From: a virus
Strand: one strand, 5' to 3'
Length of the DNA: 37,859 nt
IMG/VR virus record: IMGVR_UViG_3300050821_008479
Span: 1 to 37,859 of that record
The translations under genes and the position numbers were made by a program. The notes below the pieces were generated by a model. The model worked only from the letters and a program-made list of their open reading frames with translations, was not told where the DNA came from and searched no databases. Positions 1 to 37,859 of this stretch are shown here, piece by piece (position 1 is the stretch's first letter; each line of letters begins with the position of its first letter).

Positions 1-50
1 GTGGGGCAGAGGCAGCGGCGGTGGAGCGCGCGGTAGAAGGTGGGGTCATC
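1..50. repeat. Terminal direct repeat, left copy
   Basis: These 50 bases recur at 37810-37859 with a single difference (t at position 41, g in the right copy). This is what is seen when a circular or terminally redundant genome is assembled as a linear contig. The minus-strand reading frame that crosses the junction stays open in both copies. The mismatch could be a sequencing error or population variation. Confidence 0.85.
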
Positions 51-97
51 GGCGCGGGAGGTGGCGCGCCGTGGGGGGGCGTGATCGGTGGGGGTGT

Positions 98-129
98 CTT
101 CGAGGGGCGATTATCCGGGTATTGACACC
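98..129 (+). repeat. Left terminal inverted repeat of the IS
   Basis: Reading inward it contains GGGCGATT and ends with ATTGACACC. 27 of 32 positions are complementary to 2149-2180. The TTGACA inside it (122-127) is the -35 box of the transposase promoter. Confidence 0.8.
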
Positions 130-150
130 TGACCCGAGATGGGTTAGATA
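122..150 (+). promoter_or_regulatory. Promoter of the IS transposase
   Basis: TTGACA (122-127), a 17-bp spacer and TAGATA (145-150) form a near-consensus sigma70-type promoter. Transcription would start about 7 bases after the -10 box, at or next to the ATG at 157, so the transcript is predicted to be leaderless. A weak AGGGG sits only 3 bases before the ATG. Confidence 0.75.
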
Positions 151-156
151 GGGGTC

Positions 157-1098
157 ATGACGCTTGATGACCTCAATCGACGGTTCCCCGACGAGGCATC
201 TGCTCGCGCCCACCTGTTCCGGCTACGCTGGCCGAACGGTGACGTGTCGTGCCCGCGCTGCCGCCAGTCGGACAAGGTGTACCGCCGCGCCCCCAAGACC
301 GGCGAGGCCGTGTCCTACCGGTGGATCTGCAAGACGACCAAGTCCTGCAAGGGCTACGGGTTTTCCCTTACTACTGGCACGATCTTCGAGGACACGAAGA
401 TCCCGCTTCGCGACTGGTTCCGCGTTCTCTTGCTCATGCTGACCTCGAAGAAGGGTATGAGCGCCCTACAGGTTCAACGCACCGTCTTCGGCCAGACCGT
501 CACGCGCTCGGGGAAGGTCGTCGGGAAGGGCAGCTACGAGACCACCTGGTACATGTGCCACCGGCTCCGTGCCGCGATGCTGGACGTCGACGTGCTCGGC
601 TCGCTCGCGGGCGAGATCGAGGTGGATGAGACCTACATCGGCGGCAAGGACAAGAACCGGCACAAGGGGAAGCGGCGGGCTGGGCGTGGCACAGTCGGCA
701 AGGTGCCCGTGATCGGCGCCATCGCGCGCAAGGGGAACGTCACCTGCCAGGTGCTCGACCGCGTCACTGGCAACATCATGGACGGCTTCGTTAAGAGTGC
801 CGTGTCCTCGAAGGTGTCCTTGGTCGCCACTGACGAGCATAAGGGCTATGCCCGACTCGACCAGCTCGGGCTTCCGCACGAGACAGTCAACCATGCGCAG
901 GGCGAGTACGTGCGCGGCAACGTCCACACCGCGAATCTCGATTCCTTCTGGTCGCTCTTGAAGCGCGGCATCGTCGGCACATACCACCAGGTCAGCAAGG
1001 ACCACCTAGGGCTCTACCTCAACGAGTTCAGCTATCGCCACAATCACCGTGGCATGCTCAACTCGGAGACCTTCGACCGCGTCTTGGAGTCATGTTGA
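157..1098 (+). CDS. IS1595-family transposase
   Basis: This 313-residue protein should catalyse transposition of the surrounding element. The N-terminal zinc ribbon (about residues 30-70) has Cys32, Cys35, Cys58 and Cys64. The DDE-type (ISXO2-like) catalytic core follows. The first acid is Asp157 in EVDETYIGGK, the second Asp226 in TDEHKGY, and the third motif is HTANLDSFWSLLKR (about 257-270), which carries Asn in place of Glu, as is usual in this family. The C-terminal LNEFSYRHNHR motif is also typical. Length is normal for the family and nothing is broken, so it may be active. Its ATG is placed by the promoter at 122-150. The next small ORF overlaps its stop codon. Confidence 0.93.
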   Translation: MTLDDLNRRFPDEASARAHLFRLRWPNGDVSCPRCRQSDKVYRRAPKTGEAVSYRWICKTTKSCKGYGFSLTTGTIFEDTKIPLRDWFRVLLLMLTSKKGMSALQVQRTVFGQTVTRSGKVVGKGSYETTWYMCHRLRAAMLDVDVLGSLAGEIEVDETYIGGKDKNRHKGKRRAGRGTVGKVPVIGAIARKGNVTCQVLDRVTGNIMDGFVKSAVSSKVSLVATDEHKGYARLDQLGLPHETVNHAQGEYVRGNVHTANLDSFWSLLKRGIVGTYHQVSKDHLGLYLNEFSYRHNHRGMLNSETFDRVLESC

Positions 1099-1301
1099 AG
1101 ACGCCGCCGGGGAAGGGCCTGGCGAAGCAGGTGCCACGGCCTCCACGCGCGCAGCGTCCATCTAAATCATCCGGGTCTCCCCCGGAACATCCAGTCAGTG
1201 AAGAAGAATTCGACCGTGTTCTGCGTGGGATACTGACAGCCCCGACCAGCGTGAAACAACGACAGGTGATGAACAAGAAGCGGGGCCGCGCGCGACCTTA
1301 G
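1092..1301 (+). CDS. Small basic protein, IS-associated
   Basis: A 69-residue ORF whose ATG overlaps the transposase stop codon, so it is probably translationally coupled. It is rich in Pro, Lys and Arg at both ends, with a short acidic/helical centre (VSEEEFDRVLRGIL). I do not recognise a domain. Its position suggests an accessory protein of the insertion sequence. It ends 3 bases past the end of the convergent HARE-domain gene, so the two genes meet tail to tail with no visible terminator between them. A role in transposition is possible but unsupported. Confidence 0.55.
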   Translation: MLKTPPGKGLAKQVPRPPRAQRPSKSSGSPPEHPVSEEEFDRVLRGILTAPTSVKQRQVMNKKRGRARP

Positions 1302-1822
1302 CTCGCGTTCTCATCGGTGTCGGCGTTCTCTGCCTCTGATGCTTCATCGGCCGGCGATTCGGTATCCGACCCACGTTCCATCTTGCCCCCCACCTTCCGC
1401 ATCGAGGGGTACCATTCTCCGAGCCCCCACTCGTTCTCGATCTTCACGATGTCCTTAGACGAGCCTTGCTCCAGCCTGAGCAGCGTCGTGTAGACGTTGG
1501 CGTAAAGCTTCTTCGCGCGAGTGTGGAAGCCTCCCCGGACAATGCCGTCGTGAATCTGCTTGGGGGTCTGCCGCTTGTTCACCATGCGTAGGTAGCCCTT
1601 GATCGCATCCGGCAGCGACGTGCCCGTGAACGCATTCCGTGGGATGTCCGTCGCCCCGGCGACTGGGCGCTCGATCGGTGGGATGGGGTCACCTATTCCG
1701 TGTGCGCCATTCGTCGGCCCCCGGCCCAGAAGCTGTCGGATCACGGCAATGGCCTGATCGAGGCCAGCGCGCTGACGCTCTAGATCCTCAAGAACCGCCT
1801 CATAGTGGGTCTTGTCAGCCAT
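1298..1822 (-). CDS. HARE-type winged-helix domain protein (IS passenger)
   Basis: This 174-residue protein begins with a coiled-coil stretch (about residues 5-33). A winged-helix-like region follows (about 65-140) with the pattern SLPDAIKGYLRMV...TPKQIHDGIVRGGF...YANVYTTLLRLEQ...WGLGEWYP. This resembles the HARE-HTH domain, which is known from restriction enzymes and chromatin proteins and is thought to sense or bind DNA. The tail is acidic and low-complexity. There is a good ribosome site (GGGAGGG) before the ATG. Two promoters (2003-2030 and 2128-2156) read toward it through a leader with hairpins. It lies inside the IS inverted repeats, so it travels with the element. Its function as a regulator is inferred. 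Confidence 0.75.
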   Translation of the reverse strand: MADKTHYEAVLEDLERQRAGLDQAIAVIRQLLGRGPTNGAHGIGDPIPPIERPVAGATDIPRNAFTGTSLPDAIKGYLRMVNKRQTPKQIHDGIVRGGFHTRAKKLYANVYTTLLRLEQGSSKDIVKIENEWGLGEWYPSMRKVGGKMERGSDTESPADEASEAENADTDENAS

Positions 1823-1870
1823 GGTTTTTTCCCTCCCCGTGTGCTATCTTCAAACGCGGTGAGCCCCGAA

Positions 1871-1892
1871 GGGGGCCGGTTTCCCGGCCCCC
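1871..1892. other. Inverted repeat in the HARE-gene leader
   Basis: A 9-bp perfect stem (1871-1879 with 1884-1892) closes a TTTC loop, flanked by an imperfect outer stem. On the minus strand it lies in the leader RNA about 50 bases before the ribosome site. No U-tract follows it in the leftward direction, so it looks more like an attenuator or operator than a simple terminator. Confidence 0.5.
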
Positions 1893-1941
1893 GCGCCCTT
1901 CCGAGGGGCGTTCAACGTGACATCGGGTCCACCCCCTTCGC

Positions 1942-1987
1942 GGGGTCGCCTCGGCTGCACTGGGTAGGTGAGATCCGAGGCGACCCC
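1942..1987. other. Long perfect inverted repeat in the HARE-gene leader
   Basis: GGGGTCGCCTCGG at 1942-1954 is perfectly complementary to 1975-1987, with a 20-base loop. It lies just downstream of the start predicted for the minus-strand promoter at 2003-2030. It could be a protein operator on DNA or a stable hairpin in the leader RNA. Confidence 0.6.
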
Positions 1988-2002
1988 CGTTGATTTGCGC
2001 GG

Positions 2003-2030
2003 AGTATAGCGCCAGTTCGCGTGCTGTCAA
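2003..2030 (-). promoter_or_regulatory. Strong promoter toward the HARE gene
   Basis: On the minus strand TTGACA (2030-2025), a 16-bp spacer and TATACT (2008-2003) give a near-consensus promoter. The start would be near 1996, about 170 bases upstream of the HARE-protein ATG at 1822. Confidence 0.75.
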
Positions 2031-2127
2031 ACGTGCGACTCGCGTCCTGTTATGCGGCGCATGACATCCCGCAGCTAACGGGTTCGCGGGTCATCGCGTC
2101 CTGGTGACACCGGCCTCTCGCGGGATT

Positions 2128-2156
2128 TAGCTATCGCCCAGCACGGTCGGTGTCAA
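2128..2156 (-). promoter_or_regulatory. Inward promoter in the right IS end
   Basis: On the minus strand TTGACA (2156-2151) lies inside the right inverted repeat, followed by 17 bp and TAGCTA (2133-2128). It mirrors the transposase promoter in the left end, so both ends of the element fire inward. Confidence 0.6.
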
Positions 2157-2180
2157 TTCACGGACAATCGCCCTTCGAGG
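2149..2180 (-). repeat. Right terminal inverted repeat of the IS
   Basis: 27 of 32 positions are complementary to 98-129. It shares the GGGCGATT block and the inner ATTGACACC. The phage reading frame that enters it from the right terminates inside it. Confidence 0.8.
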
Positions 2181-2239
2181 GGGATACCGCGGCGGCCGCG
2201 GTCGCGGGCTCTGAGCGCCTCATGGCTCCGTTTGGCCAT
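2153..2239 (-). pseudogene. 5' part of a small phage gene interrupted by the IS
   Basis: An ideal AGGAGG (2244-2249) precedes an ATG at 2239. The frame runs only 28 codons before a stop that lies inside the right inverted repeat. The first ~17 residues (MAKRSHEALRARDRGRR) are phage-encoded; the rest comes from the IS end. A leftward open frame continues on the far side of the IS through positions 97-1 and the contig junction to a stop at 37734. That continuation is probably the lost 3' half. Confidence 0.6.
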
Positions 2240-2252
2240 GGGGCCTCCTCTA

Positions 2253-2390
2253 TCAGACCAGGCCGGTGAGGAGCAGGACGAGGACGAGGGCGCCGAGGCC
2301 GGCGGCGCCCCACGGGGAGAGGTGGAGACCGAGGGGAGCGCCGGCGCCACAGACGAGCGCGAGGACGGCGAGGACGAGGAGGGCGCGCAT
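2253..2390 (-). CDS. Tiny two-helix membrane protein
   Basis: A 45-residue ORF: an N-terminal hydrophobic segment beginning MRALLVLAVLALVCGAG, a short polar turn with LHLSPWG, then a second hydrophobic segment to the C terminus. The hydrophobic pattern, length and position favour a real gene. It ends 13 bases before the next leftward ATG and its AGGAGG site. It lies 60 bases downstream of the coiled-coil gene in the same orientation. Size and topology are holin-like, but many phage membrane peptides look similar. No function can be assigned. Confidence 0.6.
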   Translation of the reverse strand: MRALLVLAVLALVCGAGAPLGLHLSPWGAAGLGALVLVLLLTGLV

Positions 2391-2449
2391 GGCGGGGCGG
2401 GGCGTGTAGCAAGCGGCGAGCCGCGTGACGAGCGGGGGGGGGGTGACGG

Positions 2450-2809
2450 CTACCGGCCCTGCGCCGCGTCGAGGGCGGCGAGCGCCTTACACATCCGCTC
2501 GAACGTGTCGGAGGTGCCCTTCGCAGCTTCCTCGCGCGCCGCTGCCACGACCGCCTCCCGCGCCTGCGCCGCGGCGGCGAGGGCGGCCAGGTCGGGGGAG
2601 TCCGTGATGAGGAGGGCGACGCTGACCTTGGCCGACTCGTCTCCGGCGAGGAGCAACTTCCATTCGCGTATGAGCGCCGCGACGTGGGCACGGAGCACGC
2701 CGTTGAGCTTGTCCGTCTGCTCCTTGAACCGCACGGCTGTCGTAAGCCGCGCGTTCTCCTTCCGCAGCGCCGCCAGCGCCTCGCGGGCCGCCATCAGTTC
2801 GCTGGTCAT
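2450..2809 (-). CDS. Coiled-coil protein of unknown function
   Basis: A 119-residue, Ala/Glu/Lys/Arg-rich protein predicted to be nearly all helical. The first ~40 residues (AAREALAALRKENARLTTAV) look like a coiled coil. A purine-rich ribosome site (AAGGGGGA) precedes the ATG. A promoter-like CTAGAC box is 20 bases upstream at 2829-2834, related in sequence to the repeated promoter element elsewhere in this genome. It is divergent from the late region. I recognise no family. Confidence 0.65.
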   Translation of the reverse strand: MTSELMAAREALAALRKENARLTTAVRFKEQTDKLNGVLRAHVAALIREWKLLLAGDESAKVSVALLITDSPDLAALAAAAQAREAVVAAAREEAAKGTSDTFERMCKALAALDAAQGR

Positions 2810-2828
2810 CGCTCCCCCTTGCCGCGCC

Positions 2829-2834
2829 GTCTAG
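2829..2834 (-). promoter_or_regulatory. Possible -10 box, relative of the repeated phage promoter
   Basis: Minus-strand GTGCTAGACGGCG resembles the GTGCTACACGGCG at 34883-34897. No TTGAC box is present at the right distance, so this is a weaker match. Confidence 0.3.
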
Positions 2835-2863
2835 CACGGCCCGGGCCGAGAAGTCGCGCCCCC

Positions 2864-2892
2864 TTGACGAGCGGGGGGCCGGTAAGGCACAC
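2864..2892 (+). promoter_or_regulatory. Repeated phage promoter element, copy 1 (start of late region)
   Basis: TTGACG (2864-2869), 17 bp of G-rich spacer and GCACAC followed by GGCCCGCCCCG. Copies at 6890-6918 and 10689-10717 share box sequence, spacing and the downstream GC block. The ATG at 2910 is 17 bases after the -10 box. The GC blocks on either side could also pair as a hairpin, so a structural role is an alternative. Confidence 0.55.
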
Positions 2893-2909
2893 GGCCCGCC
2901 CCGCAGGCC

Positions 2910-3008
2910 ATGACACCCCACCACCCCGGGCCGGTCGCCCGGCACGACGCCGCCGCCCCCGGCGGTTCCCCGCCGGATGGCCGGCCCCCCGCCCGCCGGG
3001 GGCCGTAG
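2910..3008 (+). CDS. Short Pro/Arg-rich peptide
   Basis: A 32-codon ORF that starts just after the promoter-like element at 2864-2892 and whose TAG is directly followed by the ATG of the next gene. Composition is Pro, His, Arg and Gly with no hydrophobic segment. The promoter-to-ATG spacing matches that of the two other plus-strand promoter copies, which is the main argument that it is translated. It may only be a leader coupling translation to the next gene. Confidence 0.4.
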   Translation: MTPHHPGPVARHDAAAPGGSPPDGRPPARRGP

Positions 3009-3353
3009 ATGGGCGCGCCGAGCGCGTCGGGGCCGCCGCAGATCGTCGTCCCGGGCTCGGGGTGGGTCGACGTGCTGTCGCGGGCGATCGTGCAGGTCGG
3101 CTTTCCCGTCGTCGTCGCGTGCGCGCTCCTCTGGTTCGTCCTCGTGCGCTTCCAGGGGAACATGGAGCTCCTGACGACGCGCTGGGAAGCGAGCACGCGC
3201 GTCGCCGAGACGCTGATCGCGACGCAAAAGCAAGAAATCGAGGAATTGGAGAAGCAAACCGTCGAATTGCAGTCCCAATCGCTCACGTTGCGCGCGATTT
3301 CCGACCAACTCGCGCGCGGGCTCGGCCCCGGCGCGCGCGGCGGCCCCAACTAA
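3009..3353 (+). CDS. Membrane protein with coiled coil, holin-like
   Basis: This 114-residue protein has one clear transmembrane segment (about residues 27-47, around FPVVVACALLWFVLV). A long heptad-rich helix follows (about 55-100, with IATQKQEIEELEKQ). One membrane helix plus a coiled coil is the layout of BhlA/XhlA-type holins and holin accessory proteins. It lies two genes upstream of the peptidoglycan peptidase, in the usual place for lysis genes. The ATG abuts the preceding stop codon. The holin role is inferred from topology and neighbourhood. Confidence 0.7.
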   Translation: MGAPSASGPPQIVVPGSGWVDVLSRAIVQVGFPVVVACALLWFVLVRFQGNMELLTTRWEASTRVAETLIATQKQEIEELEKQTVELQSQSLTLRAISDQLARGLGPGARGGPN

Positions 3354-3367
3354 CGGAGAATGCCACC

Positions 3368-3940
3368 ATGACACGCCTGTTTCTTGCCCTCATGCTGCTT
3401 CCGACACTCGCACGGGCCCAGACGTGCCCGTGTCCGCAAGCCGACCTGTTCTCCGCGCTCGAACCCGCCACGCACGACGCCCCCGGGGCGCTGTTTCGCG
3501 GCCTCATGCCCGACAATCAGGTCGGCGCGCAGTGTGCCGTCGATTCCACGATCACGAATCTCGTGACGAACATCCCGCAGCCGGGCGCCGTGTTTGAAAC
3601 CGTCGCCGCGCCCGGGCTCGGGGGCCTCATCTTCGCGATCAAGCTGAAGCTCCAGTTTGGCGAGATCACGGGCGTCGACGCGGGCACGGATCTCCAGGAC
3701 GCCTGCTTCAAACTCGACGTCCAGGGCTTCACGCATCCCCCGTCGCCGATCATGTTCACCGATGGGTGTGGCGCGCACACGTTCACGATTGGCCAGCCGA
3801 AGTACGCCTGCGTGCTCGGGCCGCCGATCGGGAAGACGCTCGTCTGTTTTGCGGCGAAGGGCCTCGGGCCGAAGGCGCCGCTCCCGCCCGGCTTCGACCG
3901 GCTCGAGGACGTCTGCACGCTGGTCGACGTGATCCCCTGA
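3368..3940 (+). CDS. Secreted cysteine-rich protein, unknown
   Basis: 190 residues with a textbook Sec signal peptide (MTRLFLALMLLPTLARA, cleavage expected before QTCPC). The mature part has several Cys (a CPC pair at the N terminus and others around residues 57, 115, 138, 147, 158 and 182) that may form disulphides outside the cytoplasm. No lipobox is evident. The start at 3368 is chosen because it begins the signal peptide and follows a CGGAGA site. It sits between the holin-like gene and the endolysin, one base before the latter. It could take part in lysis, act at the envelope during lysogeny, or be a virion protein. I recognise no family. Confidence 0.75.
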   Translation: MTRLFLALMLLPTLARAQTCPCPQADLFSALEPATHDAPGALFRGLMPDNQVGAQCAVDSTITNLVTNIPQPGAVFETVAAPGLGGLIFAIKLKLQFGEITGVDAGTDLQDACFKLDVQGFTHPPSPIMFTDGCGAHTFTIGQPKYACVLGPPIGKTLVCFAAKGLGPKAPLPPGFDRLEDVCTLVDVIP

Positions 3941-3941
3941 C

Positions 3942-4400
3942 ATGACCTGGCGCATGGCCGCGGCGCTCGAGACGTTGCTCGCCGAGGTGAACGCGAGCGC
4001 CCCCGAGCGCTCGAAGGTGAGCGATGGCGGCATCGGCGATCCGCGCCACGCCGCCCGTCACTCCGATCACAATCCGTGCGATTGCTGCGCGGTGGTGTGC
4101 GCGCGCGACTTCACGCACGACCCCGTCGCCGGCTTCGATTCCTACGCGTTCGCCGAGTGGCTGCGCGACTGCGTCGGGACGTGGCGCGAGCCGCGCGTGC
4201 GCTACATCATTTCGGACGGCAAGATCTGTTCGGGCGCCGGGCAATCGCACGCCGCCGGCGTCTGGCGGCCCTACACGGGCAGCAACAAGCACGCCCACCA
4301 CGTCCATGTGAGCGTGCGGCACGGGCCGGACTACTACGACGATACGCGCCCGTGGGGTTGGCCACCCGCCCCCGCGGCGCCGGGAGGACCCTCATCATGA
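3942..4400 (+). CDS. Endolysin, peptidase M15-like
   Basis: A 152-residue protein with the zinc-peptidase signature of the M15 (VanY / phage L-Ala-D-Glu peptidase) group: SDHNP with His43, ARDFTHD with Asp56, and HAHHVHVS with His120/His122 near residues 117-124. The zinc ligands appear complete. It should cut peptide bonds in peptidoglycan at the end of infection. There is no signal peptide, so a holin is needed, and the TM/coiled-coil gene at 3009 fits that. Its stop overlaps the next ATG (ATGA). Six Cys residues are more than usual. The length is short but normal for a single-domain lysin. Confidence 0.8.
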   Translation: MTWRMAAALETLLAEVNASAPERSKVSDGGIGDPRHAARHSDHNPCDCCAVVCARDFTHDPVAGFDSYAFAEWLRDCVGTWREPRVRYIISDGKICSGAGQSHAAGVWRPYTGSNKHAHHVHVSVRHGPDYYDDTRPWGWPPAPAAPGGPSS

Positions 4401-4528
4401 GCAAGCGCCCCGAGGACGTGGAGATTCCGCCGCCCCCACCGCCAGATGACGAGGACGCGATCAAGAATCTCGAGGATCCGGAGCCGCCGCCCGAGGACGA
4501 GCCCGAGCCGGAGGACGCCGGCGCGTAG
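4397..4528 (+). CDS. Short acidic proline-rich protein
   Basis: A 43-codon ORF whose ATG overlaps the endolysin stop (ATGA). It has a run of prolines followed by Asp/Glu-rich sequence (PPPPPPDDEDAIKNLEDPEP). It is probably disordered. Tight coupling on both sides (the next ATG is 3 bases after its stop) supports translation. Function unknown. Confidence 0.55.
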   Translation: MSKRPEDVEIPPPPPPDDEDAIKNLEDPEPPPEDEPEPEDAGA

Positions 4529-4531
4529 CCG

Positions 4532-5536
4532 ATGAGCTGGTCCTTTACCGAGCCGCGGGCGCAGCGCCGCCCGCTCGGCACGCCCGTGCGCCCGGCGAGC
4601 GGGGGCGGCACGGTCGGGCCCCCGGGGCCGACGGGGCCCCCAGGGCCGGCGGGTGCCGCCGGGGCGCCGGGGGCAACGGGGCCGGCGGGGCCGGGCGTCG
4701 CCGCGGGCGGCACGACCGGGCAAGTGCTCGCCAAGACGAGCGCGGTAGACTACGCGACCGGGTGGACGACGCCCCCGGCGACGGCCCCGCCCGTGTCGGT
4801 CGGCACGACGGCCCCCGCGTCGCCCGTCGTCGGCCAGATGTGGTGGCGGTCGAGCGACGGCAACCTCTACCTCTACTACAATGACGGCACGTCGTCGCAG
4901 TGGGTGCCCGCGATGGCGAGCGTCGGGAGGCTGACCCCGGCCCCCACGGGCGTGCTCGTGGTCTCGGACGGGTTTGAGAGCTACACCGCCGGGGCCCTCA
5001 TCACGGCGCCGTGGATTGGCGCGTCCAATTCGCCGGTCGTGACGGCGCAGGCGCACGGGGGGGCGCAGTCCTTGGCGGTCGGGACCGGCGGCAACGCCTC
5101 CTCGGCCACGCTGCCCCTCGGGATCAGTCTGACGAAGTGGATCCTCGATTGCTGGCTCTGGGTCAATGCGATCGGGGCGCCCTCGTCACAATACATCGGG
5201 TGCAAGAAGGCCGCCTCGGGGACCGGCATTGTCCTCAACATCGGGGCCTCGGGGTCCGGCCAGGTGTGGGTGCCGCCAGGGGGGCCGGTGTTCTTCACCT
5301 GTTCCACGACGACCGGCGTGTGGCATCATTGTGTCCTCACCGTCTTCCAGGATGCGACGGCGGGCACGATCGCCTTGACGATTGACGGCACGGCGGCGGG
5401 GAGCTTTTCGGGCGATACGCGGGACGGCAGTGGCAATACGTCGGTCGATCAGGTGTACGCGACCGGCGCGACGATCGGGCCCTCCCCGCCGGCGGAGTTC
5501 TATGTCGATGACCTCGCCGTGTACAATAACACCTGA
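4532..5536 (+). CDS. Tail fibre with collagen-like repeat and lectin-like C terminus
   Basis: 334 residues. Positions about 29-56 are Gly-X-Y triplets (GPPGPTGPPGPAGAAGAPG), which form collagen-type trimers in phage fibres. A GTTGQVLAKTSAVDYATGW motif follows (about 60-78), then VGQMWW...SSQWV (about 99-125); both recur in tail fibres. The C-terminal ~190 residues are beta-rich with Trp/Gly patterns like a concanavalin/LamG-type jelly roll and probably bind the host surface. The stop codon overlaps the next start. It is placed between the lysis genes and the terminase nuclease gene. Confidence 0.75.
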   Translation: MSWSFTEPRAQRRPLGTPVRPASGGGTVGPPGPTGPPGPAGAAGAPGATGPAGPGVAAGGTTGQVLAKTSAVDYATGWTTPPATAPPVSVGTTAPASPVVGQMWWRSSDGNLYLYYNDGTSSQWVPAMASVGRLTPAPTGVLVVSDGFESYTAGALITAPWIGASNSPVVTAQAHGGAQSLAVGTGGNASSATLPLGISLTKWILDCWLWVNAIGAPSSQYIGCKKAASGTGIVLNIGASGSGQVWVPPGGPVFFTCSTTTGVWHHCVLTVFQDATAGTIALTIDGTAAGSFSGDTRDGSGNTSVDQVYATGATIGPSPPAEFYVDDLAVYNNT

Positions 5537-6015
5537 TGGCGGCGCTCGACTTCCCGAATCCCCCGTTGACGGTGGGGCAGCAGTACGCCGCGCCGACGGG
5601 CGTCCTCTATGTGTGGGATGGCACCGTGTGGACGGGGGGCGCCACGACCACCGGATTGCCCCCGACGGGCACGGCGGGCGGCTCGCTCGCGGGGACGTAC
5701 CCGAATCCCACGTTGAAGACGAGCGGGGTGACGGCCGGGACGTATGGCACGACCGCCAAGATTCCGCAGGTGACGCTCACGGCCGAGGGCCGGGTGAGCG
5801 CCGTCACGGAGCTGGCCGTGGCGCCGACCGGCGGCAGTCCGACCGGCGCCGCCGGCGGGTCGCTCGCGGGCACGTATCCCAACCCGACGCTCGCGGCGTC
5901 GGGCGTCACGGCGGGCACCGCGGGCGACCAGTACCACGTGGCGCAACTCACCGTGACGGCCGAGGGCCGCGTGACCGCCATTGCGCCCGTCCTCATCCGC
6001 GCGCGCTGGGGCTAA
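5536..6015 (+). CDS. Tail fibre/spike protein with tandem repeats
   Basis: 159 residues built mainly of two copies of one unit (about 47-93 and 106-150): AGGSLAGTYPNPTL, then SGVTAGTxG, then VTLTAEGRVSA or VTVTAEGRVTA. This unit is common in phage tail fibres and probably forms a beta-prism shaft. The N terminus has a short YVWDGTVWTGG motif. Its ATG overlaps the stop of the collagen-like fibre gene, so the two are likely made and assembled together. The AGG(S/D)L(A/T)GTYPNPTL block is also present in the fibre at 17080-17964. Confidence 0.7.
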   Translation: MAALDFPNPPLTVGQQYAAPTGVLYVWDGTVWTGGATTTGLPPTGTAGGSLAGTYPNPTLKTSGVTAGTYGTTAKIPQVTLTAEGRVSAVTELAVAPTGGSPTGAAGGSLAGTYPNPTLAASGVTAGTAGDQYHVAQLTVTAEGRVTAIAPVLIRARWG

Positions 6016-6016
6016 G

Positions 6017-6886
6017 ATGCCGTTTCTCGGTGCCCGCGGCGCGGCGCCCGACCCGCGCGGGGCGGCGACGCAACCCATGCCGGGCGTGACGGAGTGGCGC
6101 TGCGCGCGCAACGGCGTCCACGTCGTCGAGCTCCACTACACGGCCGACCCCGCCAAGCGCGATCCGGCGTGGAAGCGCGAAGCCATGCGCGGCATGCCGC
6201 CGCGCGGCTGGCAACGCGAGATGGAGATCGCGTTCGATCTCGCGGCGGGCGAGCCCGTGTTGCCCGAGTACGTGCCGGCGGAGATGCGCCGCCCCTTTCC
6301 GGTCAATCCCGGCGCACGCCTCTTGCGCGGCTGGGACTTCGGGCAAGTGTGCCCGGTCACGCTCTTTGCGCAATTGGATCTCCACGGGCGGCTCGGCTTC
6401 GTCGGCGAGCTCGTCCTCGAGCACTCGAACCTGACGACACAGATCGAGGCGACCAAGGCGATGACGCTCGAGTTGGTCGGCCCGGGCGCCAACTGCTTTG
6501 ACGCGGGCGACCCCGAGGCGTTGCACGAGATGGAGCTCGGGTCGATTCGCCGCGTCCTCTTGAATCACGGCATCATCCTCCAAACCTTCGGTGGCCGCGG
6601 TGATACATCGTACAACAATCTCCGCGACCGGCTGCTCCGCCGCGTGCGGATTCCCGGCGAGGACGCGATGAGCCCGGCGCTCATCGTGGATCCGCGGTGC
6701 CCGATTCTCCACAGCGCGTTGTCGGGCGGCTTCGCGCGCCATGCCAAGACCGGGAAGCCGATGCCACTCCACCCGTACAAGGACGTCGTCGATGCGGCGC
6801 GGTACCTCAACGACAACTTGCAAGGGTCGACCTCCGAGTGGATGGTCAAGCTGCAGGCGATCGCGAAAGCGGACTGCGCCTGGTAG
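6017..6886 (+). CDS. Large terminase, nuclease half (TerL C-terminal domain)
   Basis: 289 residues. It matches the part of a large terminase that follows the ATPase domain. The linker is about residues 24-85, with HYTADPAKRDPAWK and GWQREMEIAFDL...PVLPEYVP. The RNase H-like nuclease comes next, with Asp107 in RGWDFGQ, Asp162/Asp165 in FDAGDPEA and Asp256/Asp259 in HPYKDVVDAARYL as likely metal ligands. There is no Walker A or B motif. The missing ATPase half is the minus-strand gene at 35258-35953; together they make about 520 residues, the normal TerL size. The ATG is one base after the previous stop. Its position upstream of portal is the usual TerL place. Confidence 0.8.
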   Translation: MPFLGARGAAPDPRGAATQPMPGVTEWRCARNGVHVVELHYTADPAKRDPAWKREAMRGMPPRGWQREMEIAFDLAAGEPVLPEYVPAEMRRPFPVNPGARLLRGWDFGQVCPVTLFAQLDLHGRLGFVGELVLEHSNLTTQIEATKAMTLELVGPGANCFDAGDPEALHEMELGSIRRVLLNHGIILQTFGGRGDTSYNNLRDRLLRRVRIPGEDAMSPALIVDPRCPILHSALSGGFARHAKTGKPMPLHPYKDVVDAARYLNDNLQGSTSEWMVKLQAIAKADCAW

Positions 6887-6889
6887 TGG

Positions 6890-6918
6890 TTGACGGGGCC
6901 GGGGGGCGCCCGCTACAC
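6890..6918 (+). promoter_or_regulatory. Repeated phage promoter element, copy 2
   Basis: TTGACG (6890-6895), 17 bp and CTACAC (6913-6918), followed by GGGGCCGCCC. It fills the gap between the terminase nuclease gene and the secreted-protein gene. The ATG at 6935 is about 10 bases after the expected start, with no convincing Shine-Dalgarno site. Confidence 0.55.
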
Positions 6919-6934
6919 GGGGCCGCCCACAGGC

Positions 6935-7336
6935 ATGGGGCGAGTCGTGGCGGCGGTCCTCCTCGCGTGCGCCGCGCCGGCGGCGGCGGCGACGTGGTCG
7001 TGTGACGAGCGCCACGAAGTCCTCGGGAAGACGCTCGTCCTCGCGCGCTGTACCGCGCATGGGACGTACACCGCCGGCGGCGACCCCATCGGCGCGGCCA
7101 ATCCCGGCGTCGACCTCTGCAACTCCGACAACCGCATTCCCGTTGCCGGCATGGCCTCGGCCGCCGAGAGCGGCACGACCGGGCAAGGCTATCTCGTCAC
7201 GTACGGGCGCACGACGGGCCGCATGTACTTCTTGACGGCCGGCGATACGCCCGGCAAGGGCAACGCGCTCGTCGAGCTGAACGGCGGCACGTCGGTCGAG
7301 GGCGCGACCGTCATGATGCTGACGCTCTGCAAGTAG
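6935..7336 (+). CDS. Exported protein of the late operon
   Basis: 133 residues beginning with a Sec-type signal peptide (MGRVVAAVLLACAAPAAAA, cleavage before TWSC). The mature part has three Cys at the start, middle and end, and a GTYTAGGDPIGAANPG segment. It is beta-rich, and its order of motifs resembles small capsid-associated proteins of other podoviruses, but the signal peptide is unexpected for those. A longer TTG start at 6890 is possible but would bury the signal sequence. It lies between the terminase nuclease and portal genes. Function unknown. Confidence 0.65.
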   Translation: MGRVVAAVLLACAAPAAAATWSCDERHEVLGKTLVLARCTAHGTYTAGGDPIGAANPGVDLCNSDNRIPVAGMASAAESGTTGQGYLVTYGRTTGRMYFLTAGDTPGKGNALVELNGGTSVEGATVMMLTLCK

Positions 7337-7338
7337 CC

Positions 7339-9852
7339 ATGGCGCGTCGAGCTGCCGACGGCGCTGCGGCCGCCAGAACGCTCGGGCCGGGGCGCGGCGC
7401 GCCGCCGACCAATCTTGCGCTCGACCCGGAGATCCTCGACCGCGTCCGCTCGGAGCTCGTGCCGCTCGTCCGCCGCACGCGCCAGGAACGCAACGGCGTG
7501 CTCCGCGAGCGCTGGCTCCGCTACTACCGCATTTGGAGCCTCCGCCACGACCAGCAAGGCTACCGCGGCCGGACCAACACGTATTTCCCATTGGGCCGCC
7601 GATGGATTGAGCAGTGGGTCACGCGCCTCAAACGCGACCTCTTTCCGGATCAAGACTGGTTTGCGTGCCGCGCGCTCCGCGAGGACTTCGAGGCACGCGT
7701 GCCCGCCAAGGTCGCACTCCAAAAATACTGGATGCGCCGCCACATGCGCCTCCGCGCGCACGCGCTGCCGTGGCTCCGCCAGTTGGTCACCTACGGCACG
7801 TCGCCGGTGCGGAACGTGTGGCGCTGCGTCGAGCACGAGCAAACCGTGCTCCGCGACGTGCTCGACGACGACGGCGCACCGTCCGGCCGCACCATCGAGC
7901 AGGTCGAGAAGGTGGCCGACTTCCTCGGGCCGACCTTCGAGCCGGTCGACCTCTTTGCGTTCTACGTGTGGCCCGTGACCGCTGCGGGACTGCAGGACGC
8001 CACGCTCGCGTTCGAGGATCGCTGCGTGCCGCGGAGCCGCGTCTATGCGCTCGCCGATACGCCGCTCGATCCGGCGCATCCCGACGCCGGCAACGTGTAC
8101 GAGGGCGTCGGCGCGCTCGTCGACCTCTACGACCAGGCGATCGTCGCCCGCACGGGCGGCGGCGGCCGCAACCCGGAGAAGTACGACGCGCTCGCGCAAC
8201 GGCTCGCCGATAAGGGCTTCACGGCGCCGCTCGACCAGAACGTGCCCGCAGCGCTCCGCCCGCTCGACTTGACGGAATGCATGTGGACGGTCGATCTCGA
8301 GGACGACCCGGCGCCGTATCTGGTCACGCTCGGCGCGGACGACATCCCGCTCCGGATCCAGCGCCGCCCGTTCTTCCACGGCGGCTCGCAATGGCTCGTC
8401 GGCCGCTTCGTCCAGGTCGCCGAGGAGTTCTACGGCCGCGGGTTGTGCGAGCTGTTCGACTACATGCAGTACTTCGTCAACGACCTCGGCAACCAATCGG
8501 GCGATGCGTTTATTTGGTCCACCAATCCCATCGCGGTCATTGACATTGGCGCGGTGCAGGATCCGACGTCGCTCCGCATGGCGCCCGGCGCCAAGTGGCT
8601 CGCCAACCCGAGTGGCGTGCAGTTCACGACGCCGCCGCAAGGCGCCGCGCAAGCCGGCTTCGAGGCGGTCTCGAACTACGTCGGGCTCGCCGACACGTTG
8701 GTCGCGCCGACGCCGGCGCGCCCGATGGCGCCGCAGCAGCAGGGGCCCCAGGACGCCGCCGGCTTGGCCGCGCAGCTCGCCGACTCCGCCGTCGACCTCC
8801 GCGCCATCGTCGAGAACTTGGAAGACGAGGTGCTGGTGCCGCTCCTCGAGCGGTCGGACATCTTGACGCAGCAATGCCTCGACCGCGACATCATCTTGAA
8901 GGTTGCCGGCGCCGACGGCTTGGAGCTGGTCGAGCATCCGATCACGGTCGCCGATCTCGTCGGCGAGTACGAGTGGGAATGGCTCGGCACGACCAACGCG
9001 CTGAACCAGCAAGTGCGCGCGCAGCAGATGGTGCAGGGCATCGCGCTCTTGACGCAGGTCCCGCAGGATCAGTTGGGCGCGCAGGGCGTCACGATCGACT
9101 GGCCGTACGTGCTCCGCACGTTCTGGTCGGTCGGGCTCGGGCTCCCCGATGCGAATCGCGTCATCAAGACGGCGCAGATGGATCCGTCCGACTGGCGGTG
9201 GGAGAACGCCCTCGCCCGCGTCAACCGGGCGAGTGAGCTCCGCGTGTCGCCGCAGGACGACCACACGGCGCACGTCCAGGGGCATCAGCATCTCTTGGAA
9301 AGCGACAGCTTGCCCGAGGACGCGCGCGTGGGGCTGCAGTCACACGTCCATCAGCACATCGGGCTCGCCATCGCCGCCGAGGCGCAAGCGCTCTCGCAAG
9401 CCATGGCGCAGTTGGCACCGCCGCCCGGGATGCCCGGACCGCCCGGGGGCCTGCCGCCGGGAGCGCTTCCACCCGGTGTCGGTCCGCCGCCCATCCCCGG
9501 AGGGCCGCCGATGCCTGGCCCTCCCCCGGGAGCGCTCCCGCCGGGCGGCCCGCCGATGGGGCCACCGCCGATGGCGCCGCCGATGGCGCCGCCGATGCCC
9601 CCGCCCGGGCCGCCGCCCGGGGGCTTTGCACCGGGCGTGCCCGGGGCCGGCGTCAACGCGCTGGCGCGCCTCCTCGGGCCGCCGACCGGGCCGCGGGGTG
9701 GCGGGCCGGCGCGGCCGCATAGCGATGCGCGCGACCGGGCGAAAGCGGCCCTCGGTATCCGGATGCCGGCGCCGCTCGGGCAAGGGCGGATTGGAAAGAC
9801 GCGCAACGTCGCGGATCTGTTCCGGGGGCTTCCGCGGCTCCCGAAGACCTAG
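7339..9852 (+). CDS. Portal protein with long Pro/Gly-rich tail
   Basis: 837 residues. The first ~690 look like a podovirus-type portal: RTNTYFPLGRRWIEQWVTRLKRDLFP, a long alpha/beta body with FYGRGLCELFDYMQYFVNDLGNQ, and a helical stem and crown region before residue 690. It should form the dodecameric ring at the capsid vertex through which DNA enters and leaves. From about 690 to 765 the sequence is almost all Pro, Gly, Met and Ala (PPGALPPGG-like repeats), followed by a basic tail ending in DLFRGLPRLPKT. Such a long polyproline insert is unusual. It sits directly before the capsid genes. Confidence 0.78.
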   Translation: MARRAADGAAAARTLGPGRGAPPTNLALDPEILDRVRSELVPLVRRTRQERNGVLRERWLRYYRIWSLRHDQQGYRGRTNTYFPLGRRWIEQWVTRLKRDLFPDQDWFACRALREDFEARVPAKVALQKYWMRRHMRLRAHALPWLRQLVTYGTSPVRNVWRCVEHEQTVLRDVLDDDGAPSGRTIEQVEKVADFLGPTFEPVDLFAFYVWPVTAAGLQDATLAFEDRCVPRSRVYALADTPLDPAHPDAGNVYEGVGALVDLYDQAIVARTGGGGRNPEKYDALAQRLADKGFTAPLDQNVPAALRPLDLTECMWTVDLEDDPAPYLVTLGADDIPLRIQRRPFFHGGSQWLVGRFVQVAEEFYGRGLCELFDYMQYFVNDLGNQSGDAFIWSTNPIAVIDIGAVQDPTSLRMAPGAKWLANPSGVQFTTPPQGAAQAGFEAVSNYVGLADTLVAPTPARPMAPQQQGPQDAAGLAAQLADSAVDLRAIVENLEDEVLVPLLERSDILTQQCLDRDIILKVAGADGLELVEHPITVADLVGEYEWEWLGTTNALNQQVRAQQMVQGIALLTQVPQDQLGAQGVTIDWPYVLRTFWSVGLGLPDANRVIKTAQMDPSDWRWENALARVNRASELRVSPQDDHTAHVQGHQHLLESDSLPEDARVGLQSHVHQHIGLAIAAEAQALSQAMAQLAPPPGMPGPPGGLPPGALPPGVGPPPIPGGPPMPGPPPGALPPGGPPMGPPPMAPPMAPPMPPPGPPPGGFAPGVPGAGVNALARLLGPPTGPRGGGPARPHSDARDRAKAALGIRMPAPLGQGRIGKTRNVADLFRGLPRLPKT

Positions 9853-9864
9853 AGGATGATCACC

Positions 9865-10461
9865 ATGGCCAAGAAGGGCACGCTCTTTGGGAAACCGCGC
9901 GACGAGGTCGTGAAGCGCCCCGGCGCGTTCACCGCCAAGGCCGACAAGGCGGGCAAGTCGACGGCGGCCTATGCGAAGCAAGTCTTGAAGCCGAGCTCGA
10001 GCGCGTCCACGCGGACGAAGAAGCAAGCCGCGCTCGCGCAGACCTTCGCCAAGCTGCGCGCGGGCAAGGCCAAGTTTCTGCTGCCGCTCGTCCTCGTCCT
10101 CGGGCTCGCGACGGCGAGTCACGCGGCGAGCATCGCGTGCAACGGGTGGCTCGTGGGGCCGGCGCCGCAAGCCGCCGCGGCCGTCGGGCCCGGGCAGATT
10201 GTGGCGCGCGCCATCCCCGCGCTCGTCATCCAGGCCGTCTCCCCGAGCGGGACGGCGACAGTGCAGGTCGAGATGTGTTGTAGCCCGATCGACTGTACGG
10301 CCGCGGGCACCTGGGCGCCCGTGGGCACGGCCCTCGCGCTGGCCGTGGCGACGCCGGCGCAAGTCCTGTCGATCGCCGCGCCGGCGTGTACGTACCGCGC
10401 GAACGTGACGGCGTGCTCGGGCTGCGCCGTCAACGTCGTCGCCGCGTGCTCAGGGTCGTGA
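9865..10461 (+). CDS. Basic N-terminal module fused to an exported Cys-rich domain
   Basis: 198 residues from the ATG at 9865, preceded by GAGG; an in-frame ATG at 9856 is less well placed. Residues 1-70 are strongly basic (MAKKGTLFGKPRDEVVKRPG...) and resemble small stand-alone phage proteins I have seen in this genomic position. A hydrophobic segment (LLPLVLVLGLATASHAAS, about 71-90) like a signal anchor with an AxA-type cleavage site follows. The rest is a small beta-rich domain with about eight Cys. The hydrophobic segment would export the C-terminal domain while the basic part stays inside or is removed. This looks like a fusion of two genes. Confidence 0.65.
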   Translation: MAKKGTLFGKPRDEVVKRPGAFTAKADKAGKSTAAYAKQVLKPSSSASTRTKKQAALAQTFAKLRAGKAKFLLPLVLVLGLATASHAASIACNGWLVGPAPQAAAAVGPGQIVARAIPALVIQAVSPSGTATVQVEMCCSPIDCTAAGTWAPVGTALALAVATPAQVLSIAAPACTYRANVTACSGCAVNVVAACSGS

Positions 10462-10477
10462 CGGGAGGGGCACTCTG

Positions 10478-10672
10478 ATGGAGCTCATCCAGCTCGTCGT
10501 CATTTTGATCGTGATTGGCGTGCTCTTGTGGCTCGTGAACACGTATATTCCGATGGACGACCGCATGAAGCAGATCATCAACGCGGTCGTCATCATTGCC
10601 GTCGTCTTGTGGCTCCTCTTGTGGTTGCTCGCGGTCGCCGGCGTCTCGACGCACATGCGGCTCGGGCCGTGA
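10478..10672 (+). CDS. Small two-helix membrane protein (Thivi_2564-like)
   Basis: 64 residues with two hydrophobic helices (about 4-24 and 36-55) separated by a polar turn (NTYIPMDDRMKQIINAV). The LVNTYIPMD...IINAVVIIAVVLWLL pattern matches a conserved family of small proteobacterial and phage membrane proteins of unknown function. A GGGAGGGG site precedes the ATG. The topology also suits a holin or superinfection-exclusion protein, but its place among head genes does not settle this. Confidence 0.75.
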   Translation: MELIQLVVILIVIGVLLWLVNTYIPMDDRMKQIINAVVIIAVVLWLLLWLLAVAGVSTHMRLGP

Positions 10673-10688
10673 GCCGCGGCCCGGGGAC

Positions 10689-10717
10689 TTGACACGTCGG
10701 GGGGGCGCAAGGCACAC
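10689..10717 (+). promoter_or_regulatory. Repeated phage promoter element, copy 3
   Basis: TTGACA (10689-10694), 17 bp and GCACAC (10712-10717), followed by GGGCCGCCCCG. The segment from AAGGCACACGG onward is nearly identical to copy 1. The next ATG (10729) is only about 5 bases after the expected transcription start. Confidence 0.55.
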
Positions 10718-10728
10718 GGGCCGCCCCG

Positions 10729-11091
10729 ATGGCACGCAAGGGCCGCGGGGCACCGTCGGGCAAGGGCAAGACGCTCGTCCCACCGCCGGGCACCGCGCCC
10801 GGCAAGGGTAAGGGCAAAGGGAAAGCGCTCGTGCCGCCGATGAAGGGCGCCGCCGCCCCGCCGCCGCGGCCGATGCGCGGCCGCGTGGTGACCGTGCCCG
10901 TCCTCCCGATCGGGCCGCCCGGCCGCGGCATGGGACCGCCCCCGCCGGGCCGCGGGGCGCCGCCGCGCATGACGCCGCCGATGGCGCCCGAGACGCCCCG
11001 CGCCGAGCGCGGCGAGCTGCCGCCCGTCATGCAGCGCCGTGGCGCCCCCGCCGCGATGGCGGCGCTCCGCCGCGGCAAGGTGGCGTTCTAG
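10729..11091 (+). CDS. Basic Gly/Pro-rich protein
   Basis: 120 residues of low complexity: an N-terminal half rich in Gly and Lys (APGKGKGKGKALVPP), then Pro/Arg/Met-rich sequence (GPPGRGMGPPPPGRG) and a basic end. It is probably disordered and positively charged, so it may bind DNA or coat an acidic surface. It resembles the Pro/Gly tail of the portal in composition. The ATG lies right after promoter copy 3 and the stop overlaps the next GTG start. Confidence 0.6.
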   Translation: MARKGRGAPSGKGKTLVPPPGTAPGKGKGKGKALVPPMKGAAAPPPRPMRGRVVTVPVLPIGPPGRGMGPPPPGRGAPPRMTPPMAPETPRAERGELPPVMQRRGAPAAMAALRRGKVAF

Positions 11092-11435
11092 TGTTGGGCG
11101 GCCCCGGCGGCGTCGAGCCTCACGAGCTGGCCGCGCTCACGGGCGAGCTCGAGGCGAGCGGGTACCACACGTATCTCAAGACGTACGTCGAGCAGCGGAT
11201 TGCCAACCTCCTCGTCGACGACGTGACCGACCCCTACGTGGCCATGAAGCGCCGCGGGCAAGTCGAGGAGCTGCAACGCTTGGTCGTGCCGCTGTTCGTC
11301 AAGTCGCTCGCGCTGGCCGCGCTCGCCCACCGCGCCGAGGCGCGCAACGCCCTCGAGGCCGCCCGCGGCCCTGTGCTCCCCGGATTCGAGCGCGCGTGGT
11401 GGCTCGACCCCGAGGACGAGCGCCCGATTCCGTAG
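11091..11435 (+). CDS. Small helical head-region protein, unknown
   Basis: 114 residues from a GTG that overlaps the previous TAG by one base. Mostly helical, with LEASGYHTYLKTYVEQRIANLL and MKRRGQVEELQRLVVPLFVKSLALAAL. It sits between the portal group and the scaffold gene. It could be a head-assembly chaperone or minor capsid protein; I do not recognise a family. Confidence 0.65.
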   Translation: MLGGPGGVEPHELAALTGELEASGYHTYLKTYVEQRIANLLVDDVTDPYVAMKRRGQVEELQRLVVPLFVKSLALAALAHRAEARNALEAARGPVLPGFERAWWLDPEDERPIP

Positions 11436-11444
11436 AGAGGACCC

Positions 11445-12197
11445 ATGGCCGACGAGCAACCAACGCCCGCCCCCGCCCCGACCGCCGAGCCTGGTGGCCC
11501 GCCCCCCGAGGCCGGCGCCCCGGCCGCCGAGGATTGGGGCGCGCGCTTCCAGAAGGTCGAGAGCCAGCTCGCGGAGGAACGGGCGCAGCGCGCCGCCCTC
11601 GAGGGCACGCTCCGCCTGCTCGCGCCGCAGCAGCAGCCGCAGCAGCAGGGGCCGATGCCGCTGATTCGCTTGCCACGCGAGCAGGCATTGCAGATTGCGG
11701 CGAGCCTCGGCGGCCAGTGGACGGAAGACGCGGTGCAAGCGCACGCGCCGATCTTCGGCGCGTTCATGCAAGTGCTCGCCGCGCCGCTCCTCCAGGGCAT
11801 CGAGGGCATGGCCGATACGGTCGACCTGATTCAGGTCCGGCAAGAGGTCCCGCAGTATCAGGAGACACTCGCCGAGGAAGCTGATCGGGTGCGCACCGAG
11901 TACCGCCAGCGCGGGCAGATTCTCACGCGCAAGCAGGCCGTCGCCCTCGTGAAAGCCCGGCGCATGGACGATCCGAAGTACGTCGACACGCTGGTCGACC
12001 AACGCGCGCAGCAACGCGCCGGCGACAACGCGGCCCGTGCCGCGAGCGCCGGGGCCGCCGTCACCGAGGGCGGCTCGAGCGCGCAGAAAGCCGGCCCGGA
12101 GCCGACCAAGCAGCCGCGCGTGCCCGTCTCGCGCGAGGACTTTGCCCGCATGACGCTCGAGGAGAAACGCAAGGCGCTCGAGGGCGCCGCGCTCTAG
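11445..12197 (+). CDS. Scaffolding protein
   Basis: 250 residues, mostly helical and highly charged. A Pro/Ala-rich disordered N terminus (1-33) is followed by a coiled coil (RFQKVESQLAEERAQRAALEG), a Gln-rich link, a central helical domain and a basic C terminus (EDFARMTLEEKRKALEG). Composition, length and position immediately upstream of the major capsid gene are those of a phage internal scaffold, which shapes the procapsid and then leaves. AGAGAGGA precedes the ATG. The call rests on context and composition rather than on a catalytic motif. Confidence 0.7.
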   Translation: MADEQPTPAPAPTAEPGGPPPEAGAPAAEDWGARFQKVESQLAEERAQRAALEGTLRLLAPQQQPQQQGPMPLIRLPREQALQIAASLGGQWTEDAVQAHAPIFGAFMQVLAAPLLQGIEGMADTVDLIQVRQEVPQYQETLAEEADRVRTEYRQRGQILTRKQAVALVKARRMDDPKYVDTLVDQRAQQRAGDNAARAASAGAAVTEGGSSAQKAGPEPTKQPRVPVSREDFARMTLEEKRKALEGAAL

Positions 12198-12212
12198 AGG
12201 GAGGACGCCGCC

Positions 12213-13544
12213 ATGCCTGGAAGTACGTACAACTACAATGATCCGGGGCTGGCCACCTCGACGACGCTAGCCAACGACCTCGCGCCGCTCTGGTTGCAGG
12301 ACGAGCTGCTCGCGGTCGCCGAGAAGCTGACCGTGTTTCAGGACATCGGCGACACGCCGACGATGCCGGAAGGCGAAGGGAAAAATTACAGCGCCCAGCG
12401 ATACGAGCGCCTCGCGCTGCCCGGCGCGCCGCTGACTGAGGGCATCACGCCCGACGCCACGCCGCTCGTCGTCAACAAGGTGCAGGCCATGCTCGAGCAA
12501 TGGGGCATGGTCGTGTCGCTCACCGACGTGGCGCTGATGACGACCAAGCACCCGGCGCTGAATGCCGCCAAGGATCGCCTCGGCAATGCGTCGGCCGAAT
12601 TGCAGGACCGCGAGATCCAGAAAGTCCTGATGGGCGCGGGCCAGGTCGTGTTCCCCGGCGGCAAGCTGTCGCGCACGACCCTTGCCGCCGGCGACGTGCC
12701 GACCACCGATTTCATTTCGGGCATCGTCGCCACGTTGCGCCAGTTGGGGGCGCCCACGTTCCCGGGCTCGATGTATGCCGGGGTCGTCGACCCGTACAAC
12801 GAACAGGACATCGCGAAGGACAACACGTTTGTGCTGTCGCATCAGTACGCCGAGACGACGGCGCTGATGAACGCGGAGATCGGCCGGTGGCGCGGGATCC
12901 GGTGGAAGCGCTCGAACCTGCTCCCCATCGTGTCGCTCCTCGCGACGGGCGCGGGCGGCGCCTCGGCCACCAACCAGGCCGCGGGCACGGGCGAGACGGG
13001 CTTCACCGCCGGCTCGACCGTCAAGGTCGTCGTGGCGCTCGCCGATCCGATTTCCGGGCTCGACGTCAAGCCGATCGCCACCGCGAGCGTGACGAATGCC
13101 GCGGCGTACACCGTCGCGTTCACGATCACCGCGACGGCCCCCGAGGGCCGCTACAACGTGTACGTGAGCGCCGAGGGCGGCACCGTGCCGACCTATCAGA
13201 CCACCGTGCAGAAGCCGCTCGGCGCGCAGTACGTCGGCGTCGTCGCCAAGGCCGTGACGAGTGCCGCCGCGACGACCTCGGTCGGCTATAGCGCCACGGG
13301 CGCCCCCGCCGCCGCCGATCCGCCGGCCACGGGCGCCGTCCACATCGGCTACGTGTTTGGCAAGAGCGCGTTTGCCGTGCCGGCCATCGGGTCGCGCGTC
13401 GAGACCACGCTCACGCCGGCGACGGCGAGCGACTCCGATCCGTTGAAGCAGCGCCGCAAGGCCGGCTTCAAGTTCATGACCAAGACGTGCATCTTGAATA
13501 CGGACTTCTTCCGGCGCTTCGAGTGCCAGAGCGCGTTCTCATGA
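12213..13544 (+). CDS. Major capsid protein, N4-gp56-like
   Basis: 443 residues. The N-terminal part (TSTTLANDLAPLWLQDELLAVAEKL...GKNYSAQRYERLALPGAPLTEG...QWGMVVSLTDVALMT) follows the pattern of the N4-gp56 family of HK97-fold capsid proteins. An inserted beta domain (about residues 255-375, with TVKVVVALADPISGL and EGRYNVYVSAEGG) is probably an Ig-like surface decoration. The C terminus returns to the capsid fold (GFKFMTKTCILNTDFFRRFECQSAFS). GAGGGAGGA precedes the ATG. The stop overlaps the next ATG (ATGA). Confidence 0.85.
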   Translation: MPGSTYNYNDPGLATSTTLANDLAPLWLQDELLAVAEKLTVFQDIGDTPTMPEGEGKNYSAQRYERLALPGAPLTEGITPDATPLVVNKVQAMLEQWGMVVSLTDVALMTTKHPALNAAKDRLGNASAELQDREIQKVLMGAGQVVFPGGKLSRTTLAAGDVPTTDFISGIVATLRQLGAPTFPGSMYAGVVDPYNEQDIAKDNTFVLSHQYAETTALMNAEIGRWRGIRWKRSNLLPIVSLLATGAGGASATNQAAGTGETGFTAGSTVKVVVALADPISGLDVKPIATASVTNAAAYTVAFTITATAPEGRYNVYVSAEGGTVPTYQTTVQKPLGAQYVGVVAKAVTSAAATTSVGYSATGAPAAADPPATGAVHIGYVFGKSAFAVPAIGSRVETTLTPATASDSDPLKQRRKAGFKFMTKTCILNTDFFRRFECQSAFS

Positions 13545-14071
13545 GCGAGGCCGTCATGACCCGCCCACGCGGCCGGCCGCCCAAGGTGTCGGCGGTGGTT
13601 CCCGAGCCGCCGCCGCTCGAGGAGGACGGGCCGATGCCCGAGCGCGAGCCCGATCCCGAGCTGATCGCCGCCGAGGCGCTCGAGGACCGTGCGCGCTTGA
13701 CGCCCGAAGTCGTCCAGGCGCTCAACCAGACGTGGCGCGACGTCGTGCAGTTCGACGACGAGGGCTCGAAAGCGATGGCGCGGCGCATCGTCGGGCGGCT
13801 CCGCCGCGCGACGCATCGTGAGCTGCATCCGGGGTGCGCGCGCGTGGAAATCGACGTGCCCGTGCTCCCGAACAAAGTCTTCGTGCGCATCAACGAGCGG
13901 GCCTTTTTCGGGACGGTCGAGGTCTGGGAGTGCGAGGCGCGCACCATCTTGGAGCTCGTGCATCGGGCCCGACTCGTCGAGGCCGCCCGGAATACCGACA
14001 ACGGCAACCCCGGGCTGCTCGACTTGGACGCGCCGCTCGCGGAGCGCGCGCGGGCGATTCAACGCGCATGA
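13541..14071 (+). CDS. Head-region protein with AT-hook-like N terminus
   Basis: 176 residues. The ATG overlaps the capsid stop codon; a second ATG at 13556 is possible. Near the N terminus is PRGRPPK, an AT-hook-like DNA-minor-groove motif, followed by a Pro/Glu-rich linker and a folded part (about 55-175). That part contains RRATHRELHPGCARVEIDVPVLPNKVFVRINERAFFG. It may sit inside the head in contact with DNA, or be a neck protein. Family not recognised. Confidence 0.65.
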   Translation: MSEAVMTRPRGRPPKVSAVVPEPPPLEEDGPMPEREPDPELIAAEALEDRARLTPEVVQALNQTWRDVVQFDDEGSKAMARRIVGRLRRATHRELHPGCARVEIDVPVLPNKVFVRINERAFFGTVEVWECEARTILELVHRARLVEAARNTDNGNPGLLDLDAPLAERARAIQRA

Positions 14072-14418
14072 TGGCCAAAGGGTCCGCCGCGCGGCCGACG
14101 CCGCCCTTTTCCGGCCAGCTCGTCCGCGTGACGGGCGAGGGCGAGCAGGTGACCATTGCGTTCACGGCGTACGGGCCCGCCGAGCTCGAGGTCGCGCTCA
14201 CCGCGGCCGGGGCCGCCGCGCTGAAGCGCGTGCAGGCGAACAATGCCGCGCTCCTCGACGCCGGGGCGCACTTTGAGGAGCGGCAGCGCGCGGTCTACGC
14301 CAACGCGGTCGCGCAGCTCCGTCGCGAGCTCGGCGTGCCCGAGCCGCCCGCGGTAGAGGAGGACGTCGAGCGTGCCGACTATCCCGCCGGGGCGGTACAC
14401 GCGGCAGAAAATCCGTGA
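14068..14418 (+). CDS. Small structural-region protein, unknown
   Basis: 116 residues starting at ATGATG that overlaps the previous stop. An N-terminal beta segment (FSGQLVRVTGEGEQVTIAFTAYG) precedes a long helix (ALKRVQANNAALLDAGAHFEERQRAVYANAVAQLRREL). The last 47 bases overlap the next gene, an unusually long overlap, but both frames look coding. No family recognised. Confidence 0.6.
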   Translation: MMAKGSAARPTPPFSGQLVRVTGEGEQVTIAFTAYGPAELEVALTAAGAAALKRVQANNAALLDAGAHFEERQRAVYANAVAQLRRELGVPEPPAVEEDVERADYPAGAVHAAENP

Positions 14419-15061
14419 CCTCGCGTTGAATCGCGCGGGCAACCGCGCGCTCGACGCCGACGCCGCCGACTTTCTCGCGCAACACCTCTTTGAGCTCTAC
14501 ACGCTCGCCGACTGGCCGTTTCTCTACGTGTCCGCGCCGCTCGTCGTCACGAGCCCGACGGTCGTCCTCCCCGACGATTTCATGCAGGCGCAGGATGACC
14601 ATGCGTTCCAAATCCTCGCGATTGACGGGACGCCGCAAGCGAATTGCTTTGCGACGGAGCTCTCTCCCGACGAGCTGACGGCGATTGCGTCGCCCGCGGG
14701 CACGAGCCGCGGCGTGCCGCAATATTGGGCCGTGTCGCGGAGCGATCTGACGGCGCAGCTCGCGCCCGATCCGACCGGGCGGCGCATCGACGTGCGGCTC
14801 CGGTATAAACGCTTGCCACCCGACCCGCTCCCGGCGCTCGAGCCCGCCGACGTGCCCGTCTTCCCGTACCACAATTATCTCGTGCAAGCGGTCTACGTCT
14901 TCGCGCTCGAGCATGAGCGCGACGCCCGCGCGCAAGCCGAGGCCGCCGCGCGGGACAACCTGCTCGCGATGATCCGCCGGGGGGCGGCGCCGCTCCGCGC
15001 GCAACGCGCCGACATTCCCTTAGACCCGGTCTACTTTGGCCGGCCGTTCCGGGGCGACTAG
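14372..15061 (+). CDS. Head-to-tail connector / tail adaptor
   Basis: 229 residues from a GTG preceded by GAGGAGGA inside the previous gene. Helical N terminus with RYTRQKIRDLALNRAGN, then LFELYTLADWPFLYV, beta strands (VVLPDDFMQ) and a helical C-terminal segment. This matches the general pattern of tail adaptor or tubular A proteins (T7 gp11, P22 gp4 type) that bind the portal ring. The following gene looks like the matching nozzle protein and starts directly after its stop. The call rests on pattern and gene order. Confidence 0.55.
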   Translation: MPTIPPGRYTRQKIRDLALNRAGNRALDADAADFLAQHLFELYTLADWPFLYVSAPLVVTSPTVVLPDDFMQAQDDHAFQILAIDGTPQANCFATELSPDELTAIASPAGTSRGVPQYWAVSRSDLTAQLAPDPTGRRIDVRLRYKRLPPDPLPALEPADVPVFPYHNYLVQAVYVFALEHERDARAQAEAAARDNLLAMIRRGAAPLRAQRADIPLDPVYFGRPFRGD

Positions 15062-17080
15062 ATGCCGGGCGCAGCCGACCGCGAAGTGCCGATTCCCGTC
15101 CGGCGGTTTCAGGGCACCATGCTCGCGATGGATTCCGCCTTCGTGCCGCCTGGCTTCGTCACGCGGTGCGAGAATTGGGTGCCGGATCTGACGTTGGTGT
15201 TGAGCAAGCGGCGCGGGAGCGCGCCGTGGCAACGGTTGCCGCAACCCGGGCGCGTCGACCCGCTCCTCTACTGTAGCGGGAGCGACGGCACGCGCTATCT
15301 CTACTTCGTCGCCAAGGATCAGCTCTACGTCTCGATCAACGACGCCCCGATCGTCACCGTGACGAACGGCGCGTTTACCGCTGGCCCAACCGAGGATCTG
15401 CGCTACGGGGCCGCCGCCGTCGGCGATACGCTGTACGTCGGGAACGACGTCGACCCCATCAAGCAAGTGCCGCTCGGCGCGGCGGCGGTCGACCTCGTGC
15501 CGCTGGCGCTCCTCGACGATACGGGCCAGGTCGCGACGGCGATTGCCGACGAGCTCGCCCGCGTGCTCGCGGGCACCTACAGTTACCGCTGGGCCATCTA
15601 CCAGGCATCGACGCAGCGCTGGACGAAGGTCGGGCCCGTGCGCACCGTGACGACGGCCGGGAGCGGGCGCCAACGCCTCGGGTTTCAGGCGCCGACCGTG
15701 GCGCTCGGGACGGGCGAGCTCTACCATCTCTTTCTCGCCGGCGTCGACCAGGAGATTGAGGGCGCGCACGATCAGACCCCGGCCGGATTGTCGGCGTCGG
15801 CTGGCGTCGACCAATTCGCCTTGTGGGACGATCCCGCGGTGGAATCGGCGGTCGTGCCGATTCCGTCGACGGTCGTCCGGCGCGGCGCGCATCTGATTGC
15901 GCACCGCGGCCGCTTGTGGGGCGCCGGCGGGCTCGACGCCACGGCGCGGCGCGTGTGGGCGACCAACGTGCTCGTCCCCGGCCTCGAGCAATCGCTCTAT
16001 GACCAAGCGCTCTTTTTCCCGGCGGGCGCCGTGACGCCGGACCTCGGCGACCCGGTGACGGCGCTCGCCGTCGCGACGTTGTCCTCGACGAATCGGAGCC
16101 CGACGTCGCCGCTCGGCATCATGACGGAGCAGAGTACGTGGCTCTACTTCGGCGACCCGCTCGACGACCCGCAGGCGACGCTCGTGCAAGTGTCGGACGA
16201 GGTCGGGTGTATCGGGGACCGCACCGTGGCGTCGACGCCGCTCGGTGTGCTCTTTTGCGGCAAGCGGAGCGTCTATCTCTTGACGCCGCAGCAAGCGGAG
16301 CCGAAAGACGTCGGCTGGCCGATCGAGCCAGCGGTGCGCGCGGTGCCCGTGCCCGAGCGCACGCGGTGCTGGGCCATCTATCACCGCGGCTTTTACAAGC
16401 TGGCGCTCGTGCCGCCGGGCGGCGACGAGCCGACGCAACAGTGGTGGCTCGACCTCCGCCGCGGCCTCGGCGATCCGCCGGCGTGGTGGGGGCCGCATAC
16501 GACGCCGGGGTACAGCGCCGCAGCGCGCGCGCCGAATCATCCGGCGGAGGAAGATCGCGCGTGGGCGGCGCAGGATGCGAGCGTCGCATTCTTCGTGCTC
16601 CTCGACCAGGCCGACCAGTACATGGACCCGAGCGGGCCGCGCACGGGCGGCCAGTGGAACGTCGCACACTGGAACGTCGACCAGTGGGCGCAAGACACGG
16701 CGGTCCCGATCGTCTCGCGGCTCGTCACGGCGGACCTCGACGGCAATGCGCCCCTGACACCAAAGATTGCGAAGCGCGCGCGCGTCGTCGCCAACGTCTT
16801 TGAGTCGACGTCGATCGGGATCCTGGTGACCGCCGATCATCGGTACGGCGTCGCCGGGACGCTCAACGTACCCGTCACGAGCGGCGATGTGTGGGACACA
16901 GGCATCTGGGATACCGCGTCGTGGGCGATGCTCCAGTGGATCCTGAGCGAATTTGAATGCCCGGTGCCCGAGCCGCGGGGCCGGCTCTTTTCGGCTACGT
17001 TGACGCACGTCGACCCGAATCCGTGCGACCTGCGCGACTTCGAGCTCCGCGTGCAACCGTCCAGCCGGGAAACGCAGTAA
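15062..17080 (+). CDS. Tail nozzle / tubular protein B-like
   Basis: 672 residues, beta-rich throughout. It begins with PIPVRRFQGTMLAMDSAFVPPGFVTRCENWVPD and has blade-like repeats such as LYYFVAKDQLYVSIND and GVLFCGKRSVYLLTPQ. Length, beta-propeller-like pattern and position after the adaptor fit the nozzle of short-tailed phages (T7 gp12, P22 gp10 type). It would form the hexameric end of the tail tube. The C-terminal part has repeated short motifs (QWNVAHWNVDQWAQD). The stop overlaps the ATG of the first of two related fibre genes. Confidence 0.6.
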   Translation: MPGAADREVPIPVRRFQGTMLAMDSAFVPPGFVTRCENWVPDLTLVLSKRRGSAPWQRLPQPGRVDPLLYCSGSDGTRYLYFVAKDQLYVSINDAPIVTVTNGAFTAGPTEDLRYGAAAVGDTLYVGNDVDPIKQVPLGAAAVDLVPLALLDDTGQVATAIADELARVLAGTYSYRWAIYQASTQRWTKVGPVRTVTTAGSGRQRLGFQAPTVALGTGELYHLFLAGVDQEIEGAHDQTPAGLSASAGVDQFALWDDPAVESAVVPIPSTVVRRGAHLIAHRGRLWGAGGLDATARRVWATNVLVPGLEQSLYDQALFFPAGAVTPDLGDPVTALAVATLSSTNRSPTSPLGIMTEQSTWLYFGDPLDDPQATLVQVSDEVGCIGDRTVASTPLGVLFCGKRSVYLLTPQQAEPKDVGWPIEPAVRAVPVPERTRCWAIYHRGFYKLALVPPGGDEPTQQWWLDLRRGLGDPPAWWGPHTTPGYSAAARAPNHPAEEDRAWAAQDASVAFFVLLDQADQYMDPSGPRTGGQWNVAHWNVDQWAQDTAVPIVSRLVTADLDGNAPLTPKIAKRARVVANVFESTSIGILVTADHRYGVAGTLNVPVTSGDVWDTGIWDTASWAMLQWILSEFECPVPEPRGRLFSATLTHVDPNPCDLRDFELRVQPSSRETQ

Positions 17081-17964
17081 TGGCGCAGATTCCCCGCCCG
17101 CCGAAGCAAGGCGCCGTCATGACGTACGTCGCGAAAGTCGCGGCGGGCTACCCGCACATTCTCGCGGGCGAGATGGACGCCGACCTCGATACCATTTACG
17201 GCGCGTGGAATAGCGGCGCCGACACGGTCAACATTCGTGACGGCGCGATCACGAGCGCCAAGCTGGCGGCGGACTCGGTCGGGCCGCGCGAGCTGCAAGA
17301 TAGCGGGGTCGGCACGAGCAACCTCGCCGACGCGTCGGTCACGACGCCCAAGATTGCCGACGGCGCGGTGACGGATCCGAAGATCGTCAGTGTGGCGTGG
17401 GCGAAGGTCACGGGCGTCACGATGCCGACGACGCTCCCGCCGAGCGGCGCGGCCGGGGGAGATCTGACGGGCACGTACCCGAATCCGACCCTCGCGCCGG
17501 GGGCCGTGAGTGGGTCGGATCTCACGGACGGGACTGTCACGCGCGCGAAGTTGGCGCCAGGCGCGCTCCCCGGCGCGTCGTCCTTCGTCGCCATTACCAG
17601 TTTCAACACCAACACGATCGGGAGCTGGATCCGTGTTGCGACGTTGCCGGCGCTCGTCACTCGTGGGGCCAATCCCGTCTTCCTGTTTGCGAATCATGGG
17701 TTAACCGCCGCGATCGCGTCGGCGCCCGGGAACGTGATGGTTCGCTGGACGCGCGACGGCACGCACCTCTGCAACACGGCCTTTGGGGCGGCGGGCGGGA
17801 CGAACGTCATCATGGCGGTGCCGTCGCTCCCGTGGCTCGACATCGTGCCGGCGGCGGGCAGTTACGTCTACGCGCTCGAGGTCAATCTGAGCGCCGGCGT
17901 CTCCACCGTGGCCTTTATCGCGGCGAATACGGGATGTGGCCTCATGGCATTCGAGCTCGGGTGA
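17080..17964 (+). CDS. Tail fibre, paralogue A
   Basis: 294 residues. The N-terminal segment (VAKVAAGYPHILAGEMDADLDTIYGAWN) is shared with the next gene and probably attaches the fibre to the tail. Repeats of the form DGA(I/V)T..KLA follow (about 53-105), typical of trimeric shafts. The AAGGDLTGTYPNPTL block (about 124-138) is also found in the fibre at 5536-6015. The C-terminal ~125 residues are a separate globular, probably receptor-binding domain. The ATG overlaps the nozzle-protein stop. Confidence 0.75.
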   Translation: MAQIPRPPKQGAVMTYVAKVAAGYPHILAGEMDADLDTIYGAWNSGADTVNIRDGAITSAKLAADSVGPRELQDSGVGTSNLADASVTTPKIADGAVTDPKIVSVAWAKVTGVTMPTTLPPSGAAGGDLTGTYPNPTLAPGAVSGSDLTDGTVTRAKLAPGALPGASSFVAITSFNTNTIGSWIRVATLPALVTRGANPVFLFANHGLTAAIASAPGNVMVRWTRDGTHLCNTAFGAAGGTNVIMAVPSLPWLDIVPAAGSYVYALEVNLSAGVSTVAFIAANTGCGLMAFELG

Positions 17965-17981
17965 TCGGGGAGTAACACGGC

Positions 17982-18677
17982 ATGGCAGTCACGCGACCAC
18001 TCAAAGAGGGGAGCACCACCACGTATCAGGCCAAGGTGGCGGCGGGCTTTCCCGACATTCTCGCGAGCGAGGTGGACGCCGACCTCGATACGATCTACGC
18101 CGCGTGGAATGGCAATGTGGGGACGGCCAATTTGATTGACGGCGCGGTCACCACGGCAAAACTCGCCGATAGCGCCGTGACGAGTGTCAAAATCGCCGAT
18201 GGGGCGATCGCCACGGTCGATCTCGCCGCCGGCGCGGTCACGTGGCCGAAGCTCAGTTTGCAAACCTATGCGCGCGTGTTCCGGGGATCGAGCCAGCAAT
18301 CTATTGCCTCGGGGGCGAGCACCGTTCTCAGCTACGATACGATCAACGTGAACGTCGGCGGTCTCTATAGTGCGGGCACCCCGGATCGTTTCACGATCCA
18401 GCAAGCGGGTCTCTATGTGTTCGGCGGCGGGTTTGGGTTTCCGCCGACCGGGGGGGGCGCCAGTCGAACGGCCTATCTCTCGACGACCGGTGGGGGCACC
18501 GTCGCGGTACAGACTGGGGCCATTGCGCCCAATGTCGTCAATTTGACGGTGGCGACGCTGATGAGCTTGAGCGCGGGCGAAGTGGTCCAACTGAACGCGG
18601 TGCAGGATTCCGGCGCGGCGATCCTCACGGCGACGGGGACGGCGCTTCCGCATCTCTGGATCGCGCGGGTGGCCTGA
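17982..18677 (+). CDS. Tail fibre, paralogue B, with C1q-like head
   Basis: 231 residues. The N terminus (QAKVAAGFPDILASEVDADLDTIYAAWN) is nearly the same as that of the upstream fibre, and the DGAVTTAKLAD repeats follow. The C-terminal ~130 residues differ entirely. With YDTINVNVGGLYS, FTIQQAGLYVFGGGFGF and MSLSAGEVVQLNAVQDSG they look like a C1q/TNF-type jelly roll, a trimeric binding head. A GGGGAGT site precedes the ATG. Base composition of this head is less GC-rich than the surroundings, which suggests domain exchange. Confidence 0.75.
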   Translation: MAVTRPLKEGSTTTYQAKVAAGFPDILASEVDADLDTIYAAWNGNVGTANLIDGAVTTAKLADSAVTSVKIADGAIATVDLAAGAVTWPKLSLQTYARVFRGSSQQSIASGASTVLSYDTINVNVGGLYSAGTPDRFTIQQAGLYVFGGGFGFPPTGGGASRTAYLSTTGGGTVAVQTGAIAPNVVNLTVATLMSLSAGEVVQLNAVQDSGAAILTATGTALPHLWIARVA

Positions 18678-18869
18678 ATGACGGATGACCGCGAGCACCT
18701 TGCCCGGGCAACTCTCGAGACGCGGCGTGCTGCGGTGCACGGCGAGCTGCTTGAGGCCATGCGCACGGTCGAGCGCTACCGCGGCGCGCTGGCGCTCCTC
18801 GACGAGCTGCTCGCGCTGCCCGACCCGCCGCCATCCGGCGAGGCGCGCGGGCTCGAGGCCGTCGCATGA
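18678..18869 (+). CDS. Small helical protein
   Basis: 63 residues, predicted as two helices (ETRRAAVHGELLEAMRTVER and GALALLDELLAL) with a Pro-rich break, a coiled-coil-like pattern. The ATG directly follows the fibre stop and its own stop overlaps the acetyltransferase ATG (ATGA). It may be a fibre-assembly factor or an adaptor; unknown. Confidence 0.6.
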   Translation: MTDDREHLARATLETRRAAVHGELLEAMRTVERYRGALALLDELLALPDPPPSGEARGLEAVA

Positions 18870-19486
18870 TCCGCCCCGCAACCTTCACCGACGTGCCCGG
18901 GCTCCGCCGGCTCTACGGGGCGCTCGTCGCCGAGATCGAGGCGACCCGGCCGCAACCGTACCCGACCACCGGGCCGGACGATCTCGACAGCTTCACGCTC
19001 TTGACGGCGCGGCGCATCGAGAGCGACCCCACGTTGCTCTTTTACGTCGCGACCGATGACGACACGGGCGAGCTGGTCGGCTTCCTCGGCGGCGAGCTCT
19101 CGGAACGCGCGATGGGCGAGCCGCGCGTCTTTTGCGCCGCGCACTGGCTCTACCTCGCGCCGCCCGTCCGCGGCCATGGCCTCGCCCGCGCGCTGGTTGA
19201 GCGCGGGTGCGCCGACCTGGACGCGCTCGGCGTGACGCACGTCGAGCTCGCCGCTGGCGCCGGCGACCTCCAGTGGATGGCGCGAGGGTGGATCCCCTAC
19301 CTCGTGCATCATGCGTTGCCGCTCGCCGCCGTGCGGGCCGGTGTCGCCGAGCGCCCCACCGCCGACCGACCCCCGGCGGCGGCCCCGGTGGCGCCGGCCC
19401 CTCCTCCGGACACGGCACCGCCGAAGAAGCGGCGGCATCGGCGCACGCGACCCCGCCCGCAGCTCGTCGCCGGGGGGCGCGCATGA
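18866..19486 (+). CDS. GNAT-family N-acetyltransferase 1
   Basis: 206 residues. Residues 1-150 show the GNAT fold: MIRPATFTDVPGLRRLY at the start, LVGFLGGEL as the beta4 strand, and the acetyl-CoA binding signature HWLYLAPPVRGHGLARALVE with Arg102-Gly103-His104-Gly105-Leu106-Ala107. A disordered Pro-rich and then Lys/Arg-rich tail (about 160-206, KKRRHRRTRPRP) follows, which could bind DNA or acidic protein. The substrate is unknown. It is embedded in the virion gene operon with overlapping ATGA junctions on both sides. Confidence 0.85.
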   Translation: MIRPATFTDVPGLRRLYGALVAEIEATRPQPYPTTGPDDLDSFTLLTARRIESDPTLLFYVATDDDTGELVGFLGGELSERAMGEPRVFCAAHWLYLAPPVRGHGLARALVERGCADLDALGVTHVELAAGAGDLQWMARGWIPYLVHHALPLAAVRAGVAERPTADRPPAAAPVAPAPPPDTAPPKKRRHRRTRPRPQLVAGGRA

Positions 19487-20001
19487 GCCTCGTGATCCGC
19501 ACCGCCGACCCCGGGGATGCGTCCTACCTGCAGGCGTTGCTCGCCGCCCTCATGCGCGAGCATCAACGGACCTTTCCCGACACGTATCCGATCCTCCCGC
19601 CCGCGGAAGCCGCCGCGCTCTATGCGACCGCGTACGCGCCCCGGCTCACGCAGGATCCGAGCCTTGTCGCCGTGCTGGCCGTCGACCGTGCGCCCGTGGG
19701 GCTGCTCGTGGGGGAAGTGACGGCGCGCGTCGTCGGTCGGCCGGCGACGGTGTGTTTCGTCGAGTGGTTTTACGTCGCCCCCGAGTCGCGCGGGTGTGGC
19801 ATCGGGCGCGCGCTCGTGCGCGCCGGGATGACGATCCTCCGGGCCCACGGCGTCACGCATCTCGAGTGCCGCAGCGTGCCCGGCGACAAGCAATGGCAGC
19901 GGCGGGGGTGGCGGGAAACGGCGCGGCACTACGTGGCGCCGTTCGAGCAGGTCGCCGCCTGGGTCGACCTCGAGGAGCACGACAATGGGCGCGCAGGATA
20001 G
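19483..20001 (+). CDS. GNAT-family N-acetyltransferase 2
   Basis: 172 residues with the same fold as the preceding gene: IRTADPGDASYLQALLAAL, APVGLLVGEV, and the cofactor loop FVEWFYVAPESRGCGIGRALV with Arg103-Gly104-Cys105-Gly106-Ile107-Gly108. The two share layout but differ in sequence and this one lacks the basic tail, so it is an old duplication or two acquisitions. The ATG overlaps the previous stop. Its end overlaps the next gene by 17 bases. Substrate unknown; candidates are host proteins or virion proteins made in the same operon. Confidence 0.85.
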   Translation: MSLVIRTADPGDASYLQALLAALMREHQRTFPDTYPILPPAEAAALYATAYAPRLTQDPSLVAVLAVDRAPVGLLVGEVTARVVGRPATVCFVEWFYVAPESRGCGIGRALVRAGMTILRAHGVTHLECRSVPGDKQWQRRGWRETARHYVAPFEQVAAWVDLEEHDNGRAG

Positions 20002-21199
20002 CCGCCGCTACCATCGCACGCGGCCGCCGACGTTCACCCGCGCGTACGGGTCGCAATCGTCGACGCCGGAAACCCGCTCGCCGTTTGGCGGCTTGCCGTA
20101 TCGGGTCGCGGGGCAGGTGCAGCGCCAACAGCTCTCGCCGCTCTTGATGGGGCTCGGGCTCGGCGCGGGACCGAAAGCGCAACGGCTCCAGGCGGATATT
20201 GCGAGCGGGCGGGATACCGGGCCGCTCGCCTCGGCGATTCGGCAGATCCAGCAATTCACGCCGGGTGTGGTGCAGGGTGCGCAGGGCATCGGGCAACAAA
20301 TGTCCGCGCAAGGCCAGCAAGCGAATCAGCAATTGCAGGCCGCGATTGCGGCGGCGCAACGCGACATGCCGCAGTATCAGCAAGCGACCAATCAAGCGCT
20401 CGCGGCGGATCAGAGTGCCCTCGGCGGCGCGCAGAATTTGTACGGGCAAGCCGCCGCGATGCTCCCCGGGCTCCAGCAAACCGCGGCGCAGGGGACGCAA
20501 GGCGCCGAGAACGCGTTGAATCTCGCGCAGCAGTACACGACCGGCGCGCAGATGGCGGGCGGCCAAAACGCCGTCGACTTGGCCCAGCGCTATGCGCAAC
20601 AGGCCGCGTCGCCGGTGTCGCAAGAGGATCTCTATCAAGCGGCCTCGCGGCGCGTCATGCAGCAGATTCAACCCGGGCTCGCCGCGCGGGGCCTCGAGGC
20701 GGGGGGCGCCGGCGCGCAACTGCAGGCCGATACGCAGCGCGACCTCGCGATGCAGTTTGCGCAGAATCAAGCGGCGAACCGACAAGCGACGCTCTCGGGC
20801 TTGACGGGGGCGACCGGCAACCTCGGCAACCTCCAAGCCCAAGGGCTGCAAGGGCTCCAGGGCGCGAGCCAGGGCGTGCAGCAGGCGGCCGCGGGGCAAG
20901 CGAGCCTCGGGCAATCGCTCCTTCCCTATCTGCAAGCCGTGCAGTCGGGCGCGCAGAATGTCGGGTCGGCGGCGCAGCAGGGCGCGGGCATGCTCATGAC
21001 GGGTCCGCAGCTCGCCGGGCAGCAGTCGGAGGCCATCAACCAGCTCGGCCAAACGCTCATGCAGCAGTATAACTTGCCCATGCAGGCATCGGGCAATCTC
21101 ATGAACTTGCTGACGGCCGGCCTGTCGCCGGGCATCCAGATGACACAAGCCACGGCGCCCGTGACGGCCAACTCGAGCAAGGGCTATAACATCATCTGA
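19985..21199 (+). CDS. Gln/Ala-rich internal (ejection) protein
   Basis: 404 residues, very rich in Gln, Ala and Gly and mostly helical (repeats like QQANQQLQAAIAAAQRDMPQ). Such composition is usual in proteins ejected with the DNA by short-tailed phages, which build the channel across the envelope. The N terminus contains DSRRYHRTRPPTF, repeated at the start of the next gene. No enzyme motif is seen. Its start overlaps the acetyltransferase gene by 17 bases. Confidence 0.65.
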   Translation: MGAQDSRRYHRTRPPTFTRAYGSQSSTPETRSPFGGLPYRVAGQVQRQQLSPLLMGLGLGAGPKAQRLQADIASGRDTGPLASAIRQIQQFTPGVVQGAQGIGQQMSAQGQQANQQLQAAIAAAQRDMPQYQQATNQALAADQSALGGAQNLYGQAAAMLPGLQQTAAQGTQGAENALNLAQQYTTGAQMAGGQNAVDLAQRYAQQAASPVSQEDLYQAASRRVMQQIQPGLAARGLEAGGAGAQLQADTQRDLAMQFAQNQAANRQATLSGLTGATGNLGNLQAQGLQGLQGASQGVQQAAAGQASLGQSLLPYLQAVQSGAQNVGSAAQQGAGMLMTGPQLAGQQSEAINQLGQTLMQQYNLPMQASGNLMNLLTAGLSPGIQMTQATAPVTANSSKGYNII

Positions 21200-21207
21200 G
21201 GGCGGCC

Positions 21208-21834
21208 ATGCACGACTCCCGACGCTACCACCGCACGCGGCGCCCGACCTTCGCGCGCGGGTATGGGCTCCTCGGCTCGCTCGGCGGGAGCGGCGCGGCG
21301 ACCGGGGCGGCGACGGGGGCCGCGGACGCCGCCACCGCGGGCGGCATCGGGAGCACCATCGTCAGCGGTCTCGAGACGGCTGCGGGGCCGGCGCTCACCG
21401 GGCTCGGCAAGACGGCGCTGTCGGGGATCGAGAGCGTCGGGCAAGGCTTGCAATCGCTCTTTGGCGGGGGTGGGGGCGAGGCCGCGAAACTCGCCGACCT
21501 CGGGCAAGCGGTGCCCGCGGGCGTCGACCTGCTCGGCCCGAGCTCGACGTTTACCGGCCCCGGGTTTCTCGAGAGCGTGCATCAAGGCTTCACGCAAGGC
21601 CCCGCGTTCTTGCAGCAATTTGCCAACCCGAGCGGCGGCACGAGCGCCGGCGCGGGCGTCGGGCAACTCTTGAGCGCGCTCGAGAAACTGCAAGGGCAAG
21701 GCGGGGGCCCCGCCAAGATGCCGCCGATTATCCAACCGGGCGGCCCCATCCGGCCGATGCAAGTGATTCCCGCCGCCAATGCGGGCACGGTCGGCTCCGG
21801 CCCCATTCTCGGCGGACTCCTCGGACATTTGTAG
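21208..21834 (+). CDS. Gly/Ala-rich virion protein, ejection group
   Basis: 208 residues. It starts with HDSRRYHRTRRPTFARGYG, nearly the same motif as the upstream protein. Gly/Ala-rich, weakly hydrophobic sequence follows (about 22-95, such as GAATGAATGAADAATAGG), which may insert in membranes. The C-terminal half is Gly/Pro-rich and low-complexity. GAGGG precedes the ATG. It probably belongs to the DNA-ejection apparatus with its neighbours; this is inference from composition and position. Confidence 0.6.
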   Translation: MHDSRRYHRTRRPTFARGYGLLGSLGGSGAATGAATGAADAATAGGIGSTIVSGLETAAGPALTGLGKTALSGIESVGQGLQSLFGGGGGEAAKLADLGQAVPAGVDLLGPSSTFTGPGFLESVHQGFTQGPAFLQQFANPSGGTSAGAGVGQLLSALEKLQGQGGGPAKMPPIIQPGGPIRPMQVIPAANAGTVGSGPILGGLLGHL

Positions 21835-21840
21835 ACGATC

Positions 21841-24222
21841 ATGGGCGACTCGCCAGTCTTCAACACGATCAAGAACGTCGCCGGGTACGGCGTCGGGACG
21901 CTTGCGGCGCTCGATACCATCAAGGGCGGCGGCCTCGGCAACTACTTGATGAACCGGCAACGCCTCATGAGCGACCCGGGCTTCCGCTCGACGCTTGCCG
22001 GCTCGCCGTTTGCGGCGGGCGTGTTTGGCGTGTCGGGCGCGACGGGGCCCGCGCCCGCGGCGCCCTCGTATCCCGCCGCCGCCGCAACGGGCGCCGTTGC
22101 GTCACCGGGCGACGGTTTCGGGCCGCCCGCGGCCGGGGGGCAAGTCGCCGCGCCTGGGGACGCGGCGGCCGGCCAGCTTCCGGCACCGTCGGCCTTCAAT
22201 GTGCCGGGCTACATCCCCGGGACACCGCGCGCCTGGATGCCGAACCTCCCGCCGTACGACCCCGAGGAAGCCATCAAGCAGCAAGCCATTGCCTCGCAGC
22301 AAATCGCGATTGGCGCGCCGGATTCGTTCCTGTCGGGCATCGCCAAGATGCAAGCGGGCATCATGCCGACGCAAAAAGAAACTGACGCCGTGATCGGGCA
22401 AGCGAAGGACATCCAACATTCCGCCGGCATCGGCTCGACCGTCGGCGTCAAGCTGCCCGGCATGACGGTGCAAATCGGCTCACCGTACAACATCGCGCCG
22501 CTCGGCGAGGAGGAGTTTTCGACCCCCGAGCAAGCGCGCGCGGCGGCGACGGCCCATGGCCCGGGCTGGGGCATCGGGCCGACCGTGCATGGGGGTTGGC
22601 GCCCGATTCCGCCGCCGACCAACGAGCAGCTCATGCCGCCGGCCCCGGGCACCGCGCCGGCCCTTCCTGGGGCGGCGACTGGCCCCGTGCTCCGCGGCGG
22701 CCCCGCGGCGAGCGCGACGATTCCGAATCGGACCAACAACCCGGGCAACATCAAGGACAGCGCCTTTGCCGCGGCACAGCCGGGCTACGTCGGCCCCGGC
22801 CCCACCGCGACGGATGGCGGGCGCTTTGCCGTGTTCAATTCGCCGGCCTCGGGCATGGGCGCCATGACGAATCTGCTCGGGAGCCCGCACTATCAGGCGT
22901 TGACCGTCGACCAAGCCGCGAATCGCTGGTCGGGTGGCGGCTATGGGGGCGAGGTCGGCGCCGCAGCGGGCATCCACCCGGACCGGCCCATGTCCTCGCT
23001 CAGCGACGCCGAGCGCGCCCAGCTCGCGACCAGCATGGCGCGCCGCGAGGGCTTTACGGGCGGCCTCCCGGCGGCGCCGCCCCCGCCCGCGCTGCCGCCG
23101 CCCCCACCGCCCGCGCCCGCCGAGCGCGGCGCTGCGTATGCCGCGGCACCGCCGCCGGGCGCGCAGGTGATGCCGACGCCCGCGCCCGCCCCCGCGCCGA
23201 CGTTCGACCGCGACGCCGTCGTGCCGCACGTCGAGGTCGCGCCCAGCGACGCCATTGGCTACCCACCCAGCGCGCCCGCCGTGCAACGGCCCCCGGCATT
23301 GCCCGTCCTCACCGCGCCGGCTGCCCCGACGGTGCCCGGCTCGACTGCGGCGGCGGCCACACCGCCCCCACCGCTCCCGCCCGGGCAACGCTTCATGGAT
23401 CCAACCGGCAACATGCCACTCCAAACGCAGACGCAGCAATATCAAGGTGGCCGTACCGAGACGTACACGGCCCCCTCGACGACGGATGCCGTAGTGCGCA
23501 TGCGGCTCGCGAATGCGGGCGTGACCAACCCCGATATACAAAACCCCGCTGGGCTCGCAAACTATTCCGCTCAAGAACGTGCAAACAACATTCAACAGAA
23601 AACGGACGAGGCCGAGATTCAACGCACAAAGCGCGGCTTAACCGAGGGCGAGGCGACACGCAACCAAACGCTCACCGCGTATCGCTCGGCGCTCGATTCG
23701 TTGCTCTATCAATTTCCGGACGCTAATACGCGCGCGTACTATCTTGGGTTCCAGAATTGGGCGCCGCAGAGTCTCGAGGTCGCGCTCGGCATCCCGGGCG
23801 CGGAGGACATTGCGCGCTTCCGCGCCGCGATTGCCCCACTCGCGCCGGGCACGTTTACCGACGCCGGGCGCGACAAAACGTTGCTCTCACCCGACGTGCA
23901 AATGCTGCGCCCGGTGGCGCTGTCTGGTCACGATTCCTCCATGCAATTTGAGGCGAATTTGCAGGCGTTGAGCGACCGGCTTGACGATCAACTCGCGCTC
24001 GGGACGGCGTTCCGCGGCATGTCGGTCGACCAGGTGACGCCGCAAGCCATTCAAGCGTTCCGCGATCAATTGCAGCAACAACGCTTGACGAATCGTCTGG
24101 CCGCTTTCCAACCGGCGGCCGCACCATCGGCGCCCGCGCCCGAAGCACCGCCGCCGCCGACGCCCGCGAGCTCCTCGAGCGGCGCACCGTGGGCGCCGAC
24201 CGCAACCTGGACGGTTCCCTAG
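21841..24222 (+). CDS. Large ejection protein with lysozyme-like domain
   Basis: 793 residues. Residues about 297-405 (RTNNPGNIKD...DGGRFAVFNSPASGMGAMTNLL...ANRWSGGGYGGEVGAAAG...ARREGF) match a virion-associated peptidoglycan-hydrolase-like domain that occurs inside structural proteins of other phages and presumably opens the cell wall during DNA entry. The N-terminal part has a few helical segments, and residues about 410-510 are a Pro/Ala linker. The C-terminal third is helical (ALDSLLYQFPDANTRAYYLGF, FEANLQALSDRLDDQLALG). Its stop is directly followed by the next ATG. Confidence 0.7.
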   Translation: MGDSPVFNTIKNVAGYGVGTLAALDTIKGGGLGNYLMNRQRLMSDPGFRSTLAGSPFAAGVFGVSGATGPAPAAPSYPAAAATGAVASPGDGFGPPAAGGQVAAPGDAAAGQLPAPSAFNVPGYIPGTPRAWMPNLPPYDPEEAIKQQAIASQQIAIGAPDSFLSGIAKMQAGIMPTQKETDAVIGQAKDIQHSAGIGSTVGVKLPGMTVQIGSPYNIAPLGEEEFSTPEQARAAATAHGPGWGIGPTVHGGWRPIPPPTNEQLMPPAPGTAPALPGAATGPVLRGGPAASATIPNRTNNPGNIKDSAFAAAQPGYVGPGPTATDGGRFAVFNSPASGMGAMTNLLGSPHYQALTVDQAANRWSGGGYGGEVGAAAGIHPDRPMSSLSDAERAQLATSMARREGFTGGLPAAPPPPALPPPPPPAPAERGAAYAAAPPPGAQVMPTPAPAPAPTFDRDAVVPHVEVAPSDAIGYPPSAPAVQRPPALPVLTAPAAPTVPGSTAAAATPPPPLPPGQRFMDPTGNMPLQTQTQQYQGGRTETYTAPSTTDAVVRMRLANAGVTNPDIQNPAGLANYSAQERANNIQQKTDEAEIQRTKRGLTEGEATRNQTLTAYRSALDSLLYQFPDANTRAYYLGFQNWAPQSLEVALGIPGAEDIARFRAAIAPLAPGTFTDAGRDKTLLSPDVQMLRPVALSGHDSSMQFEANLQALSDRLDDQLALGTAFRGMSVDQVTPQAIQAFRDQLQQQRLTNRLAAFQPAAAPSAPAPEAPPPPTPASSSSGAPWAPTATWTVP

Positions 24223-25818
24223 ATGGCGGTGCAATTCGGGTTCCAGGTCCAGCAACCGGATGGCTCGGTCGTGACGCAACAGTCACTCGCCGACCGGGCA
24301 CCGACGTGGGGCGAGCTCGCCGACCACGTCGCCTCGACGGGCGGCACGCTCCTCCCCTCGACGCCCGCCGAGCAACCCGCACCCGTGTCGACGGGCGGCG
24401 GGGGCGCCGCCGCGCCGCCGGCGCCGTTACCGACGGACGTGCAGCAAACGACCGGCATGGCGCCGACCGACGTCAACCCGCCGCGCGCCTTGTGGACGCA
24501 GGTGCTGCCCACGGTGGGGACGGCCCTCGGCACGGCCGGGGCGACCATGCTGCTTGGCCCCGAGGCCAGCTATCCCACGTATGCGGGCTTGACGGCCCTC
24601 GGGGCCGGGCTCGGCGCCGCGGGGGGAGAAGCGGGCCAAGTCGGCGTCGAGCGCGCCTTTCTCGGGCCAGGGCCCCCGGGCGCGCCGTCGGCGGCGGAAC
24701 GGATAGGGAAAGCGGGCGTTGAGGCCGCGGGCACGCAAGTGATTCTCGGGCCGGCGGCGCGATGGGCGGTAGGACAGATCCCGGTGGCGGGGCCGGTCAT
24801 GCGAGCGGCGGGCGCCGCCCGGGATCTACTCACCGCGCCCGCCGAGGACGCGCTTGTCGGCGGCCGCGCCGTGGCGGCGTCGGCGGCGCAAGACTTGAAC
24901 GCCTCGCTGAATCAGGCATCGAGTGCGACGGGCGCGGCGGCCCCCACGCTCTGGATCGATCCGACCGGCGTGCAAAGCCTGGTTAACCCGGCGCGCGCCG
25001 CCGTCGCACGCGCGGGTGCCACGCCGGACCAGCTCGCGCTGTTTGACCAGACCGCCGCGCCCCTCATGAGCGGCCAGCGCATATCCCTTCCGCATGCGCT
25101 CGCCGTCGAGCGGCACCTCGGCACCTGGGTGGATCGCATGGCGGGCTCGGGGGTCCCGGACGACGTGCTTGCGCCGGTGCGCGGCCTCGCCGGCGGCACG
25201 CAAGGGCTCGTCACGCAAAGCACCGTCGGTACCGCCGCCGAGCCGCTCCGCGCGAGCTACGTGGCGCAGCTCCAGGCGATGGGGCCTGCGCGCGCCGCGC
25301 TCAACACGGCCGCCAATCCGGCCACGGATGCCGCGGGCTTTGCCCGGGCGCTCGCGGCGGATAACCACGCCGGCCTGAGCGCCGCGCTCGAGCGCTCAGG
25401 CGCGGCCGAGCGTGCTCAGCTCGCGCAAGGGTGGCTCGCCTCGACGCGGGCCGGCGCGCAGGGTGCCGTGGATCCGCTCGCGCACGTCGCCGAACAATAC
25501 ACGGCGCTCCCCACGGACCTCCAACGCGGCCTCTTTGGCGCCGGGAGTGCGGACGCGACCGGGCAACTTCCCATCCCGACCCTCTTGCGGGCGGCACAAA
25601 CGGCGACGCCCTCGGGCACGCGCATTCCCATGACGGCAACCGGCCTCGCGAGCCGCGCCATTATGTGGCCGGCGACGGGCGCCGCGCGCTATAGTCTCTT
25701 GTCGCCAGATGCGGGCTGGGTTGGGTCGCTGCCGCAGACTATCGGGGCTGCTGCCCCGCCGCTGGCCTTCCCGTACGTGGCAAGCGCCATGCAGGCACGA
25801 CCGGGGCAGCGCGACTAG
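24223..25818 (+). CDS. Last late-operon protein, probable ejection protein
   Basis: 531 residues. The N terminus (FGFQVQQPDGSVV, GELADHVASTGGTLLP) is followed by a Pro/Ala linker, then Gly/Ala-rich hydrophobic segments (about 93-135) that could insert in a membrane, then a long helical region. The TMs are not strong enough for an ordinary membrane protein, but this pattern is common in proteins ejected by podoviruses. Its last 80 bases overlap a convergent minus-strand gene (25739-25939). No terminator is visible at the end of this operon. Confidence 0.65.
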   Translation: MAVQFGFQVQQPDGSVVTQQSLADRAPTWGELADHVASTGGTLLPSTPAEQPAPVSTGGGGAAAPPAPLPTDVQQTTGMAPTDVNPPRALWTQVLPTVGTALGTAGATMLLGPEASYPTYAGLTALGAGLGAAGGEAGQVGVERAFLGPGPPGAPSAAERIGKAGVEAAGTQVILGPAARWAVGQIPVAGPVMRAAGAARDLLTAPAEDALVGGRAVAASAAQDLNASLNQASSATGAAAPTLWIDPTGVQSLVNPARAAVARAGATPDQLALFDQTAAPLMSGQRISLPHALAVERHLGTWVDRMAGSGVPDDVLAPVRGLAGGTQGLVTQSTVGTAAEPLRASYVAQLQAMGPARAALNTAANPATDAAGFARALAADNHAGLSAALERSGAAERAQLAQGWLASTRAGAQGAVDPLAHVAEQYTALPTDLQRGLFGAGSADATGQLPIPTLLRAAQTATPSGTRIPMTATGLASRAIMWPATGAARYSLLSPDAGWVGSLPQTIGAAAPPLAFPYVASAMQARPGQRD

Positions 25819-25939
25819 CGCGCCGCGCGGCCCGCCGCTCCTGCCACCGGGTCATCTGGATCCCGAACGCGGTCACGGCCGCTAAGCACGCCCACACGCC
25901 AAACGCGAGCCACAAGAGGATCAGCACAACGTGCACCAT
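25739..25939 (-). CDS. Small membrane protein
   Basis: 66 residues with one clear N-terminal transmembrane helix (VHVVLILLWLAFGVWACLAAV) and a strongly basic cytoplasmic tail (RWQERRAARRASR). It overlaps the end of the convergent late operon by 80 bases. The start is ATG at 25939 or GTG at 25936; neither has a good ribosome site. The ATG lies in a TAGCGT-N5-ACGCTA inverted repeat. It could be a lysis accessory or an early membrane protein; unknown. Confidence 0.55.
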   Translation of the reverse strand: MVHVVLILLWLAFGVWACLAAVTAFGIQMTRWQERRAARRASRAAPVVPAWRLPRTGRPAAGQQPR

Positions 25940-25955
25940 AGCGTTACAGACGCTA
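25939..25955. promoter_or_regulatory. Inverted repeat at a start codon
   Basis: TAGCGT, 5 bases, ACGCTA. It overlaps the start codon of the minus-strand membrane-protein gene. The same 10-mer TAGCGTTACA occurs at 26257-26266 and 34090-34099, each just before another small gene. Confidence 0.4.
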
Positions 25956-25962
25956 CCCGACG

Positions 25963-25993
25963 GGCCCCTGGGTCGGCAAGCCCCGCAGGGGCC
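25963..25993. other. Hairpin between two small minus-strand genes
   Basis: GGCCCCT (25963-25969) pairs with AGGGGCC (25987-25993), with extra pairing inside. It lies between the genes at 26029-26250 and 25739-25939. There is no T-run, so it is at most a weak or factor-assisted terminator. Confidence 0.35.
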
Positions 25994-26028
25994 TTAGCGG
26001 CACGTCACGAGCCAGCCGAGGACGCGCC

Positions 26029-26250
26029 TCACCCGTGCCAGAGTCGGGTGACCGCGCCAGCAATCGCCAGCACGAGCAAGAGCGTGTTGCCGATCACGAA
26101 GCGATACAGGGTTCGGAGCTCACCGTGGAGCTCGCGGAGTTCCGTGCGCAGCTCGCCGATCTCGTGCCGCATTGCCCGCGTGTCGGCGGTGAGCTCCCCG
26201 AGGCGCTCGGAGAGCGGGTCGATCGGGTGCTGATGTTCCGGCACACTCAC
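26029..26250 (-). CDS. Coiled coil plus membrane anchor, XhlA-like
   Basis: 73 residues: a heptad-rich helix (MRHEIGELRTELRELHGELRTLYR, about residues 27-50) followed by one C-terminal transmembrane segment (FVIGNTLLLVLAIAGAV). This is the layout of haemolysin XhlA-type holin accessory proteins. The GTG at 26250 lies one base after GAGG; a second GTG at 26244 is better spaced and may be the true start. It sits at the downstream end of the replication operon. Confidence 0.6.
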   Translation of the reverse strand: MSVPEHQHPIDPLSERLGELTADTRAMRHEIGELRTELRELHGELRTLYRFVIGNTLLLVLAIAGAVTRLWHG

Positions 26251-26295
26251 GCCTCGTAGCGTTACACCGCCGGGCCCGCAGCGGGCAAGCCGGGG

Positions 26296-26463
26296 TTACG
26301 ACGTTGCCCCTTGCCGCACCCGCCACGCGGCAATCCGGCACCGCCCCGAGCAGTAGCGCGCCGTCGCCCGCCGGGGCGCGAAGGGGCGGCGGCAGTGGGC
26401 GCAGCGCCGCGCGGGCAACTGCACGCTAGGCGACACGGCAGCCTGCTCATGCTTCGTCGGCAT
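26296..26463 (-). CDS. Small zinc-finger protein
   Basis: 55 residues with a four-cysteine motif: CAHCRRPF...RYCSGRCRIAAWR, the shape of FCS/MYM-like treble-clef fingers found in small phage DNA- or RNA-binding proteins. A short polar N terminus precedes it. The ATG overlaps the upstream gene by 17 bases, suggesting coupling. Its role may be regulatory. Confidence 0.65.
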   Translation of the reverse strand: MPTKHEQAAVSPSVQLPARRCAHCRRPFAPRRATARYCSGRCRIAAWRVRQGATS

Positions 26464-26752
26464 CCCGTTCCTCGTCTTCGGGCGGGTTGCTGTCTGCTGC
26501 GTCGTCTGCGCTACGCCAGCGAGACACCGCGAGGCTGAATAAGCGGGTCCACGGACGCCTCGCACCCGTCCACGGCAGTCTCACTTCCCACGAGCACTCG
26601 GTGCCGTCGCGTTCCACGGCGATGCAGACCAGTGGGTAGCCGGCTTTCCGCCACCGCGTCGCCACGCGGGCCGTCGTCGTGCCCGCCCACAGAACCTGTT
26701 CCTCTTGGTCCCAGCGGAAGGTGACTTCCTGCTCGGCGTTGGTCCGTCCCAT
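26447..26752 (-). CDS. Small Trp-rich protein, unknown
   Basis: 101 residues from an ATG that overlaps the stop of the ribbon-helix-helix gene (ATGA). Beta-rich with seven tryptophans (VTFRWDQEEQVLWAG, WEVRLPWTGARRPW) and an acidic tail (NPPEDEERDADEA). No family recognised. It belongs to the minus-strand replication/recombination operon. Confidence 0.6.
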   Translation of the reverse strand: MGRTNAEQEVTFRWDQEEQVLWAGTTTARVATRWRKAGYPLVCIAVERDGTECSWEVRLPWTGARRPWTRLFSLAVSRWRSADDAADSNPPEDEERDADEA

Positions 26753-26934
26753 CAGTCTGCCGCCCGGGCCCGCGGGCCCCGGCACCGCGCGAGATGCGTC
26801 TCGAGGGCGTCGGTGATCCACGCTTGCAGGGTTTCCTCCTGCGCGATGCACTCGAGCTTGAGCGCGCGGTGGAGCCGCTTCGGGATGCGCGAGGCGAGCT
26901 GGACGCACTCAGGCCGGTCGAGCGACTTGGGCAT
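26752..26934 (-). CDS. Ribbon-helix-helix (Arc/CopG-like) protein
   Basis: 60 residues. The pattern VQLASRIPKRLHRALKLECIAQEETLQAWITDALETHLA has the short beta strand and two helices of an Arc/HicB-type dimeric DNA-binding fold. A GGAGGG site precedes the ATG, which lies 26 bases inside the RuvC-like gene. It probably regulates its own operon. An antitoxin role is possible but the downstream gene does not resemble a known toxin. Confidence 0.7.
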   Translation of the reverse strand: MPKSLDRPECVQLASRIPKRLHRALKLECIAQEETLQAWITDALETHLARCRGPRARAAD

Positions 26935-27451
26935 CGGATCCCTCCAGGCGGGTCGCCGCGACATACGCGGCGAGCAACAAGCCCTCGGCGGGGCCCTCGT
27001 CGGCGGGGCCGACGACGCCGAGGGCGGGGAAGCGTTCTTGCGCGCGGAGCCGGGACGCCCGCTTGTCCTGGCCGACGAGCCCGGCGTGCCGCTTCCAGGC
27101 GAGCGGCTGGACGATGCGGTACGGGACGCGGGCGGCGACGACGAGCCCGAGCCACAAGCCAAAGCCCACGCCCGTCCGGTAGCTGGACGCCACCCCTTGC
27201 CCGGGCCGCGCCCCCTGCGCCTCGAGGGCGACCTCGGCGTCCAAGGCGAGCGGCCAGCCGTCGAGGGCGTCGAGGAGCTTCGCATGCATGGCCGCCGGGT
27301 CGTACTCGTCGCGGAGCCGCTTGTTGCGCAGCACGGCCATCCGGGGCGTGCGGTGCAGCGCGACGCCGCAGACCGCGCCGGCGGCGTCGAGGTCGAGCAC
27401 CCCGAGGCCGCCGCGGGCGCCCGGGTCGATGCCGACGATCCGGCGACTCAT
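26909..27451 (-). CDS. RuvC-like Holliday-junction resolvase
   Basis: 180 residues with an RNase H-like fold. MSRRIVGIDPGARGGLGVLD carries the first catalytic Asp9; EVALEAQGARPGQG supplies the next acid; RIVQPLAWKR and the late DEGPAEGLLLAAYVA carry the last acids, in the order seen in RuvC family resolvases. It should resolve branched DNA during phage replication and before packaging. The ATG overlaps the stop of a small membrane peptide gene. It is one residue class away from host RuvC in motif spacing, so it is a phage type. Confidence 0.8.
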   Translation of the reverse strand: MSRRIVGIDPGARGGLGVLDLDAAGAVCGVALHRTPRMAVLRNKRLRDEYDPAAMHAKLLDALDGWPLALDAEVALEAQGARPGQGVASSYRTGVGFGLWLGLVVAARVPYRIVQPLAWKRHAGLVGQDKRASRLRAQERFPALGVVGPADEGPAEGLLLAAYVAATRLEGSDAQVARPA

Positions 27452-27555
27452 GCGAGGGCCACCCGTACGAGCCATGCGAGCGCGAGCACGGCCGCCACCC
27501 AGAGTGTCAGCAATGACACAGTTTCGAGCCAGGTGGCCTCGTCGTCGGCGCGCAT
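27448..27555 (-). CDS. Tiny membrane peptide
   Basis: 35 residues: a short acidic head (MRADDEATWLET) and one hydrophobic helix (VSLLTLWVAAVLALAWLVRVALA). Both ends overlap neighbouring genes in ATGA junctions (27555 upstream, 27448 downstream), which is strong evidence that it is translated. Function unknown. Confidence 0.6.
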   Translation of the reverse strand: MRADDEATWLETVSLLTLWVAAVLALAWLVRVALA

Positions 27556-27905
27556 CACCCACCCAACGCGCGGCGGATCCGCCAGCGCCCCGTGCGCGCG
27601 TCCTCCGCCGCCCAATGCGCTTTCCACCACGCCAGATCTTGCACGGGCGTATCGGGGTTCCGGCGCGCCGACGGGGGTGCCGGCCGGGGCATCCACTCGC
27701 GGATTTCTTTGGGCGACGGGAAGCGGCGACCCGTCTCCGCGGTGCGGGCGAAGCGGTCGAGCGCCTTGACGAGCGGGCCAACCGGGTACTCGTGCAAGAG
27801 CCGGAAGTAGACCGCGACGTGGTCGTCATGGGCGCGCCGCCCGTTGCAGACGAACGCGACAGTTTGCAATGCTTCGGTGAAGGCGCCGAGATCGTCGGCC
27901 GTCAT
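27555..27905 (-). CDS. Helicase-loader-like replication protein
   Basis: 116 residues. The central part (HDDHVAVYFRLLHEYPVGPLVKALDRFARTAETGRRFPSPKEIREWM) resembles the G39P-type replicative helicase loaders of phages: helical bundle, then FPSPKEI. It overlaps the initiator-like gene by 4 bases, the usual initiator-loader order. There is no P-loop, so it is not an ATPase loader. It would deliver the host or a phage helicase to the origin. Confidence 0.6.
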   Translation of the reverse strand: MTADDLGAFTEALQTVAFVCNGRRAHDDHVAVYFRLLHEYPVGPLVKALDRFARTAETGRRFPSPKEIREWMPRPAPPSARRNPDTPVQDLAWWKAHWAAEDARTGRWRIRRALGG

Positions 27906-28648
27906 GTGCCCTCCCGTGTCGTGAGTTTGGCGCGCAGTCGCGCGACCTGCGCGGCGTTGGTGTCAGCGTGGGTGCCGACCGGGGGCTCGTCCTCCCATTG
28001 CCGTTGGCGGAGAAACGTTGCCGGATCCTCGATGAAACCGCGCTGCCAGGCGTCGCTCGCCGTCCACCGCGTGACGCCGGCGAGGACCGTGTCCGTCTTT
28101 CCGTCACCCTGCGCCCGCGTCCATGCCTTCCGCGCGTCGGGTTTGTGGCGTTTCTTGGGGTACGCTGACCAGAACTCGTCAAAGCGGTCACGCGGCGGCG
28201 TGACCAGAGCGAGCGGAGCGAGCGATACTCCTTCCCGTTCCCGTTCCCGTTCCCGCGGGCGCGCGCGAGCTTGATCCTGCTGAAGCGTGCTGAAGTATGC
28301 TCGTGCAACGTGCGTGGGCGGACACGGCGGAATCTCGCTGGCGGGCTCCCGGTTGCCGACGCGCTGATGCTTCGGGAAGGCCGGGATGTCGATGTAGGCG
28401 TGCCCCTCGATGACGTAGCGGCGAATGAACCCGCGCCCGGCGAGCTCCTCGAGGAGCAGGTCGAGGTCCACGGCGTCGTGCGGAAAGAGCTGCGCTTTCA
28501 ACCGCCGGGGCCGGTCCTCGAGCCGGCCGTCACGGTCGGCCACCGTCCACAAGCCAACGAACAGGAGTCGGCCGGGCATGGTGACGTCCGCGAGGTCCTC
28601 GTGAACGAAGAATTCGGGCTTGATCGTCCGAATCCGTTGCACGCTCAT
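27902..28648 (-). CDS. Phage replication initiation protein
   Basis: 248 residues. The N-terminal winged-helix domain (RIRTIKPEFFVHEDLADV...GRLLFVGLWTVADRDGRLEDRPRRLKAQLFPHD) is a hallmark of phage replisome-organiser proteins. A low-complexity REREREREG stretch encoded by four TTCCCG units links it to a C-terminal domain with RFDEFWSAYPKKRHKPDARKAW, which often contacts the helicase. I chose the ATG at 28648 because of a good GGAGGTG site; an in-frame ATG at 28663 is possible. Its origin may lie in the adjacent intergenic region or within the gene. Confidence 0.8.
   Translation of the reverse strand: MSVQRIRTIKPEFFVHEDLADVTMPGRLLFVGLWTVADRDGRLEDRPRRLKAQLFPHDAVDLDLLLEELAGRGFIRRYVIEGHAYIDIPAFPKHQRVGNREPASEIPPCPPTHVARAYFSTLQQDQARARPREREREREGVSLAPLALVTPPRDRFDEFWSAYPKKRHKPDARKAWTRAQGDGKTDTVLAGVTRWTASDAWQRGFIEDPATFLRQRQWEDEPPVGTHADTNAAQVARLRAKLTTREGT
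28232..28255. repeat. Hexanucleotide repeat, 4 x TTCCCG
   Basis: Four perfect tandem copies inside the replication initiation gene, coding for the RERERERE linker. The number may vary by slippage without shifting the reading frame. Confidence 0.8.
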
Positions 28649-28700
28649 CGCCCACACCTCCACACCTCATGGGCCGCACGCCGCGGCGCGCGCCGCGGGG

Positions 28701-28724
28701 CGGTGCAAAGGGCGTTGCAAAGGA
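28701..28724 (+). repeat. attP arm repeat, left
   Basis: CGGTGCAAAGGGCG then TTGCAAAGGA. Two TGCAAAGG boxes at 28704-28711 and 28716-28723. 23 of 24 bases match the right copy. Confidence 0.75.
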
Positions 28725-28851
28725 ATTTCTGGCAACGGGCGGCATCTGGCATGAAACGCGACCGAGGCCAGCCCATGCGGAATCTGAGGAATGTGGCGGC
28801 GTTAGGGTGCGCCGACTGCTCGGAGGTGCCAACTGTTTCTCGGCACCGCCC

Positions 28852-28892
28852 GATTCGTAGTCAGACGCTCTATCCAACTGAGCTATGGGCGC
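28852..28892 (-). other. attP core: 5' half of tRNA-Arg(ACG)
   Basis: On the minus strand this reads as acceptor 5' strand GCGCCCA, TA, a full D arm (GCTCAGTTGGATAGAGC), the anticodon stem 5' strand TCTGA and the loop CTACGAA with anticodon ACG. The sequence then leaves the tRNA: no T arm (GTTCRAA) follows. It is therefore an identity segment for integration, with crossover likely in the anticodon loop, rather than a working tRNA gene. Confidence 0.75.
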
Positions 28893-28943
28893 GTATGAAT
28901 GGAAACGGGCACTTAGCCTAGGTTCGGGGCCACCGCAACCCCC

Positions 28944-28967
28944 CGGTGCAAAGGGCGGTGCAAAGGA
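28944..28967 (+). repeat. attP arm repeat, right
   Basis: CGGTGCAAAGGGCG then GTGCAAAGGA. TGCAAAGG boxes at 28947-28954 and 28959-28966, same spacing and orientation as the left arm repeat. Confidence 0.75.
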
Positions 28968-28996
28968 TTCGCCTGCCGACTGGGGAATCCTCGGCA

Positions 28997-29497
28997 TCAA
29001 CCTTCCATTCCCGCGCCGTTCGTCGGGGGCATCTCGTGCGACGGGTTCGCGACGTGCTCGTCCTCTTCGGGCTTTGACACCTGGCCGTGGCAGGCAGCAC
29101 AGACCGCGACGAGTTCCCAGAGCATTTCGTGGCCGATGTGCTCGTAGGTCAGGTGATGGACCTCGGTCGCGCGGGCCTCTTGACAGCCTTCGCAGCAGTG
29201 GTCTGCCCGCTCAAGGACACGAAGCCGCAGATCGCGCCAGTGCTCCGTGTTCAGATAGAACTCGGCGTACCATCGCCGCCGTGCCTCCTTGGCGCGGCCC
29301 TGCTCGTCGGCAGTTTGCTGACGGGTGTGGGAAGCCTGCAGACACTTCGGGCAATCGCTGGCGTGGGCGTCCTCCGCTGGTAGCGGGGTCCCGCCAATCG
29401 TGGCTGTCCGTCTGCCGCACAACGTCTTCTCCCCCGTGAAGAGATGAATGCGGCCCTGCTCCTTCCAGCGTCCTTTCTCCCCAGTCGCAATGTTCAT
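28997..29497 (-). CDS. HNH endonuclease
   Basis: 166 residues. The N-terminal third has HLFTGEKTLCG and CPKC, a small zinc-binding module. The C-terminal part is an HNH motif with Cys pairs: CCEGCQEARATEVHHLTYEHIG...LVAVCAACHGQV. The start at 29497 shares its ATG with the integrase stop (ATGATGA) and is 5 bases after GGAGG; the ATG at 29500 is too close. It sits between integrase and attP. Typical HNH roles in phages are packaging-associated nicking or homing; the packaging genes are elsewhere, so homing or recombination is as likely. Confidence 0.75.
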   Translation of the reverse strand: MNIATGEKGRWKEQGRIHLFTGEKTLCGRRTATIGGTPLPAEDAHASDCPKCLQASHTRQQTADEQGRAKEARRRWYAEFYLNTEHWRDLRLRVLERADHCCEGCQEARATEVHHLTYEHIGHEMLWELVAVCAACHGQVSKPEEDEHVANPSHEMPPTNGAGMEG

Positions 29498-30636
29498 CAT
29501 CGCCTCCCCTGCCGGCCCCGGAAGCGGGCACGCTCCGCGGCCACCGTGCGCGCCCGATCCATCGCCGCCCGCAGCCGCTCGACGTTGCCCATGTCGTAGT
29601 TCCGAAAGACGTACGCCGTGTGGTGGCCGGTGACCTTCATGGCGTCGGCCTCCTCGAGCCCGCCGGCTCGCAGCGCCGTCGCCGCCGTGCGCCGCGTATC
29701 GTGGAACACGTAGCCGCCCGCCACCGCGCCGACGGGCAGGTCCGCCGCCGCGCACGCGCTCGCCCATGTCTTCCGGAAATCCCCGAGGCAGCCGTACTTC
29801 TTGGACGGCGGGCGCCCGCCGCGGCACCACCGGCCGTGGAATAGGAACGGACACCACGGGCGCCGGGCGTCCATCGCCTGCTCGACGAGCGTCAGGGAGC
29901 GGCCGACCAGGGGCAAGACGTGCGGCTCGCGCGCCTTGCACTCCTCGGGCGGCCACTCGATCACCGCCCGCTCGAGGTCGACGAAGCGGCGCTGCGTGCG
30001 GGCGAGCTGGCCGCGGCGGATCCCGTTCTCGAGCGCAAACTCGAAGAACGTGGCGGCGTAGGTCGGGAGCTGCTCGAGGAGCGCCACGGCGTCGCCAGTC
30101 GGGACGTAGCGGGCCCGCCGTCCCCGGCGGCGTTCATCCCGCATCGCGAAGTGCGGAATGGCCCGCACGCGTCCCGTCTGGCAGGCGAGGCTGTAGGCGC
30201 GGCGGAGCGCGGCGAAGCGCCGATTGATCGTGGCATTCGTCAAGCCCCTCCGTTTCCACGTATCGCCGATGGCGGTGACCTGCTGCGGTGTCACTGCGGC
30301 GGGGCGGAGTGGCCCGAGGCCGGCCGTGAGCCACGCCGTGATGGAGCCCCGCACGCTCGGCAGGGAGGTGCGGTCGTTGCGCAGGTAGTCGGCCTCGAGC
30401 TCCGCGAGGAGCTGGCGGATCGTCACGCGGCCGTCGGGCACCTCCTCGCCGTCCGCCACCGCCGCGAGCCGCCGCGCCCGCAGCGCCCGCGCCGCGCGGA
30501 TCGACGTCGTGCGCGCGCTCTCCTGGCGCACGCGGCCGCCCGTCGAGTAGTGGATCCAGAGGGTCGGCAGCACGGCCCCGGTGCGCGGCGAGATGCGGCG
30601 AAAGACGCCGGGCTCGACCGGGACGGTGCGTTTCAT
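29497..30636 (-). CDS. int: Tyrosine integrase
   Basis: 379 residues. An N-terminal arm-binding-like domain (1-70) and a core-binding SAM-like domain (about 72-160) precede the catalytic domain. The likely active-site residues are all visible: Arg207 in NGIRRGQL, Lys234, His312 and Arg315 in HDTRR, His338 in VTGHHT and Tyr347 in FRNYDM. It should insert the phage into a host tRNA-Arg gene at the attP found 0.5 kb downstream. Its start overlaps the stop of the excisionase-like gene (ATGA) and its stop overlaps the HNH start, forming a tight operon. Confidence 0.92.
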   Translation of the reverse strand: MKRTVPVEPGVFRRISPRTGAVLPTLWIHYSTGGRVRQESARTTSIRAARALRARRLAAVADGEEVPDGRVTIRQLLAELEADYLRNDRTSLPSVRGSITAWLTAGLGPLRPAAVTPQQVTAIGDTWKRRGLTNATINRRFAALRRAYSLACQTGRVRAIPHFAMRDERRRGRRARYVPTGDAVALLEQLPTYAATFFEFALENGIRRGQLARTQRRFVDLERAVIEWPPEECKAREPHVLPLVGRSLTLVEQAMDARRPWCPFLFHGRWCRGGRPPSKKYGCLGDFRKTWASACAAADLPVGAVAGGYVFHDTRRTAATALRAGGLEEADAMKVTGHHTAYVFRNYDMGNVERLRAAMDRARTVAAERARFRGRQGRR

Positions 30637-30977
30637 TCCGGCGTGACTCCGTTCACCGCCAAGGCGGCCTCCAGCGGGCCGCTATACCACCCGACCTTGC
30701 CGGTCGGCGACTTCCAGTAGCCCGCGAGCTTATGCCCGATGTGGCGGAGCCGGCTCTTGGAATAGCCCGTCTTCTTGCTGACCTCGTCGATCGTGAGGAG
30801 CACCCCCTGCGGCGGGGCCGGCGGCTCGTAGAGGACATCCTGCATGCAGAGCGCCTCGATGACGCGGCAGTGATAAATCACGTCGGTCACCCGGCGACGG
30901 TCTTGCGCATCCCGGAGGGCCTCGACCTCGCGCGCGATCTTCGCCAACCGCCGCTTGTCTTGCGTCTCGCCGTGCAT
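30633..30977 (-). CDS. Excisionase-like HTH protein
   Basis: 114 residues. The N-terminal half is charged and helical (RRLAKIAREVEALRDAQDRRR). The C-terminal half has a winged-helix pattern LLTIDEVSKKTGYSKSRLRHIGHKLAGYW, then GWYSGPLEAALAV, similar to MerR/excisionase-type DNA-binding proteins. It lies directly upstream of, and overlaps, the integrase gene, the usual place for a recombination directionality factor. A promoter (31125-31154) with an adjacent inverted repeat drives this pair. Confidence 0.65.
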   Translation of the reverse strand: MHGETQDKRRLAKIAREVEALRDAQDRRRVTDVIYHCRVIEALCMQDVLYEPPAPPQGVLLTIDEVSKKTGYSKSRLRHIGHKLAGYWKSPTGKVGWYSGPLEAALAVNGVTPE

Positions 30978-31124
30978 CGTCGCCCCGCGCTCCCCGTGCT
31001 TCCTTCGCGAGTGACGCCCTCACCACCTCCCGACCCACTCCTCGCGTCCCGTCCGACTGCGTCGATCTGTTGGTGTATGCGACGAGATGCCGACGCCATC
31101 CACGGATGGAGTCCAGCGCAGGCG

Positions 31125-31154
31125 CGAATACGCCCGATGTTAAAACCTGTCAAG
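31125..31154 (-). promoter_or_regulatory. Promoter of the excisionase-integrase operon
   Basis: Minus-strand TTGACA (31154-31149), 18 bp and TATTCG (31130-31125). The start would be near 31118, about 140 bases before the excisionase-like ATG at 30977. Confidence 0.55.
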
Positions 31155-31166
31155 CTGGTTCCGCCG

Positions 31167-31185
31167 GTGTGGCGAGTACACACCT
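31167..31185. promoter_or_regulatory. Candidate operator, inverted repeat
   Basis: GGTGTG, 7 bases, CACACC: a perfect dyad 12 bp upstream of the -35 box of the integrase-operon promoter. It may be bound by the ribbon-helix-helix protein encoded just upstream. Confidence 0.45.
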
Positions 31186-31198
31186 CGCAACCTGGCGC

Positions 31199-31501
31199 CT
31201 ATCGCGTCGTGCCGGGGGGTGGCGTGCCGCGGGTCGCGACGAGGCCGCGGCGGATCAACACGCGGATCATGTCCGAGGACTTCCGCTGCTCGAGCTTCGA
31301 CTGCGCGGCGACCTCGTCAAAGAGCGCGCGCTCGAGCCAGATGCTGCGCCGCACCGGGCCGGTCGGGTCGGGCGGGCGTTTGCCGCGTATGGGGCGCCGC
31401 GGGCGGGGCTTGGGTTTACGTGGGTGCAATGGGGTGCGTTCTGACACTATTGGCGCCCCGTGCAACCCCAACGTGTGTAAAAGAGTGGCGTTTTGGTGCA
31501 C
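31199..31501 (-). CDS. Ribbon-helix-helix-type DNA-binding protein
   Basis: 100 residues from a GTG that begins one base after the repressor stop codon and has an AAGGTG site. A downstream GTG at 31447 is an alternative. The N-terminal half is Pro/Arg/Lys-rich and disordered (RKPKPRPRRPIRGKRPP). The C-terminal part (RRSIWLERALFDEVAAQSKLEQRKSSDMIRVLIRRGL) has the strand-helix-helix pattern of Arc/MetJ-like repressors. It probably acts with the neighbouring HTH protein on the switch or on the integrase promoter. Confidence 0.65.
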   Translation of the reverse strand: MHQNATLLHTLGLHGAPIVSERTPLHPRKPKPRPRRPIRGKRPPDPTGPVRRSIWLERALFDEVAAQSKLEQRKSSDMIRVLIRRGLVATRGTPPPGTTR

Positions 31502-31502
31502 T

Positions 31503-31781
31503 CTACACCTTAGCAGATGCGGCCGCCCGGCGCGGCAGTCCAGCCAAGGCGCGGGCCAAGGCGAGTTGGCGGTCTGGCGCCACGTGGACGAGCGCGGCGA
31601 GCACGAGCACGCCCCGGGCGTCGGGCACCGTGCCGAGCCGCCGCCAGCGCTTCAACGTCGGCTCGCTGATGCCGAGCGCCGTCCGCACGGCCGTCGGGCC
31701 GCCGGCGGCCTGGATGGTGCGATAGACAAGGTTGGAGGGGATGCGTGGGCGGTTGCGTCCGTTGCGGTGCGGTCGCGGCAT
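31503..31781 (-). CDS. Cro/CI-like HTH repressor
   Basis: 92 residues. The segment NLVYRTIQAAGGPTAVRTALGISEPTLKRWRRLGTVPDARGVLVLAAL is a helix-turn-helix of the Cro/YdaS type, where AVRTALGIS-EPTLKRWR is the recognition unit. The ATG at 31781 lies inside a palindrome (31779-31791), which suggests autorepression. There is no protease or dimerisation domain of a full CI repressor, so it may be the Cro side of the switch or a short immunity repressor. Confidence 0.7.
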   Translation of the reverse strand: MPRPHRNGRNRPRIPSNLVYRTIQAAGGPTAVRTALGISEPTLKRWRRLGTVPDARGVLVLAALVHVAPDRQLALARALAGLPRRAAASAKV

Positions 31782-31797
31782 ACCGGGTATGTACCCG
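31779..31797. promoter_or_regulatory. Overlapping palindromic operators at the repressor start
   Basis: CATACCGGGTATG is palindromic around its central base and overlaps CGGGTATGTACCCG, also palindromic. The half site CATACCGGG recurs at 31836-31844 within the spacer of the rightward promoter. A repressor bound here could shut down both directions. Confidence 0.6.
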
Positions 31798-31829
31798 CGC
31801 GTACGGGTCAAAAGCAATACGGATAAGAC

Positions 31830-31858
31830 TTGACACATACCGGGGGCGGCGGTAGTCT
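31830..31858 (+). promoter_or_regulatory. Rightward promoter overlapping an operator half site
   Basis: TTGACA (31830-31835), 17 bp and TAGTCT (31853-31858). The spacer holds CATACCGGG, a half site of the operator at 31779. It points toward the ERF operon but would first cross the opposite-strand gene at 31878-32333. Confidence 0.6.
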
Positions 31859-31877
31859 CTGAGGGTATGAGACGGCG

Positions 31878-32333
31878 CTACAGGATGCCGCACGCGGGCG
31901 GGCGCACGGGGTGCGCCGGGAGCGGGACGCGCTGCACCATCGGGTGTCCGTTCACCCGCTGGAGTGTGACGGGCGCCCGGTACGCGGCGCACACGCGCGC
32001 CCGCGCGGCCGCCGGGTCGAGCCCGATCGTCTCGCACACCGGGACGAACGCATACGGCCACGCCTCGTCATCGCTCACGAGCCACGCGTATGCGTCGCGG
32101 TATTCCTTCGCGGTGCGCGGGTAGCGGCGGAGGTCATCGAGCGTCGCCATGAAGACGGCCAGCACTAACCGCCGCGGCCCCGAGAGCTCGCGCCGCCGCG
32201 CCAAGAACGCGAGCAACGCGCCCGCCGTGTCGGTCGGATCGGGTCCGGTTTCAGGGAGCGCAAGCTTGCGTTGTCCGCCCGAACGCAAGGCGCCCCCTTG
32301 CACCCGCAACCCCGACACCGCAAAGAATGGCAC
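31878..32333 (-). CDS. Conserved early phage protein
   Basis: 151 residues from a GTG at 32333; the start is uncertain because the first ~35 residues are poorly structured. The conserved part reads PRRLVLAVFMATLDDLRRYPRTAKEYRDAYAWLVSDDEAWPYAFVPVCETIGLDP. This is like many phage proteins with an RRLVLAV...W..S....FSF..vCe.LGlDP pattern, whose function is not established. It is next to the repressor in the early region and divergent from ERF. It may be an early regulator. Confidence 0.65.
   Translation of the reverse strand: MPFFAVSGLRVQGGALRSGGQRKLALPETGPDPTDTAGALLAFLARRRELSGPRRLVLAVFMATLDDLRRYPRTAKEYRDAYAWLVSDDEAWPYAFVPVCETIGLDPAAARARVCAAYRAPVTLQRVNGHPMVQRVPLPAHPVRPPACGIL
32259..32270. promoter_or_regulatory. 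Perfect palindrome upstream of the ERF gene
   Basis: CGCAAGCTTGCG, a 12-bp perfect palindrome, with another ACGCAAGG 15 bases downstream. It lies inside the opposite-strand gene, about 110 bases before the ERF start, and may be an operator. Confidence 0.35.
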
Positions 32334-32379
32334 GCTAACCGCCGGATATCACGGCATGCCCGCCGAGGAAAACCCAGCT

Positions 32380-33411
32380 ATGGAAACCAATACCATGCCC
32401 GCCGAAGTCGTCGCCGACCTGCCCGCGCCCACGTTGGCGGGGCCGCTCGATGCCTCGGGATTGATTGCCAAGGCGATCGAGCACCACGTCGGGATTGATA
32501 CGCTCGAACGCCTCCTCGCGCTCCGCGAGCGCCTGAAAGCCGAGCACGACCGCGAGGCGTTCTTGCGGGCGCTCGCGGGCTTCCAGGGCGAATGCCCGGT
32601 GATCGCCAAGTCGAAAAACGTGACCGTGCAATCGGCCACCGGGCGCGGCTACTCGTACCGCTACGCGCCGCTGGACATCATCGTCGAACAGATCCGCCCG
32701 TACCTCCAGAAGTACGGCTTGTCGTACACGATCAAGACGCGGCAAGACGAGGGCACGCTGACCGCGATTTGCGAGGCGCACCACGAGGCCGGGCACACCG
32801 AGCCGAGCGAGCTGACCGTACCGATCGACAAGGCGGCGCGCATGAACGACACGCAGAAAGTCGGCGCCGCGCGCACCTACGCGATGCGCTACGCGTTCTG
32901 CAACGCCTTCGGGATTCTCACCGGCGACGAGGACACCGACGCCATCACGACGACCGACGGCGAGGCGCCGCTCCCGCCGTTCGTGGCACCGCGCCGCCAG
33001 AGCGCGGCGCCCGCGACGCCCCCGGTCGACGAGGATCTGACCGACAAGCTCCAGCGCTCGATTGCCGCGACCACCGCGCGCAAGGCCGACGCGGGCCCCG
33101 AGCCCGCGCCGAGTGACGCGCTCTCGAAAGCGCGCGTGGGCCGCTTGATGGCGCTCCTGCACGAGGCCGTCGAACAGGGTGGCGTCCCCGACGACGCGCA
33201 CGAGGAGGTGTTCAATCGCGCCCTCGACTGGCTCGGGAGCTGGGTCGCGACGACGCAGGGGCGCAGCAAGGTCACCCACTGCAGCTACAAGGCGTACGAC
33301 GAGCTGTGTGCGCAAATCCCGGGCGCCGTCGAGGCCGCACTCCAGGGCGAGCGGCGGCCGGCGCCGCGCTTGGTTCGCCGCACGTACGCCGCGCCGCGGC
33401 CGTTGCGCTGA
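32380..33411 (+). CDS. ERF-family single-strand annealing protein
   Basis: 343 residues. The core (about 55-190) has the ERF signature: FLRALAGFQGECPVIAKSKNV, GYSYRYAPLDIIVEQIRPYLQKYGLSY, and DTQKVGAARTYAMRYAFCNAFGILTGDEDTDA. It anneals complementary single strands during phage recombination. The C-terminal part is Pro/Ala-rich and ends with a small helical domain. I chose the ATG at 32380 for its GAGGA site; longer starts at 32356 or 32149 add unstructured sequence. The next gene, a nuclease, follows with no gap, a classic recombinase-exonuclease pair. Confidence 0.85.
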   Translation: METNTMPAEVVADLPAPTLAGPLDASGLIAKAIEHHVGIDTLERLLALRERLKAEHDREAFLRALAGFQGECPVIAKSKNVTVQSATGRGYSYRYAPLDIIVEQIRPYLQKYGLSYTIKTRQDEGTLTAICEAHHEAGHTEPSELTVPIDKAARMNDTQKVGAARTYAMRYAFCNAFGILTGDEDTDAITTTDGEAPLPPFVAPRRQSAAPATPPVDEDLTDKLQRSIAATTARKADAGPEPAPSDALSKARVGRLMALLHEAVEQGGVPDDAHEEVFNRALDWLGSWVATTQGRSKVTHCSYKAYDELCAQIPGAVEAALQGERRPAPRLVRRTYAAPRPLR

Positions 33412-34092
33412 ATGGCGACGCTCTCGACCGATGTCCCGGCCCCGGTCCTGTCGTTCGATCCGGTGCTCCATGAGTACCGTGTCAACGGCGACCCCGTGCC
33501 AAGCGTGACGCAACTCCTCGACGACGCGGGCCTCACTCCTGATTACAGTCAGGTTCCCCCGAGCGTCCTGCAACACGCCCGCGAGCGGGGTATTCATGTG
33601 GATGCGTGCTGTGATTTGCTCGACGCGGACGACCTCGATTGGCGCAGCGTTCACCCGGAGGGGTTGCCGTTTGTCGAAGCGTGGCTCGCGTTTCGTGAGC
33701 ACGAGGGCTTCACGCCGGCCGGGTCGCAAGTGCCCCTGTATCACCCGGTCTACGGGTACTGCGGCACGGCCGACGCCGTCGGCACGCTCCCGGGCGGCCG
33801 CCCCGTGATCGTGGAGCGGAAGACCACCGCGAAGATGGCGACCACGGTCGCCCTCCAGACCGCCGGCTACGGGCTCGACGGCTTGTGGTACGCGCCCCCG
33901 GGCGGCGGCGTGCTCGCGCCCGTGCCGTGGGCGCGCCCCGTGCGCCTCGGCGTGCAACTCCGCCGCGACGGCTCGTATCTGCTTGTGCCCTATGACGACC
34001 CCGAGGACTTGGCCGCGTTCCTCGGCGTCGTGGCCCTCGGGCGGTGGCGCGGCGCCCGGCGCGCCTTGCAACCCATGCGGCGGGCGCGGTAG
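33412..34092 (+). CDS. PD-(D/E)XK exonuclease (RecB/Cas4-like)
   Basis: 226 residues. YHPVYGYCGTADAVGTLPGGRPVIVERKTTAKMATTVALQTAGYG carries the nuclease motifs: Asp121, Glu135-x-Lys137 and Gln149-(3)-Tyr153. The N terminus starts SFDPVLHEYRVNGDPVPSVTQLL, typical of phage recombination exonucleases of this group. It should resect DNA ends to give single strands for the ERF protein encoded immediately upstream. The usual V(I/V)D(E)xKT has Glu here, which is within family variation. A cysteine cluster for an iron-sulphur centre is not seen. Confidence 0.78.
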   Translation: MATLSTDVPAPVLSFDPVLHEYRVNGDPVPSVTQLLDDAGLTPDYSQVPPSVLQHARERGIHVDACCDLLDADDLDWRSVHPEGLPFVEAWLAFREHEGFTPAGSQVPLYHPVYGYCGTADAVGTLPGGRPVIVERKTTAKMATTVALQTAGYGLDGLWYAPPGGGVLAPVPWARPVRLGVQLRRDGSYLLVPYDDPEDLAAFLGVVALGRWRGARRALQPMRRAR

Positions 34093-34103
34093 CGTTACAG
34101 CGC

Positions 34104-34328
34104 ATGAGCGAGAAGGTGAGCAAGACGCTTGCGCGGCTTATCGCACTGGAGCAAGGCCAGACCGCCGTGCGTGCGGAGATTCATGAGCTGCGCACCGACC
34201 TGAATAGCGGACTCGGCGCGATCCTCGACGCCATCAATCGGTTGAACGGCACGATCGAGCGCGTGGCCGAAATCCGCCCGCGCCTGGACAAGCTCGAACA
34301 ACGCGTCGCCACCCTCGAGGCGCGATGA
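34104..34328 (+). CDS. Small coiled-coil protein 1
   Basis: 74 residues, almost entirely heptad-like helix (TDLNSGLGAILDAINRLNGTIERV, RLDKLEQRVATLEAR). The ATG is 5 bases after a TAGCGTTACA 10-mer found before two other small genes, and its stop overlaps the next ATG (ATGA). It may be a trimerising or dimerising accessory factor. Function unknown. Confidence 0.6.
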   Translation: MSEKVSKTLARLIALEQGQTAVRAEIHELRTDLNSGLGAILDAINRLNGTIERVAEIRPRLDKLEQRVATLEAR

Positions 34329-34489
34329 GCCTCGTGGACGCCGACACGTATCAAATCAACGAGCGCCTCGGGCACATCGAGCAGCTCGTTGCCGTGATGA
34401 ACGAGCGCCTCGCGAATATCGAGCGGCTCCTAGAGGTTGCTCTCGAGGAGTGTCGCGGCATGCGCCGTGACCTCGGGGCGCAGCGCTAA
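34325..34489 (+). CDS. Small coiled-coil protein 2
   Basis: 54 residues of helical heptad sequence (YQINERLGHIEQLVAVMNERLANIERLLEVAL) with an ATG overlapping the previous stop. Its stop overlaps the convergent minus-strand gene ending at 34486. It resembles the preceding protein in design and may form a heteromer with it. Confidence 0.6.
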   Translation: MSLVDADTYQINERLGHIEQLVAVMNERLANIERLLEVALEECRGMRRDLGAQR

Positions 34490-34707
34490 GGCTCGTCGGC
34501 CGCGGCGCGGAGCCGCTCGAGCGCGTCGACCTCGAGGGCGGCGAGCACGTCGACCGGGAGCGCGTCGGTAATCTCGAGCGGGCCGAGGCGCACGCACAGC
34601 GCCACGTCATCCGGCTCGGGCGGCGTGGCGCGCGTCGCCGCGGCACCCCGGGCGGCGTCGAGGATCTCGACCGCCACCGTGAGCTCGACCTCGGTCGTGT
34701 ATTTCAC
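34486..34707 (-). CDS. Small acidic protein, unknown
   Basis: 73 residues from a GTG that overlaps the upstream TGA (GTGA). It begins MKYTTEVELTVAVEILDAAR and is acidic with alternating beta and helix. It is the last gene of the minus-strand packaging operon and meets the plus-strand operon tail to tail with a 4-base overlap. No family recognised. Confidence 0.6.
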   Translation of the reverse strand: MKYTTEVELTVAVEILDAARGAAATRATPPEPDDVALCVRLGPLEITDALPVDVLAALEVDALERLRAAADEP

Positions 34708-34865
34708 GCCGGCGGCGCGGCTTGAATGACGCCGAGCGCCGTGAGCACGCGCTCGACGAAGGCCGCCGAGCCCGTGAGCTCGACGTCGAGGCCGTCGGCG
34801 CGTTTCACATGCACGGTGCAGGGCGTGGCATCGGCGGGCGGGGCGGGCTCGTGACGGGCGGCCAT
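34704..34865 (-). CDS. Small protein, unknown
   Basis: 53 residues (MAARHEPAPPADATPCTVHV...DVELTGSAAFVERVLTALG), probably beta-beta-alpha. GGGAGGAT precedes the ATG, and promoter copy 4 of the repeated phage element lies 20 bases upstream. Its stop overlaps the next start. Confidence 0.6.
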   Translation of the reverse strand: MAARHEPAPPADATPCTVHVKRADGLDVELTGSAAFVERVLTALGVIQAAPPA

Positions 34866-34888
34866 GGGCGGATCCTCCCGCCGGCGCC

Positions 34889-34918
34889 GTGTAGCACGCG
34901 CCCCCGGGCGGGCGTCAA
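34889..34918 (-). promoter_or_regulatory. Repeated phage promoter element, copy 4 (minus strand)
   Basis: Minus-strand TTGACG (34918-34913), 18 bp and CTACAC (34894-34889), followed by GGCGCCGGCGGG. It matches copies 1-3 on the plus strand. It starts within the end of the upstream coiled-coil gene and would drive the two last genes of this operon. Confidence 0.5.
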
Positions 34919-35094
34919 TCGCCGACGTAGCGGGCTTGCTCGAGCCGGCGCTCGAGGCGCCGCACGACCTCCCGCGCGGCCTCGAGCCCGGCGCGGTACG
35001 TCTCGAGGACGGCGCGCGCGTCGGCGAGCTCGCCCTCGAGGCGCGCGGCCTCGGCGGCTTTCTCGGCGTACCACTCGCCCGGGTCGCGGGCCAT
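34915..35094 (-). CDS. Small coiled-coil protein 3
   Basis: 59 residues, nearly all charged helix (YAEKAAEAARLEGELADARAV, EAAREVVRRLERRLEQARYV). Its ATG abuts the stop codon of the upstream gene, so translation is probably coupled. Function unknown. Confidence 0.6.
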   Translation of the reverse strand: MARDPGEWYAEKAAEAARLEGELADARAVLETYRAGLEAAREVVRRLERRLEQARYVGD

Positions 35095-35274
35095 TTAGCC
35101 CTCGGGCTTTCGCGGGACCAGCGTCACCACGACGTCGGGGTCACAGAGGCAATCGGCGCCTGTGCCCCCGTTGACGGTGGGGCACCACGCATCGTGTTTG
35201 AGGGTGAGCACCGTCACCCGGCCGCGCTCGAGCGGGATCCCGACCGGGGGGAAGTCTTTAGCCCAACTGGTCAT
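35095..35274 (-). CDS. Small cysteine-containing protein
   Basis: 59 residues. The start overlaps the end of the terminase ATPase gene by 17 bases. The core is PLERGRVTVLTLKHDAWCPTVNGGTGADCLCDPDVVV; three Cys and a His could form a partial metal site. No family recognised. Confidence 0.6.
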   Translation of the reverse strand: MTSWAKDFPPVGIPLERGRVTVLTLKHDAWCPTVNGGTGADCLCDPDVVVTLVPRKPEG

Positions 35275-35953
35275 GCACCAAATCTTTGAAGAAACCAGGC
35301 CCCGCGCTCGAGACGGCCGTCAACCGCCCGCCGCCCTCGATGGTCGGGCGGAGCGCGACCCAGGTCTCAAACGCGTGGTCCCAAAAGGCGACCTCGTCGG
35401 CGAGCACGCTGGTAAACGTGTGCTGGCGTGCTTGCTCCTCGCCCTCGCCGAGGGCCACGATCTCCGAGCCATTCGGAAAGCGGAGAAAGCCGATCGAGTA
35501 CTCCGTCTCGCACGGGGGAAACGTCGGCGGCAAGTGGTCGTGAATGAACTTGGCCCGCCGCACGAGCTCCGCCGACCCCTCCGTCTCCGTTTTTCCCAAT
35601 TTGCGCGCCATGAACGCGACTTTCGTGTTCCCCGCAAACCGCGCGAGCCAGTAGTTGACCGCCACAAAGAGCCAGGTCACCACCATGCGCCGGGACTTTG
35701 GGATGGCGAGCAGCGGGTGCTCCTGCCACCGCCGCACGAGCAGCGCGGCATAGGCGTGGTTGGGGTAGCGCCGCACGCGGCCCGTCACCTCGTCGCGCGT
35801 CCAGACGCAGTCGCGCACGAACGCCCACGGGTCGCCGGCGGCGCCGTACGTCGCGAGCATCTTGCGCTGCTCGAGCAGCAGCCGCGCCGCGGCGCGCAGG
35901 GCCAGGGGATGGTCGGGTCCGAGGACCCGGGTCGTGCCGGCGCCGTCAGGCAT
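35258..35953 (-). CDS. Large terminase, ATPase half (TerL N-terminal domain)
   Basis: 231 residues with the order of motifs of a TerL ATPase domain: the adenine/Walker A region AIPKSRRMVVTWLF (about 83-96), NTKVAFMARK, ELVRRAKFIHDHLP, Walker B with catalytic acid in TSVLADEVAFWDHA (Asp186-Glu187), and the coupling motif TAVSSAGPGFFKDL (about 212-224). It stops directly after this motif, without linker or nuclease; those are encoded at 6017-6886 on the other strand. The P-loop lacks the usual Gly-Lys pair, as in some deviant TerL proteins. It overlaps its upstream gene by 8 bases in an operon with the small terminase candidate. Confidence 0.8.
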   Translation of the reverse strand: MPDGAGTTRVLGPDHPLALRAAARLLLEQRKMLATYGAAGDPWAFVRDCVWTRDEVTGRVRRYPNHAYAALLVRRWQEHPLLAIPKSRRMVVTWLFVAVNYWLARFAGNTKVAFMARKLGKTETEGSAELVRRAKFIHDHLPPTFPPCETEYSIGFLRFPNGSEIVALGEGEEQARQHTFTSVLADEVAFWDHAFETWVALRPTIEGGGRLTAVSSAGPGFFKDLVHDQLG

Positions 35954-36215
35954 CGTCGACCTTGACGAACTCCATGGTAAACGCCGTCAACGGGCGGTTG
36001 GGTTTCCCATCTGGCCGCACGGGCCGCGTCGTTGGTCGCGTGCCGAGGAACGTATACGCCGCCGGGAAATCGGGGAAGCGGAGCGCCTGCGCCATCTCGG
36101 GCGTAAAGGTCGCGTCGCCCCAGCCGTCGCCCGCCTCGGGGTCGAAGGCCGCGAGGTATTCGCCCTCGGGGCCGCCACCGGTCGCGAGCCCGAGGCAGCG
36201 CATGACAAAGGCCAT
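35946..36215 (-). CDS. Small protein of the terminase operon, unknown
   Basis: 89 residues (MAFVMRCLGLATGGGPEGEYLAAFDPEAGDGWGDATFTPEMAQALRF... with spacing preserved only in part here). It is beta-rich with an aromatic centre and a C terminus that overlaps the TerL ATPase start. The ATG at 36215 is preceded by GAGACC. No family recognised; conservation beside the ATPase half would be informative. Confidence 0.6.
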   Translation of the reverse strand: MAFVMRCLGLATGGGPEGEYLAAFDPEAGDGWGDATFTPEMAQALRFPDFPAAYTFLGTRPTTRPVRPDGKPNRPLTAFTMEFVKVDDA

Positions 36216-36244
36216 GCTAGTCGGTCTCCGCGCCGGCGCCGGGC

Positions 36245-36421
36245 TCAGGCATCGTCGACGCCGGCGAGTGCCGCGCCGCGGGCGCTCACGATGTCCCACC
36301 CCTCGCACTCCGGGCAGGCCCCCGTCTCCGCGCTCCGCCCGCGCCAGGTGTGCCCGCAGACGCGGCACCGGAGCCGCCAGGCGGACGTCACCTCGCGGCC
36401 GGTCGTGTCGGTCTCGCTCAC
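36245..36421 (-). CDS. Zinc-ribbon protein
   Basis: 58 residues from a GTG overlapping the small-terminase stop (GTGA). A four-cysteine ribbon CRVCGHTWRG...GACPECEGWD fills the middle. This is a rubredoxin-like zinc fold that may bind nucleic acid or protein. It is placed between TerS and TerL genes. Confidence 0.65.
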   Translation of the reverse strand: MSETDTTGREVTSAWRLRCRVCGHTWRGRSAETGACPECEGWDIVSARGAALAGVDDA

Positions 36422-37110
36422 GGCTCGGACCCCACCGGCCCCGGCAGCAGCCCGGCCCCCGCCAGCCGCTCGGGCCACTCGCCGCGAGCGGAAAAGGCTT
36501 CGAGCTCCTGATCCGATAAGGACTCCAAGATGTGCAAATGCAGATGCGCGGTGCGGGCAATCTTGTCCCCCGACGTCGTGAGCACCAAGTCGGCGGCTCT
36601 GATGGCGTCGCTGTCCCGCTTCGCCCGCCCCACCCGCACCCCCGTCGCCCGATCCTTCCGCCCCCCGGCGAGCTCCGCGACGTGCTCCATCACCGCCGGC
36701 GCCGCCGCCTTCGCCTGCGCCGCCACCCCGTACTCGCCCCGCAACACCCGCTCCACCTGCGCGTCGCGCACCAGCGCGATGATCCGCACGACGGCCGGAT
36801 GCTTCATCGCCTGCGCCACGCTCTGCGCCGACGCATAGCCCAACGCCCGCGCCGTCTCGGGCATGCTGTAGCCGCCCAAGTGGAACACGGCGACCGACCA
36901 CAACCGGTGGGGCGTCGAGCGTTTGAGCTCGTCCAAGCTCATGCCCGCCACGCTCTCGAGCCACTTCCGCTGCGCCGCCGTCCGCTCCGCACGGGTCGCC
37001 CCGCTCGCCCGCCGCATCGCCGCCATGCGCTCGGCTAACACCTCGGGCGACGGCCCGGGATGCCCCTTGATCCCCGGCCCCGTCCGCCACGCGGGCGCCT
37101 CGTCCGCCAT
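36418..37110 (-). CDS. Terminase small subunit candidate (TerS)
   Basis: 230 residues. The centre (about 70-120) has a helix-turn-helix GGYSMPETARALGYASAQSVAQAMKHPAVVRIIALVRDAQVERVL, the pattern of TerS DNA-binding domains. A helical part (AAQAKAAAPAVMEHVAELAG) that could make the ring follows. It is first in the minus-strand operon that holds the TerL ATPase half, and directly borders non-coding DNA that could contain the packaging site. A CTAGAG box lies 11 bases before the ATG. A transcription-regulator role is the alternative. Confidence 0.6.
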   Translation of the reverse strand: MADEAPAWRTGPGIKGHPGPSPEVLAERMAAMRRASGATRAERTAAQRKWLESVAGMSLDELKRSTPHRLWSVAVFHLGGYSMPETARALGYASAQSVAQAMKHPAVVRIIALVRDAQVERVLRGEYGVAAQAKAAAPAVMEHVAELAGGRKDRATGVRVGRAKRDSDAIRAADLVLTTSGDKIARTAHLHLHILESLSDQELEAFSARGEWPERLAGAGLLPGPVGSEP

Positions 37111-37120
37111 CGAGCCCGCC

Positions 37121-37126
37121 CTCTAG
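37121..37126 (-). promoter_or_regulatory. Possible -10 box for the terminase operon
   Basis: Minus-strand GTGTGCTAGAGGGCG resembles the -10 region of the repeated promoter. A weak TAGGAC is 17 bases upstream. The start would fall about 4 bases before the ATG at 37110. Confidence 0.3.
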
Positions 37127-37340
37127 CACACCGCCGGCCGATCGTCCTAGCCAGCGGCCCCCGGCCGGGTGCTCATGACCTAGGCATGCGGCCAGCGCTG
37201 GCCGTGCGTGGCCATGTCTCGCCTCGACCTGTCCGCCCCGGCCAGCACGCACGCGCGCTCCGCGCGCTTGCTCCCACGCTGCGCGTGGGCCGGCCCGGCT
37301 AGCTGGTTTGCTAGCTCGCCTGCTGGCCTGCTGGCTATTG

Positions 37341-37362
37341 GGAGGGTGCCGGGGCACCCTCC
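37341..37362. other. Perfect hairpin in the non-coding region
   Basis: GGAGGGTGCC and GGCACCCTCC are complementary, separated by two bases. It has no U-run on either side. Confidence 0.6.
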
Positions 37363-37733
37363 GTGCCCAGGGCCGGGGCTCCTGCCTTGCGGAGGGCCTG
37401 GTTTCGCCTGACAGTGCCTATGGCAGGTGCCCGGGGCCGGTGCGAGCGGAGCGCCGGAGGCGCGGAGCGGCTGGTCCCTCCGCGGCGGCGCCGCCCACCG
37501 GGGATCGGGTAGCAAGGTAGCGGCCTACCATCGGGGGGCTGGGGGGTGGGGGCTGGTCGAGCCGGGCTGGTCTGGTCAGGGCTGGCCGTCGGACCCCCGC
37601 CATCCCCGACCCGGCCTCTCGGCCTTAGCCCCGTGGCGATCTTGGAATGGACAAGTATCATGCCTGTCAAGCCCCTTGGATATTGCTCAGGATTCTGCGG
37701 GGGGGCTGCAGAAAGTCCGAACGGGCGTTCGCT

Positions 37734-37859
37734 TCAGGACGGGAGGGTCAGGGTCATCCAGCGGGGGAGGTGGGGGCAGAGGGCGGTGGGGGTGTGGGTC
37801 TGGCGGCGGGTGGGGCAGAGGCAGCGGCGGTGGAGCGCGCGGTAGAAGGGGGGGTCATC
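37734..37859 (-). pseudogene. 3' part of the IS-interrupted small gene (continues into 1-97)
   Basis: On the closed circle an open minus-strand frame runs from the left IS flank (97 down to 1) into this segment and stops at 37734-37736. It encodes a basic, Cys-containing peptide with the stretch FYRALHRRCLCPTRR and an end near LPRWMTLTLPS. It has no start of its own and is in the right place and orientation to be the remainder of the gene starting at 2239. The single base that differs between the terminal repeats changes one Thr to Pro. Confidence 0.45.
37810..37859. repeat. Terminal direct repeat, right copy
   Basis: Matches positions 1-50 at 49 of 50 bases. Collapsing the repeat gives a circle of about 37.81 kb in which the non-coding region beside the terminase small-subunit gene joins the left flank of the insertion sequence. 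Confidence 0.85.

What the first reader, a model, noticed from the sequence alone, without database searches (positions are those of the whole stretch)
35258..35953. Large terminase split into separate ATPase and nuclease genes on opposite strands
The minus-strand gene at 35258-35953 carries TerL ATPase motifs and stops right after the coupling motif SSAGPGFFKDL. The plus-strand gene at 6017-6886 starts at the linker (HYTADPAKRDPAW) and carries the RNase H-like nuclease (Asp107, Asp162/165, Asp256/259). Their summed length (about 520 residues) equals one ordinary TerL. They lie about 9 kb apart on the closed circle. The ATPase half is with the TerS candidate; the nuclease half keeps the classical place before the portal. 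A motor whose two domains are made from different operons would need assembly in trans and could be timed separately. Split TerL genes caused by introns are known; a rearrangement across strands is not something I know of.
Basis: partly seen in the sequence, partly recalled or inferred. Interest (0 to 1): 0.85.

Follow-up and report, generated by a model that had tools for sequence, protein, structure and literature searches.

The report
Two-gene DNA-packaging motor in phage
In a lineage of soil bacteriophages the engine that pumps DNA into the virus head, normally one protein, is made from two genes on opposite DNA strands, so its ATP-burning core and its lever-plus-cutting part must come together after translation; this makes it possible to test how the two parts are coupled.

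Summary
Window 35258-35953 (-) encodes only the ATPase core of a large terminase (AlphaFold pLDDT 91; Z 22.4 to T4 gp17). Window 6017-6886 (+) encodes the RNase H-like terminase nuclease (Z 20.4 to D6E TerL). No other TerL is in the record. It is not an artefact: about 50 relatives of each half stop or start at the same place, both evolve under purifying selection (dN/dS 0.15 and 0.19), and 12 other contigs hold both genes, always on opposite strands, 4.6-10.8 kb apart.

Two corrections. First, the break is not at the ATPase/nuclease linker: the lid (transmission) subdomain lies on the nuclease chain, so the cut separates ATPase core from lid plus nuclease. Second, the split came before the strand change. 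Of 38 relatives outside this clade on the final tree, 30 have the halves as separate same-strand genes, overlapping to 3.8 kb apart; 8 are fused. The nearest relative (L113) has TerS-ATPase-nuclease-portal on one strand; one inversion of TerS-ATPase gives the window's order.

Most likely both chains assemble in trans on the portal as an ordinary motor with no covalent link between core and lid. Assembly is inferred, not shown.

The parts
35258..35953 (-). TerL ATPase core (ASCE / NsubI) gene, 231 aa
35672..35698 (-). codons 86-94, deviant P-loop KSRRMVVTW; K86, R88 and W94 invariant in 49 sequences
35393..35410 (-). codons 182-187, Walker B region SVLADE; E187 invariant in 49 sequences
35294..35314 (-). 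codons 214-220, coupling (C) motif VSSAGPG, 11 codons before the conserved stop
6017..6886 (+). TerL lid plus nuclease gene, 289 aa; frame closed at or just upstream of the start in most relatives
6134..6244 (+). codons 40-76, lid (transmission) subdomain carried on the nuclease chain
   Evidence: one search aligned to the D6E lid (residues named in PMC5727402); weak local match to gp17 338-364
6245..6829 (+). codons 77-271, RNase H-like nuclease domain with D107, D165, D259
36418..37110 (-). small terminase candidate, 230 aa, upstream of the ATPase on the same strand; no family hit, called by position and by 28% identity to the ORF upstream of the ATPase in L113
7339..9852 (+). portal (PHROG 'head-tail adaptor'; weak SU10_portal match), 0.45 kb after the nuclease gene
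12213..13544 (+). major capsid protein
   Evidence: phrog_1357 E 1e-39
32380..34092 (+). Erf-like annealing protein and exonuclease genes, left neighbours of the inverted block in most of the relatives compared, L113 included
1..50 (.). end repeat (same as 37810-37859 with one mismatch) that closes the circle

Best explanation
This is a two-polypeptide large terminase. Chain 1 (35258-35953, -) is the ATPase core, ending right after the coupling motif. Chain 2 (6017-6886, +) is the lid, the hinge and the nuclease. Shown: both are homologous to one intact TerL, both keep their catalytic residues, both are single-copy, conserved and co-inherited, and the lid aligns to chain 2. Inferred: after separate translation, copies of each dock together at the portal (five of each, by analogy with T4); the lid of chain 2 closes on the ATP site of chain 1, so hydrolysis moves lid and nuclease as in an ordinary TerL, and the nuclease makes the end cuts. 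Inferred history: the gene broke between core and lid in an ancestor, other genes entered between the halves, and one inversion of the TerS-ATPase block put them on opposite strands in this lineage.
For: Fold and sequence identity of each half. An intact 513-aa relative that matches both halves in order. Same stop and same start in about 50 relatives of each half. 12 other contigs carry both genes, always divergent (coordinates; most were re-found by whole-record searches). dN/dS 0.15 and 0.19. The opposite-strand clade is monophyletic in the trees of either half and in the joint tree (100/100). Same-strand split relatives with the break at the corresponding place, from overlapping to 3.8 kb apart. 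L113 keeps Erf, exonuclease, TerS candidate, ATPase, nuclease, portal and MCP in one direction.
Against: No experiment shows that the chains bind or pump DNA. T4 gp17 cut at its own ATPase/nuclease linker keeps both enzyme activities but loses translocation (review PMC3012670), although that cut is at a different place. The two chains could not be co-folded here. Host and expression timing are unknown. The lid assignment rests on a modest profile match (E 0.004) together with where the two fold matches stop and start.
Confidence: 0.78

Rival explanations
1. The halves are rejoined into one chain by RNA trans-splicing or a split intein.
For: Separated gene halves in phages are often introns or inteins; [quoted passage not shown]
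Against: No intron family by Rfam in the window, L113 or 12 split relatives at gathering threshold. Chain 1 stops 11 codons after the coupling motif and the lid starts about 40 codons into chain 2, leaving no room for an intein. Tandem relatives overlap as ATGA or TAATG, the usual form of two coupled genes.
Confidence: 0.05
2. Each half works alone: a phi29-like packaging ATPase without a nuclease, and a separate end-cutting or resolvase-like nuclease.
For: phi29-type motors pump DNA without an active nuclease domain (general knowledge; the title of PMC7672431 calls it a vestigial nuclease).
Against: Chain 1 lacks the lid and chain 2 carries it; both are co-inherited and match one intact protein.
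Confidence: 0.12
3. Assembly artefact, pseudogene pair or invertible (phase-variable) segment.
For: Metagenomic contig; unusual strand arrangement.
Against: Same arrangement in 12 other contigs from many samples, contigs with the same order across the junction, no mixed orientation seen, dN/dS well below 1.
Confidence: 0.02

Closest known systems
T4 gp17-type large terminase (TerL)
   Same: ATPase core folds on gp17 (Z 22.4), nuclease on gp17 361-560 (Z 14.2); catalytic residues and coupling motif present
   Different: One protein in T4; here two, cut between NsubI and NsubII, on opposite strands. The P-loop lacks the usual GK, having KSRRM instead
D6E and SPP1 TerL (nuclease half)
   Same: Best fold match (D6E Z 20.4) and best profile match (SPP1 nuclease E 4e-7); the lid aligns with the D6E lid
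   Different: Fused to its own ATPase core in D6E
terL genes split by group I introns (Jug phages, PMC12363816)
   Same: TerL coding sequence in pieces
   Different: Those are rejoined by splicing of one message; here no intron was found, the pieces are whole subdomains and lie on opposite strands
Parabacteroides phage phiPDS1 'split' large terminase (PMC10773633)
   Same: Two CDS annotated as large terminase
   Different: Read here as 338 + 149 aa with the reading frame changing inside the second half of the protein, 92 nt apart: a different break, which the authors themselves suspected to be a code or assembly problem

Membership tests
Caudoviricetes large terminase (TerL) | ASCE ATPase core with P-loop, Walker B glutamate and coupling motif | tested here: met
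   the P-loop is deviant (K before S-R-R-M, no GK)
Caudoviricetes large terminase (TerL) | RNase H-like nuclease with acidic metal-binding triad | tested here: met
   D107, D165 invariant, D259 nearly so
Caudoviricetes large terminase (TerL) | Lid (transmission) subdomain between core and nuclease | tested here: met
   (modest E 0.004); present, but on the nuclease chain
Caudoviricetes large terminase (TerL) | Core, lid and nuclease in one polypeptide | tested here: not met
   two genes, opposite strands; hence filed as a variant, not an ordinary member
Caudoviricetes large terminase (TerL) | Encoded with portal and capsid genes | tested here: met
   the nuclease gene precedes the portal; the ATPase gene lies with the TerS candidate
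Caudoviricetes large terminase (TerL) | DNA translocation into proheads and genome cutting | not testable with these tools
   needs experiment
Intron- or intein-split gene | Intron or intein sequence at the break | tested here: not met
   (Rfam, gathering threshold); no spare residues for an intein

The most novel reading that the evidence does not exclude
A natural hetero-oligomeric packaging motor in which the lid that closes the ATP site comes from a different polypeptide than the ATPase core, the two being made from opposite strands and possibly at different times, so that supply of one chain could gate packaging.
Probability: 0.55. Interest if true: 0.88.

Novelty: new variant of a known kind. 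Interest (0 to 1): 0.8.

Why it matters
TerL is treated as one protein, is a hallmark gene for finding and classifying tailed phages, and T4 gp17 cut at its linker no longer translocates DNA (PMC3012670). [quoted passage not shown] It also means that TerL searches which expect a protein of about 500 aa will miss such phages: neither half reaches a Pfam or NCBIfam cut-off, and no close relative is in 50,697 annotated phage records.

Tried and rejected
Misassembly or pseudogenes: rejected by conservation, synteny and dN/dS. A second, complete TerL in the genome: none found. Intron: no Rfam match. Intein: no room. Host prophages: the first genome-contig scan with the ATPase alignment found none; the nuclease alignment found tandem-split relatives in Bacillota, Synergistaceae, Acidobacteria and Omnitrophota MAGs. 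Phylum samples (188, 396 and 398 genomes) added only one clear and one remote fused relative, so these elements are rare in sampled genomes. phiPDS1 as a precedent: a different break. An hhalign of the nuclease-chain profile with one gp17 sequence gave only a local, non-significant match (27 columns). The AU test for one origin of the fused forms did not finish. Text searches of open-access papers found no report of TerL halves on opposite strands; most subscription-journal papers are not in that library.

Full report
What is there. The window is a 37,859-bp IMG/VR virus record whose ends share a 50-bp repeat with one mismatch. It has an ordinary temperate phage gene set: major capsid protein, portal, tail genes, integrase, Erf, exonuclease, RuvC-like resolvase, replication initiator. 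On the minus strand at 35258-35953 a 231-aa protein has terminase ATPase similarity (PHROG_2 E 4e-6; T4 gp17 E 4e-8). On the plus strand at 6017-6886 a 289-aa protein has no family hit alone, but similarity to the C-terminal half of annotated TerLs. Profile searches of all frames of at least 30 codons find one ATPase and one nuclease and nothing else.

Identity of the halves. With alignments of 49 and 51 relatives AlphaFold gives pLDDT 91 for the ATPase chain and 82 for the nuclease chain. The ATPase chain matches T4 gp17 residues 100-305 (Z 22.4, 200 residues, 2.9 A). The nuclease chain, residues 77-271, matches D6E TerL 234-417 (Z 20.4) and gp17 361-560 (Z 14.2). K86, R88 and E187 of the first and D107 and D165 of the second are invariant, D259 nearly so.

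Where the cut is. The first chain stops 11 codons after the coupling motif, at a point matching gp17 305. The nuclease domain starts only at residue 77 of the second chain, matching gp17 361. The residues between carry the lid: the profile of the nuclease chain aligns from D6E residue 195 onwards (E 0.004), which takes in the lid residues Y213, M216 and R224 named in PMC5727402 (the chain index minus 3). By this alignment residues H40-F73 of the second chain are lid. A 27-column local match to a gp17 homologue, 338-364, falls in the same place but is not significant by itself. So the cut separates the ATPase core (NsubI) from the lid (NsubII, the 'transmission') plus nuclease, not ATPase from nuclease. 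In T4 the coupling motif lies at the NsubI/NsubII junction, and cutting gp17 at its linker keeps both enzyme activities but abolishes translocation (PMC3012670).

It is real and kept. Scans of viral contigs gave 54 close relatives of the ATPase half and 55 of the nuclease half. Nearly all ATPase genes stop at the same codon and the nuclease genes start with the same leader, with the frame closed at or a few codons before the start in most. From the coordinates, 12 contigs carry both genes, always divergent, with 4.6 to 10.8 kb between them; searching whole records found a single ATPase and a single nuclease match in each record that holds both. Median dN/dS is 0.146 and 0.186 over 136 pairs each.

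How it arose. Broader scans brought in distant relatives. Some are intact: L118 (513 aa), L140, L152, L159, L162-L165, L194 and the remote L139. Many others have the same two halves as separate genes on one strand: overlapping as ATGA or TAATG (L125, L128, L129), by a few dozen bases (L124, L130, L141, L142), or 0.2 to 3.8 kb apart with other genes between. On a joint tree of 50 rows the opposite-strand rows form one clade (100/100), joined next by L113 (99/97; 0.7 kb apart, same strand) and L182 (100/100; 3.8 kb apart, same strand); the trees of each half agree on this. Fused against split needs two changes on that tree, so within the sample either re-fusion of a split gene or repeated splitting took place; the root is not known. 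L113 keeps Erf, exonuclease, TerS candidate, ATPase, nuclease, portal and capsid gene in one direction, while the window clade has Erf(+), exonuclease(+), ATPase(-), TerS(-), nuclease(+), portal(+). One inversion of the TerS-ATPase block turns the first order into the second. This is an inference from order and orientation.

How it most likely works. Two chains, each probably useless as a motor alone, assemble in trans: the core binds ATP, the lid of the second chain closes the site and passes the movement to the nuclease domain that grips or cuts DNA. Steps shown: identity, conservation, co-inheritance, placement of the lid. Steps inferred: binding, stoichiometry, translocation, timing. A standalone ATPase with a separate nuclease is less likely because the core lacks its own lid. 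Splicing back into one chain is unlikely because no intron was found and there is no room for an intein.

Novelty. Terminases and intron-split terL genes are known (PMC12363816). phiPDS1 has been described with two large-terminase CDS, but its break is inside the second half of the protein and looks like a frame change. No paper found in the open-access library describes the halves on opposite strands or a conserved cut between core and lid. No close relative is in 50,697 phage records; the best ATPase matches there are about 25-29% identical. I rate it a new variant of a known kind.

Limits. All is computational; the two chains were not co-folded; hosts are unknown; the broad sample was drawn by a P-loop pattern and cut at 80 loci, so the ratio of split to fused forms is not a census; the TerS call rests on position and weak similarity.

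Noticed in passing
L121:1957-2394 and L154:6600-7250: The ORF between the two TerL genes looks like an HNH-type homing endonuclease in these relatives, so the joint may be a target for mobile endonucleases.
   Followed up: partly
L122:3971-5350: ORFs that read like a lysis set (amidase, small membrane protein) lie between the ATPase and nuclease genes.
   Followed up: no
L113:10705-11368 and L182:9662-10315: Two small genes of similar sequence sit directly upstream of the nuclease gene in both sister lineages.
   Followed up: no
L154:2374-2428 (-): Type-P5 twister ribozyme, 62 bits against a gathering score of 37.6.
   Followed up: no
window 17080-17964 and 17982-18677: Two neighbouring genes begin with nearly the same sequence (KVAAGYPHILAGEMDADLDTIY / KVAAGFPDILASEVDADLDTIY): tail-fibre-like paralogues.
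   Followed up: no
window 18866-19486 and 19483-20001: Two adjacent proteins read like GNAT acetyltransferases; not tested.
   Followed up: no
L104:1665-2000: The nuclease frame stops after 111 residues in this contig although tblastn matches the whole protein: a frameshift or stop, real or from sequencing.
   Followed up: no
MN929097 (phiPDS1) 23502-25054: The published 'split' terminase reads on in another frame between its two CDS, which looks like a frameshift rather than a gene split.
   Followed up: partly
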